This document shows, one piece after another, positions 1 to 64,000 of a DNA stretch of 64,000 nucleotides. Position 1 is the stretch's first letter, and each line of letters begins with the position of its first letter. Source of the DNA: Acidobacteriota bacterium (GTDB taxonomy: Bacteria; Acidobacteriota; Blastocatellia; UBA7656); contig JBFMDH010000005.1 in NCBI GenBank assembly GCA_040754075.1, positions 186,001 to 250,000 of the forward strand, given 5' to 3'. The translations under genes were made by a program, and so were the position numbers. The notes beneath the pieces were generated by a model, which had not been told where the DNA came from, did no database searches, and saw only the letters and a list, made by a program, of their open reading frames with translations.

Positions 1-150
1 ATCGGCAACAAGCTCACGGCAATCGGTGTTTTCTGGACAATCTGGAAACAATCCTCGTTCTTCATCGTCCTGGCTTGTATGGCTTTCGTAATGGCTGTCG
101 TGCTGGCGTTTCTTTTGAAGCCGTTGAAGAAAGCCATGCCCGGCGTGTAA
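1..150 (+). CDS. C-terminus of a membrane transporter (partial)
   Basis: Only the last 49 residues lie in the window; the frame is open to the left edge and stops with TAA at 148-150. The fragment is a short polar stretch (IGNKLTAIGVFWTIWKQ) followed by one strongly hydrophobic membrane segment and a basic tail (LKPLKKAMPGV). This layout resembles the last helix of proton-dependent oligopeptide (POT/PTR) or other MFS transporters. The family assignment is an inference from a short fragment; only the membrane nature is clear. Confidence 0.5.
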   Translation: MGNKLTAIGVFWTIWKQSSFFIVLACMAFVMAVVLAFLLKPLKKAMPGV

Positions 151-271
151 GCGCAAGTAAAACGTAAGAAGTAAACGGCAAAAGTGAAGCGGCAAACTTC
201 AAGCAAGTGGATTTTGCTACCCGGCTTTTGCCTTTTTGTTTGGTCATCCGAATTTTCAGGGAGAAGAAATA

Positions 272-2815
272 ATGAATCAGCCTCTGGCGCAAAAAACTTC
301 GATTTTACTGGTCATTTTACTGCTTGCGAGTTCAACTACACTAACGTTCGCGCAGCAGAAACCCAATGCTAAAACCTCCGCTCCAACAGCAAGCACGGCG
401 AAATTTAATCTCACCATTGATAACATTATGCGCGGCAATGAATTCGTCGGCTATGAACCGCGCGCCATTCGCTGGTCGGGCGATAAACTCTATTTTCAAT
501 GGAAACAATATAACGACGGGCGCGATAAAGATTTTGACACTTACATGGTCAATGCCGATGGCAGCGGGCTTCGTAAACTCACGGAAGCCGAAGCCAAACT
601 TGCGCCACCCATCGGCGGCGTCGATTCCAAAGACAAACGCTTGACGCTTTACACCAACGCCGGCGACATCTATCTTTACGACCACAAAACCGGCGAGCGC
701 AAACAGATCACCGACACCACCGACAACGAATCGAACGCGCGCTTTACCGCAGATGAAAAGAGCATCTACTTCACGCGCTCGAATAACCTTTTCGTCATGG
801 CGCTTGATTCGGGTTCGCTCGTACAGATGACCAACATCGTCGCGGCAGGCGGCGCAGCGCCACCGGTTGCCGGCGGTTTTGGCGGCGGACGCGGCGGCGG
901 TGGCGCACAAGCGCAACGCGACGGCGCCGGGCGCGGCACAGAAAGCCAGGAGTTCATCAAAAAAGAAGAGCGCGACCTGCTGGACATTACACGCCGTCGC
1001 GCCCAGCGTCGCGAAGAAGACGAAGCGCGACGCAAACGCGACAACCCGCGTAAACCCTTTCAACTCGCGCAAACCCAATCGGTCGCCAGCCTGCAACTTT
1101 CGCCCGACGCGAAATCGGTGATTGCCGCGATCAGCGAACAGGGCACAGGCGCGCGCAATACCCTGGTGCCGAATTATGTGACCGAATCGGGCTACACCGA
1201 AGACATCCCTTCGCGTAACAACGTCGGTGACACGCAAAACCGCAATCGCCTGGTCATCATCGATGTCACAACCGGCGACAGCAAATGGGTCGACCACGGA
1301 CAGAAACTTATCGCAGGCGGTGAAGCCAAACCCGATACGCAAAGCGAGGCAGAGAGCGATTCAATAGAAGAAGCATCAGACGCGCCCGCCGCTTCACAAC
1401 AAGGGCGCAGTGCGGCTGCAAATGATCGCGACGTGCAACTCTTTCAAGCCCTGTGGTCAGATGATGGCACCAAAGCCGTGATGATGGCGCGTTCTGCCGA
1501 CAACAAAGACAAATGGATTTTCGCGCTCGACACTGCGACCGGCAAAACCCGTGTGATTACCACAGACCACGACGACGCCTGGATCAACGGTCCCGGCGCG
1601 TTTACCCTCGGTTGGCTCAAAGATAACCAGCGCATCTATTTTCAATCCGAGCGCGACGGTTATTCACATCTCTACACCGTAAACTATGACGGCTCGAACC
1701 TGAAACAACTCACCTCCGGCAGATGGGAAGTTACAGGGTTGCAACTTGCCAATGACAAATCGAAGTTTTATCTCACGACCAGCGAAGCGCATCCCGGCGA
1801 GCGCCACTTCTATACGATGAGCGTGGATGGCGGCGAACGCGCAAAAATCACGTCAATGCCGGGCGGCAACGCAGCGACGCTGTCACGCGATGAAAGCAAA
1901 ATCGCTCTGGTCTATTCATTCAGCAACAAACCGCCCGAACTTTTGGTGATGGATAATCGCGCCGGCTCAGAAGCGAAAAAAATCACCTCGTCACCTGCGC
2001 CCGAATTCTGGAATTACAACTGGATAGAGCCGCCGATTGTCACTTTCAAAGCGCGCGACGGAGCCGATGTCCATGCGCGATTTTATAAGCCTGCGAATTT
2101 CAAACGCGGCGGGCCGGCGGTGATTTTCGTGCATGGCGCGGGCTATGCGCAAAACGTCCATCGTTACTGGGCAAGTTATTACCGCGAATATATGTTTCAT
2201 CATCTGCTGATGGAAAACGGTTACTGTGTGATCGATGTCGATTATCGTGCATCGTCGGGGTACGGGCGCGATTGGCGCGCGGCGATTTATCGCCATATGG
2301 GCGGCAAAGATTTGGACGACCAGGTTGACGCCGCGAAATGGATGATTGCAGAGCACGGCGTTGACCCACGTCGCATTGGCATTTACGGCGGCAGCTACGG
2401 CGGGTTCATTACCTTGATGGCGCTGTTTACCGAACCTGAAGTGTTTGCCGCAGGCGCAGCGTTAAGACCGGTGACCGATTGGGCGCATTACAATCACGGC
2501 TATACCTCGAACATTTTGAACACTCCGCAAAAAGACGCCGAAGCTTACAGAAAATCTTCGCCGATTTATTTCGCGCAAAATTTGAAAGGCGCATTGCTCA
2601 TCTGTCATGGCATGGTCGATACCAACGTGCATTTTCAGGATTCGGTGCGATTGGTTCAACGCTTGATTGAACTTCGCAAAGAGAATTGGGAACTCGCGGT
2701 TTACCCGGTCGAAGACCACGGTTTTCAGGAGCCGACAAGTTGGGCAGATGAATACAAACGAATTTTCAAATTGTTTGAAATGAATTTGAAAAAAGGCATG
2801 ACGGCGATGAAGTGA
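272..2815 (+). CDS. Exported S9 family peptidase (prolyl oligopeptidase / DPP-IV type)
   Basis: About 847 residues. ATG at 272 is preferred over an in-frame upstream ATG at 236 because a GGGAGAAG ribosome site precedes it and the N-terminus then starts with a clean signal peptide ending near TFAQQ. The first two thirds show beta-propeller-like repeats (IYLYD, LFVMAL, LYTVNYDGSNLKQLT). The C-terminal alpha/beta-hydrolase domain carries the nucleophile serine in GGSYGG, the acid in HGMVDTNV and the histidine in VEDHGF, a complete triad. A Gly/Arg-rich loop (about residues 200-230) sits in the propeller. S9 enzymes cleave peptides after proline or release dipeptides; the substrate cannot be read from sequence. 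Its last 79 bp are repeated at 3523-3601. Confidence 0.93.
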   Translation: MNQPLAQKTSILLVILLLASSTTLTFAQQKPNAKTSAPTASTAKFNLTIDNIMRGNEFVGYEPRAIRWSGDKLYFQWKQYNDGRDKDFDTYMVNADGSGLRKLTEAEAKLAPPIGGVDSKDKRLTLYTNAGDIYLYDHKTGERKQITDTTDNESNARFTADEKSIYFTRSNNLFVMALDSGSLVQMTNIVAAGGAAPPVAGGFGGGRGGGGAQAQRDGAGRGTESQEFIKKEERDLLDITRRRAQRREEDEARRKRDNPRKPFQLAQTQSVASLQLSPDAKSVIAAISEQGTGARNTLVPNYVTESGYTEDIPSRNNVGDTQNRNRLVIIDVTTGDSKWVDHGQKLIAGGEAKPDTQSEAESDSIEEASDAPAASQQGRSAAANDRDVQLFQALWSDDGTKAVMMARSADNKDKWIFALDTATGKTRVITTDHDDAWINGPGAFTLGWLKDNQRIYFQSERDGYSHLYTVNYDGSNLKQLTSGRWEVTGLQLANDKSKFYLTTSEAHPGERHFYTMSVDGGERAKITSMPGGNAATLSRDESKIALVYSFSNKPPELLVMDNRAGSEAKKITSSPAPEFWNYNWIEPPIVTFKARDGADVHARFYKPANFKRGGPAVIFVHGAGYAQNVHRYWASYYREYMFHHLLMENGYCVIDVDYRASSGYGRDWRAAIYRHMGGKDLDDQVDAAKWMIAEHGVDPRRIGIYGGSYGGFITLMALFTEPEVFAAGAALRPVTDWAHYNHGYTSNILNTPQKDAEAYRKSSPIYFAQNLKGALLICHGMVDTNVHFQDSVRLVQRLIELRKENWELAVYPVEDHGFQEPTSWADEYKRIFKLFEMNLKKGMTAMK
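2737..2815. repeat. 79-bp direct repeat, copy 1 (3' end of the S9 peptidase gene)
   Basis: This segment encodes the last 25 residues and stop codon of the S9 peptidase. It is repeated without a mismatch at 3523-3601, 786 bp further on. Sequences outside the two copies do not match. The DUF433/DUF5615 pair lies between the copies. Confidence 0.97.
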
Positions 2816-2845
2816 TTCTTCTACAATCACAGCCAGAGGGAGCAA

Positions 2846-3160
2846 ATGATGTCAGCAATCGTCTCAACATTAATAGAGCTTGATGATAAGGGAGTTGCGT
2901 GGATTAGCGGCACGAAGGTCAAGGTCATTGAATTAGCTGCCGATAAACTCGCACACGGTTCAAGCCCTGAAGAGATGCGCTTTCAGTACCCATATCTTTC
3001 TCTGGCACAAATTCATGCGGCTCTCGCTTATTACTATGAGCATCAACTCGAACTCGACTCGGAGATTCAAAGGCAATGGCAAGAGGCGAATGAATTTGCC
3101 GCGTTTGAGGCAAACACGCCGCTTCAGCAACGCCTGCGGGAATTGAAACAGCAACGATGA
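2846..3160 (+). CDS. DUF433 family antitoxin-like protein
   Basis: 104 residues. ATG codons at 2846 and 2849 both follow an AGAGGGAG ribosome site. It has the DUF433 layout: a short N-terminal strand part (ISGTKVKV), then a helix-turn-helix-like region (SSPEEMRFQYPYLSLAQIH) and a helix starting YYYEHQ. In the family, DUF433 proteins are encoded just before DUF5615 PIN-like proteins and are regarded as antitoxins. Here the stop overlaps the start of the DUF5615 gene by 4 bp (ATGA), which implies translational coupling. The gene lies inside a 786-bp segment bounded by a 79-bp direct repeat. Toxin-antitoxin function is inferred from family and layout. Confidence 0.85.
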   Translation: MMSAIVSTLIELDDKGVAWISGTKVKVIELAADKLAHGSSPEEMRFQYPYLSLAQIHAALAYYYEHQLELDSEIQRQWQEANEFAAFEANTPLQQRLRELKQQR

Positions 3161-3504
3161 GCGTAAAGTTTTATATGGATGTACACGTTCGTCGCGCTGT
3201 AACAGAAGGATTGCGGCTGCGCGGAATAGATGTTCTGACGGCTCAAGAAGACGGCGCAGCAGAATTTGAAGACCCTGCGCTCCTTGACCGCGCAACCGCA
3301 TTAGGGCGCGTCTTGTTCTCACAAGATAATGATTTGTTACGCGAAGCCAAGCGACGGCAACAAACAAATGGACTTTTTGCCGGAGTGGTTTACGCGCATC
3401 AACTGAACATCACCGTAGGCGAATGTATTGCCGATTTAGAACTTATTGCAGGTGCCACCAAGCAAGAGGAATTGGTTAATCAAACAATCTATCTGCCCTT
3501 GTAA
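3157..3504 (+). CDS. DUF5615 family PIN-like protein (probable toxin)
   Basis: 115 residues, starting inside the stop of the DUF433 gene. The N-terminal KFYMDVHVRRAV and the later LFSQDNDLL match the acidic positions of the DUF5615/Mut7-C PIN-like fold (first Asp in the first strand, Asp pair after the third). These proteins are thought to be metal-dependent RNases paired with DUF433 antitoxins. Compared with the second pair at 4621-5300 it shares only family-level similarity, so the two pairs are not a recent duplication. Nuclease activity is inferred. Confidence 0.82.
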   Translation: MSVKFYMDVHVRRAVTEGLRLRGIDVLTAQEDGAAEFEDPALLDRATALGRVLFSQDNDLLREAKRRQQTNGLFAGVVYAHQLNITVGECIADLELIAGATKQEELVNQTIYLPL

Positions 3505-3522
3505 CTGGATAGAGTTGGTCAG

Positions 3523-3601
3523 AAGTTGGGCAGATGAATACAAACGAATTTTCAAATTGTTTGAAATGAATTTGAAAAAAGGCATGACGGCGATGAAGTG
3601 A
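3523..3601. repeat. 79-bp direct repeat, copy 2 (orphan peptidase tail)
   Basis: Identical to 2737-2815 but not attached to any open peptidase frame. It begins 18 bp after the DUF5615 stop and ends with the same TGA. It is best read as a scar of the event that placed the toxin-antitoxin pair here. Confidence 0.97.
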
Positions 3602-3657
3602 AGTTTGATTAACAGTAACCAACCGACGGTTTCAATTCCGGTTCTCCCACCGAGGCG

Positions 3658-3694
3658 CAAAGGACACAAAAGCATACAAACTTTGTGTCCTTTG
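3658..3694. terminator. Hairpin between convergent genes
   Basis: CAAAGGACACAAA (3658-3670) and TTTGTGTCCTTTG (3682-3694) form a perfect 13-bp stem around an 11-base loop. It lies between the rightward toxin-antitoxin pair and the leftward BtpA gene. There is no clean U-tract, so it may act as a bidirectional terminator or only as an RNA-stabilising structure. Confidence 0.5.
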
Positions 3695-3742
3695 TCGCAT
3701 TCATCCGATTGGCTCAGGCAGCATCCGATGTCCGAGTGAATT

Positions 3743-4549
3743 TTACTTTCGCAAATCATTCACCGCTGCCATTAACTTTTCGACCCGCCGCGCATCAATT
3801 GTGTTATGCCAGCGTCCGTCTACTTTGAAATAGGAACCGATGATAAAGCCATCCGCCGCTTCGTAAAACAGGGCGAGATTTTCGGCATCAATGCCCGAAC
3901 CTAAAACCACCGGCAAGCGGCAATGCGACCTGGCTTCACGAACATCTTCAACTTTCGGCGCTTCGCCTGTAACGTTGCCGGTGATAATCACCGCATCGGC
4001 GCGCATAAATTCGACCGTCTCGCAGGTCGCGCCGAGTGTTATATCGGCGGTGATTGCATGCGACGAATGTTTCTTCTTCACATCCGCCCAGACCGCTACA
4101 CCTTCCGCGCCAATCATTTTCCGATAACGCAACAAACGCGCTGCCGAAGATTCAATCAAGCCTTCATCGGCAACGTGCGCGAAAGCGAAGCCTTCGGCGC
4201 GAATGAAATCCAAATTTGCCGCGTGCGCTACCGCCATCGCTTCGAGATTAGCGCCCGCGAGAATTTGAATGCCGACGGGCAAACGGCTTTCGTCTTTTAC
4301 TGCCGCGCCAATCACGGTCATTGCGGCGACGATTTCCGCGCCGACCGCGCCTCTCAGATAAGGCACATCGTGCATGTTTTCAATGCCGATGGCATCAACG
4401 CCACCGTCTCGATAAATCGCCGCTTCACGACGCGCCAGCCGGGCGAGTTCCGCCACACTCAATGAATTTGCAGGCGTACCGGGCAACGCCCCGACGTGAA
4501 TCATGGCGATGATGGGTTTTAGGTTTGAAAATAAATCGGTCGGCATCAC
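3743..4549 (-). CDS. BtpA/SgcQ family TIM-barrel protein
   Basis: 268 residues, near the family's normal length. Family hallmarks are the N-terminal IIAMIHVGALPGTP, the GVDAIGIENMHDVPY stretch, and the C-terminal GSGIDAENL and DGFIIGSYFKVDG, which resemble phosphate-binding loops of TIM barrels. BtpA is known in cyanobacteria for its effect on photosystem I stability; the widespread non-photosynthetic members have no agreed reaction. It starts at ATG 4549 or 4546 with only a weak ribosome site. It is flanked on both sides by toxin-antitoxin genes that have nothing evident to do with it. Confidence 0.88.
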   Translation of the reverse strand: MMPTDLFSNLKPIIAMIHVGALPGTPANSLSVAELARLARREAAIYRDGGVDAIGIENMHDVPYLRGAVGAEIVAAMTVIGAAVKDESRLPVGIQILAGANLEAMAVAHAANLDFIRAEGFAFAHVADEGLIESSAARLLRYRKMIGAEGVAVWADVKKKHSSHAITADITLGATCETVEFMRADAVIITGNVTGEAPKVEDVREARSHCRLPVVLGSGIDAENLALFYEAADGFIIGSYFKVDGRWHNTIDARRVEKLMAAVNDLRK

Positions 4550-4620
4550 TCATCAAATCGCGTAGCGGTTTCGCGCTCACGCTTCATTGTGTACTAATTT
4601 TGGATTGCCTCAAGTTTCAA

Positions 4621-4971
4621 TCAAAGTGGTAGGAAACGAACTTGTCCTTCCCACTCTCCTTCGACACTGCATTCAGCCAACAAAACCAACTCTTCGAGAG
4701 CGTCGCCTATCGGTAATTCTTGTGGCACTTCAAATACGCCGGGCATAGGCAATCCGTTGGTAATGCGCTCATACGCCGGGCTTGTCATAGTCGTCACGTC
4801 GTGAGTCAAAAGAATTCTGCCTTCTTCGGCTGCCCAAGCCAATACGTCGGTATCTGAGGTTGATCGCAAGCCGACATCTTGCACACGCGCCAAGTCAATT
4901 TGCGGCAGGCGGCGCACCAATCCGCGCACAATGCGTCCATCAAAATCTTCATCGGTAAGAAAGCGAATCAT
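4621..4971 (-). CDS. DUF5615 family PIN-like protein (probable toxin, second pair)
   Basis: 116 residues. FLTDEDFDGRIVRGL at the N-terminus carries the first acidic cluster, and ILLTHDVTTM the later Asp, as in DUF5615 PIN-like proteins. The gene starts inside the stop codon of the DUF433 gene (4-bp overlap). It probably acts as an RNase held in check by that partner; this is inferred from family and arrangement. Confidence 0.85.
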   Translation of the reverse strand: MIRFLTDEDFDGRIVRGLVRRLPQIDLARVQDVGLRSTSDTDVLAWAAEEGRILLTHDVTTMTSPAYERITNGLPMPGVFEVPQELPIGDALEELVLLAECSVEGEWEGQVRFLPL

Positions 4972-5300
4972 GATTTTGCATTTCGGCGAGCCAGCAATCG
5001 TTCACGAATGCCTTGTGGAGAGAAGCGATTCTCAACCGCGTTTTTGAGTTCTGCGCGTTGTTGTTTTCGGGTTTGCAAATAATCATCAACCGTTGCGCGG
5101 TTCTGCAAATAATAACTGATGACCGCATAGACTTGAACCAGGTCGAGCGTTGAAAACCGCCAGACAATCTCTTCGGCGCTTGCGCCTTCATTAAAAGCGT
5201 GGATGACTGAATCCAGCGAGACTCGCGTGTTACCAACCCGCAACACGCCGTCATCATCCGAGCGCAAAGTGACTTTCGGTTCAACGATAGTTGTACTCAT
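4968..5300 (-). CDS. DUF433 family antitoxin-like protein (second pair)
   Basis: 110 residues from ATG 5300. It shows the DUF433 pattern: VLRVGNTRVSLDSVIHAF, then GASAEEIVWRFSTLDLVQVY and a terminal helix starting YYLQNR. It is cotranscribed with, and overlaps, the DUF5615 gene. A neighbouring overlapping frame of similar length on the same strand (4949-5284) has no family features and is a shadow. Confidence 0.87.
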   Translation of the reverse strand: MSTTIVEPKVTLRSDDDGVLRVGNTRVSLDSVIHAFNEGASAEEIVWRFSTLDLVQVYAVISYYLQNRATVDDYLQTRKQQRAELKNAVENRFSPQGIRERLLARRNAKS

Positions 5301-5385
5301 GGCTTTTCACCTCGCGCTTGATTGTAGCATGAAAAATTTACCCTTGTATGGTTACGCTTCGCCCGCCAATTCAACAAACCGTCTC

Positions 5386-5437
5386 ATCGCGTTTTACCAG
5401 TCAACGCGCCGTCGTATTCCAACAAACCGCGCCGGAT
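5386..5437. repeat. Short intergenic repeat, copy 1
   Basis: The segment around CGCGCCGTCGTATTCCAA resembles 5927-5979. Read on the minus strand, both encode short related tails (YDGAL..KTR then stop), so they may be remnants of the 3' end of a lost gene. The match is imperfect and short. Confidence 0.4.
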
Positions 5438-5461
5438 TGCCCTGTTGATGGACAAATCAAA

Positions 5462-5677
5462 TTACAGGCGTTCAAATTCCTGTTCGCTCAAGCCTGCTTG
5501 GCGAAGGATGCTTCGCAAGGTTCCCGCAGCAATTTCTTTATGTTTAGGAACAATAGCCGCGCGTGTTCCTTCCTGTGTCGTTCGCGCAAACTTGATATGA
5601 CTGCCGCTTTGCCCGACTTCAATAAAACCGGCGTTTTCAAGTTTGCGTTTGACGACGCGAAAGGGCAGAGCTTTCAT
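5462..5677 (-). CDS. hicA: HicA family toxin (mRNA interferase)
   Basis: 71 residues. It has the double-stranded-RNA-binding-like HicA layout: RVVKRKLENAGF, then the conserved GSHIKF with the catalytic histidine, and a terminal helix (LRSILRQAGLSEQEF). HicA proteins degrade mRNA and are neutralised by HicB. Its ATG overlaps the hicB stop by 4 bp. Unlike most hicAB loci the antitoxin gene comes first here. Confidence 0.88.
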   Translation of the reverse strand: MKALPFRVVKRKLENAGFIEVGQSGSHIKFARTTQEGTRAAIVPKHKEIAAGTLRSILRQAGLSEQEFERL

Positions 5678-5880
5678 GCAACCTTGACCTCGACTTCAAG
5701 CGCGTGCATTTGTGGCGTGATTGAAGCGACCGGCGGCGTAAAATGGAGTTCCAGCGCCTCGCGTAAATTCTCAAGGGCTGCCTGTTCGCTTGCGCCCTGA
5801 CTGGCAACATCCACTTCCGCGCATTGCGCGATGAACCATTTTCCTTCTTGCCAAACGCTGGCGGTAAATATCCGTTTCAT
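5674..5880 (-). CDS. hicB: HicB family antitoxin
   Basis: 68 residues from the ATG at 5878-5880, chosen because AAGGAG lies ten bases upstream; a longer frame begins at 5916 without such a site. The partial RNase H-like HicB fold is visible: WQEGKWFIAQCAEVDVASQG, then SEQAALENLREALELHF. No C-terminal DNA-binding domain is present, so this is a short HicB type. It is coupled to the hicA gene downstream. Confidence 0.86.
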   Translation of the reverse strand: MKRIFTASVWQEGKWFIAQCAEVDVASQGASEQAALENLREALELHFTPPVASITPQMHALEVEVKVA

Positions 5881-5926
5881 GTTTGCTGCATCTCCTTTTT
5901 CTTCAACATCACCCAACAGCTTTTTA

Positions 5927-5979
5927 CCTCATCGGGTTTTGCGAATCAATGCGCCGTCGTATTTCAAAATCCCTGCCGC
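5927..5979. repeat. Short intergenic repeat, copy 2
   Basis: Related to 5386-5437 through the core GCGCCGTCGTATTTCAAAAT. It lies between hicB and the first REP palindrome and is possibly the remains of a gene tail. Confidence 0.4.
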
Positions 5980-5992
5980 TTGTGAATATAGT

Positions 5993-6067
5993 CCTCCCTG
6001 ACGGTCGGGCTACTACCACGCGCTATCAAGACGCGATCAAGCAGTAGCCCGACCGTCAGGGAGGGCT
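5993..6067. repeat. Paired REP palindromes (head-to-head)
   Basis: A reverse copy (5993-6013) and a forward copy (6044-6067) of a REP-like unit beginning GTAGCCCGACCGTCAGGGAG face each other across about 30 bp. The pair forms a long hairpin, like BIMEs. It lies immediately downstream of the RAYT transposase gene. Confidence 0.85.
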
Positions 6068-6075
6068 TAACGTCA

Positions 6076-6576
6076 TTAGTCAAATTTTGGGAGTTCATCA
6101 CCTTGCCCATATAAAACATAATCAATTGCCTGCTCAACCTGACGTTCCGTCCAAAGATAAGGCGTACTCCCATGTCTTGCCCATATCTTTTCATCTGAGG
6201 ATAGAACGTCAGCTTTACGGAGATGACGAGTGGCATAGGCTTTGAACGCATTCAACACCGGCTCAGGCTTACAACTCGCCGATACCACGCTATGCACATG
6301 ATTGGTTCGCACATTGAATGCCAACAAGCGATAGCCACGATGTTCGCACACTTCCTGAATGGCTTTCTCGATGATTGCCCGCCTGGAAGCATCAAGCTGC
6401 TTGGGAGAGTATTTGAGTTGCGCCGCTTCTTTTTTTGCCAGAGCGTGATTCGGCTTTATTTTAGGCGTACCATAGATATGGTGCCCGCGACGATCCATCG
6501 AACCCCGCACATCGCCATGCAACCAAGTGCCATAACATCTGAAGGAAATCAAATATGCCATAGGGAAATTGTGCAT
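6076..6576 (-). CDS. REP-associated tyrosine transposase (RAYT, IS200-like Y1 fold)
   Basis: 166 residues; the ATG at 6576 follows GGAGG by 8 bases. The HUH motif is seen in RTNHVHSVV and a candidate catalytic tyrosine in FKAYATRHLRK, which fit Y1 transposases. The N-terminal YLISFRCYGTWLHGD is typical of RAYTs. RAYTs bind and cut REP palindromes. Related palindromes flank this gene on both sides (5993-6067 and 6667-6736) and recur at 10223-10320, so these are most likely its own substrates. The frame is intact, so the enzyme may be active. Confidence 0.9.
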   Translation of the reverse strand: MHNFPMAYLISFRCYGTWLHGDVRGSMDRRGHHIYGTPKIKPNHALAKKEAAQLKYSPKQLDASRRAIIEKAIQEVCEHRGYRLLAFNVRTNHVHSVVSASCKPEPVLNAFKAYATRHLRKADVLSSDEKIWARHGSTPYLWTERQVEQAIDYVLYGQGDELPKFD

Positions 6577-6666
6577 CCTCTACCTCCAATCTCCTACCTC
6601 AACCATCCGGCAGACATGAGCACAGCAACCCGATCATCAACAGGCTTGCTGAGTCTTGCAGTTGCA

Positions 6667-6736
6667 GTAGCCCGACTGTCAGGGAGGGCTATATTGGATA
6701 GAGACTCAGCCAAGCCCTCCCTGACGGTCGGGCTAC
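6667..6736. repeat. Paired REP palindromes between RAYT and methyltransferase genes
   Basis: Forward copy 6667-6690 (one base differs, ACTGTC for ACCGTC) and reverse copy 6713-6736. The stop codon of the methyltransferase gene (6733-6735) lies within the reverse copy, so the gene's end is set by the REP. Confidence 0.85.
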
Positions 6737-9700
6737 TGCTCAAGCGGCACGCCGTAGAGCGCCGCGACTCGTTCATCAATCTCACGCTCGATTTTGATAA
6801 TCGTTTCGGTGAACGCATAAGTTTCATCGCGGACGTTGTTGAAGAGTTTATCGAGTCTGTCTTGCTGTGAACGATTCGGTTTAAGGCGACGCATAAATTC
6901 CGTTTCTGTCAAAGCCCAAGGCTGTTCAAGCGGATTGCGACTGCTTGATGCGGCAGGCGATATGCCTAAATCTAAAAGGAATCGTTCAACCCGCTTGCGC
7001 CTTTTTGTATGCAGGTCTTGCGTCTCTTTCGCAAGCTTGGCAATCACATCCCGCTCGGTTGTCGACGCATCTGGGATTGGCAGATTCTCCATATATTGCC
7101 CAAAGAAGCGCATATAACCACCGCGGATTTCGCTACTGATTTCCCGAAAATAATTTTCTATCGCTGAAGAATTCAATACCCCTAATAGAAACCAATCTTC
7201 AAGCGGGATAAAATACGTTGTGTTACTACTGTAATAGCCTTTACTGTCCATCGCGAATCGAATTTCTTTGGCAATGTCGGGAAATATGATTTTTGGGCGG
7301 GTGAAGAAAGCGGTGTATGCTACTTGCGGCTGTTGTAATTCATACCATTTCTGTCGGGTAGCCCGATTCTCAAGTCTTTCTCGGAATGGTCGCAAATAAT
7401 CACAGACTACAGGATAGAGTCGAATGTCTATACCATGTGGCAAATAAATCAAGTATGTGTCGTGAAATTGGATCTCGTATCGGCGAACATCATCCCCTTT
7501 TAGTAGAGGTTTAATCACCTCCTGGCAGTTTTTATCTTGAGCAATTAAATCTTCCCCTACTTGGCGATTAATGATAAACGCATCATTCAACCCGGTTTTA
7601 ACACCCCAGCCTACAAGCACATTTATAATTTCCTTTAATCGTGTTCCTCGTACGCTCATTCCTGTAATATCGCTAGATACTGCAAGACGAGGTTTCCCAT
7701 TTCTAAATTGGGTTGCTGAAATTCGTTGAGCAACTCGAATCACATACTCGCGAATACCTTCACTATAACAGGTTTGCAAATCTTCAACCGTTGCAGTCGT
7801 AGTTGGGACGTTATCTCGTTCCCGCTTTTGCCAAATAAAAATTGCGGGATATGCAGTTGCCTTAAAAACGGGCAAGTCTCCGAAATCAACGATGAGGTGA
7901 AATGCTTGTTTATCGAGCAAGTGTTGCCGAAGGTTTTCACCATATCCAGCGCGAAGCCATTTATTTGAAGAGATGAAAGCACCAACTCCGCCTTGTCTTA
8001 AAAGCTGATGTGCACGGTCATAAAAATAAACATATAAGTCAGCGCGTTCTGCATGAACATCAGGAAAATTTTGTTTCAATAGCGGTTTGATCGGCTTGAA
8101 AAGTTCCATACGAACATACGGCGGATTGGCAAGCACAATATCAAACCCTGCGTTGTTTTCATTCGCTGCGCGAATGGCTTCGCGCATTTCCGGCTCGAAG
8201 ACTTCGGCAAACTCCACTGCCCAATCAAATCCCGGCTCGCCTTCGTCTTTTACACTCTCCCAAGTCTTCAATGTCCGCTTCAATACCTCTACCTGTTTTT
8301 GCAACGTTGCGGCTTTCGCATGATTTTTTTCGGCGACGGCTTTGCGTATCTGTTGATTCAATCCTTCGATTTGCGCTTTCGCCAAATCCAATTTCTCTTT
8401 GCCCGGACGTTTCGGTTGATGTTTGAGGGCAAGAGCAATTTCGGCTTTGAGAGCGTCAATCTGTTTGCGCAATTCTTTTTTTCGCTCAGGCGCATCGCAA
8501 CGCATAAACTCGCTTTTCAATTTGCGAACTTCCTGAATCAGATAACCCCGACTCAAATCCAATTGCTGCTCGGTATCTTTGGGCGAAGGCGCAATCAAAC
8601 TGTCGCCGCAACCGATTTTGAAATCAAGGTTGGGCAAAGGTTGCGGCTTCTGTGAATCAATCGCCAGACTGAGCCATAAACGTAAGCAGGCAATCTGCAC
8701 CGCAAAACGGTCTTTATCTACGCCGTAAAGATTGTTTTCAATTATCGAGCGTTTGCGCTCGTAAATTGATTCATCATCGAGTTGATTGCTTTTGAACAAC
8801 GCGCCGCGCAGCCGCAAAAGTTCCTGCATCATGCCGAGCAGATACGCGCCGCTGCCGCAAGCCGGGTCGCAAACGCGCACCCGTTTCAAAGCTTCAAGCG
8901 TGGCTTCTGCATCTTTCAAACCGCCGGTGTCTTCCTCATCAACAAAGCGCGCGACCGCTTCAACCGGCGTATGCGTCGCTTCAGCAAGGTAATACTTCAA
9001 AGCTTCGCGGCACATAAACGAAACAATCGGACGCGGCGTGTAATAACTGCCCGATTCATGGCGACCCGTAACAAGTTCTTCAAAGACTTTGCCGAGCATT
9101 TCCGGGTCAACTGCGACCTGCACATCGAGCGGCGTAGATTCCGTGACGGTGAAATTGTAACGCTCGAAAAGGTCTAATATTTGCGCGAATGCCTGATTCG
9201 AGATTTCAACATTGCCTGCCTGTAAAATATTTTCTTTCGATAAGCTTGTCTCATCTTCTTCAGCGTCGAATAGCCCGCCATTTAAGTAAGGCACAATGCC
9301 CCGTTTGCTTATTAGAAATTGTTCATGCTGGGGATTGCTCATTTGCCCGGCATTGCCCATGCCATGAAAGAACAGCCAGTAAAGCCGGTCATTCAAAAAA
9401 TTTTCATTCGCATTTTGCGCGGCGTTAAACAAAGCGCGCAGATAATTTTTATCGCCTTCAAATAAAAGCCAGCCTTTTTTCTGAATGAAGTAAATAAACA
9501 TCAGGCGATTAAACAGGCGTTGCGTGTACAGGCGACAGGGTTCTTCTTGTTTGATGGTTTTGCGGACTTCGGTTTCAACATCATTGAAAACTTTGCGATA
9601 GTCCGCGAAGAATTTGTCGGTGACGGCTTCAACATCAAACGCGGCGCGCCATTGTTTGAGCCATGATTCCTTATTGGTCGGGTCTGCCGGATAACTGAGC

Positions 9701-10197
9701 GCGGGCAGATTGTGTTCACAAAGCGTGCGAATGTGCGTGTCGCCTTGTTGCCAACCGAAAATTGCCAGCGTAGCGCGGTTGGTGTCTTCGCCGCGAAAAT
9801 ATGCAAAGTCGAATTTGTTGAAGTTGTGGCTGGTGAGAATGAACAGCAGGTCTCCGAGTTCAAATCGTTGTCTGTCCGATTCATTGGCGGAGGCGCGCTT
9901 TTTCTTGACCAGTCCGCGTAACACACCGCGCAACGCGACAACCGAAGGTTTCTGTTCACCAAAATCAATCCAAAAAATCCCCCACGGTTGATTGCTGTGC
10001 ATTGGCGCGATCTGTTTAATGCTATTGATTTTCGCCGAGTGTTTGGCATCAAGTCGGAATTCTTCAGCCTCATATTCATAGAGCGCATCTTCAACATCTT
10101 CGATACCGTCTAATTCCCATTCGAGAACATCACGCAAATAGTCAATCAACCCGATGAAATTTTTGACTTGGTTAATGCGTTCGATTCCGTTGATCAT
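6733..10197 (-). CDS. Large N6-adenine DNA methyltransferase, Eco57I/type IIG-like
   Basis: 1154 residues. ATG at 10197 follows GTAGGAGATAA. Methyltransferase motif I is DPACGSGAYLLG and motif IV is LANPPYVRM, the NPPY signature of adenine-N6 enzymes. About 450 residues precede motif I, and a C-terminal part (SSEIRGGYMRFFGQYMENL) looks like a TaqI/Eco57I target-recognition domain. A coiled, charged insert separates motifs I and IV. I cannot see a convincing PD-ExK nuclease in the N-terminus. With the helicase at 11027-14194 it forms a probable restriction-like phage defence set; which protein cuts DNA is open. The stop codon is supplied by a REP element. Confidence 0.88.
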   Translation of the reverse strand: MINGIERINQVKNFIGLIDYLRDVLEWELDGIEDVEDALYEYEAEEFRLDAKHSAKINSIKQIAPMHSNQPWGIFWIDFGEQKPSVVALRGVLRGLVKKKRASANESDRQRFELGDLLFILTSHNFNKFDFAYFRGEDTNRATLAIFGWQQGDTHIRTLCEHNLPALSYPADPTNKESWLKQWRAAFDVEAVTDKFFADYRKVFNDVETEVRKTIKQEEPCRLYTQRLFNRLMFIYFIQKKGWLLFEGDKNYLRALFNAAQNANENFLNDRLYWLFFHGMGNAGQMSNPQHEQFLISKRGIVPYLNGGLFDAEEDETSLSKENILQAGNVEISNQAFAQILDLFERYNFTVTESTPLDVQVAVDPEMLGKVFEELVTGRHESGSYYTPRPIVSFMCREALKYYLAEATHTPVEAVARFVDEEDTGGLKDAEATLEALKRVRVCDPACGSGAYLLGMMQELLRLRGALFKSNQLDDESIYERKRSIIENNLYGVDKDRFAVQIACLRLWLSLAIDSQKPQPLPNLDFKIGCGDSLIAPSPKDTEQQLDLSRGYLIQEVRKLKSEFMRCDAPERKKELRKQIDALKAEIALALKHQPKRPGKEKLDLAKAQIEGLNQQIRKAVAEKNHAKAATLQKQVEVLKRTLKTWESVKDEGEPGFDWAVEFAEVFEPEMREAIRAANENNAGFDIVLANPPYVRMELFKPIKPLLKQNFPDVHAERADLYVYFYDRAHQLLRQGGVGAFISSNKWLRAGYGENLRQHLLDKQAFHLIVDFGDLPVFKATAYPAIFIWQKRERDNVPTTTATVEDLQTCYSEGIREYVIRVAQRISATQFRNGKPRLAVSSDITGMSVRGTRLKEIINVLVGWGVKTGLNDAFIINRQVGEDLIAQDKNCQEVIKPLLKGDDVRRYEIQFHDTYLIYLPHGIDIRLYPVVCDYLRPFRERLENRATRQKWYELQQPQVAYTAFFTRPKIIFPDIAKEIRFAMDSKGYYSSNTTYFIPLEDWFLLGVLNSSAIENYFREISSEIRGGYMRFFGQYMENLPIPDASTTERDVIAKLAKETQDLHTKRRKRVERFLLDLGISPAASSSRNPLEQPWALTETEFMRRLKPNRSQQDRLDKLFNNVRDETYAFTETIIKIEREIDERVAALYGVPLEQ

Positions 10198-10222
10198 CTT
10201 TAATTATCTCCTACGCTGAAAA

Positions 10223-10320
10223 GTAGCCCGACCGTCAGGGAGGGCTGATCAAAGCGGCAGTAGCCCGACCGTCAGGGAGGGCTGGCAGATACACTAAGCC
10301 CGCGCTGACGCTTGGGCTAC
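10223..10320. repeat. Cluster of three REP units
   Basis: Two forward units (10223-10246 and 10260-10283) and a diverged reverse unit (10297-10320, AGCCCGCGCTGACGCTTGGG). The cluster covers the 3' end of the DUF1016 gene and supplies its stop codon and last residues. Confidence 0.88.
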
Positions 10321-10870
10321 TGCTTGGTCGCTGGCGCGACGTTTTGGCAATAGCCGTGCGCTCGAATAGCATCCCGCCGATTTTCTTTTCAAGGGCGCGC
10401 GTGCTCCATCTCTCGATGCGGCACATTTCTGCGTAGAATTCCCGTTTTAGTGGGTCATCTATGTAAGCGAGTCGGCGAAAATGAGTCCAACTCAATTGTC
10501 TACTCAGTGCGTAGACAATTTGTTCATCAGAGAAACCCTCTGCGACACGCATCATGTGAAAGAGGTTCTCTTTGGTGTAGCCCTTGCCATATGCAGCCGT
10601 TAATTGTCTCGACAGCGTTGAGACAATTTCTTCGCCGTATTCGGCGCGCTTGAAATTTAAAATCTCCGAGCGGATGCGCGAGCCGATCTGCCAGTAGAGC
10701 ATCACGGTTCCGGCATTGACGGCTTGCGCGACCTGCCTGCGCGCTTCGTCAATCAACTGGCGGATGTCGCCAAGCAAGCGCGTCGCCATAACTTCCGCTT
10801 TGTCTTTGCGCGAAGCGCTTGCCGGTTTCAGAGATTGCCCATTTTTCTTTACGGTTTTCTTTGTCGCCAT
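10235..10870 (-). pseudogene. DUF1016 (YhcG-like) N-terminal domain, nuclease half lost
   Basis: 211 residues in frame. Residues 20-172 match the YhcG/DUF1016 N-terminal domain (LYWQIGSRI, YGEEIVSTLSRQL, LSWTHFRRLAYI, EKKIGGMLFERTA). Full-length members are about 340-370 residues and carry a C-terminal PD-(D/E)xK nuclease. Here the homology stops shortly after ERTA, and the last 28 or so residues are encoded by REP units on their opposite face. The protein therefore lacks its nuclease. It could still be made and bind DNA, but I read it as a remnant. DUF1016 genes are often carried next to restriction-modification genes, as here. Confidence 0.8.
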
Positions 10871-11026
10871 ACAGATACTGCCCGAAACGGATTGCCCAAT
10901 TATTTAATGAAGTTGAAAGTTGGTCAATGATTGCCGTTTGGTGTTTATCACAGTCATTGACTGACTCTCAACAAAAGCGCGATAAAAATATTGCAAACCG
11001 TTTTTGCCGAGCGGGTAAGTTTTATT

Positions 11027-14000
11027 TCAGGCAATCTCCATCCAGGCTTTTAAGACCGGCTTTATGCCAACCGGAGCCTGAACCTTTTTGAGGTACGAAT
11101 TTTTGACATATTTTTCTACCTTTGCGCGAATCTCGGCAAGCGTGTCGTCAGTAAGGGCGCGTTGGCGCGGCGTATCGGGCGTACAGCGAATCAAATTGAC
11201 GATAACCGAAGGCTCGTCTTCAATCTGTTCGCTCTGCAAATCATACAAATACCATGCGGTTTTGCCCTCTGCGGTTGACCAGGCGGCAGCGTCTTCATCT
11301 TTTTCGCTTAACTGAACCGGCAAGCGATAACAGAAAAAGACCGCTCTGGCATCAGGCGACGGGTGCGCTTTGCCGCTGAAAACCTTTTGCGGCAATCTTT
11401 CTAACCTTGCGGCTAACCCTTCATCTTTGAGCAATTCTTTGTATTCAAGGCGCAACTCTTCAACGGTCGTGCGTTCGCCTTCGTAAGCGTGAAGAAAATC
11501 GCGAAGGTCTTCAAAATCATCATCGGGTTTCAATAGCTTCCTGCCCTCAATGCCAAAGGTGCGCGAGATACGCAGGGTTTTACGGGCGACGCGATTATAG
11601 AGTTTAAGCAGATCATCGAGTTCATCGGGCGGCAGAAAATTCCAGTAAGCAACTTTGCCGCGCAAACGTTTTTGTTCGGGGTGGTCGGCAATGAGCCGGG
11701 TTTCAACCTGTGGATTCATGCGGCGGTCGATACGTCCGATGCGTTGCATCAAACGCACAGGATTCCAATGCAAATCATAATTGATGAGTCGCGTCGCGTC
11801 CTGCAAATTCAAGCCTTCGGATAATACATCGGTAGAAATCAGCACACGGATTTCTTCGCGGTCATCATTCGCCAAATTTGCGCTTGAGGTGCCATTGTAA
11901 TAAGGCGCAAATCGCTCAATCAATTTGCCGCGCTCCTCTTTCGTGCCGCTGTCAATTTTTGCTGCGCCGGCGATTCCGGCTGCTTGCAACTGTTCAAGCA
12001 AGTATTCAGCCGTGTCTTTGAATTCGGTAAAAATCAGCACTTTATTGGTCTTCAAAATCGCATCGGTTTTCAACAGGCGAATCAGCGCGCGCAGTTTGTC
12101 ATCATTTGATGGTTTGAATTTGTGGAGTTCATCGAGAAAATCAACAATCTGATCTAAATCCAAAAATGTCTCGTTAATGATTTCGTCAACTTTGTACTGG
12201 TCGCGGTCAAGTTCGGCGGTCGCCTCGAGAATCTCATCGGTTATGAGGTTGTCAAAATCTTCGTCGTCTTCGGTTTCGCCGAGGTCGCCTTGATTGGTGA
12301 ACAGGTCGGGTTGAATATTGACACGCATAAATCCGAGACGTTCGTTCTTTTGCGCTTTCCACCTTTCGAGCCGTGATTGTTCTGCGCGGTTGCCGTTTTT
12401 TTCAATAAAAGCGAGCAGTTTGGCGAGCAGCTTTTCACACGATTTTTGAAAAGCGTAGGTCGAACTTTCAAAGCGTTTGAGGAAATTGGTGCGAATCAAC
12501 GCCACCACCTGCTTTTGACGATTGTTGAGTTTGGTGTCCTGTTCACCTATTGAATACATCTCAGGATGATAAATCGCCAGGGAAAACAACGGGCTTTTTC
12601 TGGCAAAGGCTTTGTCCAAAACGCCGAGCAATCTGCCGTAGGTTTTTTTGACGGAATATTCGGCGATTTGCGGCGGCTGTTTTTGCGGAAAAAGCGTCAG
12701 CGCCGCGCCTTCTTTAATCTGACTTTCGCGGACATAAGAACGACTGCGTTGCACGACCAGCGCATTGAAAAGTTTATCGTTAACGAGAACCTGCTCGGCT
12801 TCGACCGCATTGGTTTCGATTTCATCAGGCAGCGTTTCGCCGGAGTTTGCGTCCGCGCTCAACCGCTCGCGGACGAGCTGTTCGAGAGCTTTCTCCTTTT
12901 CGCGGAAATATGACGGGATGGAATGAATGCCGAGTTTGTTTTTGAAATAATCGAGTTGACGACGCGAGAACAACTCAATCATATGTTGGAAATCACTGAG
13001 GTGATTATTGATTGGCGTAGCGGTGAGCAGAAAGAGTTGTTTGCCTTCGGCAAGTTCAAATAATTTTTGATAGCGCGACGTGCGATTGCGAAAATGGTGT
13101 GCTTCGTCTACCAGAATGACATCTGCCATCTCTTTGACACGCTCGAAATCTTTAGCTTTGCTTTCGCGATTCAAATCCGTGTGATTGAAAATAATGAGAT
13201 TGGAAAAAACGCCGTGCAGATGCGGCAGATATTCATCAATCGTGCGTTCCCAAACCGGCACGCGCGCGGATTTTGGAACCACCAGCGCGACACGCTTGCG
13301 GTCGCGTTCAACCAGCCGTTCAATCAACATCAAGCCAATAAAGGTTTTGCCGAGACCGACGCCATCGCACAGAAACGCGCCCGTATACTCACTGGCGATT
13401 TTCATCAGATGGCGATAGCCTTCGCGCTGATAGCCATCAAGAATTTTATAAATGCGCGACTCGCGCAGTTCCCATTCGCCGACGGTCATCTCCGCGCCGC
13501 GAAAATATTCGTGTAGGGCTTTGGCATAAATTTCAAACGGTTGATAGTCGCGGGTGTGGCGTTCGATGACGCGCAGAATTTCCGGCGTCACATCTTCGGC
13601 TTCCATCCAGTGCCGTTCATACCACTGTTGTAATTCCTTGACGCGCTGTTTTTCGTGAATATTCAATTCGACATTATCCGTCAGACCGGGAAAAGTAAAA
13701 TTGCTCGACCCGACGAGCGCCGCCGGTCCAACGACCGTCAATTTAGACTTTGTGATGTAGGCTTTGGCATGAAATTTCTTTTTCGTGTAAACCCGGCATT
13801 CAATTTTCTTTGTCGCCAGAGCCTGAACAATTGCCGGAACGCCTTTGAGAAATTCATTCTTCTCTTTTTCGTTTTCGATGCTGTCATCCAGTCGGTTTTC
13901 AATACTGCTTTTGAGCGCGTCAACAAAAGCTTTTTTCGTTCGTTGGGTCATTTCATCGCCCATCAAAATCCGCATCTTGTCGAGTTGTTGCCATTTGCCA

Positions 14001-14161
14001 TCAAGCGCCAGCAACGCGCCGATCTCGAAATAGCCGGTAGCGATGTCGAATTGATGAGAAATCTCCGCCCATTCCTTGAGATAGTCACGGACTTTCCAAT
14101 CGTCATCAGAATTATCAACGATGAAAAGTTCCGCGCCGGATTTGCTTTTTTGTTCGCTCAT
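11027..14161 (-). CDS. PLD-like nuclease / SNF2-type helicase fusion
   Basis: About 1044 residues from ATG 14161; an alternative TTG at 14194, one base after the upstream stop, would add 11. The first 200 residues hold a phospholipase-D-like domain (HAKAYITKSK...GSSNFTFPG), in which the HxK is kept but the usual Asp four residues later is not obvious. Then follow the SF2 motifs: DGVGLGKTF, VDEAHHFRN, LLTATPINN, and C-terminal VLISTDVLSEGLNLQ and QRIGRIDR. This RapA/SNF2-like engine plus PLD domain is known from restriction-like defence systems. It precedes the DUF1016 and methyltransferase genes on the same strand. Defence function is inferred. Confidence 0.88.
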   Translation of the reverse strand: MSEQKSKSGAELFIVDNSDDDWKVRDYLKEWAEISHQFDIATGYFEIGALLALDGKWQQLDKMRILMGDEMTQRTKKAFVDALKSSIENRLDDSIENEKEKNEFLKGVPAIVQALATKKIECRVYTKKKFHAKAYITKSKLTVVGPAALVGSSNFTFPGLTDNVELNIHEKQRVKELQQWYERHWMEAEDVTPEILRVIERHTRDYQPFEIYAKALHEYFRGAEMTVGEWELRESRIYKILDGYQREGYRHLMKIASEYTGAFLCDGVGLGKTFIGLMLIERLVERDRKRVALVVPKSARVPVWERTIDEYLPHLHGVFSNLIIFNHTDLNRESKAKDFERVKEMADVILVDEAHHFRNRTSRYQKLFELAEGKQLFLLTATPINNHLSDFQHMIELFSRRQLDYFKNKLGIHSIPSYFREKEKALEQLVRERLSADANSGETLPDEIETNAVEAEQVLVNDKLFNALVVQRSRSYVRESQIKEGAALTLFPQKQPPQIAEYSVKKTYGRLLGVLDKAFARKSPLFSLAIYHPEMYSIGEQDTKLNNRQKQVVALIRTNFLKRFESSTYAFQKSCEKLLAKLLAFIEKNGNRAEQSRLERWKAQKNERLGFMRVNIQPDLFTNQGDLGETEDDEDFDNLITDEILEATAELDRDQYKVDEIINETFLDLDQIVDFLDELHKFKPSNDDKLRALIRLLKTDAILKTNKVLIFTEFKDTAEYLLEQLQAAGIAGAAKIDSGTKEERGKLIERFAPYYNGTSSANLANDDREEIRVLISTDVLSEGLNLQDATRLINYDLHWNPVRLMQRIGRIDRRMNPQVETRLIADHPEQKRLRGKVAYWNFLPPDELDDLLKLYNRVARKTLRISRTFGIEGRKLLKPDDDFEDLRDFLHAYEGERTTVEELRLEYKELLKDEGLAARLERLPQKVFSGKAHPSPDARAVFFCYRLPVQLSEKDEDAAAWSTAEGKTAWYLYDLQSEQIEDEPSVIVNLIRCTPDTPRQRALTDDTLAEIRAKVEKYVKNSYLKKVQAPVGIKPVLKAWMEIA

Positions 14162-14195
14162 ATAAATGCCACTGTCGGCTTGCACACGCGACAAT

Positions 14196-15488
14196 TTATT
14201 TCATCCCTAATTTACTTTTCACCTGTCGGATGCTGTATTCGAGCCAGCCGCGTTCGTTGCTGTTTTTACAACGCGAACGCAACCCTTCCAAAGCTTTCAA
14301 TTTCGCTGCAAGCGCCGGGCGATTCGCCGCGTCCGCTGCAAGCGCCATATCGCTCAGATGCAAGGCTTCGATGGCTTCGCCGGCTTCGGCTTTTTGCATC
14401 GCGAGTTTTGCCACCGCGTCCGCGCCGCCCGCAAGCTTCACAACATCCGCATACACCGACGACGCGGGCTTTTCATACATGGTCGCGGGGTTTAAATCGA
14501 AATAGCCGACATAACCTTCGTAAATGCCGCGCACCGACCAACTCAACTTGCCATAACCTTCGCCAACATCCAACGCCTGCGGCAATTTCACTTCGTTCAT
14601 CAATGTCCACACATCTTTTCCGGCATTCATTCCCTTCACGGTTTCGTCATGCACATATTGAATGGCATCGCGATAGCGCGTCAGTTTTTTGACAATCTCA
14701 CTACTGCCGTGAATCGGCATCCCATGCGAAGGCAAGACGATTTCCGGTTTGAGCGCCAGCACTTTATTGAGCGAGTTGATGTAATCGAGTGCAGGGCGTT
14801 GCTCGGTGCCGCGCAAGGTGTAGATATTCGGGAACGAATCGTAATAGTTATCGCCGATGAACGCCGCTTTGTATTTGGGAATCCATACCGTCAAATGATC
14901 GGGCGTTTCGCCCGGTGTAGAGAAAATTTCAAACTTCACGCCGCCGAGTTCAAATTCATACTTGTCATCAAAAAGAATCGTCGGTTCGATTTTCGCGCCA
15001 TAATTGCCTGCCCACACCGTCGGCTCAGGAATTTTCAAGGAAAACTGCGCGGCATTGCGAAGGGCAAAAAATCTATTAAGCCGCGCTTGATAGTTCTGAA
15101 AATCGACATGTTTTTTCTGCGCGATGATTTGTGTGCCGGGTTGTTTCCAAGCCGAGATGCCGCCAATGTGATCGCCGTGAGCGTGCGTGAGGATGATGTA
15201 TTTGATGGGCGCATTGCTTTCAGCAGTGAGCAATTGTTTATGCCGCGCCGCGTTAAACGCAATCGAGGTATCAATGATGACATTGCCCGCAGGCGTCACA
15301 ACCATAAAACTGTTGCCGAAACCGATAGCTTGAAAAATCGCTTCGTTTACCTGCAAAGCTTTTTTCTGATCCTGCCCGGTTCTCAGCAGCACCAGCGGGT
15401 CATCAGCCATTTGCTCCTGTTGCGCAAATACGAAGTTGAAAGCAATGAGTAATAAAACAATCTGTGAAAAAATTTTAAGCGGTTTCAT
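14196..15488 (-). CDS. Exported MBL-fold hydrolase, alkyl-sulfatase-like
   Basis: 430 residues with an N-terminal signal peptide (cleavage near FAQQE). The metallo-beta-lactamase zinc motif THAHGDH is intact, followed by FSTPGETPDHL, FIGDNYYDS and a later SHGMPIHG histidine. The C-terminal part (VWTLMNEVKLP, YGKLSWSVRGIYEGYVGYFD) matches the dimerisation region of SdsA1/BDS1-type alkyl sulfatases. It is shorter than those enzymes and lacks the sterol-carrier-like end. Hydrolysis of sulfate esters outside the cytoplasm is plausible but not certain. Its stop is only one base from the possible TTG start of the helicase gene. Confidence 0.85.
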   Translation of the reverse strand: MKPLKIFSQIVLLLIAFNFVFAQQEQMADDPLVLLRTGQDQKKALQVNEAIFQAIGFGNSFMVVTPAGNVIIDTSIAFNAARHKQLLTAESNAPIKYIILTHAHGDHIGGISAWKQPGTQIIAQKKHVDFQNYQARLNRFFALRNAAQFSLKIPEPTVWAGNYGAKIEPTILFDDKYEFELGGVKFEIFSTPGETPDHLTVWIPKYKAAFIGDNYYDSFPNIYTLRGTEQRPALDYINSLNKVLALKPEIVLPSHGMPIHGSSEIVKKLTRYRDAIQYVHDETVKGMNAGKDVWTLMNEVKLPQALDVGEGYGKLSWSVRGIYEGYVGYFDLNPATMYEKPASSVYADVVKLAGGADAVAKLAMQKAEAGEAIEALHLSDMALAADAANRPALAAKLKALEGLRSRCKNSNERGWLEYSIRQVKSKLGMK

Positions 15489-15859
15489 GCAGATACCTCG
15501 CTGATTTGGGAGATTAAGAAATCATGGTGAGCGTCAATCACTCAATCATTTAACCGGCAATCAATGGTAAAAATTATTTCAAAGTTATGACGGAATGCTA
15601 TCGCGTCTATCATCAAGGTTCGTTTCCCGGCGGATGTGACGGATTGAGCGGATTCACGCGGATTTTTTGAAAACCGATAAATCCGTTTAATCGTTTATAA
15701 ATCCCGAAAAAATTTATCCGTCCTCATCCGCAGTATCCGCCGCATCCGCTGGGAAACGAACATACAAAAAAATGCCCGGTGGTTTTCCGTGCCAACCTTT
15801 AGGCATCATCGGTGGGCACGAAATCACCAGAGGTCTACGGGCAAACTATCGCCTGTCGT
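15489..15859. other. Gene-free gap with a long imperfect palindrome
   Basis: No gene is visible. The middle holds the GCGGAT-rich palindrome described at 15618-15763. The remainder is AT-rich sequence upstream of the MBL gene, presumably containing its promoter, and a short GC-rich piece downstream of the BNR gene. Confidence 0.6.
15618..15763. repeat. GCGGAT-type imperfect palindrome, copy 1
   Basis: The left arm starts GTTCGTTTCCCGGCGGATG and contains further GCGGAT steps. The right arm ends CATCCGCTGGGAAACGAAC, its near complement. The arms are about 100 bp apart through an AT-rich centre. Related elements lie at 33741-33875 and 44523-44660. Confidence 0.75.
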
Positions 15860-18800
15860 TTATTGCCCGATAGGTTTCACCGGCGCGGGATAAATGCCGG
15901 CGTCCGCCATCTCTTTCAACAGCGCCGGCAAAGCGGCAATCACCGCATTGGTGTCCTGAACGGCTTTGTCGAGCAGCGGGCGAATTTCCGCGATCTGTCG
16001 CATCTGGGTTTCCGTCGGGCGCGATGTCGAACCCATAATACCGCCTTTGAGACCGCCGAAACGGAAGCGCAGATTTTCATTGATGCGCTCAAAATTGCCG
16101 GTTTCAAAGGGATTTTGCGCACCGATGCCGAATCGTCTGCCCACCGGTTCAAACTGTTTGGCAAACGCTTCGACTTTGGTCTTCAAAGCAGCGGGCGCGT
16201 TCGCATTATCTTTCAATGCCTGTTGCAGGGCGCGAATTTTTTCATTCAATTCACCGGCGCGTTCGGCGGCTTCGTTCAACGTCCGTTGCATTTTATGAAC
16301 TTCCATCGCCGCATCAAAAGCGGCTTTGCGATCTTCGGCAGAGATTGCAATATCGGGGTCGCCTTGCACCGTAAACGAACCCGTCGCCACCTCTTTGCCG
16401 TCTACTTTCAATGTAACTTGATAAGCGCCGGGCAAAACGAAGGGACCTCCGAGTCCGCCGCCACCAAACCCGCCACCACCACCACCGCCTGCGCCGGGTT
16501 GCGGACGCGGGCGCGGCAGAGGCTCAACGCGCAAATCCCAAATCACGCGATTGATGCCAACTTTGTTTTTATCTTTCACGACATCGCCCGCGAGTTCGCG
16601 CACCACATTACCTGAGCCATCTTTTACCGCGAGTGCTAAATTTTTAGCACCGGCTTTGAGGTAGTAAGTAAACACTGCGCCTATCTCGGAATTGGTTCCC
16701 AGAAAATTCATGTCGCCTTCAAATTCACGCATGCGGTCGCCCGCCGGGTTCATCTGTATTGCCGGTTCGATGTCGAACAGGTAGGCATCTTTTTCGCGGG
16801 CTTGGGCAAATTGTTGAAGCGGCGTCATATCATCCAGAATCCAGATGCTGCGCCCGTGGGTTGCCAAAATCATGGCATTATCACGCGGATGCAGGGTGAT
16901 TTCGTAAACCGGAACGGTCGGCAAATTGGCTTTGAGGCGCAGCCACTGTTTGCCTCTATCAAAAGTTACAAACACCCCGGTTTCGGTTCCAAGATATAAG
17001 ACATCGGGATTTTTCAAATCTTCGGTGATGGTGCGCGCCACCTGACCTTTCGGTAAATCCCCGACGATGGATTTCCAACTCTGTCCATAATCGGTGCTCG
17101 CATAAACGTAAGCATTGAAATCATTCAAACGATGACCATCGAACGTCGTGTAAACCGTCGCTTCATCAAAACGCGACGGCGCAAGTTTGGAAACATAAGC
17201 ATTCTTGCCTAAATCGGGAACCTTCGCGGTGACAATCGCCCAATTTGCCCCGTCATCACGCGATACACTGACCTGTCCGTCATCCGAGCCTGCGTAATAC
17301 ACCCCGGCTTTTTTCGGCGATTCGGCAAAGGTCACAAGATTGCCATAGGAACTCGCGCCATCGTTTCTCGCAAGCGTCGTGTCTTTGCCTTTGACGCCCA
17401 TCAGTTCAAGCCCGTCGCGGTCTGTGGCGGTGGTTAAATCCGGGCTGATGGCTTTCCACGAATGCCCTCGGTCTGTGGATTTAAAGACGCGATTGGCGGC
17501 AACAAAAATGGTCGCGGGATTATGCGGCGAAAGCGTCATGGGCGTGTCCCAATTCCAGCGATAAGGTTTTTCGCCTGCGGGCGGTTCCGGTCGAATGGGT
17601 TTACGTTCATTGGTGGCGCGGTCAATGCGGCTCATGCGCCCGTCCTGCGATTCGGCATAAATGATGCGCGGGTCGGTCGGGTCAATGAGTCCGACGAAAC
17701 CATCGCCGCCTTGCACCACAAACCATTCATCGTTGCCGATGCCGCTTGCCGACCGCACATTGCTTGGTCCGCACCAGGTGTTGTTGTCCTGCAAACCGCC
17801 GCACACCGTAAACGGCACTTTCATATCATAAGAGACGTGATAAAACTGCCCGATGGGCATATTCTTCAACCACACATAAGTTTTGCTCTTGTCGTAAGAG
17901 ATGCCGACGCCACCATCACCGCCAATCATGGTGTGATTGGAATTCGCCGGGTTAATCCACATGGCATGAAAGTCCACGTGAATTTTTGCCGCGCCATCAT
18001 TGCGAAAGGTTTTGCCGCCATCATCGGAAACGTGCAGTTGCACGCCGAGCACATAAATGCGCTGGTCGTTATTCGGGTCGATGCGAATCTGGCTGAAATA
18101 CATCGGACGCGGATTGGTATTCGACATCTTCGTCCAGCTTGCGCCGGCATCGTCCGAGCGATAGACGCCGCTTTCGCGTTGATGTTCGATGCGGGCATAA
18201 AGAATGTTGGGGTTTTTGCGATAGACATCCAAGCCGATGCGCCCCTTTACGCCTTCGGGAATGCCTTGCGTGAGTTTCGTCCAGGTGCGTCCCGCATCGG
18301 CGGTTTTATAAATCGCGCTGCCATTGCCTCCGCCATTGAAGCCCCAGGTGGCGCGACGGCGTTGATAGGTCGCCGCATAAATCACTTTGTTATTCGACGG
18401 GTCGATCACCAGTTCGGTCGCGCCGGTATCGGCATCGGTCTTTAAAACATTTGCCCAGGTGAGTCCGCCGTCTGTGGTTTTGTAAACGCCGCGTTCACCG
18501 CCTGCGCCCCAGAGGCTGCCGAGCGCCGCGACATACACCACATCGTTATCGACAGGGTCAACGATGATGCGGGCGATGTGTTTGGAATCGCGGAGTCCCA
18601 TGTCTTTCCAACTCTTGCCGCCATCAACCGATTTAAAAATGCCTTCGCCCCACGATGAACTTTGGCGGTTATTGTTTTCGCCGGTGCCGACCCAAACCAA
18701 ATTGGCATCGGTCGGGGCAATCGCGACATCGCCGATTGATGAGGTTGATTCGTTATCGAAAACCGTTTCAAACGTGGTGCCTTGATTTTGGGTTTTCCAG

Positions 18801-19036
18801 AGACCGCCGGTTGCGGTGGCGACATAAAAGATTGCCGGGTTGCTTTCAAGCACCGCGAAATCATCTATGCGCCCGCCCGCCGATGCGGGGCCGATTTCGC
18901 GAAAGCGCAAACCGTTAAGCGGCGAACTTGATGCTGATTTATCTTCCTGAGTGAAGCTTGCGGGCGACCAGACAAGAAGCATTGAAAAGAGTGTGAGTAA
19001 ACCAAAAGCGCGGATAAAGGTGCGGGTTTTGGGCAT
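15860..19036 (-). CDS. Exported sortilin-type BNR-repeat propeller protein
   Basis: 1058 residues with an N-terminal signal peptide (FSMLLVWSPASFTQ). At least ten BNR/Asp-box motifs of the S-x-D-x-G-x-x-W type are visible (KTQNQGTTF, KSVDGGKSW, KTTDGGLTW, KTADAGRTW, RSDDAGASW, KSTDRGHSW). This is the VPS10/sortilin N-terminal propeller architecture, probably two propellers, followed by ATHGRSIWILDD and a Gly-rich linker (GGGGGGGFGGGG). The C-terminal 150 residues form a helical region. Such proteins are abundant in Acidobacteriota and are often annotated as glycosyl hydrolases, but no catalytic residues can be assigned and the ligand is unknown. Confidence 0.85.
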   Translation of the reverse strand: MPKTRTFIRAFGLLTLFSMLLVWSPASFTQEDKSASSSPLNGLRFREIGPASAGGRIDDFAVLESNPAIFYVATATGGLWKTQNQGTTFETVFDNESTSSIGDVAIAPTDANLVWVGTGENNNRQSSSWGEGIFKSVDGGKSWKDMGLRDSKHIARIIVDPVDNDVVYVAALGSLWGAGGERGVYKTTDGGLTWANVLKTDADTGATELVIDPSNNKVIYAATYQRRRATWGFNGGGNGSAIYKTADAGRTWTKLTQGIPEGVKGRIGLDVYRKNPNILYARIEHQRESGVYRSDDAGASWTKMSNTNPRPMYFSQIRIDPNNDQRIYVLGVQLHVSDDGGKTFRNDGAAKIHVDFHAMWINPANSNHTMIGGDGGVGISYDKSKTYVWLKNMPIGQFYHVSYDMKVPFTVCGGLQDNNTWCGPSNVRSASGIGNDEWFVVQGGDGFVGLIDPTDPRIIYAESQDGRMSRIDRATNERKPIRPEPPAGEKPYRWNWDTPMTLSPHNPATIFVAANRVFKSTDRGHSWKAISPDLTTATDRDGLELMGVKGKDTTLARNDGASSYGNLVTFAESPKKAGVYYAGSDDGQVSVSRDDGANWAIVTAKVPDLGKNAYVSKLAPSRFDEATVYTTFDGHRLNDFNAYVYASTDYGQSWKSIVGDLPKGQVARTITEDLKNPDVLYLGTETGVFVTFDRGKQWLRLKANLPTVPVYEITLHPRDNAMILATHGRSIWILDDMTPLQQFAQAREKDAYLFDIEPAIQMNPAGDRMREFEGDMNFLGTNSEIGAVFTYYLKAGAKNLALAVKDGSGNVVRELAGDVVKDKNKVGINRVIWDLRVEPLPRPRPQPGAGGGGGGGFGGGGLGGPFVLPGAYQVTLKVDGKEVATGSFTVQGDPDIAISAEDRKAAFDAAMEVHKMQRTLNEAAERAGELNEKIRALQQALKDNANAPAALKTKVEAFAKQFEPVGRRFGIGAQNPFETGNFERINENLRFRFGGLKGGIMGSTSRPTETQMRQIAEIRPLLDKAVQDTNAVIAALPALLKEMADAGIYPAPVKPIGQ

Positions 19037-19173
19037 CGCAATTCCTCCTGATAAAAGCTAGGTTGGTTAATGAATCCACTGAAAGTTAAGAGGTGAGCAG
19101 CAAACTTATCAATGCCGATGGGTTCTGGCAAGCGCGTTAATGATGCTGATGTTTAAGGGTGTTGCCGCACTCA

Positions 19174-19974
19174 TTATTTGCCTTTGAAATCCGGTTTGCG
19201 TTTCTCTAAAAAAGCGTTGATGCCTTCGCGATGGTCTTCGCTATCGAGACACCGATGCACGGCGTCGGTGGCGCGGGAAATATCTCTGCCCTCGTCAGCA
19301 AGCATCGCTTCCTGAATTTCAATCTTGTGAGCGCGGTGCGAAAGCGGCGCAAGCTCCGCCATCTTCAACGCATATTCGCGAGTAAAGGCTTCAAGCCCGA
19401 CGCCTGCAACCACGCGATTCACAAGCCCCATCTTTAAAGCCTCTTCGCCATCAAAGGTGCCGCCCGAAAACAGTATATCGGCGGCGTTCGCCGCGCCGAC
19501 AAGTTTCACCAGACGCCGCACTCCCATCTCAAACGGATAGGCGAGTCCCAATCTGGCAGCCGGAATACCGAACTTCGCGTGGTCTGCGGCAAAGCGTAAA
19601 TCACAGGTCATCGCCAGTAACACTCCGCCACCAAAACAGACGCCGTTAATCATGGCAATCACCGGTTGTGGCGCATCCATCAACGCCTGCAAAGCGGCAT
19701 TTGCCAGCCTGTCGTATTCAAGTGTGAGTTCGGCATTTGAACGCATATCAGGAAATTCGGAAACGTCCGCGCCTGACACAAAGGCTTTGTCGCCCGCGCC
19801 GCGAATGATGATGGCATGAATCGTGTCGTCGTTTGCCAATCGGTTAGTCTCTTCGGCAAGCCGGCTCCAGACCTCGCGGTTCACGGCGTTACGCGAAAAC
19901 GGACGATTAATGATGAGCCACGCAAGCGGCGGCTCTTTGACGACGAGTAATGATTGTTCGATGGCTTCGTTCAT
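19174..19974 (-). CDS. Enoyl-CoA hydratase/isomerase family protein
   Basis: 266 residues, the usual crotonase length. AFVSGADVSEF and NGVCFGGGVLLA form the two oxyanion-hole and CoA-binding segments. LGLAYPFEMG carries a glutamate at the place of the second catalytic Glu. The position of the first catalytic Glu in classic hydratases (NG.A.GGG.E) is less clear, so isomerase or another crotonase activity is possible. It probably acts in fatty-acid or amino-acid acyl-CoA breakdown. No partner genes are adjacent. Confidence 0.88.
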   Translation of the reverse strand: MNEAIEQSLLVVKEPPLAWLIINRPFSRNAVNREVWSRLAEETNRLANDDTIHAIIIRGAGDKAFVSGADVSEFPDMRSNAELTLEYDRLANAALQALMDAPQPVIAMINGVCFGGGVLLAMTCDLRFAADHAKFGIPAARLGLAYPFEMGVRRLVKLVGAANAADILFSGGTFDGEEALKMGLVNRVVAGVGLEAFTREYALKMAELAPLSHRAHKIEIQEAMLADEGRDISRATDAVHRCLDSEDHREGINAFLEKRKPDFKGK

Positions 19975-19980
19975 AGACGT

Positions 19981-20067
19981 TAAAAAGGTAAAAGTAAAAA
20001 GTAAAAAGGTAAAAGTAAAAAAGTGTTTGGCTGAATTTTTGCCTTTTTACTTTTGCCTTTTTACTTG
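19981..20067. repeat. A/T-rich short repeats with inverted arms
   Basis: Repeats of AAAAAGGTAAAAGT on the left (19981-20022) are mirrored by TTTTTACTTTTGCCTTTTTA (20043-20064) on the right. The segment lies between the divergent crotonase and YacG genes and can fold as an AT-rich hairpin. Confidence 0.6.
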
Positions 20068-20235
20068 CTTTGCGTCCGGCATTCTCTATGGCGAGTCGGA
20101 GATTTTCAAGGCGAATCATCGCGAGCTTAAATTTTTCGAGTTATGCCACTATACTTTTATTTTGAACTCAAAGTCAGTTGGTTATTCTGTCTTCTGACTC
20201 CTGATTTCTGAATTCTCGTACAAGGAGTTTTAGCG

Positions 20236-20406
20236 ATGAAGTGCCCGACTTGCGGAAAACCAACAACCTGGAAAGATAATCCTGACCGCCCGTTTTGTTC
20301 CGAACGTTGCAAGCTGCTCGATTTAGGCAAATGGGCAAGCGAAGATTATCGCGTCGAAATTCCGCTCACCGACAGCGAAGAGAGCATCACCACTGAAAAA
20401 GAGTAA
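20236..20406 (+). CDS. yacG: YacG-like DNA gyrase inhibitor (zinc-binding)
   Basis: 56 residues, with AAGGAG eight bases before the ATG. It starts [12 protein letters not shown] and then has [19 protein letters not shown], giving the four zinc cysteines (CxxC...CxxxC) and the conserved LGxWxxExY segment of YacG. YacG binds GyrB and inhibits gyrase in Escherichia coli. The C-terminal acidic tail is typical. It is followed 24 bp later by the thioredoxin-like gene on the same strand. Confidence 0.93.
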
Positions 20407-20430
20407 AGCGAAAAGCCTGGAGAGATAAAG

Positions 20431-21063
20431 ATGGCAAGTGAACAAGAGAATTTCTGGTCTACAGGTCGCATCATCGCCACGATTGTCGTTGTCGCGTTGA
20501 TTGCGACCCTCGGCTATACGTTGTTTTCCCATGCCGACGAAGGCAAAGCCGTGTCCACTGTTGCTTTGCCCACAGCCGAGCCGCCCGCCAATAACTCAAC
20601 ATCGAATGCAGCCAATGCAAAAGCCGCTGCGCCACCCGATTTCGATGTAAAAAATCTCGACGGCGGTTCGTTCAAACTCTCCAGTTATAAAGGCAAAGTT
20701 TTGGTGTTGGATTTCTGGGCGGTGTGGTGTCCGCCGTGTCGCGAAGAAGTTCCGCAACTGGTGCGCATCGCCAGAGAGCAAAAGGAACGCGGCGTCGAAG
20801 TCGTCGGTCTGCACATTGATGACAAAGGTCGCACTTCGCAACAGGGCATTCGCAATTTCGTGAGTCAATTCAATATCAACTACACCGTCGGCATCGCCTC
20901 AGACGATATGTTCATCGCCTATCTCGGCGAAGAAAACGACACCATTCCGCAGACGTTAGTCTTTGACCGCAACGGCAAAGTCATCGCCCATTTGATTGGT
21001 TACGACGATTCGCACGCCGCCAAACTCGATGCAGCAATCAACAAAGCCATCGCCGGTTCGTAA
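20431..21063 (+). CDS. TlpA/ResA-like membrane-anchored thioredoxin
   Basis: 210 residues. A single N-terminal membrane helix (IIATIVVVALIATLGYTLF) and an Ala/Pro-rich linker precede a redoxin domain. The active site is WAVWCPPCREEVP (CPPC). FDVKNLDGGSFKLSSYKGK is the usual AhpC/TSA-like start, and a cis-Pro loop is seen in TIPQTLVFD. It probably reduces disulfides outside the membrane, for instance in cytochrome c maturation, but no ccm genes are nearby. GGAGAG precedes the ATG. Confidence 0.93.
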   Translation: MASEQENFWSTGRIIATIVVVALIATLGYTLFSHADEGKAVSTVALPTAEPPANNSTSNAANAKAAAPPDFDVKNLDGGSFKLSSYKGKVLVLDFWAVWCPPCREEVPQLVRIAREQKERGVEVVGLHIDDKGRTSQQGIRNFVSQFNINYTVGIASDDMFIAYLGEENDTIPQTLVFDRNGKVIAHLIGYDDSHAAKLDAAINKAIAGS

Positions 21064-21105
21064 AGTCATATTGTTCTGGCAAGTCTGGAGAGTCGGTTTG
21101 ACTGA

Positions 21106-22572
21106 CTATTTCCCAACATCCTTCGGGTACTTTTGCAGCAAGCCGTCTTCTTTCATCAGCTTTTCAATCGCATCCATTTCCATCGGCAACCAATCGCTGA
21201 CAATCTCGGCTTTCTGGTTGCCGATGATGATTAAATCTTCCAGGCGAATGTAGATTTGTTCTTCCGGCACAGTAAGCGCCGGTTCAATCGTAAACACCAT
21301 TCCGGCGCGAAGCGGTCCCGCATCAAAGCCTACATCGTGCGTGGACATCCCCACCCAATGACCGAGTGTGGTGCGCGGATTTTTCGCAGACTGTTCGTAA
21401 CTCGCCACAAACTGTTTCGCCGCTTTTTCATAAGCCGGTTTGGAAAATTTCGCGGCGGCTAAAATCTTCTGCATCTCGGCGGCGGCTTCCTGTTTGATGA
21501 CCTGCGCGGTGACGCCCGGACGAATGGCTTTTAAAATCGCCTGATAACAACCGAGATAAAAGCCGTACAACTCGCGTTGCCAATCGTTGAACTTGCCATT
21601 GACGGGCATCATGCGCGTGATGTCGCTCATGTAGTAACCGACATCAGGCGCGAAATCCATGAGCAAAAATTCGCCATCCGCCATCTGCTTTTTGCCCGCG
21701 TTATAATGCGGATACCAGGCATTGCGACCGCTGGCAATCAGCGAATAATAAGCCTCGCCCTGCGCGCCGTTGCGGTAGTAGATGAATTTCGCCAACCCGT
21801 CGAGTTCGTGTTCCATCAGTCCCGGCACGGTCGAACGCATCGCCTCTTGAATCGCCAAGCACGAAAGCCGCGTGGCTCTGCGAATCAATGCGAGTTCACA
21901 ATCACTTTTAATCAGGCGGAGTTTATCGAGCGCCGGCGTGAGGTCTTGCACGGCAAATTGCGGAAAGCGCGTCTTCAGGAGATTAATAAAAGTGCCTTCA
22001 CGCGACACCCGCGCGTCCCAGATATCCGATGCAATATCGGCGTTGTAACGCAGCGCCAAATCGCGGCTCACGGCAAAGCCTTCGGCGGGAGCAAACGCCG
22101 TGTAAAGGGTTCGCATACTGGCGCCGCGCGCCATTCGCGCCAGATGTTCGGCAAGCAGATCGCTTCCCGCGACCGCATCGATGCCGCTCAATTTTTTAAT
22201 CAACTCCGCGTCTTCGGCAGAGAGCATTTTGCCTTCGCCGCGCTCTCTGCCTTCGTTGCGATGCGGCAAATAAAGCGTGGCGCGGCGCATCGCGCCATCC
22301 AAAAGCAGATAAGCGTGTGGCGCTTCGATACCGCAGAGATAATAAAACTCATTCGATTGGCGAAAGCGCGTGTACCCGGTGGGGCTTTCCGCGCCTTGAA
22401 TGATGGCAATAGCGTTTTGCCCGATGGCATCGTAAATCGCATTGCGCCGCGCGGCGAATTCTTCGGGCGGAAAATCTTTGGTAAACAGCGGAAAACCTTC
22501 CTGCGCGAATGCGCCGCTTGCGGCAAAAAGCAAGATTGCCAACATTAAAAAAACTTTCGTCATTTCAATCAT
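21106..22572 (-). CDS. Exported M24B family Xaa-Pro aminopeptidase
   Basis: 488 residues beginning with a signal peptide (LLFAASGAFAQ). An N-terminal aminopeptidase-P domain (FAARRNAIYDAIGQNAIAII) is followed by the pita-bread catalytic domain. The metal ligands are visible: the two Asp in MDFAPDVGYYMSDITRMMP, His in GHWVGMSTHDVG, and two Glu in FTIEPALTVP and IRLEDLIII. It should remove N-terminal residues ahead of proline in peptides, here outside the cytoplasm. It converges with the thioredoxin gene. Confidence 0.94.
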   Translation of the reverse strand: MIEMTKVFLMLAILLFAASGAFAQEGFPLFTKDFPPEEFAARRNAIYDAIGQNAIAIIQGAESPTGYTRFRQSNEFYYLCGIEAPHAYLLLDGAMRRATLYLPHRNEGRERGEGKMLSAEDAELIKKLSGIDAVAGSDLLAEHLARMARGASMRTLYTAFAPAEGFAVSRDLALRYNADIASDIWDARVSREGTFINLLKTRFPQFAVQDLTPALDKLRLIKSDCELALIRRATRLSCLAIQEAMRSTVPGLMEHELDGLAKFIYYRNGAQGEAYYSLIASGRNAWYPHYNAGKKQMADGEFLLMDFAPDVGYYMSDITRMMPVNGKFNDWQRELYGFYLGCYQAILKAIRPGVTAQVIKQEAAAEMQKILAAAKFSKPAYEKAAKQFVASYEQSAKNPRTTLGHWVGMSTHDVGFDAGPLRAGMVFTIEPALTVPEEQIYIRLEDLIIIGNQKAEIVSDWLPMEMDAIEKLMKEDGLLQKYPKDVGK

Positions 22573-22621
22573 CTCCTGAATGGATTTGCGGTAAACGTGT
22601 ACCCCTCGGCTGGTTCAGCAT

Positions 22622-22767
22622 TAAAACCGAAACACAGAATACGGAACAGACGGAATAAACGGAACAAACGGAGTAGAGTCAACAAGCAAACTATTATTAT
22701 TTAGGATTGATTTGCTTTTTATCGCTCTTAAACTTTCCGTCGGTTCGGTTATTTCCGTTTGTTTCGT
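22622..22767. repeat. GGAA-rich intergenic repeat, copy 1
   Basis: The left part repeats ACGGAACAGACGGAATAAAC-type steps; the right part (22735-22767) is the reverse complement of 51948-51980 with one mismatch. The two arms make the whole segment a loose palindrome. It lies between the divergent M24 and pyruvate kinase genes, and a short minus-strand frame across it has no coding character. Confidence 0.7.
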
Positions 22768-22859
22768 CATCTTTTCCACTGTCGCGTGATTTATAACACT
22801 GCCTGAACCGAGGCGCAAAACATTGACCGCATCTTGCGCGTGCTCTAAATTGCTCTCTT

Positions 22860-24296
22860 ATGCGTAGAGCAAAAATAGTCGCAACCATCGGCCCGGCTTC
22901 GGAATCCATCGAAAACTTGCGCGCCTTGATTGACGCAGGAATGAATGTCACGCGCATCAATATGTCACACGGCACACGCGAACATCACGGCGAAGTCATC
23001 CGCCGTATTCGTCAGGTATCAGACGAATTGAAAAAACCTGTCGCCATCATGATTGATCTGTCAGGTCCGAAAATCCGCACAGGCAATTTGCGCGAAGGCG
23101 CAGCGTTACTCAAAGAAGGCGCAGAGGTGCGCATCACCACCGAAGAAATCGAGGGCGACGCCACGCGCTTTTCGGCAAATTATGCTTTGCTTGCCAAAGA
23201 AGTAAAAACCGGCGACCGGATTTTACTGAGCGATGGTGAAATCGAACTGGAAGTTTTAAGCACAACTGAACGCGAAGTCACTGCCCGCGTCATTCACGGC
23301 GGCAGCTTGGGCAATCACAAAGGCATCAACCTGCCGGGCGCGCAGATTTCCATTCCTTCGATTACCGAAAAAGATGTAGCCGATTTGCAGTTCGGCATCG
23401 AAGCGGGAGCCGACTTAGTGGCGCAATCGTTCGTGCGCGCGGCTAAGGATTGTCAGCGCGCTAAAGAATTGATTAAGAAATTCGGCAGTCATGCGCGACT
23501 CATCGCCAAAATCGAAAAGCCCGAAGCGATTGATGATTTGCCCAATATTTTGAGCGTTGCCGATGGCGTGATGGTGGCGCGCGGCGACCTCGCGGTTGAA
23601 ACTTCTACCGAACGTGTGCCGGTTTTGCAGAAACAAATTATCGCCGAAGCTTTGAAAGCCGATAAGACCATCATCACCGCAACCCAGATGTTGCAATCGA
23701 TGATTGAAAGCCCGCGACCGACGCGCGCCGAAGCCTCGGACGTAGCGAATGCGATTCTCGACGGGTCAGATGCGGTGATGCTTTCGGGCGAAAGCGCCGT
23801 CGGGCGTTTTCCTGTCGAAGCCGTGAAAATGATGGACAAAATCATTCGCACCACGGAAGAGATGAATTCACCCGCGCAGACCGCCATGCGCCAGACGATT
23901 TTCGGAAGACAATCGGGGTCGCTCGGGCGGGCGATTGCCGAGGCATCACTTTTTGCCGCTGAAGAGGTCGGTTGCAATTTAATCGTGGTGATTACGCAAA
24001 CCGGACATATGGCGCGGCGCATCGCGGCACTGCGTCCGCGTCAACGCATCATTGCGCTGACGCCGGTGGTTGAATCCTGTAAACAACTGGCGGTGTCCTG
24101 GGGCATCGAACCTTACCTTTTGGGAGGCTGCACCATTGAATCACAAGAGTTGCTGGCGCGCGCCGATTGCGCGATTTTGCAGTACAACCTCGCCAAACGC
24201 GGCGAAATCGTGGTGATGATGGCAGGTCGCTTAGAAGACGTGACGCTATCGCTTTCAATGAAAGTCCACCGCGTCGGCGATGTGGCAAATGCTTAA
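22860..24296 (+). CDS. pyk: Pyruvate kinase
   Basis: 478 residues, full length. It starts RRAKIVATIGPASES and has NMSHGTREHH, IMIDLSGPKIRTG and the catalytic-lysine region LIAKIEKPEAI. The ADP/metal-site signature MVARGDLAVE and PTRAEASDVANAILDGSDAVML follow. It converts phosphoenolpyruvate and ADP to pyruvate and ATP in glycolysis. The C-terminal regulatory domain is present. No strong ribosome site precedes the ATG. Confidence 0.97.
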   Translation: MRRAKIVATIGPASESIENLRALIDAGMNVTRINMSHGTREHHGEVIRRIRQVSDELKKPVAIMIDLSGPKIRTGNLREGAALLKEGAEVRITTEEIEGDATRFSANYALLAKEVKTGDRILLSDGEIELEVLSTTEREVTARVIHGGSLGNHKGINLPGAQISIPSITEKDVADLQFGIEAGADLVAQSFVRAAKDCQRAKELIKKFGSHARLIAKIEKPEAIDDLPNILSVADGVMVARGDLAVETSTERVPVLQKQIIAEALKADKTIITATQMLQSMIESPRPTRAEASDVANAILDGSDAVMLSGESAVGRFPVEAVKMMDKIIRTTEEMNSPAQTAMRQTIFGRQSGSLGRAIAEASLFAAEEVGCNLIVVITQTGHMARRIAALRPRQRIIALTPVVESCKQLAVSWGIEPYLLGGCTIESQELLARADCAILQYNLAKRGEIVVMMAGRLEDVTLSLSMKVHRVGDVANA

Positions 24297-24346
24297 TCGT
24301 TCGTTTCTTCATTATTTTTTCAATCAATAATTTTCAGGAGCCGGTT

Positions 24347-25885
24347 ATGCAAAAACGCTTCTTATCTATTTTGTTCGCTGTCGCTTTTATCTCTTTATGC
24401 GGCGTTACGGTTGAGGCGCGCGCCAAACTTGCTCCCATCGTTCACACGATTAAATTTCCCGCGCCCGAAACCCACTTTGCCGAAATCGAAAGCGTCGTGC
24501 CAACCGATGGCAGGCATTTGGTTGAACTGATGATGGCAATCTGGTCGCCGGGTTTTTATCGCGTCGAAAATTATGCCGAGCGCGTGCAAAATTTCACGGC
24601 GCGCACCACTGATGGCAAATCGCTTACGGTTGAACAATCGCAAAAAAATCGCTGGCGCATTCAAACCGATGGCGCGGCAAAAATCATTATTTCATATCGG
24701 CTGCTTTGCAATTCGCGTTCGGTGACGACCAACTGGGTCGGCGAAGATTTGGCTGTGTTAAATGGCGCGGCAACCTTTATGACACGAGTCGGCGAACTCC
24801 ATCGCCCGGCAGAAATTCGTTTACAGATGCCCGCGAAATGGCAAGCGATGACCGCGCTTGAATCCCCCCCCGCAAATCCGACGAATGATTTCCGTGCTGT
24901 TGATTTCGATGCGCTGGTTGATTCACCAATCGTTGCGGGCAATCTCGACATTCATGAATTCACGGTTGCCGGAAGCCAACATTTTGTCGTGAATGCGGGC
25001 GACAGGGCGAACTGGAATGGCGAACGCGGCGCTGAAGATTTACAGAAAATCGTTCGCGCCACACACCGGTTCTGGGGCTTTTTGCCGTTCAAGCGTTATG
25101 TGTTTCTGAGCATTTTCAGACAAGGCGGCGGCGGACTGGAGCATAAAGATTCAACCTTGTTTACCAGTTCGCCGAAAGACACCTTGCCGACGCTTCGCTG
25201 GCTGATGTTCGTCAGCCATGAATATTTTCACGCCTTCAACGTCAAGCGATTGCGTCCGGTTGAACTTGGACCCTTTGATTATGAAAAACCGCCGACCACC
25301 GCGAGCCTGTGGATTTCCGAAGGACTAACGAGCTATTACGGCGATTTAATGGTCGCGCGCGCCGGGCTTGCCAACACCCAGGATTTGCTGGCGCGAATGT
25401 CTGCGCAAATCGAACAACTGCAAAACAGTCCGGGGAGATTTTTGCAAACCCTTGAGCAATCATCGCTCAATGTCTGGACCAACAGTATGTCGGGCGTGAA
25501 CGCTGCAAGTAACACCGTGAGTTATTATGTCAAAGGCAATGTTGTCGGTTTTTTGCTTGATGCGAAAATTCAACGGGCGACGCGGGGCAAAAAAAGTTTG
25601 GATGATGTGATGCGACTGGCATTCCGCCGGTTCAGCAAGGCGCGTGGTTTTACCGCCGATGACTTTCGCCAAACGGCGGAAGCGGTTGCCGGGACGGATT
25701 TGCGCGAGTGGTTTAGAAAAACGCTCGCCTCAACCGAAGAGTTGGATTATGCGGAGGCGCTCGATTGGTTCGGTTTGCGATTTGTAAAAGCAAGTGGACA
25801 AACGACGCAGAATTGGAAACTGGAAATCCGCGAAGACGCGACGCCAGCGCAGCAAAGCAATTTAAAAAAGCTGTGCGGGCAATAA
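24347..25885 (+). CDS. Exported M61 family peptidase (glycyl aminopeptidase type)
   Basis: 512 residues from the ATG at 24347, chosen for its TTCAGGAG ribosome site and the signal peptide that follows (LFAVAFISLCGVTVEARA); an open frame reaches back into pyk. An N-terminal beta domain precedes the gluzincin motif SHEYFHAFN (HExxH), and SEGLTSYYGD supplies the third ligand Glu. Many M61 proteins have a PDZ domain after this point; here the protein ends soon after ALDWFGLRF and shows none. The stop codon lies at the junction with the truncated HEPN gene, so the end may have been altered. Some M61 subfamilies naturally lack PDZ. Confidence 0.9.
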   Translation: MQKRFLSILFAVAFISLCGVTVEARAKLAPIVHTIKFPAPETHFAEIESVVPTDGRHLVELMMAIWSPGFYRVENYAERVQNFTARTTDGKSLTVEQSQKNRWRIQTDGAAKIIISYRLLCNSRSVTTNWVGEDLAVLNGAATFMTRVGELHRPAEIRLQMPAKWQAMTALESPPANPTNDFRAVDFDALVDSPIVAGNLDIHEFTVAGSQHFVVNAGDRANWNGERGAEDLQKIVRATHRFWGFLPFKRYVFLSIFRQGGGGLEHKDSTLFTSSPKDTLPTLRWLMFVSHEYFHAFNVKRLRPVELGPFDYEKPPTTASLWISEGLTSYYGDLMVARAGLANTQDLLARMSAQIEQLQNSPGRFLQTLEQSSLNVWTNSMSGVNAASNTVSYYVKGNVVGFLLDAKIQRATRGKKSLDDVMRLAFRRFSKARGFTADDFRQTAEAVAGTDLREWFRKTLASTEELDYAEALDWFGLRFVKASGQTTQNWKLEIREDATPAQQSNLKKLCGQ

Positions 25886-26151
25886 ACATTCAAGGCATTT
25901 AAATTCGGTTGTAAAGTGATCCAGGTCGGTTCAATCGGCAGGACGAGCGAAAGCAGGTTTATTAAGTTGTGAGTTCTGGCAAAGGCAATTCCATCCTCTT
26001 CTAAGCGGGCTTTGAGATATTTTTCAGCGCATTGTTGGGCGTGAAAACAAGCGGCATCATAAACCGGATTTTTTCGGGCACGCGCTTCGCGTTGAGCAGC
26101 AATCCAATCACCCTCCGCTTTATCAACCCATTCACCTGTGATTGGCTTCAT
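25747..26151 (-). pseudogene. HEPN domain protein, 3' end lost
   Basis: From ATG 26151, about 88 residues match HEPN proteins (WVDKAEGDWIAAQREARARKN, then FHAQQCAEKYLKARLEEDG and FARTHNLINLL). The match ends near LNALNVY at about 25885, after which the frame simply reads the antisense strand of the M61 gene for 46 residues. The C-terminal helices of the domain, which in intact relatives follow a YAV..RYP stretch, are missing. HEPN proteins partner with MNT nucleotidyltransferases as toxin-antitoxin modules; this toxin is probably dead. It overlaps the MNT gene by 20 bp. Confidence 0.8.
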
Positions 26152-26452
26152 AAAGAACCTTGCCGCGTTCAATAATATCGCGCATAAAGGCATCGCCGAT
26201 TTGAATTCTTTCCTGCACCTGCTCAGGTGTGCGAATCAACAAATCAATCGGCGCAAGCACATTCAGTTTGTTCAGGATTTTGATTGCCTGTTCGGTATGT
26301 CGTCCTTCAAAAGGCATCACAACTAACAAATCAACATCGGAATCCGCGTGCGGGTTGCCAACGGCGTGCGAGCCAAACAGAATGATTCGCTCAGGGTGAA
26401 ATTCCCGGGCAATGCGTTCACAAATCGCTTTGATTTCCAATGCGGTATTCAT
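26132..26452 (-). CDS. MNT-type minimal nucleotidyltransferase (antitoxin of HEPN pair)
   Basis: 106 residues. The polymerase-beta-like signature is GSHAVGNPHADSDVDLLVVM (GSxxxG...DSDxDL), with a further Asp in LAPIDLLIR as the likely third acidic residue. MNT proteins neutralise HEPN RNase toxins, in characterised cases by AMPylating them. It is the promoter-proximal gene of the pair and appears intact, although its partner is truncated. The next gene is divergent. Confidence 0.9.
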   Translation of the reverse strand: MNTALEIKAICERIAREFHPERIILFGSHAVGNPHADSDVDLLVVMPFEGRHTEQAIKILNKLNVLAPIDLLIRTPEQVQERIQIGDAFMRDIIERGKVLYEANHR

Positions 26453-26550
26453 ACTTTGTTACATCATAAAGCACCTCCCTCTTTACTTGGCAATCAAAAA
26501 CTCTCAAGCTACACTCTGCGCGATAAAATAATTTTGAAGAGGCATATTAA

Positions 26551-27414
26551 ATGTTTGAATGGCGCGTCGGTGAAAGAAAATTTTATATACGCGAAGCCGC
26601 GCAAGATAGCGATTATCACGAGGTTGAAGACATTCAGCGCGAAGCCTGGCAATGCAGCGACCTCGATATTGTCGGTTCATTGATGCTGGTTGCCAGTCAG
26701 CACGCCGGGGCGATTTTGCTGTGCGCTTTTGAAGGCGATGAGATGATGGGGTTTGCTTACGGGTTTCCGGCAATCGAAGCGGGCGAAGTTTCGCTGCACT
26801 CGCATATGGCAGCCGTGAGAGACAACTGGCGCGGTCGTGAATTTCAGGTCGGGTTTTATCTCAAACTCGCGCAACGCCAGGCGGCGCTTGAACGCGGCAT
26901 CACCCATATCACCTGGACGTTTGACCCGCTGCAAAGCCTCAATGCCTATTTCAATTTTGTAAAACTCGGCGTCACCTGCAATCGCTACTACGTCAATTTT
27001 TATGGCGATTCGAGCACCAGTCCTTTGCATCAAGGCACCGGCACAGACCGTTTGTGGGTTGACTGGCACCTGACAAGCGACCGCGTCAAAGCCTGCATTG
27101 AAACCGATGCGACAACGCGGGAGAAAAAAGTTCTGACGTTGAATGCCGAGACCCCTTTGCTGGTGATTTTTGAAAACGATGAGCCGCGGGTGGTTGCGGA
27201 TATAGAAAATAAATTTGCCGGCAATGTTTGTTTCATTGAAATTCCGCATAACATCAATGCTTTAAAAGCGTCCAATCCGCAACACGCCGCCAACTGGCGC
27301 AACGCCATACAGCAGGCGTTTCTTGCCGCTATCAAGGCGGGTTTTACGGCTACGGATTTTCTGAAAGCGCAAGGCGCAGGCCAACCGCGCTGGTTTTATC
27401 AACTCACACGATAA
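26551..27414 (+). CDS. GNAT superfamily acetyltransferase, COG3375-like
   Basis: 287 residues. The N-terminal half shows the GNAT fold: YHEVEDIQREAWQ, then AFEGDEMMGFAYGFP, and the acetyl-CoA loop region VRDNWRGREFQVGFYLKLAQRQAA. ITWTFDPLQSLNAYFNFVKLG is the distinctive stretch of the large, uncharacterised COG3375 family. The C-terminal 100 residues have no recognised domain and end QPRWFYQLTR. The acceptor substrate is unknown. TTTTGAAGAGGC upstream of the ATG may serve as the ribosome site. Confidence 0.82.
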   Translation: MFEWRVGERKFYIREAAQDSDYHEVEDIQREAWQCSDLDIVGSLMLVASQHAGAILLCAFEGDEMMGFAYGFPAIEAGEVSLHSHMAAVRDNWRGREFQVGFYLKLAQRQAALERGITHITWTFDPLQSLNAYFNFVKLGVTCNRYYVNFYGDSSTSPLHQGTGTDRLWVDWHLTSDRVKACIETDATTREKKVLTLNAETPLLVIFENDEPRVVADIENKFAGNVCFIEIPHNINALKASNPQHAANWRNAIQQAFLAAIKAGFTATDFLKAQGAGQPRWFYQLTR

Positions 27415-27602
27415 ACGTGGCTCGCTTATTTGATTGCGTGAAAGCTTCCCCGTTTATGCACACGGTACTGACAACTGATTCTTAACCGCAGGCGAAAATG
27501 ACCGGGCGTGACCCATTCAGACAGCAGGCACTGACGAAATGTTCATGAGGCAATGTTATACTCGTTGCCCGCGATTAAGGCTCGTAGCGAGGTTTTCCGA
27601 TT

Positions 27603-29387
27603 ATGCAAATCGCAATTGTTCTGGGGCTGTTGGTATTGGCGATTATTCTGTTTGCCTCAGAAAAACTATCGGTCGATATTATTACCTTCATCCTGCTCAT
27701 CACCTTGGTGGTGACCGGAATTCTCACGCCCAATGAAACTTTTGCCGGGTTCAGCAATGACATCATCATCATCCTGGCATCCATTTTTGTCATCAGCGGT
27801 GCCTTGCAAAACAGCGGCGTGCTGGATGCCATCGGCTCGAAATTGCATACGCTGGCAAACCGCAGCGAAAACCGCCTGTTGTTTTATGTCATGTGTGTCG
27901 TCGCTGCGGTGTCGGCATTTATGAACAACACCACGGTGACGGCAATCTTTGCGCCGCCGGTTATCGGGATTGCCAGACAAGCAAAACTTTCGCCTTCAAA
28001 ACTGCTCATGCCTGTGGCTTTTGCGTCGATACTCGGCGGCAACTGTACGCTGATTGGCACCTCAACCAATGTCGCGGTGAGCGGTTATATTGCCAAAGTC
28101 GGGCTTGAACCGCTCAGCATGTTTGAAATTACCCCTATCGGTTTGATTATCGGCGTCGTCGGCATTCTCTATATGATGTTAATCGGCAAGCGATTGCTGC
28201 CGGCTTACCGCGATGAAAGCCTCACCGAAGAGTACGCCATGCGCGAGTACCTGACGGAAATCGTGGTGATGCAAAATTCCGATTTAATCGGGCAGCGCAT
28301 ATTTGAATCCGATTTATCGAAAAAGGAATTCCGCATATTGGAAGTCGTGCGCGGCGCAGAGAAATTCTTACCGACGCCGCGCACCACCATCGAAGCCGGC
28401 GATATGTTGCTGGTTGAAGGCATGGTCGAAGAATTATTGAAAGTCAAAGAGACCGCCGGCATCGAGATTCGCGCCGATATTAAATTGGGCGATTTGGATT
28501 TGCAGAATGACGAAATCAAGATTGCCGAAGTATTGATTACCGCGCAATCCGAGTTGATCGGACAAACGCTGAAGGAAGTCGATTTTCGCGCCCGTTACGG
28601 CATGGTGGCGCTGGCGATTTATCGTCAAGGGCAATCCCTGCGCGACAAACTCGGGCACATTCGTTTGCGCTTTGGCGACTTGCTTTTGGTGCAAGGGCAG
28701 GCTGAACGAATCGATGCGTTGAAACGTAGCTCCGATTTATGGGTTTTTGAAGAGTTCAAACCGCGACCTTATAAACAACGCAAAGGCTTGTACACGGTCT
28801 TGTTTTTTTCCATTGCCATCTTTGCGGGGTCAATCGGGTGGTTGCCCTTATCCATCGCCTTTTTATTAGCGGCGGTGCTCACGGTGCTGCTTCGCTGCAT
28901 CACGGTTGAAGAAGCCTACGAATTTATTGACTGGCGATTGCTGGTGTTGATTGGCGGCATGACGGCTTTTGGAACCGCGATGGATAAAACCGGAGCCGCT
29001 GAATTTCTGGCTACGAAAATCGTCAATGGTTTGAATCCGCTGGTTATGAGCGTACCGCAAAGCGTCGGCTTGACGTTGATTCTAAGCGGATTTTTTCTGT
29101 TGACGGTGATTTTGACGCAGCCGATGTCCAATGCGGCGGCGGCGCTGGTGGTGTTGCCTGTGGCAATCGAAACGGCTGAACGACTCGGCGCCAATCCGCG
29201 TTCATTTGCTATCGCGATTATGTATGCCGCTTCGGTGTCATTCGTTACCCCGTTTGAGCCGTCCTGCATTATCGTTTATGGCCCCGGCAAATATAAATTC
29301 CGGGACTTTGTGAAAGTCGGCGCACTGATGACCTTCATTTTAATTATTCTGACCTTGATACTGGTGCCGATGTACTGGCATTTTTGA
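27603..29387 (+). CDS. SLC13/DASS family permease with two TrkA-C domains
   Basis: 594 residues. The membrane part is split: about five helices at the start (ILLITLVVTGILTPNETFAG, AFMNNTTVTAIFAPPV) and about six at the end. The signature GGNCTLIGTSTNVAVSGY marks the first re-entrant substrate loop. Two cytosolic TrkA-C/RCK_C domains lie at about residues 205-375 (LRILEVVRGAEKF... and MVALAIYRQGQSL...). These permeases move sulfate, dicarboxylates or similar anions with sodium or protons; the ligand cannot be fixed here. The stop overlaps the start region of the next gene. Confidence 0.92.
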   Translation: MQIAIVLGLLVLAIILFASEKLSVDIITFILLITLVVTGILTPNETFAGFSNDIIIILASIFVISGALQNSGVLDAIGSKLHTLANRSENRLLFYVMCVVAAVSAFMNNTTVTAIFAPPVIGIARQAKLSPSKLLMPVAFASILGGNCTLIGTSTNVAVSGYIAKVGLEPLSMFEITPIGLIIGVVGILYMMLIGKRLLPAYRDESLTEEYAMREYLTEIVVMQNSDLIGQRIFESDLSKKEFRILEVVRGAEKFLPTPRTTIEAGDMLLVEGMVEELLKVKETAGIEIRADIKLGDLDLQNDEIKIAEVLITAQSELIGQTLKEVDFRARYGMVALAIYRQGQSLRDKLGHIRLRFGDLLLVQGQAERIDALKRSSDLWVFEEFKPRPYKQRKGLYTVLFFSIAIFAGSIGWLPLSIAFLLAAVLTVLLRCITVEEAYEFIDWRLLVLIGGMTAFGTAMDKTGAAEFLATKIVNGLNPLVMSVPQSVGLTLILSGFFLLTVILTQPMSNAAAALVVLPVAIETAERLGANPRSFAIAIMYAASVSFVTPFEPSCIIVYGPGKYKFRDFVKVGALMTFILIILTLILVPMYWHF

Positions 29388-29392
29388 ACCCG

Positions 29393-30664
29393 ATGAAGGT
29401 GTCATTCATTCTTGAAAAACTACTCGAAAAAGAGAAACATCTAGGGGTGCGAAATTTTTTCTTCATTCTTTCAATCATTTCATGCCTGATGAACCCGTTT
29501 GCCAAAGTTGGTCTGGCGCAGGTTGTCGAGCAAAGTCAACCTGCACCCGCAGCGGTTAAACCGCTGCCCGCAAAAGTACCGATGGTTGCAGAAGACGGCG
29601 CGGTTTCAACTTCGCGGCTCGCTTTGCCCTTCAAAAAAATCTGGCAATACCTGGATGATACGACGACGCTTGCGCCGAGCGTTGATGAGGCGCGAATTTA
29701 TTTACCGTTGGCTCAGGGGCGGGTCATCTGCCTTGACCGCGCAAGCGGCTCAAGAGTGTGGATGGATGAAGTCGGTGGACAGGTTTCCGCTTCGGTGGCA
29801 ATCGGCGAGTCGGCGGTTTTTATCGCGACGCGCAAATTTGCAGACGATGGCAGCGAAGCCGGGGCGGCGCTGCGGGCTGTCGATAAGCTCACCGGGCTAA
29901 CCTTGTGGGCGCGGGATTATCCGCGCCCCTTCACCTCATCATTTGCCATCAGCGGCAAGCGCCTCTATGCAGGCAATGCCGACGGCTCGCTGTATGCGCT
30001 TTCCGCAGATGATGGCGCGATTATCTGGCAGGCAAAAACTTCGGATGTCATACGTTCGCGTCCGCTGGTCTTTGAATCGGTGATTTATTTTGGCAGTGAT
30101 GATGGCGCGCTTCGCGGCGTTGAAATGGACAACGGGCATGAAGTTTTCAAATTTCAAAGCAAAGGGAAAATTGCCTGTACGCCGGTGATTGATGAAAAAT
30201 ATTTGTACTTGGGTTCCGGCGACGGGCAGGTTTATGCCCTTGAGCGGTTGACAGGCAAACTGAAATGGCAAACCCGCACCGGCGCAGGAATTGAAACCTC
30301 GCCGGTGCTGATTGGCGATCAGGTGTTGGTTGCCTCATTTGATAATTTCATTTATGCGATTGCGAAAACCACCGGCAATAAAATCTGGAAACGCCGCTTT
30401 GAAAACCGCCTGACAGCAACGCCGATTGTCGAAGGCGACGCGGTATTGATTGCTCCGTTTCGAGGCGACCACATTGCAGTTTTTCTGAACAGTGACGGGC
30501 GGCGAGTCAATTTCTATCAACTCGATAAAGGCAATGAAATCGTCGCCCAACCGGTGTTTACCGATAACCTTCTGGTCATTGCCACAGACAAAGGTCTGAT
30601 TGTCGCGCAAGCTACGCTGCCCACCGACACCAACACCAATGCGTTAAAAAAACCGAAACCATAA
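29393..30664 (+). CDS. Exported PQQ-type beta-propeller protein
   Basis: About 423 residues from ATG 29393; a TTG at 29384 overlapping the permease stop is also possible, giving translational coupling. A hydrophobic export segment (FFFILSIISCLMNPFAKVGLAQ region) is followed by repeated W-motif blades: IWQYLDDTTTLAP, RVICLDRASGSRVW, LRAVDKLTGLTLW, LYALSADDGAIIWQ, VYALERLTGKLKWQ, IYAIAKTTGNKIW. This is the PQQ-dehydrogenase/BamB repeat fold. No enzyme residues are evident, so a scaffold role such as BamB-like outer-membrane assembly is possible. Its link with the permease is only positional. Confidence 0.87.
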   Translation: MKVSFILEKLLEKEKHLGVRNFFFILSIISCLMNPFAKVGLAQVVEQSQPAPAAVKPLPAKVPMVAEDGAVSTSRLALPFKKIWQYLDDTTTLAPSVDEARIYLPLAQGRVICLDRASGSRVWMDEVGGQVSASVAIGESAVFIATRKFADDGSEAGAALRAVDKLTGLTLWARDYPRPFTSSFAISGKRLYAGNADGSLYALSADDGAIIWQAKTSDVIRSRPLVFESVIYFGSDDGALRGVEMDNGHEVFKFQSKGKIACTPVIDEKYLYLGSGDGQVYALERLTGKLKWQTRTGAGIETSPVLIGDQVLVASFDNFIYAIAKTTGNKIWKRRFENRLTATPIVEGDAVLIAPFRGDHIAVFLNSDGRRVNFYQLDKGNEIVAQPVFTDNLLVIATDKGLIVAQATLPTDTNTNALKKPKP

Positions 30665-31406
30665 ATCGAATCTTCAAAGGTTGGTTAAGTATTGGTCAAA
30701 GGTTGCGCAGGTCATTGGACTTTGACTGTTACTCAGGGAATTGGCATCAGGTAATTTGATTATGCGGAAAGTGATGGCGAGGTTCCCCCAAATACCAACG
30801 CAGCGCCGATTGGAGGCAATCAAATCGGCGCTGCGACGTCTCACGTCGGCGGAACATTTGGGAGGCATCCTGCCCGACGGGTGAGGAAATGGGGCATGTA
30901 TTCCTTAGAACCCGGCATTTATTGACGTGAGTAAATTTTTTAAGGGGCTGGGGGCTTATATCAAGCTCCCGAAGTTATCAAATTCAATCCGAAAAAGTGC
31001 AGGGGGCTGGGGGCACAGTTCGTTTTGCCACATACACCTAAGCAAACTGCTTTAAGGGTAATATTTCTTTCAAACGACATATTTTTATATACCACCTAAA
31101 ACCCATTGTTCGTATTTACGCAGTGATAAATATCAATTCGCGTTCCACAACATGGCTCGTAAAAAGCCCAATAAATACGGGGTTTTTTTTATATTTTGCA
31201 GGCGGGTTTCAACCACAATGAAAGAAAGCAGTCAAGGGCGTTGACAGAGATTGACTGAATCTGACCTGATTCGTTCACTGACCGATTTCCTGCCTCCAAT
31301 TCAATGAAAAATGACGGACACAAATTGTGAATTCCGATAGCCTAAAAATGTCACTCTGCATTCAATGCTAGTCAGCCCTTGCATCTCTTGATAAATTATT
31401 GGCGCT
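30665..31406. other. 742-bp gap without a supported gene
   Basis: No frame with coding character was found on either strand. Two copies of GGGGCTGGGGGC occur at 30944-30955 and 31003-31014. A weak hairpin, AAAAAGCCC...GGGGTTTTT, lies near 31157-31184 and is followed by a T-run, so it could be a terminator. The last part must contain the promoter of the DUF1573 lipoprotein gene, but I cannot point to clear -35 and -10 boxes, and no ribosome site precedes its ATG. Confidence 0.5.
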
Positions 31407-31949
31407 ATGTTCAAGAAAAAGTCACTTCTACTAATTTTTTTGTTGCCGTTACTGGTCATTGCCTGTTCCAGTTCGACGCCGCAAACCGGTAATGAGAATC
31501 AAAGTAATCAACCGCCGGAAGAGGCGCGCGCCGACGGTTCAAAAGTCGTAAAGGCTGAAGGCACCGTCGCGGTCATTCCGCCGACACCACCACCGGTAGC
31601 GCCGACCCCGCAACCAGCGGTCGCGCCCGCCAACGCGCCGAAATTACTATTGCCGGTTACCAGTGCCAACTACGGCAAGGTGAAAACCGATAAAACCCTG
31701 GTGCGCACCTTCGATATTAAAAACACCGGCAAAAGTCCGCTCAATATCGAATCGGTATCGCCAAGCTGAGGATGCACGGCAGTGGACTTTCCCAAAGTCC
31801 TACGACCTGGTCAGGTCGGCAAAATCAAAATTAAAGTGGAAACCGGCAAAGCGCCCGGCCCGCATACCAAAAGCGTAACCATCATATCTGATGATCCGGC
31901 GCAAAAGACCGCCATGTTTCAATTCACTTTCGATGTCGTAGACAAATAA
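31407..31949 (+). CDS. DUF1573 lipoprotein with in-frame TGA: candidate selenoprotein
   Basis: 180 codons if TGA at 31767-31769 (codon 121) is read. The N-terminus is a lipoprotein signal with lipobox VIAC, then a Pro-rich linker (PPTPPPVAPTPQPAVAP). From about residue 90 it matches DUF1573: NYGKVKTDKTLVRTFDIKNT, IESVSPS, then TGA, then GCTAVDFPKVLRPGQVGKI and a strand-rich end to DVVDK. In DUF1573 proteins the motif is PSCGCT, as in the second copy at 60430-60837, so TGA stands exactly at the first Cys. Frame and family similarity continue unbroken after it. Reading TGA as selenocysteine gives a Sec-Gly-Cys motif on the outer side of the membrane. The alternative is a nonsense mutation (one base from TGC or TGT) or sequence error. 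If translation stops there, the product lacks most of its domain. Confidence 0.75.
31784..31818 (+). promoter_or_regulatory. Two adjacent hairpins downstream of the TGA (possible SECIS)
   Basis: Hairpin 1 is GGACTTT (31784-31790), loop CCC, AAAGTCC (31794-31800), starting 15 bases after the TGA. Hairpin 2 is CGACCT (31803-31808), loop GGTC, AGGTCG (31813-31818). A GGUC apical loop is what SelB recognises in the Escherichia coli fdhF SECIS. However, the hairpin 2 loop lies 40 bases after the TGA, slightly further than usual, and hairpin 1 lacks a G in its loop. The element is a candidate only. Confidence 0.4.
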
Positions 31950-32019
31950 ATCCGGCGAAGCGTTTGGCGTTCGACTTGATGCAGACATTTTCACGAACGC
32001 CAAAACCAAACACTGAACC

Positions 32020-33225
32020 ATGATGATTGATTACCAAGAATTGCTTTCTGAAGTGGGGCGCACCTTACGCCCCAACGTCATACGCAAACTCACGGCGCTC
32101 GCCAACAGCGGCAAGGTAATTTCGTTTGCCGCCGGCGCACCCAGCGTCGATACCTTTCCGATTGCAGAGATTGCCGAAATTGCCATTCAAACCGTGCGCG
32201 ACAAAGGCAAAGCCGCTTTGCAATACGGCGCAACGCGCGGACTTGGCAGTTTGCTTGAAGGCGTCATCGCGATTATGGCGGAGCGCGGCGTCCGCTGTTC
32301 GGCAGATGAAGTGGTGATGACTACCGGCTCGCAGCAAGGTTTGGATTTGATTGCGCGATTGCTGTTTAGTCCCGGCGACATCGCGCTCGTGGAACTGCCG
32401 AGTTATATCGGCGGCATCATCGCTTTGCATAACGGACAAGCGCGAATGGTCGGCGTCAAACAGGATGACGACGGCATGGTGATTGATGATTTGCGCGAAA
32501 AGCTCGAACAGGCAAAGGCTCAGGGGCGGCGCGTCAAATGTATCTACACGATTCCCAATTTTCAAAATCCGTCGGGGGTGACGCTTTCTTTTGAGAGACG
32601 CAAAGCGTTACTCGCGCTTGCCGATGAATATGATTTTCTGATTATCGAAGACGACCCGTACTATGAATTGTACTTTGCCGAAGACGCGACGGAACTCAAA
32701 CCACTTGTAGCGATGAATCGCGAACGGGTGATTTATTTGAGCAGTTTTTCCAAAACGCTGGCGCCGGGACTGCGCACCGCCTGGGTGGTTGCGCCCAAAG
32801 CTTTTTCTGCGAAAATCGAAACCCTTAAAGAAGGCGCGGATTTGTCTTCAAGCGTTTTTGATCAAGCCATCGTTGCCGAAGCCATCCGTTCAGGACTGGT
32901 GGCAAAACGCTTGCCGGAAATTCGCCGGTTTTACCAGGTGCGTCGCGATGCCATGCTTGAAACTCTTGAACGCCACGCGCCTGCGGGCGCGCGCTGGACA
33001 AAACCCGTAGGCGGATTTTTCCTGTGGATGGAACTTGCGGGCAAGGTTGATACAACAGAAATTTTGCCGCAGGTCATCGAGCGCGGCATCGCTTATGTTC
33101 CCGGTCAGCCATTTTTCGTTGACGATGGCGGCACCAATACTTTGCGACTGGCTTATTCCAAAGAATCGCCGGAACGAATTGCTGAAGGCATCGAAATGCT
33201 TTGCAATATTTTGAAGCAAAGTTAA
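32020..33225 (+). CDS. PLP-dependent aminotransferase, class I/II (LysN/MocR-core type)
   Basis: 401 residues. The fold-type I signatures are FAAGAPSVDTFP, YGATRGLGSLLEGV, TTGSQQGLDLIARLL, YTIPNFQNPSGVTLS, IIEDDPYYELYF and the PLP lysine in SSFSKTLAPGLRTAW. RLAYSKESPERI near the end supplies the carboxylate-binding arginine. The closest well-known members are 2-aminoadipate aminotransferases and the catalytic domains of MocR regulators; no regulator HTH is present here. The exact substrate is uncertain. It overlaps the convergent Smr gene by 4 bp. Confidence 0.92.
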   Translation: MMIDYQELLSEVGRTLRPNVIRKLTALANSGKVISFAAGAPSVDTFPIAEIAEIAIQTVRDKGKAALQYGATRGLGSLLEGVIAIMAERGVRCSADEVVMTTGSQQGLDLIARLLFSPGDIALVELPSYIGGIIALHNGQARMVGVKQDDDGMVIDDLREKLEQAKAQGRRVKCIYTIPNFQNPSGVTLSFERRKALLALADEYDFLIIEDDPYYELYFAEDATELKPLVAMNRERVIYLSSFSKTLAPGLRTAWVVAPKAFSAKIETLKEGADLSSSVFDQAIVAEAIRSGLVAKRLPEIRRFYQVRRDAMLETLERHAPAGARWTKPVGGFFLWMELAGKVDTTEILPQVIERGIAYVPGQPFFVDDGGTNTLRLAYSKESPERIAEGIEMLCNILKQS

Positions 33226-33626
33226 TCAATGGTTGTCTTCAATTCCACAATCGTTGCGCCCCAACTGCCGGCTTCCATTGGCGCGTCGCGGAACTCTTTC
33301 ACATAAGCTTTATCGGCTAAAATTGAGCGCACGATTTCGCGTTGCACGCCGATGCCTTTGCCGTGAATGATGCGCAGGTATCGCACGCGGCGCGCGCAGG
33401 CTTCTTCGAGATAATCTTCCAGAACGGCGCGAATCTGTTTTGGCGGTATCGAATGCAGGTCGAGCACATCGCGAAACTCAATCACCACGGGGTCAGGAAA
33501 GGGATTCATTGGGTCGAAGTCTTCATCCGTTTCATCTGCCACATCAGTTTTTTCATCAAGCGATTCGCGATTTTGCGATGCGGCAAATACTTTACGGAAA
33601 GATTTCAGCAGAGATGCCAGCGTCAT
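33222..33626 (-). CDS. Smr (MutS2-type) domain protein
   Basis: 134 residues. The C-terminal 85 residues form a Smr domain: VLDLHSIPPKQIRAVLEDYL (LDLH motif) and RYLRIIHGKGIGVQREIVRS (HGKG motif). The N-terminal part is short, acidic and probably unstructured. Smr domains are DNA- or RNA-nicking endonucleases found in MutS2 and in stand-alone proteins such as SmrB. In this small protein a role in nucleic-acid quality control is inferred. Confidence 0.9.
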   Translation of the reverse strand: MTLASLLKSFRKVFAASQNRESLDEKTDVADETDEDFDPMNPFPDPVVIEFRDVLDLHSIPPKQIRAVLEDYLEEACARRVRYLRIIHGKGIGVQREIVRSILADKAYVKEFRDAPMEAGSWGATIVELKTTID

Positions 33627-34127
33627 AAAGCGATTCTATTTTCTCGAAGCGGATGATGGCAATCGGCTAATGCAAGATGAACGACCAGTAGAAGATTTAG
33701 AATGAAGATTTTTACGAAAGATGATGGCGCTCAATATCAATGGACATTCCCAGCGGATGCGGCGGATTATGCGGATATTTAAACGGTGTCGCTGGTTGGG
33801 TATAGGCTGTGACGAATTGTAAAATCGGTGGGCGTGAAAAATCCGCCCCCATCCGCTCAATCCGCTGGGAAGTCACCTTCAAGTAGAGAACCTGCGCGTC
33901 TGCGAAATAATCTTCCTATCTTCGACAACAGACTATTGAGGCAACGATCCATGCTTCAACAACAAATCATCAGCAGGAATACAACCGGACTGATGCATCA
34001 AGTCAATCACCCACAACCATGTTCAGCCGATGGTTGCCAATGGTGCGGCTTTCGATTATGTTATTTCTTTAGTAATCGAAGAATAAAATCAGGTAGCACG
34101 ATTGATACGATCTCACAAACAACACAA
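33627..34127. other. 501-bp gap upstream of tRNA-Leu
   Basis: It contains the GCGGAT-type palindrome at 33741-33875. A plus-strand frame from 33951 running through the tRNA gene has no support. The tRNA promoter should lie just upstream of 34128, but no convincing boxes stand out. Confidence 0.55.
33741..33875. repeat. GCGGAT-type imperfect palindrome, copy 2
   Basis: The left arm has GGACATTCCCAGCGGATGCG followed by GCGGATTATGCGGAT. The right arm has ATCCGCCCCCATCCGCTCAA then TCCGCTGGGAAGTC, near-complementary. Same design as at 15618-15763 and 44523-44660. Confidence 0.75.
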
Positions 34128-34209
34128 GCCGGGGTGGTGAAATTGGCAGACACGCTGGTCTTAGGAGCCAGTGCTTCGCGGCGTGCGGGTTCGAGTCCCG
34201 CCCCCGGCA
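34128..34209 (+). tRNA. tRNA-Leu (anticodon TAG)
   Basis: 82 nt. The acceptor stem GCCGGGG (34128-34134) pairs with CCCCGGC (34202-34208), with discriminator A. The anticodon arm is CTGGT-CTTAGGA-GCCAG, giving anticodon TAG. A long class II variable arm (TGCTTCGCGGCG) and the T-arm GCGGG-TTCGAGT-CCCGC follow. The 3' CCA is not encoded. It lies 90 bp before the trigger factor gene. Confidence 0.96.
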
Positions 34210-34298
34210 TCAACTCATCAAAATTTCCAGTGACAAGCGACCCCTGAACTCATCAACTTCCCGCTTGTCATTTAGTGTTTAGAAAGGCGAATAAAAAA

Positions 34299-35813
34299 TT
34301 GAATATCACCGTTACCGATAAAGAAAAATGTCAAAAGCAATTGCATCTGGAAATCCCTGGCGAAGTGATTCGCGCCACGGTTGATCGTTTAGCAAAAAAA
34401 TATTCCAAACAAATTACTATTCCAGGTTTTCGTCCGGGGCACGCGCCGATGTCAATCATTAAAACCCGTTTTCACAAAGAGCTTCGCGATGAAGCGATGG
34501 CTGAAGTGTTGCCGAATGCCTTTGATGAAGCGGTAAAAGAGCACGATTTCAAAGTCGTCTCGGAACCGCATATGCACGAAGAACCGCATTTCGGGCTGGA
34601 TGATTCCTTAAAAGCGACCTTTGAATTTGAAGTTGCGCCGAGTTTCGAGCTTGCCGATTATAAGGGGCTGTCGCTGACCAGACACCTTCATGAAACCAGC
34701 GATGAAGATGTCGAAAAATTCATCAATCGGTTGCGCGAAAATCAAGCCGAACTGGTTCCTGTCGAAGAGCGTGGCGCCGAAGAAGGCGACATCGTCACTG
34801 TAACCCTTTCCGGCAAAGCTGACCTTGAATACACACCGCCCGCTGAAGAGACTGACGAAACGCCAGCGGCAGCAGAGGCTAATGCCGATGAGGCTACAGA
34901 GGCTGCGGAGGTTGAACCGTCTGAAAATGCTGAAGCGGCAGAAGCGACGCCTGAAGATGAAGCCTCAGACAAAGCGGATGAAAAAGATGATGAGGAAGAA
35001 ATCATCAATGAAGTTAGCGGGGAAACTCAGGATGTTGACCTCAGCAATCCGAATACTTTGAAAGAATTCAAAGACGCGCTTGCGGGCGCAAAAGCCGGGG
35101 ATACGCGCGAAGTTACTATCGTTTATCCGAAAGATTATGGCAGCCCATCGCATAAGAATCGTCGCTGGCACTACACCCTGGAAGTCAGCGCCGTGCGCAC
35201 CAAAGAATTGCCGGAACTTGACGATGAATTCGCCAAAGGCGTGAATGAAAAATACAACTCGGTTGATGAAATGAACGCCGATTTCCGCCAGCAGTTTGAA
35301 GAAGCGGCAAAAAAGACTGCGGAAAATCATCTACGCGACGAGGCTTTTGATAAACTGGTTGAGGCGCATTCATTTGAAGTTCCCGAAGGCATGGTGAAAA
35401 AGCAGATGGAACAGCAGATGAGTAATTACGTAAACCAATTGATGCAGATGCAGATTGACCCGCGAGCCTTGAATCTGGATTGGAAGAAGATGTACGACGA
35501 TTTCCGCCCGGCTGCGGAAAATACCATTCGCGGATTTTTTGTGCTTGACCGCATCGCGGAAAACGAAAAAATTGAAGTGACGGACGATGACCTTAACCAG
35601 GAGTTGGAGCCGCTGGCGAAGTCTATGAATCAGACGGTTGCGGCGCTGAAGGCTCGCTTGACAAGGGAAGAGGGGCTAGATACCATCAAAGGGCAGATTA
35701 AACACCAAAAAGCCCTTGATCTGGTTATCGCTTCTGCCGATGTGAAAGACGCAGAAGAAGAAACAAAGGAAGAAACAACAAGCGGCAATGAGGAGAGTCA
35801 GTCTGAAGGGTGA
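34299..35813 (+). CDS. tig: Trigger factor, with a long acidic insertion
   Basis: 504 residues from TTG 34299, chosen because AGAAAGG lies 11 bases upstream and the product then begins NITVTDKEKC as in the family; a GTG at 34275 lacks this. The ribosome-docking signature is PGFRPGHAP. Next comes the FKBP-type PPIase domain, interrupted at about residues 177-237 by an Ala/Glu/Asp-rich stretch (EETDETPAAAEANADEATEA...KADEKDDEEE), and then the C-terminal chaperone helices (VPEGMVKKQMEQQM). Typical trigger factors have about 430 residues; the insertion and an acidic C-terminal tail explain the excess. It binds nascent chains at the ribosome exit. The gene heads tig-clpP-clpX-lon. Confidence 0.95.
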   Translation: MNITVTDKEKCQKQLHLEIPGEVIRATVDRLAKKYSKQITIPGFRPGHAPMSIIKTRFHKELRDEAMAEVLPNAFDEAVKEHDFKVVSEPHMHEEPHFGLDDSLKATFEFEVAPSFELADYKGLSLTRHLHETSDEDVEKFINRLRENQAELVPVEERGAEEGDIVTVTLSGKADLEYTPPAEETDETPAAAEANADEATEAAEVEPSENAEAAEATPEDEASDKADEKDDEEEIINEVSGETQDVDLSNPNTLKEFKDALAGAKAGDTREVTIVYPKDYGSPSHKNRRWHYTLEVSAVRTKELPELDDEFAKGVNEKYNSVDEMNADFRQQFEEAAKKTAENHLRDEAFDKLVEAHSFEVPEGMVKKQMEQQMSNYVNQLMQMQIDPRALNLDWKKMYDDFRPAAENTIRGFFVLDRIAENEKIEVTDDDLNQELEPLAKSMNQTVAALKARLTREEGLDTIKGQIKHQKALDLVIASADVKDAEEETKEETTSGNEESQSEG

Positions 35814-35913
35814 TTGAAAACTGGGTGGTCTGCGGCTCTCTCTAGTTGCAGCCTCCACAAACCCGAAGGCACACCCCTCTGCGCCAGATTTTTCTAAGGA
35901 ACAATAAGCCATC

Positions 35914-36534
35914 ATGAGCGACTATAACAAAACCCTCGATATGCACATGGCGCTTGTGCCTATGGTTGTCGAACAGACGGCGAGAGGCGAACGCGCATTC
36001 GATATTTATTCGCGGCTGCTGAAAGACAACATCATTTTCCTAGGCACGCCGATTGACGACACGATTGCGAATTTGATTGTCGCGCAGCTTCTTTTTCTGG
36101 AAGCCGAAGACCCTGACCGTGACATTTCGCTTTACATCAACAGCCCCGGCGGTTCGATTACCGCCGGCATGGCGATTTACGATACCATGCAATTCATTCG
36201 TCCCGATGTAACGACGATTTGCATTGGTCAATGCGCCTCAATGGGCGCGCTGCTTTTGACCGCAGGCACTGCCGGTAAACGTTTCGCCCTGCCGAATTCG
36301 CGCATCCTGATTCATCAACCGTCAATGGGCGGCATATCCGGGCAAGCCACCGATATTAAAATTCATGCGGAAGAGATTTTGCGTATGCGTCAATTGACCA
36401 GTCAGATACTGGCAAAGCACACCGGGCAACCGATGGAAAAAATTGAACTCGATGTCGAACGTGACCGGATTTTGAATCCGAATCAAGCCAAAGAGTATGG
36501 TTTGATTGATCAAGTCCTGGTTCACCGAGAATAA
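35914..36534 (+). CDS. clpP: ATP-dependent Clp protease proteolytic subunit
   Basis: 206 residues. The propeptide-like start is followed by [20 protein letters not shown]. The catalytic triad is Ser in [11 protein letters not shown], His in [12 protein letters not shown] and Asp in [11 protein letters not shown]. The tetradecameric serine protease degrades proteins delivered by ClpX, encoded next. TCTAAGGAACAATAAG precedes the ATG. Confidence 0.97.
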
Positions 36535-36623
36535 GACAAAAAAGCATTGAATAGAGCAGCCCTTTCGTAATTTAATAGATTCTTAGCAACCGCGGGGAAG
36601 ATTTTTCATAAAAAGAGGTCTTG

Positions 36624-37856
36624 ATGAGACGAAGTGACGACACACTGCGATGTTCGTTCTGTGGCAAATCCCAAAACGAAGTCAAAAAATTAATCGCCGG
36701 CCCAACCGTTTATATCTGCAATGAATGCATCGATATTTGTAACGAAATCATTACTGATGACCAGCAACAGGAATCCGCAGCCCGTCGTCCACCTTTACCC
36801 AAGCCCATCGAAATCAAAGAATTTCTCGACGATTATGTCATCGGTCAAGATGACACCAAAAAGAAACTCGCGGTTGCGGTTTATCAACACTATAAACGTA
36901 TTGAAATCATGAAGCGGCGCAACTCTGATGTCGAAGTGCAGAAATCGAACATCATGTTGATTGGCCCGACCGGCACCGGAAAAACCTTACTGGCGCAAAC
37001 CCTGGCGCGTATGCTCAACGTGCCGTTTACGATTGTTGATGCAACGACGCTTACGGAAGCGGGTTATGTTGGCGAAGATGTCGAAAACATCATTTTGAAA
37101 TTATTGCAATCAGCAAACGGCGATATTGAACGGGCGCAGACCGGTATCATTTACATCGATGAAATCGACAAAATTTGTCGCAAAGACGAAAACCCTTCGA
37201 TTACCCGCGACGTGTCGGGCGAAGGCGTGCAGCAAGCACTGTTGAAAATTTTAGAAGGCACGGTTGCCAATGTTCCGCCGCAAGGTGGTCGCAAACATCC
37301 CCATCAGGAATTCTTTCCGGTTGATACCACCAATATTCTATTCATTTGCGGTGGCGCTTTTGTCGGGCTTGAGAAAGTTATTGAAAAACGCATTGGTAAG
37401 AAAGCTCTGGGGTTCAATGCCAACGTGAAAAGCGTTCGTAAGCAGCGACTGAGCGAAACCCTAGCACACGCCGAACCGGAAGATTTAATCAGATACGGCT
37501 TGATTCCGGAGTTCGTCGGACGATTGCCGGTGGTTGGCACGCTGCATGAACTTGATGAGGCGGCGATGGTGGAAATCCTCACCAAACCAAAGAACGCCTT
37601 GACCCGACAATACAAAAAGCTATTTGAATTTGAGGGCGTAAAACTGAGATTTACCGATGACGCACTTGAAGCCGTTGCCCATATGGCCTGCACACGCAAG
37701 GTCGGGGCGCGCGGGTTGCGAATGATTCTCGAAGAAACCATGCTCGATGTCATGTATATGTTGCCATCGAACAAGAAGGTCAAAGAATTCATGGTCACCC
37801 GTGAAATGGTCGAAAATCGTCGCGCCACCTTCCCAGTTCTAGAAAAAGCGGGTTAA
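36624..37856 (+). CDS. clpX: Clp protease ATP-binding subunit ClpX
   Basis: 410 residues from ATG 36624, with GAGG seven bases upstream. The N-terminal zinc domain is CSFCGKSQ and CNECIDIC. The AAA+ core has Walker [12 protein letters not shown], Walker [11 protein letters not shown], and the ClpP-contact IGF-type loop is replaced around IGKKALGFN (LGF). The C-terminal D2 region includes [11 protein letters not shown]. It unfolds tagged substrates for ClpP. Confidence 0.97.
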
Positions 37857-38032
37857 TAGTCATTTAATTAGCAATAGATGCGGTCTTGATATTTGATGTC
37901 TTTGTTTGACCAAATCTAAAAGCTGAAAGGTCACACTTAACGGTCACCCGTTTGAGTAAGAAAGCGCGTGGGAAAATTCGTTTTCTGTTTCCTCAAACTT
38001 TCGGCATCCATTTTTTTTACAAAGAACAAGCC

Positions 38033-40492
38033 ATGAATGAATTCACTGACAGCACCCCAACAGATGTCGTTCGTTGCCCGATGGTTCCCATCCGTGACGT
38101 CGTCGTTTTCCCCTATACAATGGTTGCCTTCGTCATTGGTCGCCCGGCCAGTGTCCGCGCTCTGGAAATCGCTTTGCGCGGCGATAAAACGATTTTTCTG
38201 GCAAGCCAACACGACGCCACCGTGGATGAACCGGATATCGACCAGGTCTATTCGGTCGGCACTATCGCGCGCATCACCCATAACCTTCGCCAACCCGATG
38301 GCAACATCAAAGTGATGGTCGAAGGCATTGAACGCGCCCGCTCCGTCCGTGTCGAAGAAGAAGATGGTTACTGGCTGGCGACGGTTCGCAAACCCAATGT
38401 CGTGCAGGAGCCGCGTTCGCGCCTCAATGCGCTCATCGGTCGCGTCGGCTCACTGGTTGATCAGTACGTTCGTCAATCCACAGACCTTGCCAATCCTGAA
38501 ACCATCACCGCCGCGCTGCGCAATGATGACCCGGCGCGACTGTGCGACACGGTGGCATCGGCGCTTAAACTTTCGGTTGAAGATAAACAGGGACTCCTGG
38601 AAATCTTCTCGATTTATGACCGCCTCGTGCGTTTAACCGAAGTGCTTGAAGTCGAACTCGAAAAAATTCAGATTGACCGCGCCATTCATGGTCGTGTCAA
38701 ACGCCAGATGGAACGCGCCCAGAAAGAGTATTATCTCAACGAAAAAATCAAAGCCATTCATAAAGAGCTTGGTCGCAAAGATGAAAAAGCCGAGCTTGAA
38801 GATTTGAAACAAAAAATCGAAGCCGCCGGTTTTCCGAAAGAAGTTCAGGACAAAGCCCTGGCGGAACTTCGCCGTTTGGAGATGATGCCGCCGATGTCTG
38901 CCGAGTCCACGGTTTCGCGCACCTACATTGACTGGTTGCTTGCTGTACCCTGGAAAGAAAAGAGCGAAGAGGTACGCGACATCACACATGCGCAGGAAGT
39001 TCTGGACACTGACCACTATGGGCTTGACAAAATCAAAGACCGGATTCTCGAATACCTTGCGGTGCGTCAACTGGTTGAACGACCCAAAGGTTCAATTCTC
39101 TGTTTTGTCGGCCCGCCGGGAGTCGGTAAAACCAGTCTCGGTCGGTCGATTGCCAGAGCCACCGGGCGCAAATTCGTGCGCCTCAGTTTAGGCGGGGTAC
39201 GCGATGAAGCCGAAATTCGCGGTCATCGTCGCACCTACATCGGCGCGTTGCCCGGTCAAATCATTCAAATGATGAAGAAAGCCGAAACCGTCAATCCCCT
39301 CATCCTGCTTGATGAAGTGGATAAACTGGGCATGGATTTTCGCGGCGACCCGGCAGCGGCGCTTCTGGAAGTGCTCGACCCGGAACAGAATTCAACTTTC
39401 CACGACCATTACCTTGATGTTGAATATGATTTATCGAATGTGATGTTCATTGCCACAGCAAACGTCTTACATACGATTCCCGCTGCCTTACAAGACCGGC
39501 TCGAAATTTTGCGCCTTGCGGGTTACACCGAGCGCGAAAAACTCGAAATCGCCAAACGTCACCTGTTACCGAAACAACTGGAGATGAACGGACTGACGGC
39601 TGAACAGGTCGAGTTTACCGAAGCCGGTTTCCGCACGCTCATTCAACACTACACCCGTGAAGCCGGAGTGCGTAATCTTGAACGCGAAATCTCTTCGGTC
39701 TTAAGAAAGATTGCCCGAAGACTGCTGGTTTTAAAGACCGCCGATGAAACTAAAAACTTCCGCGAAGTGGTGACCGGCGAACTGGTCAAAGAACTTCTTG
39801 GGCCAATCAAATTCCGCCCGCAAGTGGTCGCCGAACACAATGAAGTCGGACTTGCGACCGGCATGGCTTGGACGGAAGTAGGCGGCGAAATTCTGCATAT
39901 TGAAGCAACCTTAATCAAAGGGCGGGGACAAATCACCCTCACCGGAAAACTCGGGGAAGTGATGCAGGAATCGGCGCGCGCCGCACTCACCTGTGTGCGT
40001 TCACGCGCCAAACAACTTGGCATCAAAGGCGATTTTTACAAAAAGTACGATTTACATTTGCATGTACCGGAAGGCGCGATACCGAAAGACGGGCCATCGG
40101 CAGGCATTGCGATTTCAACAGCGCTGGTTTCGATTCTCACCGGCATTCCGATTCGTTGTGATGTAGCAATGACCGGCGAAATCACTTTGCGCGGTAAAGT
40201 GCTGGCGATTGGCGGCGTCAAAGAAAAAGTTCTGGCGGCACATCGCACAGGCATCCGCACGATTATCTTGCCGAAAGATAATGAAAAAGACCTGGTTGAA
40301 TTGCCTGAAGATGTGCGAGAGGCATTGACCATTCACACGGTCGAGTATGCCGATGAAGTCTGGCGTCTGGCTTTGGAAGAAGACCCGATACAAAAAGCCC
40401 TGGAGATGGCAAAGAGCGAACCGCTCTCTCCCGAATTGCCTATCTGGAATCAGCCAACGGCAGGTGACGCAGCCAATCAGGCTTTGGAATAG
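38033..40492 (+). CDS. lon: ATP-dependent Lon protease
   Basis: 819 residues from ATG 38033; an upstream TTG frame adds residues unlike the family. The N-terminal LAN domain begins CPMVPIRDVVVFPYTMVAFV. The AAA+ part has Walker A GPPGVGKTSLG and Walker B LILLDEVDKLG. The protease domain has the Ser of the catalytic dyad in PKDGPSAGIAI and the Lys in GGVKEKVLAAHR. It degrades misfolded and regulatory proteins in the cytoplasm. The order tig-clpP-clpX-lon-engB matches that known in many bacteria. Confidence 0.97.
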   Translation: MNEFTDSTPTDVVRCPMVPIRDVVVFPYTMVAFVIGRPASVRALEIALRGDKTIFLASQHDATVDEPDIDQVYSVGTIARITHNLRQPDGNIKVMVEGIERARSVRVEEEDGYWLATVRKPNVVQEPRSRLNALIGRVGSLVDQYVRQSTDLANPETITAALRNDDPARLCDTVASALKLSVEDKQGLLEIFSIYDRLVRLTEVLEVELEKIQIDRAIHGRVKRQMERAQKEYYLNEKIKAIHKELGRKDEKAELEDLKQKIEAAGFPKEVQDKALAELRRLEMMPPMSAESTVSRTYIDWLLAVPWKEKSEEVRDITHAQEVLDTDHYGLDKIKDRILEYLAVRQLVERPKGSILCFVGPPGVGKTSLGRSIARATGRKFVRLSLGGVRDEAEIRGHRRTYIGALPGQIIQMMKKAETVNPLILLDEVDKLGMDFRGDPAAALLEVLDPEQNSTFHDHYLDVEYDLSNVMFIATANVLHTIPAALQDRLEILRLAGYTEREKLEIAKRHLLPKQLEMNGLTAEQVEFTEAGFRTLIQHYTREAGVRNLEREISSVLRKIARRLLVLKTADETKNFREVVTGELVKELLGPIKFRPQVVAEHNEVGLATGMAWTEVGGEILHIEATLIKGRGQITLTGKLGEVMQESARAALTCVRSRAKQLGIKGDFYKKYDLHLHVPEGAIPKDGPSAGIAISTALVSILTGIPIRCDVAMTGEITLRGKVLAIGGVKEKVLAAHRTGIRTIILPKDNEKDLVELPEDVREALTIHTVEYADEVWRLALEEDPIQKALEMAKSEPLSPELPIWNQPTAGDAANQALE

Positions 40493-40495
40493 TCC

Positions 40496-40573
40496 GTGTC
40501 CGTAGTCCGTAGTCCGTAGTTTGAGAGAATCCATTCAGCTACGGACTATGGACTACGAACTACGGACTACTGG
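40496..40573. repeat. GTAGTCC tandem/inverted repeat
   Basis: GTCCGTAGTCCGTAGTCCGT on the left faces CTACGGACTATGGACTACG and a further ACTACGGACTAC on the right, giving a long hairpin of short repeated steps. It fills almost the whole lon-engB gap and ends 3 bp before the engB start, so it may affect translation of engB or act as a processing site. Confidence 0.75.
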
Positions 40574-40575
40574 CT

Positions 40576-41151
40576 ATGAAAATTACGAGCGCAGAATTTG
40601 TCAAAAGCGCGACGGCTTCTGAGCATTACCCGCGCGATAGCCGACCGGAAATTGCTTTTATGGGTCGGTCGAATGTTGGCAAATCCAGTTTGATAAATAG
40701 TCTGTTAGGGGTGCGCGGTTTGGCGCGCACCAGTTCCACACCCGGACGCACACAACTGATCAATTTTTTTCTGATCAATCAGGCGTTCTATTTTGTGGAT
40801 TTGCCCGGTTACGGATATGCCCGTGTGCCAACCGAAATCCGCGAGAGTTGGGGGCCGATGATTGAAAACTATCTTGCATCACGCAAAAATCTTGTGTTAT
40901 CAATTGCAATCACCGATTCAAGGCACAGCCCCACAAAATTAGATGTCTTAATGCAAGAATGGTTAGCAGCGAATCAGAAACCTTTCATTGTGGTGGCAAC
41001 CAAAGCGGACAAATTGAGTAACAATCAGTTGCGTGAGGCAATCAAACGGGCAGAAGCGGTAGCAGGGAAAGGGAAAGTAATTCCTTATTCAGCGATCACC
41101 CGTCGTGGAGCGGAACACATTTGGCGAGAAATTTCTGCTCGAATTCGTTAA
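40576..41151 (+). CDS. engB: Ribosome biogenesis GTPase YihA/EngB
   Basis: 191 residues. GTPase motifs: G1 GRSNVGKSSL, G2 region STPGRTQ, G3 DLPGYG, G4 VATKADKL, G5 PYSAIT. The start KITSAEFVKSA is typical. It acts in large-subunit ribosome assembly and is essential in several bacteria. The hairpin repeat just upstream occupies the place of a ribosome site; none is clear. Confidence 0.96.
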   Translation: MKITSAEFVKSATASEHYPRDSRPEIAFMGRSNVGKSSLINSLLGVRGLARTSSTPGRTQLINFFLINQAFYFVDLPGYGYARVPTEIRESWGPMIENYLASRKNLVLSIAITDSRHSPTKLDVLMQEWLAANQKPFIVVATKADKLSNNQLREAIKRAEAVAGKGKVIPYSAITRRGAEHIWREISARIR

Positions 41152-41405
41152 ACTAAACGTTGGTTGGATGTGTAGCGAAACGCCAGTCCGATTTTACGCT
41201 CAGCCGTATCAACAAAGTGTCTCTCGAAAACCGAACTTAGTGGGCACACATTTTTAATTCTACAGATTGATTTGATAACGTTGTTCTGAAAACTGCAATT
41301 GTAATCTACAAGGTGACACAACCAATTCCCCCTGAACATTTTCCCGCGCGCGAATCCGTGCACTATCGCACGCGGCAACCAAACCGTGAGGATTAAAGAA
41401 AACTT

Positions 41406-42686
41406 ATGAGTGACGAAACTGAAGTAACCGAGTTATTAGACATTAGCGAGTTAAAAGAGATGTCGATCTCCAAACTCGCGCACATCGCTAAGGATTTAGA
41501 TATACCGGGCGCTACGGGGATGCGTAAGCAGGAACTCATCTTCAAAATTCTGCAAGCGCAAACCGAAAAATCAGGGTTGATCTTTTCGGAAGGTGTTCTG
41601 GAAACCTTGCCCGACGGCTTCGGTTTCCTGCGCGCTCCCGACTACAACTACCTGCCAGGCCCCGATGATATTTATGTCAGCCCTTCGCAAATCCGTAAAT
41701 TCGATTTGCGCACCGGCGATACTATCTCCGGGCAGATTCGCCCGCCGAAAGAAGGTGAACGCTATTTCGCCTTAATCAAAGTCGAGGCAATCAATTTCGA
41801 GCCGCCCGAAATGGCGCGTGACCGAATGTTTTTCGACAATCTCACGCCGCTCTATCCGCAAGAGAAGATCAAGATGGAAACCACACCCGACCAGCTATCG
41901 GGGCGGGTGCTGGATTTGATGACGCCGATTGGTAAAGGGCAACGCGCCTTGATTGTCGCGCCGCCACGCACCGGCAAAACCATGCTCTTGCAATCCATCG
42001 CCAATTCCATTACCCGCAATCACCCGGAAGTCACCTTGATTGTCTTGCTCATTGATGAACGACCGGAAGAAGTCACAGACATGCAACGCTCTGTGCATGG
42101 CGAAGTCATCTCTTCGACTTTCGACGAACCGCCGACGCGCCACGTACAGGTCGCCGATATGGTCATCGAAAAAGCCAAGCGTCTGGTTGAATACGGACGC
42201 GATGTGGTCATTCTTCTCGACTCGATTACCCGTCTGGCGCGCGCCCATAACGCCGTCGTGCCGCCATCGGGCAAGATTCTCTCTGGCGGTATCGATTCCA
42301 ACGCCTTGCAAAAACCGAAACGCTTTTTCGGCTCGGCGCGCAACATCGAAGAAGGCGGCAGTTTGACCATCATCGCCACTGCGCTCATTGATACGGGTTC
42401 AAGAATGGATGATGTCATCTTTGAAGAATTCAAAGGTACGGGCAACCTGGAAATCAACCTTGACCGCAAGCTTTCCGACAAGCGCGTCTTCCCGTCCATC
42501 GACATCAACAAATCCGGTACGCGCAAAGAAGAACTGCTGCTGGCGTCCAAGGATTTCAACCGCATCATCGCTTTGCGCAGAGTGCTTTCGCAACTCTCGC
42601 CCACGGAAGCGATGGAGTTGTTGCTGGAAAGATTGGGCAAAACCAAATCCAACTCCGACTTCCTCGATTCCATGCAATCGTCCTAA
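41406..42686 (+). CDS. rho: Transcription termination factor Rho
   Basis: 426 residues. The N-terminal Rho-N domain ([18 protein letters not shown]) is followed by the RNA-binding CSD ([21 protein letters not shown]) and the ATPase: Walker [13 protein letters not shown], Walker [15 protein letters not shown], the Q-loop [18 protein letters not shown] and the R-loop [14 protein letters not shown]. It ends transcription at non-translated RNA. The 254-bp leader before it has no gene and may serve autogenous control, which is known for rho in other bacteria. Confidence 0.97.
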
Positions 42687-42718
42687 AGCAATCTCTAACC
42701 TCACGGCAAATGTTTATA

Positions 42719-42750
42719 ATCTGAGCTTCTCAAATTTGAGAAGCTCAGAT
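42719..42750. terminator. 32-bp perfect palindrome after rho
   Basis: ATCTGAGCTTCTCAAA and its exact complement TTTGAGAAGCTCAGAT are adjacent with no spacer, 32 bp after the rho stop. In RNA this makes a strong hairpin followed by AAATTTTC, a weak U-tract. It could also be a dimeric regulator site. Confidence 0.6.
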
Positions 42751-42913
42751 AAATTTTCATTGCTGTGGTTCAAACTCACTGCACACTATCCTTTTCATCT
42801 TGACCAACCTCATCCGCAAAGTTTAAGTTGCTTACGATTCAACCGAGTTGAATCTATTTCTGGCGTTACCGGACATCAGCCCCCCGGAACCTTTGCCAGT
42901 CTCGGCTGATTGG

Positions 42914-43189
42914 ATGTTCAAATGTCAAATCTGTGGTAACACCTCGCAACCTCGCACCCCGGCTTACAAAGTCGTCCTCGAAACCCGCAACGTAAAATAT
43001 CCTTTTCGCGAAAAGGTCAATGCCTGTTGGAAATGGAAAAGTGACCGCCGCAAATTCGTCCACACAAACGACACTGGCGGCAGCGGGCAGGAATGTGTGC
43101 GGGAGGTCTTAGCCTGCGCCGATTGCGCAGCTAAATTTCCCTCTCGACTCAACAAGTATCAATCGAACGGTCTGAAGAACCGACGATGA
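42914..43189 (+). CDS. Small zinc-ribbon protein of unknown function
   Basis: 91 residues from ATG 42914; a TTG at 42848 in the same frame would add a Pro-rich stretch. It starts MFKCQICGNTSQP (CxxC) and ends with CVREVLACADCAAKFPSRL (CxxC), so a single zinc ribbon with a 60-residue loop is likely. The middle (VVLETRNVKYPF) is basic. I do not recognise the family. It stands alone between rho and a hairpin terminator. Confidence 0.65.
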   Translation: MFKCQICGNTSQPRTPAYKVVLETRNVKYPFREKVNACWKWKSDRRKFVHTNDTGGSGQECVREVLACADCAAKFPSRLNKYQSNGLKNRR

Positions 43190-43230
43190 TTGACCGCTCA
43201 ACGCGGCAGGTCGCCGCCTGAAAAAAAATT

Positions 43231-43258
43231 GACGAGCGCATAAAGTATCGCGCTCGTC
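43231..43258. terminator. Hairpin between zinc-ribbon and beta-lactamase genes
   Basis: GACGAGCG (43231-43238) pairs with CGCTCGTC (43251-43258), extendable by one pair inward; an A-run precedes it. It probably terminates one or both of the convergent transcripts. Confidence 0.55.
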
Positions 43259-43294
43259 ATCAATCAAAATGGTTAATACCTGCGATTGACTTAA

Positions 43295-43380
43295 AAAGAT
43301 TTGCTCAAGTTGAGAAAGCGGTCTTTGACCGCGCCTTAGAAAGATTTGCTCAAGTTGAGAAAGCGGTCTTTGACCGCGCC
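43295..43380. repeat. Two tandem 41-bp copies with internal hairpins
   Basis: 43295-43335 and 43340-43380 are identical; the period is 45 bp. Each contains GCGGTC-TTT-GACCGC, a small perfect hairpin. They lie immediately before the end of the beta-lactamase-like gene (stop at 43385) and could be duplicated terminators. Confidence 0.9.
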
Positions 43381-43384
43381 TCAC

Positions 43385-44422
43385 TTATCGGGCATTGAAC
43401 AGGAAAAAATCATGCGCGGCGCGGGCGATTTCGGCAATCACCCGTTCACGCGCTGCCATCTCTTTTTCCGATGATTTGATAAATACCGCAATCGCCACGT
43501 GTCCGGCATTATCCGGCAACGTGATAATGCCGACATCATTAGCGGTGCCGCCGATGGTTCCGGTCTTGTGCGCCACGACGGTATCAGCGGGCAAGATGCC
43601 TTTCAGCCGCGCCTGCCCGGTCTGACAACGGCGCATAATATCGAGCAACAACTCTGCCGAATCAGCCTTGTGCAATTCTTTGCGATGAATCTTGACCAGC
43701 AGTTCTGCCATGCCATCCGGCGTAGCGGTATCCTGTGGGTCAGCCTCAAAGCGCTTCCCTGCGGCTTTGCGTTCTTCGGGTGTGAGCGCGCGATAAAGTT
43801 TATCGAACATCGCCGGCGTCCATTCATTTTCCGGCGGTAGTTTCGCGCCAAGCCAATCGGAAATCAGCAGCGCCGTCGAACGATTGACCGAAATGCCTTC
43901 AATCCCGATAGAGCGAAGTTTGGCATTCACCGCGTCTGCGCCGCCCGCCGCGCGCAATATAATGTCGGTGGCGCTGTTATCGCTGATGAGCAACATCAAC
44001 TCCAATAAATTGCGAACCGAAAGCGCCACGCCCGGTTTATTAAAGAGTTCCGAAAGCGTGCCACTGCCCGGATGCAAATCTTTCGCTTCAAGGGTAATTA
44101 TATCGCTCAGTTTGACTTCGCCTTTATCAACGCGCGCCAGCAGTTGCACGGCAATCGGCACTTTGAAGGTGCTTGCCATCGCAAAGCGGTCGCCGCCGTT
44201 TAAGGAAACCCGCCTGCCGCTTTCAATATGAATGGCGGTTGCGCCAACCACGCCGCCGGAATTTTTCGACAGGCGCGCCAGTTCGCGTTCGAGCCTTAGC
44301 AGCGCCGCATCACCTGCGGGCGCGGATTTAGTCACCGTCGGCGCTTGGGCGAAAGCGACGAGTTGCAGGAAGAATGAAAGAACGACAGCAGGTGCAATGC
44401 AAGGTAGAGAATTCTTTTTCAC
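43385..44422 (-). CDS. Class A beta-lactamase-like serine hydrolase
   Basis: 345 residues from GTG 44422, chosen because AAGGAG stands nine bases upstream; an ATG frame from 44521 lacks a site and would bury the signal peptide. The export signal ends near VAFAQA. The nucleophile motif is MASTFKVP (SxxK), the second is LISDNSATD (SDN), and the third AHKTGTIGG (KTG). In the omega-loop region the usual ExxLN with the general-base Glu is not visible; an insertion of about 30 residues (SDWLGAKLPPENEWTPAMF...) lies there, before ADPQDTATP. It may be a beta-lactamase with an altered loop or a related penicillin-recognising enzyme. Confidence 0.85.
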   Translation of the reverse strand: MKKNSLPCIAPAVVLSFFLQLVAFAQAPTVTKSAPAGDAALLRLERELARLSKNSGGVVGATAIHIESGRRVSLNGGDRFAMASTFKVPIAVQLLARVDKGEVKLSDIITLEAKDLHPGSGTLSELFNKPGVALSVRNLLELMLLISDNSATDIILRAAGGADAVNAKLRSIGIEGISVNRSTALLISDWLGAKLPPENEWTPAMFDKLYRALTPEERKAAGKRFEADPQDTATPDGMAELLVKIHRKELHKADSAELLLDIMRRCQTGQARLKGILPADTVVAHKTGTIGGTANDVGIITLPDNAGHVAIAVFIKSSEKEMAARERVIAEIARAAHDFFLFNAR

Positions 44423-44790
44423 GAGATTGGCTCCTTGGGCAATTTTTGGGATAGACAAGCTATCAATAACTTTTCGGGGTTGCAAATTATCGCGCAGCGG
44501 TTTGAGATTTTTACTAATCACTCATCCGCCCAATCCGCTTTATCATTCTCCGAAATGCCAACGGGCTAAACATCAGTGGACATCCCAGCGGATGCGGCGG
44601 ATTGGACGGATGAGCCGCATAATCCGCCACATTCGTCTAATCCGAGAATAAATTTCCACTCCTCAATTGTCAGTGATGTACATTTCTAATGAGAGCCATG
44701 CGCTTATTTTGTAGCCCCTTGAAAACATTGAATCACTCAATAAAATCGGCTATAACTCATCGTTCACAACTTTTTATCGGAGGCTAGACC
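44423..44790. other. 368-bp gap holding a GCGGAT-type repeat
   Basis: Apart from the repeat at 44523-44660, this holds the divergent promoter regions of the beta-lactamase-like and FKBP genes. No further gene is seen. Confidence 0.55.
44523..44660. repeat. GCGGAT-type imperfect palindrome, copy 3
   Basis: It begins CATCCGCCCAATCCGC, then has GGACATCCCAGCGGATGCGG with GCGGATTGGACGGATGAG and complementary ATAATCCGCCACATTCGTCT steps. It shares CCCAGCGGATGCGGCGGATT with 33741-33875. Confidence 0.72.
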
Positions 44791-45324
44791 TTGCCACAGA
44801 GTCGCAAACGCAAACGTAAACATCGCAGCAGTTCGGCAAAAGCCAAATCAACTTTTTCGACCAACCGTCGCAATCAAATTATTGTCTTTGTCATCATCGC
44901 CGCATTCATTATCGCAGGGCTGTTCTATGTCTTTTCCAGCAATAAAACCGATACGCCCACTTCGACAACCACTCAACCCGTTGAAGGCGCGACTGTCACA
45001 TCTTCCGGTTTGCAATACATTGATTTAGTCGAAGGCGCAGGCGAAAGTCCCAAACCCGGTCAGCAAGTTACCGTCAATTACACCGGCACGCTCACCAATG
45101 GCACTCAGTTCGATAGCTCTGTAGGTAAACAACCCTATACTTTCCGAATCGGAACCGGCAGGGTCATCAAAGGTTGGGACGAAGGTATAATGACCATGAA
45201 AGTTGGCGGCAAACGCAAACTCATCGTTCCGCCCGCTCTCGGATATGGCACGAAAGGATTCTCGCCCGATATTCCCCCAAATGCCACGCTCATCTTTGAA
45301 GTTGAATTGCTTGGTGTGAAGTGA
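44791..45324 (+). CDS. Membrane-anchored FKBP-type peptidyl-prolyl isomerase
   Basis: 177 residues starting at TTG 44791, preceded by ATCGGAGGCT. A very basic N-terminus ([13 protein letters not shown]) leads to a single membrane helix ([19 protein letters not shown]). The FKBP domain covers residues 70-177 ([58 protein letters not shown]), with the usual binding-pocket residues. It helps fold exported proteins. Its stop overlaps the GTG start of the ABC permease gene by 4 bp. Confidence 0.94.
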
Positions 45325-46772
45325 ATCACCTCCTTCTCATCATCAAAGCGTCACTGGCTTCGCAACTGCGTTGGGCGAAACAACACGTTTATGCCTGGTT
45401 GTTTCTCGCGCCCACGGTGCTGGGTTTGACTTACTTGAGTGTGTCGCGCCTTGCCGAAAGTCTTTCAACCGATGACTTCACGTTTTTACAGATAGAAATC
45501 CTTGGCGCGATTTTGTATCTGAGTCTCATCGCGATGGGCATGTCACGCGCCACCGCTGAACTCTATCATCTGCGCCGACCTGAATATTATTTTGAATCGC
45601 TGCCGGTTGCCGTCAATACGTATCTGCATGTCGCCTTGATGACTCGTTTCATGCGAAACCTTACATTGGTTTTCGTGCTTTTGCTTATCAAAAGATTGAT
45701 GCGCGAAACCATCGCAGCGCAAACGATATTATTGCTTATTCTGTTCGCGGTGTTGATTGCCATAGCACAAGTATTTGCCGCCTTGAACTGGGTTCATTGG
45801 GGACACCTTAAAGAGAAAAAGTTTTTATTGATTAGCGTGTCACTCACTATCATTTCAACCCTCGCCGCGTCGCGAATTTTTGCTTTTGCCATTAAACGTA
45901 ATGAAGTTGAGTTTGTCATTATCATTCGGGATGTCGTCATCAATCTTTTTTTAATCGTTGTTCTTTATCTGCTCACGCGCTTTACGCATCAGCGGTGGCG
46001 CAGGCTTGATATGGAATTTGCGCGACGATTGAAAGCCACCAAAAGTTTTCGCTACTTCTCTGCTCAGGCACTAAAGCAAAGGTTCAGCGCATCCGTCGCA
46101 TCGCAATTGGCGCGCGATTTTCAACTCACCTTCAGAGGTTTCACTTCGGCGGTTTATGTCGTTGCAGCCATTGCTTTGCTTTTACTCGCAGGACTTTTTG
46201 CGACACTTACGACCAACCTGTTATCACCTGTGCCGGCGCAACTCAGTTGGGGCGACGCCATGCAGCTACAGCAAAGCGCGGCGGTGAAAATCACCGGTTC
46301 GCTACTCACTACAATCTTTTCCATTTTGACGCCGCTTCTGGTTGCTTATGAAATCCCTCTGCTCTGGCTTGAACGCGCCACCGGCACGAGCGGGCTTGAA
46401 GTCTGGCAATCGAAACTCACCTACACCCGCATCATCAGTTTGCCCGCGCCGTTATTGGCGTTTTTGATTGGCGCAACGACCGGCACCTTGCCGCTGTTTT
46501 ATTCGCCGCTGCTATTTGTTGAATGTTTAATGTTGTGGTGGTCAATCAGTTCATTCATCGGCGCGCTGGCTTTCGAGATGCCGACGCGCACGGCGCTTTC
46601 GGTTATTTTAATGGTCGTCGTGGGCGCAGGAATTGGCATCGGCGCATCGCTGGCATTTTTGACCAATGCCTTGTTGCCTTTCGGTTTGATTATCTATGGT
46701 CAAGTGATGCATGGATTGACGCAACGCGGGCGGGCGCGCGCCAGATATTTTTTAATGTTCGGAGATGATTAA
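45321..46772 (+). CDS. ABC transporter membrane subunit
   Basis: 483 residues from GTG 45321, overlapping the FKBP stop. About ten to twelve hydrophobic segments are visible in two groups, separated by a basic cytosolic stretch ([20 protein letters not shown]). I recognise no precise family. Identification rests on its position directly before an ABC ATPase with coupled translation. The two probably form a homodimeric exporter of ABC-2 type; cargo unknown. Confidence 0.75.
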
Positions 46773-46774
46773 TT

Positions 46775-47482
46775 TTGCTCAAGGTTGAATCGGTAACCAA
46801 ACGCTATGGTCAGGTCGTCGCCGTCGATGATGTCAGTTTGCGCGTCGAAGCGGGCGAAATCTATTCGCTGGTCGGTGCCAACGGCGCGGGTAAATCGACC
46901 TTGATGCGAATGATTGTCGGCATCACCGAAGCCGACGCCGGACGGCTGCTCATCTGCAATGAAGACCTGTCGCATCGTTTGCCAACCACCAAACGTCATC
47001 TCGGCTACCTGCCCGAAGAATTGTTGTTTTACGACAATCTCACCGGCAAAGAATATCTTGAACTGGTTGCAGGATTAAAAGAAACCGACCCCGCGCAGAT
47101 TGAACGGGAGCTTGAGTATTTCGAGATTCTTCACGTCGCCGATAAACTGGCGGGCGGCTACTCGCTCGGTATGCGAAAAAAATTGGGCTTGTGCGCGGCG
47201 ATGCTCGGTTCGCCCGAAGTGTTAATTTTGGATGAACCGCTAAACGGACTTGATGTGGAAATGATGCGCAAATTGCGCCGTCGGATTCAACTGGAACGCG
47301 AAGCCGGCAAAGCGATTCTGGTATCGTCGCACGTGATGAGTTTCGTTGAGCGCGTCAGCACCCGCATCGGCGTGTTGCGCAAAGGCAAATTGGTCGCCGA
47401 AGGCACCGCCGCAGACCTGCGCCAATTGACCGGTTTAATCAATGAAGATTTTGAAGACATATTTTTTCAACTGGCTGAGTAA
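46775..47482 (+). CDS. ABC transporter ATP-binding subunit
   Basis: 235 residues from TTG 46775 after a CGGAGATG site. Walker A is GANGAGKSTLM, the Q-loop region LGYLPEELLFYD, the signature GGYSLGMRKKLGL, Walker B VLILDEPLNGLD and the H-loop SSHVMSF. The signature is a degenerate SLGMRKK as in CcmA/NatA-type exporters. It pairs with the permease encoded 2 bp upstream. Confidence 0.95.
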   Translation: MLKVESVTKRYGQVVAVDDVSLRVEAGEIYSLVGANGAGKSTLMRMIVGITEADAGRLLICNEDLSHRLPTTKRHLGYLPEELLFYDNLTGKEYLELVAGLKETDPAQIERELEYFEILHVADKLAGGYSLGMRKKLGLCAAMLGSPEVLILDEPLNGLDVEMMRKLRRRIQLEREAGKAILVSSHVMSFVERVSTRIGVLRKGKLVAEGTAADLRQLTGLINEDFEDIFFQLAE

Positions 47483-47630
47483 AAATCAGTCGTTGACCGT
47501 TAGGAAGTGAGAAAGGCTACGCCCTTCTTCACATTCGGGCTACCGATACCTGAGACAACCCGCAATGCAAAACCCACATCCGAAAGCGCACGCGTGATTA
47601 GATTGAGCAAGACTCCCGAAGGGGTGTGCT

Positions 47631-48365
47631 ATGAATGGCTCAATACAACTTGCAAATGAATCTGCCCGCAAAGTTTTTCTGTTGATGTTTTTTGCCGAAT
47701 GTTTACTGGTCTTCTTTTACTGGATTGATATTTTATCCGCCTCACCTTCGCCGGTTCTGCACGCCCTGGTTGACCTCGACGGCGAAGGCAATCTGCCCGC
47801 GTGGTTTTCTTCGTTTCAACTCGCGCTCATTTCGCTCAGTCTGTGGTCGTGGGTACTCAAACATCAAAAAGGCGAAAAACCAAGGCAATGGTTTTTAATG
47901 ATTCTCGCTTCTGCTTTTCTGCTCTGGTCTGCGGATGAAACCGCCATGCTTCACGAACGCGCGACCGCGCTCATCGGTTCGCGTTATGTGGATTGGCTGC
48001 CTGAGTATCTGCTCAATCACAAACTCTTCATCTTCGCCATCGCGGCGATTTTGTTTATTGCATTAAAAATATTGTGGAATGATTTAGCCGCCTTGTGGCG
48101 CTGGCATCGGCACGAAAGTGTGATTGCCTTGTTTGGCGTTGCCATCTGTTTTTTGGGCGGCGCGATTTTGGAAACCCTCGGCTACAAATATTTCGCGAAC
48201 GGCGTCAGTCCGTTTTTATATCAAACCGAAGTTTGCTTTGAAGAATTTTTTGAAATGCTCGGCGCAAGTTTCCTGCTCTATGCGAGCGTGTCGCTTGCTA
48301 CTCAAAAAGCCTCCCGACAAGCGACAGAAAAATCTCAGCGATTGATGCAATCGTTAAATTTTTAA
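47631..48365 (+). CDS. Multi-pass membrane protein of unknown function
   Basis: 244 residues with six likely membrane helices (FLLMFFAECLLVFFYWI, SSFQLALISLSLWSWVL, WFLMILASAFLLWSADE, FIFAIAAILFIALKIL, VIALFGVAICFLGGAIL, FEMLGASFLLYASVSL). Charged residues inside or beside helices are conspicuous: WSADETAMLHERA, AILETLGYKY and EVCFEEFFEMLG. These acid/His clusters could bind a metal or cofactor. I recognise no family. It is alone between the ABC genes and the M1 peptidase. Confidence 0.8.
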   Translation: MNGSIQLANESARKVFLLMFFAECLLVFFYWIDILSASPSPVLHALVDLDGEGNLPAWFSSFQLALISLSLWSWVLKHQKGEKPRQWFLMILASAFLLWSADETAMLHERATALIGSRYVDWLPEYLLNHKLFIFAIAAILFIALKILWNDLAALWRWHRHESVIALFGVAICFLGGAILETLGYKYFANGVSPFLYQTEVCFEEFFEMLGASFLLYASVSLATQKASRQATEKSQRLMQSLNF

Positions 48366-48439
48366 GGCAAACTATTCTCTTGAATGAATCGAACCTACAC
48401 CCGGCACCTGTACTGCCCTTAACTGATGGAGATGAACTC

Positions 48440-50329
48440 ATGAAAAAATATTTTCTTTCTGCGGTAATCCTGCTTTCGATTTTAATTTCACTCGGTTGCT
48501 CAACCGAGCAACCCTCAACCCAATCGCCGCAAACTTCGCAGAGTAAAACCATGGAACCAGTAAAAGACCCGCACAGCTTTGCCAGCCCCGAAGCGGTTGT
48601 CGTCAAACATCTCAACCTCGATATCAATGTCGATTTCGATAAAAAGCAGATCGCCGGTAAAGCGACGCTGCAAATCGAAAATAAAACCAATGCCAGAGAA
48701 TTGCGTTTGGACACCCGCGATTTGACCATTCAAAAAGTCACGCTCGATAAAAACGAAACCGAAACCAAATTCACGCTTGGGGATGAAATGAAATTCATGG
48801 GCAAGCCGCTCACGGTTGACATCACCCCCGACACCAAAGAAGTGAATGTCTATTACAACACTGCGCCGACGGCTGCCGCTTTGCAATGGCTCGACCCGGC
48901 GCAAACTGCCGGTGGCAAAAAACCGTTTCTGTTCACCCAATCGCAAGCCATTCTCGCGCGCACCTGGGTTCCCTGCCAGGATTCGCCCGGCGTTCGCATG
49001 ACTTATCACGCCAAAGTAAAAACCCGCCCGGATTTACTTGCGGTGATGAGCGCCAGTAACAGCGCCACCACTCACCCGGACGGCGTTTATGAATTCGATA
49101 TGCCGCAAGCGATTCCCTCTTATCTGCTCGCGCTTGCCGTCGGTGACCTCGCTTTTCGTTCGCTTGGTTCGCGCAGCGGCGTCTATGCGGAAACCTCTGT
49201 CGTAGACCGCGCCGCCAACGAATTCGTCGATTTGGAAAAGATGATTGCCGCCGCCGAATCCATCTATGGACCGTACCGCTGGGAGCGTTACGATTTGATT
49301 GTCCTGCCTCCGAGTTTTCCGTTTGGCGGTATGGAAAATCCGCGACTGACATTTGCGACACCGACGATTTTAGCGGGCGACCGGTCGCTGGTCTCATTGG
49401 TCGCCCACGAACTGGCGCATTCGTGGTCGGGCAATCTGGTTACCAATGCGACGTGGAATGATTTCTGGTTGAACGAAGGCTTCACCAATTATTTTGAAAA
49501 TCGCATTATGGAAAAAATGAACGGCAGAAATTATTCCGAAATGCTCGCGCAACTTGAACTGCAAAATCTCAACGATGAACTCGAAGGCTTGAAAGATAAA
49601 CCCGAAGACACCCGCCTTAAACTGGATTTAAAAGGACGCGACCCCGACGAAGGCACGACCAATATCGCTTATGACAAAGGCTTCATGTTTTTGCGAATGA
49701 TTGAAGAAACCGTCGGGCGCGAAAAGTTTGATGCCTTTCTGAAAAAGTATTTCGACACCCACGCTTTTCAAAGCATGACCACCGAAAAATTCGTCGCCTA
49801 TCTGCGCGATAATTTGATTCAAGGCGATAAGGCGCTCGAAGACAAATTGAAAATTGACCAGTGGATTTATCAACCGGGACTGCCGGATAACTGTCCGAAA
49901 ATTCACGCTGCCGAATTCGATAAGGTCGGAGCCGAGTTGAAAGCCTGGACAGGCGGTAAGCCTGCTAAGGATTTGCAAACCGCAGGGTGGACGACGCAAC
50001 ACTGGTTGCACTTCTTGAAAAACCTTCCCGCTTCGATGACCAAATCGCAGATGATGGATTTGGATGCGGCGTTTAAATTTACGCAAAGCGGCAATGCGGA
50101 AATTTTAAGCGCGTGGTTATTGCGGGCTATTCAGAATAAATACGAAGCGGCATATCCGGCGCTTGAACATTTCCTGACCAGCCAGGGGCGTCGCAAATTC
50201 CTGCGCCCGCTTTATGCGGAACTTGCAAAAACCCCTGAGGGCAAAGCCCGCGCTCAACAAATTTATAAGAAAGCGCGTCCGTCTTATCACGCGGTTTCTT
50301 ACGCCACGATTGATGAAATATTGAAATAG
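48440..50329 (+). CDS. M1 family aminopeptidase lipoprotein (LTA4-hydrolase-like)
   Basis: 629 residues from ATG 48440, with GGAGATG upstream; the longer frame from 48380 lacks a site. A lipoprotein signal ends in ISLGC. The exopeptidase motif FGGMENP and the zinc site VAHELAHSWSGNL plus WLNEGFTNYFE (HExxH-18-E) are intact. The C-terminal helical part resembles the leukotriene-A4-hydrolase C-terminal domain. It should trim N-terminal residues from peptides at the outer side of the membrane. Confidence 0.95.
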   Translation: MKKYFLSAVILLSILISLGCSTEQPSTQSPQTSQSKTMEPVKDPHSFASPEAVVVKHLNLDINVDFDKKQIAGKATLQIENKTNARELRLDTRDLTIQKVTLDKNETETKFTLGDEMKFMGKPLTVDITPDTKEVNVYYNTAPTAAALQWLDPAQTAGGKKPFLFTQSQAILARTWVPCQDSPGVRMTYHAKVKTRPDLLAVMSASNSATTHPDGVYEFDMPQAIPSYLLALAVGDLAFRSLGSRSGVYAETSVVDRAANEFVDLEKMIAAAESIYGPYRWERYDLIVLPPSFPFGGMENPRLTFATPTILAGDRSLVSLVAHELAHSWSGNLVTNATWNDFWLNEGFTNYFENRIMEKMNGRNYSEMLAQLELQNLNDELEGLKDKPEDTRLKLDLKGRDPDEGTTNIAYDKGFMFLRMIEETVGREKFDAFLKKYFDTHAFQSMTTEKFVAYLRDNLIQGDKALEDKLKIDQWIYQPGLPDNCPKIHAAEFDKVGAELKAWTGGKPAKDLQTAGWTTQHWLHFLKNLPASMTKSQMMDLDAAFKFTQSGNAEILSAWLLRAIQNKYEAAYPALEHFLTSQGRRKFLRPLYAELAKTPEGKARAQQIYKKARPSYHAVSYATIDEILK

Positions 50330-50344
50330 ACAAAAGGCATATCA

Positions 50345-50397
50345 AACAACTAAAGCGCAAAATGAAATTTCATTGATTCATTTTGCGCTTTGGTTGT
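50345..50397. terminator. Strong bidirectional hairpin
   Basis: AAAGCGCAAAATGAA (50352-50366) pairs perfectly with TTCATTTTGCGCTTT (50377-50391), extended by AACAAC and GTTGTT outside one mismatch. It lies between the convergent M1 peptidase and TMEM175 genes. Confidence 0.8.
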
Positions 50398-50451
50398 TCC
50401 CAGAATTATTCCTTCATTCGATCAAGCGCCTTCGGGGCTTTCAAAGGGTTT

Positions 50452-51090
50452 TCACCGATAAATCGGTCTTTTCGGCGGCAACAGATATAACACCGTCAAT
50501 CCAACGCAAAGGATTAATCCGGTTGTCGTAAACCAGAGCGAAATTACCACGGCGATCAGATAAAGCAAAATTGAGAGCAGGTATTGTCCGGTAAGCAACT
50601 TCACAAATCGCGGAGCCAGTTTATGGTCAAGCAGACGATAGTTGCGGCTGCCATAAAACCAGAACAGAAACCAGGAAAACGCCGGAAGCAATAAACCAAT
50701 CGCATACAAGGTGACGGCGCTATGTCGCTCCTGCGGGTTGTTCATATATTCGGCAAGTACCGCCGTAGGAAATGGCAGAAACGAAATGCACATCAGAAAA
50801 AAGACATTCAACAGATTAAAGAGGTGATCGGTCTTTTTGAAAAATTTGAAAAGATAATGATGATTCGCCCAGTAAATTCCGATGGTAATAAAACTCACCA
50901 CATAAGCGAAGTACGATGTCCACAACCCCATTAAAGCTTGCGCCAGCGTCTTGCCATCGCTTGTGCCGCCCAGGTGCGGAATTTTGATTTCCAGAATCAA
51001 CAAAGTAATGGCGATGGCAAAAACCCCGTCGCTGAATGCTTCAACACGTTGCGTGGTCAATTCAGAATTGTATTCACTCGCTTTTCCCAT
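50452..51090 (-). CDS. TMEM175 family potassium channel-like protein
   Basis: 212 residues. The N-terminal TTQRVEAFSDGVFAIAITLL carries the RxxxFSD motif of the first helix, which lines the pore in TMEM175 channels. Five more hydrophobic segments follow, matching the six-helix bacterial form that assembles as a tetramer. It probably conducts K+ across the cytoplasmic membrane. The C-terminus ends PPKRPIYR. Confidence 0.92.
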   Translation of the reverse strand: MGKASEYNSELTTQRVEAFSDGVFAIAITLLILEIKIPHLGGTSDGKTLAQALMGLWTSYFAYVVSFITIGIYWANHHYLFKFFKKTDHLFNLLNVFFLMCISFLPFPTAVLAEYMNNPQERHSAVTLYAIGLLLPAFSWFLFWFYGSRNYRLLDHKLAPRFVKLLTGQYLLSILLYLIAVVISLWFTTTGLILCVGLTVLYLLPPKRPIYR

Positions 51091-51139
51091 AGGTTGATTT
51101 GTGTAATTGAAAGAGAAGAATGTGTAGAAGTTGAATCAT

Positions 51140-51898
51140 TTATTTGCCGGTCAATCGCCGCACGACTTCGGTAAACAGTTCCGTCCCCAGGCGTTTGGAT
51201 GCGTCTTCATTGTGTGCGTCAGCCCATTCGAGCGCGAGAATCATCGGCACCCATCGGTAAGCCATCGCCGAAAGTTCGGAATCAAGCGTGTAAACTACGG
51301 TTGAAACTTTTTCTGCGAGTTCAACGCCTTCGATATTATTTTTCGGCATAGCGCAATTTTCGGCGGGCGAAGTGACCAGGTATTCGCGACACGAAAGCGG
51401 ACGCTGCGGGTGAATCGAACAGGATTCTTCTTCAAGAAACGGACAGGCAATTCCGAGTTTGAAATATTCCAATCCGAATTTGCGGCGGTCTTCGAGTGAC
51501 ATCCCGGTTGGTTGTCGTAAAGTTGCTAACATTCCGGCGCTTTCCAGTCGTTCACGCGCATCATCAAAACGTTTGCGAATTTCCGCTTGGCGCGATTCCG
51601 GCAACGATTCGACCACCTCACGCAGATGAAAGGTTTCCATCTCGGCAATCGGCACCAGTTGACGACAACACGCGCCGCATCCGGCTTTGCAGGAAATGGT
51701 TCGCCCTTCGGCTTCAACTTTTCTCACCGCGGCATCGACAATGGTGTTGGTGAGTTGTTGAAAAATCGGCAGCATGCGTCGCGGGCGAATGGGTTCGGCG
51801 GGAACGGTGACTTCGAGTTCGATTTCCGAACCGGAGATGGTGAATTTACCTTTGCCCGTCACCCATCGGGAAATTTCTTCGGGGTTTTCATCAGCCAT
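51140..51898 (-). CDS. YkgJ family cysteine-cluster protein
   Basis: 252 residues; AAGGAGGATTT precedes the ATG. The cluster is CKAGCGACCRQLVPI, then CPFLEEESCSIHPQRPLSCREYL, the arrangement of eight cysteines usual in YkgJ/FliB-like proteins, which probably bind a metal or Fe-S cluster. The 60 residues before it and 70 after have no known domain. Biochemical role unknown. Confidence 0.88.
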   Translation of the reverse strand: MADENPEEISRWVTGKGKFTISGSEIELEVTVPAEPIRPRRMLPIFQQLTNTIVDAAVRKVEAEGRTISCKAGCGACCRQLVPIAEMETFHLREVVESLPESRQAEIRKRFDDARERLESAGMLATLRQPTGMSLEDRRKFGLEYFKLGIACPFLEEESCSIHPQRPLSCREYLVTSPAENCAMPKNNIEGVELAEKVSTVVYTLDSELSAMAYRWVPMILALEWADAHNEDASKRLGTELFTEVVRRLTGK

Positions 51899-51947
51899 AA
51901 ATCCTCCTTGCAGGCTTTGAAATCTATGCCGTGTTTATAAACACAAT

Positions 51948-51980
51948 ACGAAACAAACGGAAATAACCGAACCAACGGAA
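51948..51980. repeat. GGAA-rich intergenic repeat, copy 2
   Basis: ACGAAACAAACGGAAATAAC followed by CGAACCAACGGAA matches the complement of 22735-22767 with one difference. It lies between the YkgJ and M48 genes. Confidence 0.85.
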
Positions 51981-52058
51981 CTCATTATTCCGTCTGCTCG
52001 CCAGTCAGGTTTTGCGACTGTTGGTCGGGCAAAGCAACGCTACATACAATGATGCAAC

Positions 52059-53468
52059 CTATCTTGCCAGTCGAATGCTTTGAATGATTTGTTGAAATGC
52101 CGGTTTATATTTTTCTATTTCATCCTGCGGGCAGATGGTGACGAAATAAAATAACCGACCATCGGATGTCGCTGTTGTGTAAATCACATCGATTTCCATC
52201 ACTCCCGTGACCGGTGATTGTCCTGCCAGCACTGTCGCATAGCCTTGCCGGTCGCCGAAGTTTATCGCTTCGGGTTGGCGGGCAAGTTGAAAATCGGGAT
52301 TGGCGCTGATTTGCGCTCTCACGAAGGCTTCCGTAGCCGATTCCAGATCGTGTTGTTCAACCGGCATCGCACCGATGAAAATTCCGTGGGTTGCGTAAAC
52401 CGTGCCTTCCATCTCGCCATATGCGCCCTGCGGAGCGAATATCAAATTGACTTCATCCGATGTCGCGCCTTCCCAATTGGCGGGCACTTCGAGCGCGAAT
52501 GAATCATCCTTCGCTTGATAGCTTTTAAATTCCGAAGACGGCGGTTCGGGACGATTGCCCATGTAGGTCGGAACTTTACCAACGCGACGCGGTTCTTCCG
52601 AAGTCATCGCCGAACGGTTGCCCGTGAGCCTTGCTTTAATTTGTTCAAACTCCGGCGTGGTGCGTACAGGATTGGCGCTCACCGGCAATGACGAATAAAT
52701 ATCGGCGATGGCTTTGACGCGATTGCCCGGGTCCGGGTGGTCGCTCATGATTTCCGGCACACGCTTGCCGCCGCTCAGTTTTTCAAGAGTTTGAAAAAAG
52801 TTTGCCAGATCGCGCGGGTCATATCCGGCTTCAGCCATAATGCGCGCCCCTTCAATGTCGGCTTGGGTTTCCGCTGTGCGCCCGAATTTCAAAAACAGGG
52901 CGTTTGCGCCCGCGCCGCCAATCGCTTGAATGACCTGTCCGAGGTCTGTGTCGCTGCCGCCCGCAAGTCCGCCGAGAACGCTCAGTCCGGCTTGCGCGAT
53001 ATAAGCTTTGGTTGCCTGATTGGTGCCGTGACGCAGTGCGACGTGAGAAATTTCATGCGCCATCACGCCTGCGAGTTCCCCTTCGTTTTTCGCCGCAGCA
53101 ATCGCCCCCGCGTTGACGTACATAAATCCGCCGGGCAAGGCAAAGGCGTTTACATCGCGAACGGCTGTGACTTTGAATTGATACGGAAATTTGAAGCCGG
53201 GGGCTTTCGCGGCGAGCTTTTCTCCGACTCTGATGATGAAATTCTGAATTTGCTGATCGCGCAAAATAGGCGTTTGTTTTTCGATTTCCGCAGCCGATTG
53301 CTTGCCCATTTCGACATCCTGTTCGGGACTGAAGAGATTAAAGCCGGGTTTAAAATGGGTGTCGCTTTTCTTGCTGCCCATGCGTGTGCCGCTGCCGCCA
53401 CCGCAAGCCAGTTGCGCAACCATCATCGCCAGTACAATCAAAATGACAGGCAATTTTTTCTTGAGCAT
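52059..53468 (-). CDS. M48 family metalloprotease lipoprotein
   Basis: 469 residues. The N-terminal lipoprotein signal ends in MVAQLACGG. The M48 site is VMAHEISHVALRHG (HExxH), with the third ligand Glu in AETQADIEGARIM, as in BepA/LoiP-type periplasmic proteases. FNLFSPEQDVEMGKQSAAEI is the family's conserved start. The C-terminal 170 residues form an extra domain (SFALEVPANWEGATSDEVNLI) without a name I can give. It probably controls quality of outer-membrane or periplasmic proteins. Confidence 0.93.
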   Translation of the reverse strand: MLKKKLPVILIVLAMMVAQLACGGGSGTRMGSKKSDTHFKPGFNLFSPEQDVEMGKQSAAEIEKQTPILRDQQIQNFIIRVGEKLAAKAPGFKFPYQFKVTAVRDVNAFALPGGFMYVNAGAIAAAKNEGELAGVMAHEISHVALRHGTNQATKAYIAQAGLSVLGGLAGGSDTDLGQVIQAIGGAGANALFLKFGRTAETQADIEGARIMAEAGYDPRDLANFFQTLEKLSGGKRVPEIMSDHPDPGNRVKAIADIYSSLPVSANPVRTTPEFEQIKARLTGNRSAMTSEEPRRVGKVPTYMGNRPEPPSSEFKSYQAKDDSFALEVPANWEGATSDEVNLIFAPQGAYGEMEGTVYATHGIFIGAMPVEQHDLESATEAFVRAQISANPDFQLARQPEAINFGDRQGYATVLAGQSPVTGVMEIDVIYTTATSDGRLFYFVTICPQDEIEKYKPAFQQIIQSIRLAR

Positions 53469-53660
53469 CGTTTGTGTGAACTCCTCTTGTGAATCTCATT
53501 AGGGGATCAGGATACTGCAAAGCTCTGGCAAAATCTTAACCATTCAAATGACAACTCACAACCTGCGTAAAATAATTTCCCGACACTGTAACCGCCGATA
53601 TTTTTCGTGCGTTTACCGGTTGGGGCGTTGATAATATGATTTGCAGCCTGACGAAATGCC

Positions 53661-54377
53661 TTGTGCGGCTGCAACCGCGCCCAGATTTTGGGAAAGCAAG
53701 TCTACGAAGGCTTGCTTTCCGATTCATACACAGGCGACCGATGTAGCGCATGGAAATTTGCCGGAGAGTTTAGCGACACGATTATCGAAACCCGTTCTCG
53801 CATCAAAGAGGAAGTAAGCGATGATGCCCTCGTTCAAGCGGTGCTTGGCGGCGATGAATCCGCCTTTGAGCAACTATTCGAGCGGCACAAAACCAGAGTT
53901 GCGCGTGTCGCGGGAAATTTTTTCAACCGTCCTGAAAAGATTGAAGAAATCGCTCAGGAGGCTTTCACCAAAGCTTATTTCGCATTGAAAAATTACGCGC
54001 CACAACCGGATGCGTCGTTTGCCGCCTGGCTCTCACGAATCACCATGAACTGTTGTTACGATGAATTGCGACGCGCGCAGCGACGCCCGCACGACGGAGC
54101 AAAATCGCTCGGTGATGACGAAGTGCATGAGTTGAGCGCGTTGTTGAGTAACACCAAAAAGCGGGACGCCGAAGCCCATTTGATTACCCGCGATTTAGCC
54201 GACAAGTTGCTTGCGCAATTGAGTCCCGAAGACCGCTGGGCGCTCACGCTTTTGGAAGTTGAAGAGATGTCGGTCAAAGAGATTTCCGAACTGACGAACT
54301 GGTCGATTGCCAAAGTAAAAGTGCGAATGCACAGAGCGCGGCTCAGTTTGCGGCAATTGCTTAAAGATTTTATGTAA
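53661..54377 (+). CDS. ECF-type RNA polymerase sigma factor
   Basis: Up to 238 residues; the true start is uncertain. The only in-frame candidates are TTG codons at 53661 and near 53715 or a rare ATT near 53781, which follows GGAGAG. Region 2 is AFEQLFERHKTRVARVAGNFF to WLSRITMNCCYDELRRAQRR, and region 4 is LSPEDRWALTLLEVEEMSVKEI with WSIAKVKVRMHRARLSLR. It directs RNA polymerase to a small regulon. The next two genes encode single-pass membrane proteins and are probably its regulators or targets. Confidence 0.88.
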   Translation: MCGCNRAQILGKQVYEGLLSDSYTGDRCSAWKFAGEFSDTIIETRSRIKEEVSDDALVQAVLGGDESAFEQLFERHKTRVARVAGNFFNRPEKIEEIAQEAFTKAYFALKNYAPQPDASFAAWLSRITMNCCYDELRRAQRRPHDGAKSLGDDEVHELSALLSNTKKRDAEAHLITRDLADKLLAQLSPEDRWALTLLEVEEMSVKEISELTNWSIAKVKVRMHRARLSLRQLLKDFM

Positions 54378-54416
54378 AGCTCTCAAGGCTTGGACAATTT
54401 TCAAAGAGAATTTTTT

Positions 54417-54872
54417 ATGGCGAATGAAATAGAACGAAATGAAATTTTAGACGAAGCCGGTCGAACGATTTGTCGTTCGGCTCGCGCGACGGATGATGAA
54501 CTTGCGCAGGCGATGGCTTCGCCATTCCTGTTTGCAAAAATTCGCGCCCGTATCGCGCAAGGCAATCCAACCACGGCGCGTCCCACATCAATCTTTTTAA
54601 TTTGGCGGCAAGCTATCCCGGCGCTCCTGCTGGTCGCCATGATAGCGACCGTGAGTTTTTTGGTGGCTCCGAAAAAAGCTGCGCCGGTGGTTGCAAATCC
54701 ACCGGATATTTTGCAACCGGCGAGCGACCCGAAATTTCAACTCATCAATAATCCGACCGGCGCGCCGATAACCGCCTGTTCAATCGCTTCAAAAGAAGAG
54801 TGCGCGGTTTCCACCAGAGACGTGGTGGCGATTTTGATGAACACCAGTGAAGGACAGAACCGTAATGAATGA
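54417..54872 (+). CDS. Single-pass membrane protein, possible anti-sigma factor
   Basis: 151 residues from ATG 54417. A cytosolic N-terminal part of about 60 residues (NEILDEAGRTICRSARATDD) is followed by one membrane helix (AIPALLLVAMIATVSFLVA) and a polar outer domain with two cysteines (ACSIASKEECAVS). Its place 39 bp after an ECF sigma gene suggests anti-sigma function, but no ZAS zinc motif is seen. Its 3' end overlaps the next gene. Confidence 0.7.
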   Translation: MANEIERNEILDEAGRTICRSARATDDELAQAMASPFLFAKIRARIAQGNPTTARPTSIFLIWRQAIPALLLVAMIATVSFLVAPKKAAPVVANPPDILQPASDPKFQLINNPTGAPITACSIASKEECAVSTRDVVAILMNTSEGQNRNE

Positions 54873-55260
54873 ATCAGCCAAAGTAACCTTGAAAATCTGG
54901 AGCGCAGTTTTTGTGGTCTTCCTGCTCGGTTGTATCACCGGCGGCGCAGTGAGCGGTCTTTATCTCTCGCGTTCAAGCGAACCTCATAAACCGGTTTCCA
55001 TGCGCGACCGCGACGAATATTTCGATGTGCTCAAACACGAAGTCAATTTAACGCCTGAACAGGAAGCGAAAATGGGCGCGATTTTGGATGACATGCGCGA
55101 CAAATATAAATCGGTTTGCGCAGAAGTGCGTCCGCGTTATTTCTCTTTGCGTGAAGATGCGCGTTTGCGTATGCGTGAATTGCTTTCGCCCGAACAGCAG
55201 AAAAAATTCGACACCATCGTCACTCAGGCCGATTGCAAATGTCCTGAACAGAAGCCGTGA
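54865..55260 (+). CDS. Membrane-anchored Spy/CpxP-like (metal-resistance type) protein
   Basis: 131 residues from ATG 54865, overlapping the previous stop by 8 bp. A membrane anchor (IWSAVFVVFLLGCITGGAV) precedes a helical outer domain: LTPEQEAKMGAILDDMRDKYK and LSPEQQKKFDTIV, the repeated LTxxQ pattern of periplasmic heavy-metal-sensor and Spy-like proteins. A cysteine pair ends it (DCKCPEQKP). With the sigma factor it may form an envelope-stress circuit; this is inference from layout. Confidence 0.75.
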   Translation: MNESAKVTLKIWSAVFVVFLLGCITGGAVSGLYLSRSSEPHKPVSMRDRDEYFDVLKHEVNLTPEQEAKMGAILDDMRDKYKSVCAEVRPRYFSLREDARLRMRELLSPEQQKKFDTIVTQADCKCPEQKP

Positions 55261-55341
55261 AAGGTCAACAAAACCGCTTTGCAATTACTCGCAGTAAACT
55301 GCTAGCTTCATAGTTACACCATTATTCAAGGAATGATTCAG

Positions 55342-56817
55342 ATGAGAAGGTTTATTTTTATCCCCGTTTTTATTGCGTTTTTTGTGATGAGTGTGGTGGC
55401 GCAGGAAAAAACCGCCAAAACCGATTGGAGCGACACCACGCGCGACGTCTTGATTGACGGCGAAATCGACCGTTCAGCGCAGGTGTTGAGCGCAGGGCAA
55501 CCGACGCGCCTGGCGCTCCTTTCTCCTAAGTTTGAAAAAGCCATCCTGCTCGATGTCAACAGCAAAAGCGTCAACACCGTTGCTAAAGACATCTGGAAAT
55601 TTTCACCAGACAAATCATCGGCAACCACTGAAGGAACCATCGAATTAAAACCGATTGGCAAATATGTCCGCGTTGACGGAGCCAATTCATCATTCGTTTA
55701 TACCTTCAATGCCGAAGGCAAGATGATTGTCATTCGCGCCCATCCGGGACTCACAGGCGAACTCACCGAAGACAAAGTCTGGGCAACGGTTCCGGTGTGG
55801 CGCGCCGGCATGGACACCCATAAACCCGATGCCAAAGCGGTTGCCGCCATCAAAGCCAGCGATAAAGAAACCAACATCACGATTATTTTCGGAACCTGGT
55901 GCGGCGATAGCAAACATTATGTTCCGCAACTTTTGAAAGCTTTGCACGAAGCTAACAACCCCAAACTGAAAATCAAACTCGTCGGCATCGACAATCAATT
56001 CAATCAACCGACCGATGTGGTTCAACCGCGCAAACTCATCAATGTGCCGACGGTGATTGTTGAAAGAGGCGGGCGCGAAATCGGGCGCATCATTGAAACC
56101 CCCGCAACCGCAAGCGTCGAAGAAGACCTTGCCACTATCTTGCAGGAAAAACCGCTCACTCATAACGGCAGATGGGATCGGGTTGTTAAACTCGGACAAG
56201 GCGTTTACGAGTATCGCGATGCATTCGGCAAAACCGTAGGCAAAGAAGATTGGGAACTATTCAGCACCGCAGAAGGCGGCTATATGATTCACAGCCGCGT
56301 AACCACAGGCGATTTAACCACGGAAATTTTTCATCGCATCAATGCGAAAAAGAATCCGACCTTTGTTGAAGTCACTAAAACTCAGGGCGACAATTTAACC
56401 CGCACCCGTTACAACATTGATGACCACTCGCTTTCAGCCACCCTGCGCGGCAACGTTTCGGGCGGCGTCAAACAGACGCTTGAAATTCCCGCGCAACTGG
56501 CGATGGCTTCCCCTTGTGTGGCTGCCGAGGGCTGGATGTCGGCGCAGGTGCGCGAAGGTCAGGTGACCAGTTATCTGGTGCCGCGCGAATTTGCCAACAC
56601 CGCAGGCACGCTTTTTACCATTAACAATCAGAGCCTCAATGAAGAAAATGTCAAAACCCCAGCCGGAGAATTTCGCGCCCAACACATCATTCGCATGACC
56701 GGTAAAGAAACTTCCGAATGGTGGGTACATTCGCAACTCGGCATCCCTGTGCGCGGCAAACTGGCAAACGGCACCGAGTTCGTTTTAACGTCGCTTGAAG
56801 TCGCGCCGAAAAATTGA
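55342..56817 (+). CDS. Exported thioredoxin-fold protein with modified active site
   Basis: 491 residues from ATG 55342, correctly spaced from AAGGA; an ATG nine bases earlier is too close. Signal peptide ends near VVAQEK. Residues 175-270 look thioredoxin-like (ITIIFGTWCGDSKHYVPQLL, NVPTVIV with a cis-Pro). The active site reads CGDS instead of CxxC, leaving a single cysteine. The C-terminal half is beta-rich and unnamed. Possible single-Cys redox or binding role; function unknown. Confidence 0.72.
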   Translation: MRRFIFIPVFIAFFVMSVVAQEKTAKTDWSDTTRDVLIDGEIDRSAQVLSAGQPTRLALLSPKFEKAILLDVNSKSVNTVAKDIWKFSPDKSSATTEGTIELKPIGKYVRVDGANSSFVYTFNAEGKMIVIRAHPGLTGELTEDKVWATVPVWRAGMDTHKPDAKAVAAIKASDKETNITIIFGTWCGDSKHYVPQLLKALHEANNPKLKIKLVGIDNQFNQPTDVVQPRKLINVPTVIVERGGREIGRIIETPATASVEEDLATILQEKPLTHNGRWDRVVKLGQGVYEYRDAFGKTVGKEDWELFSTAEGGYMIHSRVTTGDLTTEIFHRINAKKNPTFVEVTKTQGDNLTRTRYNIDDHSLSATLRGNVSGGVKQTLEIPAQLAMASPCVAAEGWMSAQVREGQVTSYLVPREFANTAGTLFTINNQSLNEENVKTPAGEFRAQHIIRMTGKETSEWWVHSQLGIPVRGKLANGTEFVLTSLEVAPKN

Positions 56818-56874
56818 TATGCACGAATGAAGATTCATGCATATCAATTTTGATTCCTTCATAACCAGCTTATG

Positions 56875-56913
56875 TAAAAAAGCCAACCCGTTAATGATTC
56901 GGATTGGCTTTTT
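56875..56913 (+). terminator. Rho-independent terminator
   Basis: AAAAAGCCAACCCG and CGGATTGGCTTTTT form a 14-bp stem with one wobble and a T-run, a classical intrinsic terminator usable in both directions. A second hairpin, GATATGCA...TGCATATC, lies at 56816-56845 over the upstream stop codon. Confidence 0.85.
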
Positions 56914-56954
56914 ACTTTCTCTTGGTTTACATCATTCGCTTCCGCGCGATTTGC

Positions 56955-57032
56955 TTATCGAGCAAGACTGAGGATAGCCAGTTTAATCAATACCGCAACG
57001 ATTACCAGAACGATTCGCGTGGTTTTACTCAC
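56955..57032 (-). CDS. Predicted 25-residue membrane peptide
   Basis: GTG at 57032 is preceded by AAAGGAG seven bases upstream, an ideal ribosome site. The product starts MSKTTRIVLVIVAVLIKLAI, one hydrophobic helix with a basic start and ends with Arg, then TAA. It lies 40 bp downstream of the 57072-57536 gene on the same strand and just before the intrinsic terminator. Short length means coding is not proven. Confidence 0.5.
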   Translation of the reverse strand: MSKTTRIVLVIVAVLIKLAILSLAR

Positions 57033-57071
57033 TCTCTTTCTCCTTTCAAAAATTTTATTCGGATGTAATCA

Positions 57072-57536
57072 TCAGGCTGCTTGTCTGGCGGCATCAGCCA
57101 GCGCAACGATATACAACTTCACCTCAGCAGGTTGAACGCCTGCCCGGGGGGCAAACTCACGAGCAACTTCATCAAGTGAACTGCCGCCATTCAATCGGTC
57201 TATTATCTGGTTGGCATAGGGATGAATTTTGTTAAAGGCTTCGGCGGTCAGTGGCTCTTCGGTTGAGGGTTTGCTATTGACCGGCGACATGGTCAAACAC
57301 ATCAGATAACGGGCGATGTTATTAATCAGAAAAAAGGGCGTCACGATTAAAGAAATCACACCCCACCAACCCAACACTGAGGTAATAAGCGTATGCGACC
57401 AGAATTGTTCGTGAATGCAGTTTTTGCAAAGTTCGCCTTTGATGGATTTGTGAAAGCGAATAATCAAAGCTCCGATATTTTGATAAAAGGCAACGTATCT
57501 GGTTTCTGCCGAAACCCCGCACAATTGACAGTTCAT
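57072..57536 (-). CDS. Membrane protein with N-terminal zinc-binding cysteines
   Basis: 154 residues from ATG 57536, with AAGGAG nine bases before it; the open frame runs back into the next gene without a site. It starts MNCQLCGVSAETRYVAFYQN (CxxC) and has ELCKNCIHEQF (CxxC), probably one zinc site. A hydrophobic segment follows (LGWWGVISLIVTPFFLINNI). The C-terminal 60 residues are soluble (YANQIIDRLNGGSSLDEVA). Family not recognised; members with this layout occur near TPR proteins. Confidence 0.7.
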   Translation of the reverse strand: MNCQLCGVSAETRYVAFYQNIGALIIRFHKSIKGELCKNCIHEQFWSHTLITSVLGWWGVISLIVTPFFLINNIARYLMCLTMSPVNSKPSTEEPLTAEAFNKIHPYANQIIDRLNGGSSLDEVAREFAPRAGVQPAEVKLYIVALADAARQAA

Positions 57537-57777
57537 GAGGCTTTCTCCTTGTGATTGATGAATGGTTGGGCAGCAGGTTTCTTTTGTCTGTTTTAATTGC
57601 TTCGTAACCACTGTCTGCTGCCCTTCATTTGGGGACGGCGCAGAAATTGTCGGGATATTCCCTGACCTAAATATTTTTTTTAATCGAAGGTCAGAACGCT
57701 CTGCATAAACAGGCAGGTTGCAGATGGCGAGGACACTCTGCCACTCACATAGCGGGTATGGATTCAGATTGAGAAGG

Positions 57778-60189
57778 CTAAGGCTTCTTTTGGATGCGTC
57801 TGAGGTTTTCCTGCGCTTCACGATCATCAGGGTTGATCTTGAACGCCTGTTTATAGGCGTCTTCGGCGTCTTTCAGTTTCCCCTGTTTTTCGAGCGCAAT
57901 CCCCAACCGTAAAAATAGTGCTGCATTATTTGGCGTCTTTTCAAGCGCATTTCGGTACGCGGTTTCGGCTTCGGCAAATTTTTGCAAGCCGAACAATGCC
58001 AACCCTAACATGTCCTGGTAGTAAGAAAATTGCGAAGGCGGCGCTTGCGGGGGAAGCAGACGAATGGCTTGGTTAAACAGTTCAATCGCTTCCGCATATT
58101 TTTGTTGCCGTGAAAGCGCATCCGCATAATGAAAAACGTAGAGGTGATTATCGGGATCGAGATTGACGGCATTTTTGAATGCGGCTTCGGCTTCCGGATA
58201 TTTACGTTGCTCCAACAGCACCCCGGCAAGACCATCCTGATAAAGCGCCGATTGCGGATTGATTCGTAAAGCCTCTTTGAAAGCGAACTCCGCGTCGGCA
58301 TATTTCTGCTGCCAGTATAATGACCAGGCAAGATGGCTATAAAACTCAGCGATAGTCGGTTGCAAACGGGTCGCCTCTTTATAAGAGGATTCGGCTTCGG
58401 CATATTTACGCTGCCAGAATAAAGCATCGCCGAGTTTGTCCTGATAATCTGCAATACTCGGATTGATTTGCACGGCTTTGCGAAACGCCTCTTCGGCGTC
58501 GCGGTCTTTGCGTTGCGCAGTTAAAGAAAGTCCCAGGCGATAATAGAATTCGGGATTGTTAGGGTCTATGTTGATGGCAGTTTTCACAGCCGTTTCCGAA
58601 TCCGCAAAGCGATTGAGACTCGCAAGGCATCCGGCGAGATTGTAATGAAAATGCGGGTTTTGCGGATTGAGTTTGATGGCTTCTCGGTACGCCGATTCTG
58701 CCTCCTGAAATTTTTTCTGCCAGCTTAAACTCAGCCCCAGGTGATAATGAAAATCGGCTTTGTTGGGGTTCAGTTGAATGGCTTTGCGATTCTGTTCTTC
58801 GGCTTCTTTATAGCGTTGCTGGGCATAGAACGCGCCGCCGAGATGGTCATAATAATCGCCGTTTTTCGCGTCCAGCCGAATGGCTTCCCGATATTCGGCT
58901 TCGGCATCCTGATTTCTTCGTTGCCAGCTAAAGGCTCTGCCGAGATGGTCATGAAACGAAGCATTACCGGGTTCAAGCCGGATGGCTTCACGAAGCGCCG
59001 CTTCACCTTCTTTATCCTTCTGCTGATACCCTAAACTCTGCCCCAGCCCATCGTAATAAAGCGCTTTACCGGGTTCGAGTTTAAGGGCTTCTCTGAAACT
59101 CGTTTCAGCATCGCGGTCTTTTTGCTGTTGCATCAACGCCAAACCTAAACGGTAATGATAATCTGCGACATCGGCTTTCAAACGGATGGCTTCACGGAAA
59201 TCGGCTTCGGCATCTGCATAGTTTTGCGCTTCAAACCGTTTCAAGCCGCGCGTCACATAAGCCGTCGCGTCTTTGGGTTCCGCTTCGGCTGTGGAAGCGA
59301 CAAGTTCAGAGGTTTCCGCACTCGCGCCTTTACGAACGAAGACAAAATCTCCGAAGCTATCGCTGTGCCCGGAAATGCGTATCGGATTGTATTGCGGCAA
59401 TTGTCTGGATTTGCCGCCTACGGCAATGCGCACATAGGATTCAAACAACTCTCTTGCGGTAAAGACGTGTTCCTCGATTTTTTTAAAGCCGTTGAGCAAG
59501 GCATTGGCAAACACCGAATGAACGCCACCGCCGCCATCATCAACCGGTTCATTGCTGCCGCTTGACATCAAGGTGCGCGATTTCGACGAGATGGCTTTGC
59601 GCAAAAAAGTCTGGCGCTCTTTTGCTGGAATGCGCAGATTGGCATCTCTGGTATTGGTCAACAATCCCGAATAGCAACTGTCAGCGATGATTAAAATATG
59701 CAAAGAGGGCAAGGCGCGAATGTCATCGGTGATTTCTCCTGCGCTGATCCAGTAGGTATTGTCCTGGCTGGCATCAACCGGCAACCAGTACGCCTGGTCG
59801 GCATCCTTGTCATAGTAGCCGTGTCCCGCGTAATAGATGAGCAGGTTGGAATTTTCATTAAGCGCGCGCCGGTAACTGAAAATGGCTTTTTTAATCTGGT
59901 CGCGCGTGGCATTCAGCAGCAGTTGGGTTTCAAAGTTGTATTCGTCGCGCAGCAATCGGGCAATCTCCTGCGCATCATTCACCGCGGTTCTCAGTTTTGA
60001 CAGATGCCGATACTCATTATTGCCGATGATGAGCGCGTAATATTTACCCGCCTGTTTTGCGTATTCCTTTTCAACGACGGTAGGTCCGCGTTTTTGAATT
60101 TGCGCTTCAACAGCAATCGACAGGAATGCGTTGCCCGACAACACGAGCAATAGAATCAACAACCGGTGAGGCAAAGTTGTAAATTTCAT
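57778..60189 (-). CDS. Exported caspase-fold (orthocaspase) protein with TPR array
   Basis: 803 residues from ATG 60189. A signal peptide (LLVLSGNAFLSIAVEAQ) precedes a C14 caspase domain: YALIIGNNEYRHL, the histidine in IYYAGHGYYDK and the cysteine in LIIADSCYSGLL. From about residue 310 to the end there are some 14 TPR units of 34 residues (FREAIRLKADVADYHYRLGL and so on), all alike, which probably bind partner proteins. Orthocaspases cleave after Arg or Lys. The export signal makes a role outside the cytoplasm likely. A second caspase gene lies at 62750. Confidence 0.93.
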   Translation of the reverse strand: MKFTTLPHRLLILLLVLSGNAFLSIAVEAQIQKRGPTVVEKEYAKQAGKYYALIIGNNEYRHLSKLRTAVNDAQEIARLLRDEYNFETQLLLNATRDQIKKAIFSYRRALNENSNLLIYYAGHGYYDKDADQAYWLPVDASQDNTYWISAGEITDDIRALPSLHILIIADSCYSGLLTNTRDANLRIPAKERQTFLRKAISSKSRTLMSSGSNEPVDDGGGGVHSVFANALLNGFKKIEEHVFTARELFESYVRIAVGGKSRQLPQYNPIRISGHSDSFGDFVFVRKGASAETSELVASTAEAEPKDATAYVTRGLKRFEAQNYADAEADFREAIRLKADVADYHYRLGLALMQQQKDRDAETSFREALKLEPGKALYYDGLGQSLGYQQKDKEGEAALREAIRLEPGNASFHDHLGRAFSWQRRNQDAEAEYREAIRLDAKNGDYYDHLGGAFYAQQRYKEAEEQNRKAIQLNPNKADFHYHLGLSLSWQKKFQEAESAYREAIKLNPQNPHFHYNLAGCLASLNRFADSETAVKTAINIDPNNPEFYYRLGLSLTAQRKDRDAEEAFRKAVQINPSIADYQDKLGDALFWQRKYAEAESSYKEATRLQPTIAEFYSHLAWSLYWQQKYADAEFAFKEALRINPQSALYQDGLAGVLLEQRKYPEAEAAFKNAVNLDPDNHLYVFHYADALSRQQKYAEAIELFNQAIRLLPPQAPPSQFSYYQDMLGLALFGLQKFAEAETAYRNALEKTPNNAALFLRLGIALEKQGKLKDAEDAYKQAFKINPDDREAQENLRRIQKKP

Positions 60190-60429
60190 CTCGTCAAAAT
60201 TCCTTCCCGCTTTCGCAGTCAAACCCAATTGAAGAGTTTAGTTTAATTATCCTTGCCAAATTTGAAAAATGTTTTTGCCGGACAATTCATTCAGCTTTGC
60301 CGCTGAAATCGGCGCAACCTCATTCGGGGTATAAAAAAATAATTTTCAAAAATATTTATCCTCAATGTAACCACGTCAATAATGGGAGCGTTTTTGGGGG
60401 TTGTAAAATCAAATTATGGAGAGTCAAAA

Positions 60430-60837
60430 ATGAAATCAAAAACCCCGCTCATGTTAATTGCGCTTTGTTTGATTACGGTGTTTTCCGTAGTCGCTAAAGA
60501 AAATCCCGCAACATCAGGCAAAGCGCCGAAAGCCAGCATCACTTCACTTGAACACAACTTTGGCACGGTTAAAACCGGTACACCGCTTAGCTTCACCTTC
60601 AAAGTGAAAAACACCGGCGACGCCGATTTGGAAATCAAGAATGTCGCGCCGTCCTGCGGTTGCACCTCAAGCCAGTTCGACAAACTGATTCAAACGGGCA
60701 AAGAAGGCGGCATCACTTTGGAAGTCAAAAACACCGAAGGCTACAAAGGTGAAGTGGTTAAAAACGCCACCGTCACCACCAACGACCCCAACCAACCCAC
60801 CTTCACTCTGGTGTTGCGCGCAACCTTCACAGAATAA
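60430..60837 (+). CDS. Exported DUF1573 protein
   Basis: 135 residues from ATG 60430 with TATGGAGAG upstream. Signal peptide ends near SVVAKEN. The single DUF1573 domain has HNFGTVKTGTPLSFTFKVKN, then VAPSCGCTSSQF and ATVTTNDPNQPTFTLVLRA, an Ig-like fold. The Cys-Gly-Cys pair is intact and serves as the direct comparison for the TGA-containing paralogue at 31407-31949. Function of the family is unknown. It is divergent from the caspase-TPR gene. Confidence 0.9.
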   Translation: MKSKTPLMLIALCLITVFSVVAKENPATSGKAPKASITSLEHNFGTVKTGTPLSFTFKVKNTGDADLEIKNVAPSCGCTSSQFDKLIQTGKEGGITLEVKNTEGYKGEVVKNATVTTNDPNQPTFTLVLRATFTE

Positions 60838-60907
60838 ATTCCTGTGCACTTTCAGATTGCTTGAGCGTCGGCACCAGACCGACACTCAAGCAGATTGAAC
60901 CCGTTAC

Positions 60908-62470
60908 TCAATTCGATGCTGGCATTTTGGCTTTTTCAACAGCATCGGTGATTTTTTTCCAATCCATCAGCGTCAGGTGCATGGCGAAAACTTTGTCAAC
61001 CGTTAAGTGTTCGCGGTTCACTGCGTCCATGACTTCCGCAAGATACTGAGGCATAAAAAAGTTGCCGCCGCCGAATTGAATCAAATCGCTGGCGTAAAGC
61101 ATTCGGTGTTCGGGAAAGTAAGCCATCATCATGCGTTCGCCCGCTTCCGTGCGAATCGGATAAAGCTCGATTCTATTTTTGCCTTCCCCGATAACGGTTT
61201 TCTTTGAAACCATAGCAAACCTGGGCTTTTTAGGCGCACGCGTCAAAGCATCCGGTATTAAACGATGCGACGAAGCAATCAATCTTTCAAGTATCGGTTG
61301 ATTGAGGTCAAGCGCATAAACCGGAATGCCGCGAGCGACATATTCGCGCAAGCCGCCGAAATGCGGCCAGGCGTCCGACGTGGTGATGACGGCTTTGATT
61401 GGCGCGTTCGGAAACCGTTTCGCGGTTTCTTCGATAACCTTCGCGCTGTATTCGGAAGAGATGGGCGATTCCAGAATAACAATGCCATCGCTTTGACGAA
61501 TCAACACGACATTCCACGCGCCGGGTATTTGAATCAAGTCGGGGGTTATTTCTTGCACAGGTCTTCCCATTTGCCCCAAAGCGATGGTGTGAAGCGTAAT
61601 CGCTTTGCTGGCGTTTGCTTCAAAGGCTTTGCGAACCTCATCAGGAATAGCGAACGAATCCGGCGCAATCGCTGCATTGAATTCCAATTTGGTAAGGGTC
61701 AGCGATTTGTTCGGTATGCCGTTGCCATAGATGTCCCACTGTTTCGGATAGCGTATGCCTCCGGCTTCAAGCGTCCAGTATGAAAAGAGGGTTCGCATCT
61801 TCACATCGCCCCAGATGCCCCAAAAGAAATCCGGGTAGGCGCGAACCGTTTCCACGCCTGTTGGCAACGCCGTGTTGGCGTTTAGAAATAATCGCGTCAG
61901 ATTGCCATTCAAAGTAAAAACGACGACGTGATGTGGAACGCCTTGCAGCAAGGTGTCGCTTTCGGCGCGCAGGTCTGTGGCGGCAAGGGCATTGAGCAAA
62001 ACTTTTTCGGGACTAGTGGCGAGGTCTTCTTTCGCTTGCTCCACCTCTGCGACCTGTCCCGGAATTTTTCTGGTTCCCACAGTGCGCATCGCTACGCCGT
62101 CGGCAATGATGAGCGAAGTGCCGTTCCAATTAGGCAATTGCTCCATTTTGCTTTGAGTGGCGCGGAGAATTTTATTATTGGTCAAATCGCGCGATTCGGT
62201 AATCTGGTCGTAACTGACAATCCAGGGACCTTCGGGTCTTTCGGATTGTTCCACCCAGAATCGGTGACCGATGGCTTCAAATTTCAAGCTTCGCAAATTT
62301 TTCAATTGCGTTTCGCCGCCCATCGCTTCGATGGCAGCGCGCACCCAGGCTTTCGGGTCTTTTGGGGTTACGGCAAAAACCGACATTGCCAGATTCAATG
62401 TAATGATGCAGGCAAAGATGATTGAGCGAGCAGAGTTTTTTTCAATCTTTCCTCTGGTTTGATTGAGCAT
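60908..62470 (-). CDS. Exported MBL-fold-like protein with degenerate metal site
   Basis: 520 residues. A signal peptide ends near MSVFAVTP. The first 270 residues resemble an outer-membrane-lipoprotein-like beta domain (AIEAMGGETQLKNLRSLKFE). The C-terminal half follows the MBL fold: VLIRQSDGIVILESPISSEY, then ITTSDAWPHFGGLREYVARG where the HxHxDH motif should be. Only one histidine remains there, with FAMHLTLMDW near the end. Metal hydrolase activity is doubtful; it may be a binding protein or use another metal set. Confidence 0.75.
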   Translation of the reverse strand: MLNQTRGKIEKNSARSIIFACIITLNLAMSVFAVTPKDPKAWVRAAIEAMGGETQLKNLRSLKFEAIGHRFWVEQSERPEGPWIVSYDQITESRDLTNNKILRATQSKMEQLPNWNGTSLIIADGVAMRTVGTRKIPGQVAEVEQAKEDLATSPEKVLLNALAATDLRAESDTLLQGVPHHVVVFTLNGNLTRLFLNANTALPTGVETVRAYPDFFWGIWGDVKMRTLFSYWTLEAGGIRYPKQWDIYGNGIPNKSLTLTKLEFNAAIAPDSFAIPDEVRKAFEANASKAITLHTIALGQMGRPVQEITPDLIQIPGAWNVVLIRQSDGIVILESPISSEYSAKVIEETAKRFPNAPIKAVITTSDAWPHFGGLREYVARGIPVYALDLNQPILERLIASSHRLIPDALTRAPKKPRFAMVSKKTVIGEGKNRIELYPIRTEAGERMMMAYFPEHRMLYASDLIQFGGGNFFMPQYLAEVMDAVNREHLTVDKVFAMHLTLMDWKKITDAVEKAKMPASN

Positions 62471-62749
62471 TCTTTTCCTTCCAACTTTGTGATGAGTTAA
62501 ATGTCTGTGCGGGTCGGCTGAGAGTCCCTTTGCAGATTTACAAGACGCTTAACGATGTTGCGCGACGACAAGTTCTCTCAGGGTTTACTGATTGGCTAAA
62601 GCGCGCTGATTACTTTATAAAAAAAATCTTCAAAATAAGCCAACCCGCTACAGACATTTCATCATCGTGTCAGTGCCGCTGCTATGAGCAAACAGCGCAA
62701 TAGAATCTATACCTGTGTGCCTACATTGAATTCGTCAAACTCACACGAC

Positions 62750-64000
62750 TCAATTTCTGACCAGCGTTATCATTCGTCGGTGTCTTGCGAAATCAAAAAG
62801 CGACGGTTTTTGAAAACCCGCTTTTTTATTCGCGCCACTGTCGATGCGCGGCGCTCTTTCCAGGCGCTGCGCACCTGACGGTTGACCGGCGTTCGGTTTA
62901 CACAAAGGAATTAACGGTTGCGCCGGTAATTTCTGCACACTCCCTTTTTTCACTCCCTCATAAAGATTCGGCACCCGCTTCAATCCAAATTGCAACCACT
63001 CGTCAACCATGATGCGCCGGTCGGCATTCACATCGGCAGCATTTGCCGCGACACCTTCTTGAACCAGCGCATAGGTGAGCAACCCCTGCCGCAAGAGATT
63101 ACTTTCAAGCGCCACATCATCGGCTTGCGTGGCAGTAAGAATTTTCATGCCTTTGTCATAAGCCAACTGTCCGAGTCCGCGACTGCCCATCGGTCCGGGT
63201 TTGAAACCTTGCCCTTCGATTGCCCCCGCCGAATAGCAGGCATCAACGACGAAGACCAGTTCGCCCGCATCCACATCGCGCAGCCATCGCGACAATTCTT
63301 CGCTTGAGATACAACGCCGCTTGATTTCTCCGGTCATCTTCTTGCCGCCGGTTGCGCCGATGTCATAAACGAAGAAATAGAAATTGCCGAGCGCGTCCGC
63401 ATAGCCGTGACTGGAATACGAGATAATCAACAAATCTTCGGGGCGCGCTTCGCGGAGTTTATCGCCACCAGGAATTTGTTTTATCAATTCGGGAGCCACT
63501 TTTCTGCCTGCAAGCAAATCCATCACCGCCTTGAAATTGGCTCTGGTAGCCGTTTTCTCAGTAACTACAGGTTTACCATCGCGAATTTCATAATCGGAGA
63601 TGAGCGGCACGGCAATCACTTCCGCGTAATCGCCGGTTCGCGCCAGGCGTTCAGCAAGCGCCGAATACATGAGGCAAGCGTCATTGGCGGCAAAGGTTAA
63701 ATTCCATTGGCTGCTCTCATAAGCATTGACGCCGACAGTAATCAAATAAGCTCGCCCTTTTACGGCTGGCAAATTCGCTGGCATCACGAATAGCTTTTTT
63801 GCCGTCTGACTTTTTACACGGTCTTCGTTAAAAGCATAGGCGGAAAATTCCAGTTGATTGACATCGGCGCGACGCGGCAATTTGATATTTGAAAATTTGA
63901 GAAGTTGTTTGCCGCGCGCATCCATTTGAATTTGCGTTTCGCGTCGCCACACAAGCAAATTATCGGAAGGCTCATCATTTTTTGTGGGCACTTTTCCAGG
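62750..64000 (-). CDS. Caspase-fold protein, C-terminal part (5' end outside window)
   Basis: At least 416 residues; the frame is open to the right edge, so the start is missing. The caspase domain includes AYLITVGVNAYE, the histidine in IISYSSHGYADAL and the cysteine in VFVVDACYSAGAI. A long insert (IRDGKPVVTEKTATRANF) lies between. After the domain come about 80 residues rich in Arg and Pro without a known fold. Upstream residues (LVWRRETQIQMDARGKQLL) suggest WD-repeat or other sensor domains before the protease. It is of the same family as the TPR-bearing protein at 57778 but not a recent copy. Confidence 0.88.
   Translation of the reverse strand, partial: PGKVPTKNDEPSDNLLVWRRETQIQMDARGKQLLKFSNIKLPRRADVNQLEFSAYAFNEDRVKSQTAKKLFVMPANLPAVKGRAYLITVGVNAYESSQWNLTFAANDACLMYSALAERLARTGDYAEVIAVPLISDYEIRDGKPVVTEKTATRANFKAVMDLLAGRKVAPELIKQIPGGDKLREARPEDLLIISYSSHGYADALGNFYFFVYDIGATGGKKMTGEIKRRCISSEELSRWLRDVDAGELVFVVDACYSAGAIEGQGFKPGPMGSRGLGQLAYDKGMKILTATQADDVALESNLLRQGLLTYALVQEGVAANAADVNADRRIMVDEWLQFGLKRVPNLYEGVKKGSVQKLPAQPLIPLCKPNAGQPSGAQRLERAPRIDSGANKKAGFQKPSLFDFARHRRMITLVRN

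Follow-up and report, generated by a model that had tools for sequence, protein, structure and literature searches.

DUF1573 (pfam07610) is tabulated as a selenoprotein with the motif UGC in PMC9312934 and in Table 1 of PMC13188914, and in the accessible parts of these two papers the entry is referred to Zhang and Gladyshev 2007 (Olavius algarvensis symbiont). The table of PMC13188914 also has an entry for a UGC-containing selenoprotein of the TlpA disulfide reductase family. NCBIfam holds a model, NF041425, which is named 'OS_HP2 family (seleno)protein' and has a curated cut-off of 100 bits; we infer that OS_HP2 and the DUF1573 entry of the reviews are the same thing. With regard to the RNA signal, the accessible sections of PMC13188914 describe a bacterial SECIS model with a small apical loop that carries G within its first two positions (in many cases GG or GU), a distance of 16–37 nt from the UGA and a stem of 4–16 bp, and state that some SECIS elements break this consensus.

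The gene studied here lies in a window from an Acidobacteriota genome, the window being the whole stretch of 64,000 nucleotides that was analysed. Its predicted product resembles the DUF1573/OS_HP2 selenoprotein in having the same Pfam domain, the UGC motif and Cys homologues with CGC, but differs from it in being a short, probable lipoprotein of an acidobacterium that scores 72.5 bits against NF041425, below the cut-off of 100 with the UGC motif present. That cut-off was passed in only three of 395 genomes of the phylum in a genome search. Since DUF1573 with UGC stands in the review tables, the kind is already known, and a preliminary description of this DNA, which did not count DUF1573 among the listed selenoprotein families, has to be corrected: as far as their accessible text goes both reviews list it, and NCBIfam has the OS_HP2 model. 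No description of the short Sec-DUF1573 lipoprotein type was found in the open-access literature searched.

The in-frame TGA of the DUF1573 gene and its recurrence in relatives

The features of the window that bear on the gene are as follows.

31407..31949, + strand: predicted Sec-containing DUF1573 lipoprotein gene, 180 residues, TAA stop (frame and Pfam match)
31767..31769, + strand: predicted Sec codon TGA, residue 121, within PS-U-GCT (same codon in 5/5 orthologues)
31651..31946, + strand: DUF1573 / ASH-like Ig domain, limits approximate (Pfam match and predicted fold)
32020..33225, + strand: class I/II aminotransferase gene that follows at 70 nt (conserved neighbour in 5/5 orthologous loci)
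60430..60837, + strand: Cys-type DUF1573 paralogue with PSCGCT, loop GGCA and 8/15 SECIS pairs (Pfam match and pair count)

The frame at 31407–31949 opens with ATG and runs for 120 codons to the TGA, which is followed by 59 sense codons and a TAA. This single in-frame TGA occupies the first Cys position in the DUF1573 motif PS[C/U]GCT, and the read-through protein matches Pfam DUF1573 (PF07610) with 73.2 bits against a cut-off of 26.1 over residues 85–168, a match that spans the TGA. The paralogue (71.1 bits against 26.1) reads PSCGCT where this gene reads PS-TGA-GCT. The preliminary description had reported the TGA at codon 121 between PS and GCT, the PSCGCT of the paralogue and the 59 further sense codons with DUF1573 similarity ahead of the TAA, all of which were borne out, and the presence of an in-frame TGA at the DUF1573 motif Cys is confirmed. 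A gene caller ending at the TGA would give a truncated DUF1573 protein here.

As judged by eye, the N-terminus of the product has a hydrophobic stretch and a lipobox-like VIAC (Cys20), a reading based on the lipobox consensus, and the N-termini of four orthologues look alike (LTAC, MIGC, LSGC and LSAC). The aminotransferase gene is a possible operon partner of the Sec-DUF1573 gene, and a PQQ/BamB-type propeller gene lies a few kilobases away in all five orthologous loci.

Within the family to which the genome of the window (G000) belongs, five genomes (G000, G001, G003, G004 and G006) were found with the short lipoprotein form, and each has the TGA. After the TGA the orthologues are 58–84% identical with dN/dS values of 0.10–0.25 (10/10 pairs), and over the 45 residues before it they are 38–73% identical with values of 0.22–0.38 (7/10 pairs, three being saturated); these values are rough, since dS exceeds 1 for most of the pairs. 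Searching 195 related genomes with the protein returned matches from 45 of them, and 28 rows were flagged as having one internal TGA. In every flagged row (27 loci and G189) the TGA takes the place of the first Cys in the motif [C/U]-G-C, with P at position -2 relative to it in 26 of the rows. Such recurrence at one codon points to more than a chance or error TGA, in line with the earlier remark that a chance stop would rarely hit exactly this codon. That a chance mutation, a pseudogene or a sequencing error made TGC into TGA in a broken or misread gene would take only one base, and the long frame that follows might be what is left of a recently broken gene, but with the same codon in all five orthologues and all 28 flagged rows, the low dN/dS downstream and the conserved RNA structure described below, we regard this as practically out of the question.

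The 12 loci from named Acidobacteriota contigs (three Blastocatellia, two Chloracidobacterium, six 'Acidobacteria' without class and one Terriglobia) all have TGA at the motif Cys, a figure that is biased to UGA forms, since the single peptide pattern used was drawn from them, and that is uninformative on other phyla. With the OS_HP2 model, 177 of the 395 genomes of the phylum had a match, and among the matches listed the one-TGA flag was found in 26, from many families; the motif pattern for distant families recovered 18/19 loci, L170 being missed.

Two of the five orthologues (L028 and L029) end in a true TGA stop, which rules out that UGA is simply reassigned: both meanings coexist. By the same token UGA terminates genes elsewhere, and it might do so at codon 121 as well, leaving a functional product of 120 residues, any readthrough being of the common leaky kind and free of Sec. 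A real stop at this position would, however, cut the Ig domain and remove the half of the protein that is the more conserved one; homologues have Cys at this position, and pairing of the two hairpins occurs in the UGA copies and not in the Cys copies examined. We consider a real stop very improbable.

The genome around the window (7.58 Mb, 68 contigs) contains all four components that the preliminary description had proposed to look for, namely tRNA-Sec (Rfam 65.5 bits against a cut-off of 47; anticodon UCA according to ARAGORN), selB (383.5 bits, cut-off 242), selA (565.9 bits, cut-off 268) and selD (353.2 bits, cut-off 125), the last being itself of the Sec type with one in-frame TGA. The recurrence of the TGA with purifying selection on both sides, also suggested there as a check, agrees with the dN/dS values of the five orthologues. 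That Sec genes occur in genomes with the UGA form carries little weight, since selA was found in 171 and tRNA-Sec in 165 of the 195 relatives. Of 23 genomes that carry DUF1573 in a UGA form, 22 have selA, the remaining one (G038) having tRNA-Sec and selD; tRNA-Sec was found in 20 and not in G046, G176 and G189, with strict filters and draft genomes. Taken together, the in-frame UGA at a conserved Cys, the full machinery, the UGA of the orthologues, the constraint on the protein after it and the constraint on the SECIS-like RNA downstream make it near certain, as judged from sequence, that UGA codon 121 is decoded as Sec, which supports the original proposal of a Sec-Gly-Cys protein. We have high confidence in the explanation as a whole, a gene for a secreted and probably lipid-anchored selenoprotein, and less in two of its steps that are considered below, the spacer hairpin and the redox pair.

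As to SelD (L019:1531 and the matches in relatives), 43 of the 54 relatives matched have one TGA and 10 genomes, all from a single family (f4), have none; the match of the 54th, G041, is incomplete and lacks a TGA.

The two hairpins downstream of the UGA

Two hairpins that adjoin each other lie directly 3' of the UGA.

31784..31800, + strand: hairpin 1, GGACUUU-CCC-AAAGUCC, proposed spacer hairpin
31803..31818, + strand: hairpin 2, CGACCU-GGUC-AGGUCG, proposed SelB-binding SECIS hairpin

To compare them across relatives, we used an alignment of UGA copies (A1), holding 25 of the 27 UGA loci (24 distinct; L063 and L064 were omitted as divergent, their loops not being GGT), and an alignment of Cys copies (A2), in which 13 of 14 Cys loci (L054 omitted) and the window paralogue make 14 copies; L073 was without the motif. 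The 15 pairs of the structure hold in 87.2% of cells in the UGA copies as opposed to 80.2% in shuffles, and the covariation is 0.185 compared to 0.059, neither being reached by any of 500 shuffles; further pair types number 11 versus 7.6 (reached by 2/500), whereas the four pairs changed on both sides versus 2.6 (reached by 60/500) are not striking, and since the sequences are related and the hairpins fall within conserved coding DNA, these shuffle counts are not probabilities. Slid versions of the structure hold in at most 53.9% of cells. Between 12 and 15 of the 15 pairs form in 23/25 UGA copies (L060 has 10 and L038 has 8), compared to 5–9 in the 14 Cys copies and 4–8 in five further Cys loci.

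Because the hairpin stretch is also protein-coding, 1000 synonymous-codon redraws were run. The UGA copies form on average 13.08 of 15 pairs where 9.35 (sd 0.29) are expected, a value reached in none of the redraws, while the Cys side, for which 14 Cys loci including L054 with its indel were taken, forms 6.71 pairs against 6.15 expected (reached in 49/1000). The coding sequence alone is thereby rejected as the cause of the hairpins. The Gly codon in the loop of hairpin 2 is GGT in 24/25 UGA copies, in 0/14 Cys copies and in 19/182 flanking Gly codons; it is also GGT in L124 and L208, which belong to the set of five further Cys loci and form only 8 and 4 pairs.

In the gene of the window the GGUC loop of hairpin 2 is at 31809–31812, 39 nt after the TGA, and the same distance applies to 23/25 UGA copies. 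The scan for hairpin 1 found it in 22/25 UGA copies, partly owing to a no-overlap rule, and its loop begins 19–21 nt after the UGA in 21 of these. Among UGA copies from distant families of the phylum, a hairpin pair with differing sequences is frequent at this place, though not universal, and its second loop is often GGG or GGC. Among Sec-type SelD genes of the class (27/31 SelD loci matched the motif pattern) the loop lies 33 nt after the UGA in 9/17, which is within the published 16–37 nt and indicates that a long distance between UGA and loop is not unique to DUF1573.

The E. coli fdhF SECIS has a GGUC apical loop about 18 nt from the UGA and no spacer hairpin; hairpin 2 thus shares the loop with fdhF and differs from it in distance and in the hairpin that precedes it. 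Compared to the model in the accessible text of PMC13188914, hairpin 2 is alike in its small apical loop with G followed by G or U, in its stem length and in its position after the UGA, and unlike in its distance of 39 nt (42 nt in a third family, see below), which is outside 16–37 nt, and in having another hairpin in between. Hairpin 1 of the gene is within 16–37 nt, but its loop, CCC, has no G. Hairpin 2 thus fits the loop and misses the range by 2 nt, whereas hairpin 1 fits the range and in 16/22 copies not the loop, and it is on this that the spacer proposal is founded: SelB carrying Sec-tRNA would bind hairpin 2 through its GGU[C/A] loop, and hairpin 1 would fold away the extra 17–19 nt, giving a working distance of about 20 nt between the UGA and the SelB site. 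We put the chance that hairpin 1 is the spacer and hairpin 2 the SelB site at about even. The roles could also be reversed, hairpin 1 being the SelB-binding SECIS and hairpin 2 a helper, as the position of the hairpin 1 loop inside the range of PMC13188914 and the stronger hairpin 1 in some distant families would suggest; we find this doubtful, as the hairpin 1 loop is not conserved and in those 16 of 22 copies has no G in the first two places (e.g. CCC, ACC, TCC and CCT), and the GGU[C/A] of hairpin 2 is chosen against the usual Gly codon, with GGUC in 6/6 of the third family. No description of a two-hairpin SECIS layout was found in the open-access literature searched.

A covariance model built from the two-hairpin element (R1) matched three places in the genome of the window: this gene, a long DUF1573 protein on contig C34 (378 residues; OS_HP2 107.1 bits for the whole protein and 82.3 for the domain alone in the genome search) and a protein with PSUC on contig C1.

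L123:3812-5098 (G000:C1), TGA at 4235: third Sec-type Ig-domain protein, PSUC, with the two-hairpin element

The PSUC protein has up to 429 residues and weak HYDIN-Ig/DUF1573 similarity, and in all six family genomes with an R1 match (G000 and G002–G006) it has TGA followed by Cys, the GGUC loop and a distance of 42 nt. It is not in Table 1 of PMC13188914, and no description of it was found in the open-access literature searched. Across the 195 relatives R1 matched 35 places in 21 genomes, of which 31 are UGA copies (29.8–85.4 bits) and four are Cys copies (29.9–44.9 bits), so that the score ranges overlap at the weak end.

The findings as a whole would allow for a distinct SECIS class in Acidobacteriota, consisting of a spacer hairpin and a SelB-binding hairpin (GGU[C/A] loop, 39–42 nt from the UGA) and serving paralogous envelope Ig-domain selenoproteins, including the PSUC one. 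SelB would then measure folded RNA rather than nucleotides, and scanners set to 16–37 nt would miss these genes; we see this broader proposal as evenly poised between right and wrong. For SECIS elements outside the published distance range, the two-hairpin element supplies a specific model that is open to experiment, and R1 finds such elements.

A Cys copy and a Sec copy neighbour each other on one contig (G041:C153; L062:4142-4201 (+) and L062:5334-5393 (+)), and the Cys copy, which scores 44.9 bits with R1, looks like a relic, perhaps of a recent Sec-to-Cys change. At L060 (-), on G019:C24, two tandem DUF1573 domains are found in one protein, the first with PGCGCT and the second with PSUGCT.

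Predicted fold and possible role

An AlphaFold2 model from a 13-row alignment had a mean pLDDT of 82.1 and a pTM of 0.60. It predicts an Ig-like domain, with pLDDT of at least 95 in 10-residue blocks over residues 81–180, preceded by a low-confidence Pro-rich linker, and places residues 121–122 between strands 112–119 and 123–127. The best PDB structure matches were a HYDIN domain (E 5.2e-7), the OCRL1 domain and an uncharacterised Porphyromonas gingivalis protein, 2qsv; PDB sequence searches gave nothing useful. The product would accordingly be modelled as an Ig-like (ASH/HYDIN-like) domain in which Sec121-Gly-Cys123 sits in a turn between two strands, and the lipobox and long linker may let the domain stand off the membrane. 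Members of the TlpA disulfide reductase family have a thioredoxin-type fold, in contrast to the Ig-like fold predicted here; the UGC motif is common to both.

In the cell envelope, Sec121-Gly-Cys123 may act as a redox pair formed by a selenol and a thiol. This redox role is argued only from the use of Sec and the UGC motif, the neighbouring genes not pointing to redox work, and for a Sec-DUF1573 lipoprotein we favour it slightly. CxC pairs also bind metals. The Sec-Gly-Cys pair might thus bind a metal or hold a structural bond instead of being catalytic, and the predicted fold, an Ig domain, would suit such a role. The accessible text of the open-access papers found to name DUF1573 gives no activity for it, and one of them, likewise as far as accessible, counts a DUF1573 gene of Bacteroides among a group of iron-responsive genes. 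Against this, Sec occurs in the active sites of oxidoreductases (PMC1794560), and most uncharacterised selenoproteins are expected to have redox functions (PMC13188914), both according to the accessible parts of these papers. A metal-binding or structural pair is somewhat unlikely, and we prefer the redox pair. What the residue does is open to experiment, since Sec and Cys forms of one envelope family occur together within the phylum and within a single genome as well.

tRNA-Sec-shaped genes with a Cys anticodon

In four of the five family genomes examined besides that of the window (G001 being outside the sample), a tRNA-Sec-shaped gene with the anticodon GCA (Cys) follows the Cys-type DUF1573 gene at about 7–110 nt.

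L124:3690-3790 (-) (G004): tRNA-Sec-shaped gene, anticodon GCA
L206:2465-2557 (G006): tRNA-Sec-shaped gene, anticodon GCA
L207:2282-2373 (G002): tRNA-Sec-shaped gene, anticodon GCA
L209:2286-2379 (G003): tRNA-Sec-shaped gene, anticodon GCA

In the fifth genome (G005, L208) the DNA downstream of the Cys-type gene runs into N, and the window paralogue and L072 are without such a tRNA gene. According to the accessible text of PMC7609411, allo-tRNA is assigned to several groups including Acidobacteria, and selC* tRNA-Cys to other phyla. The G004 copy scores 65.4 bits with the Rfam tRNA-Sec model, above the cut-off, and was not called by ARAGORN; the other copies come from blastn similarity. The Cys genes adjoining these tRNA genes form only 4–8 of the 15 SECIS pairs. 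The anticodon arm of the GCA tRNA genes is that of tRNA-Sec except for the anticodon, and the other arms differ, with paired changes as judged by eye.
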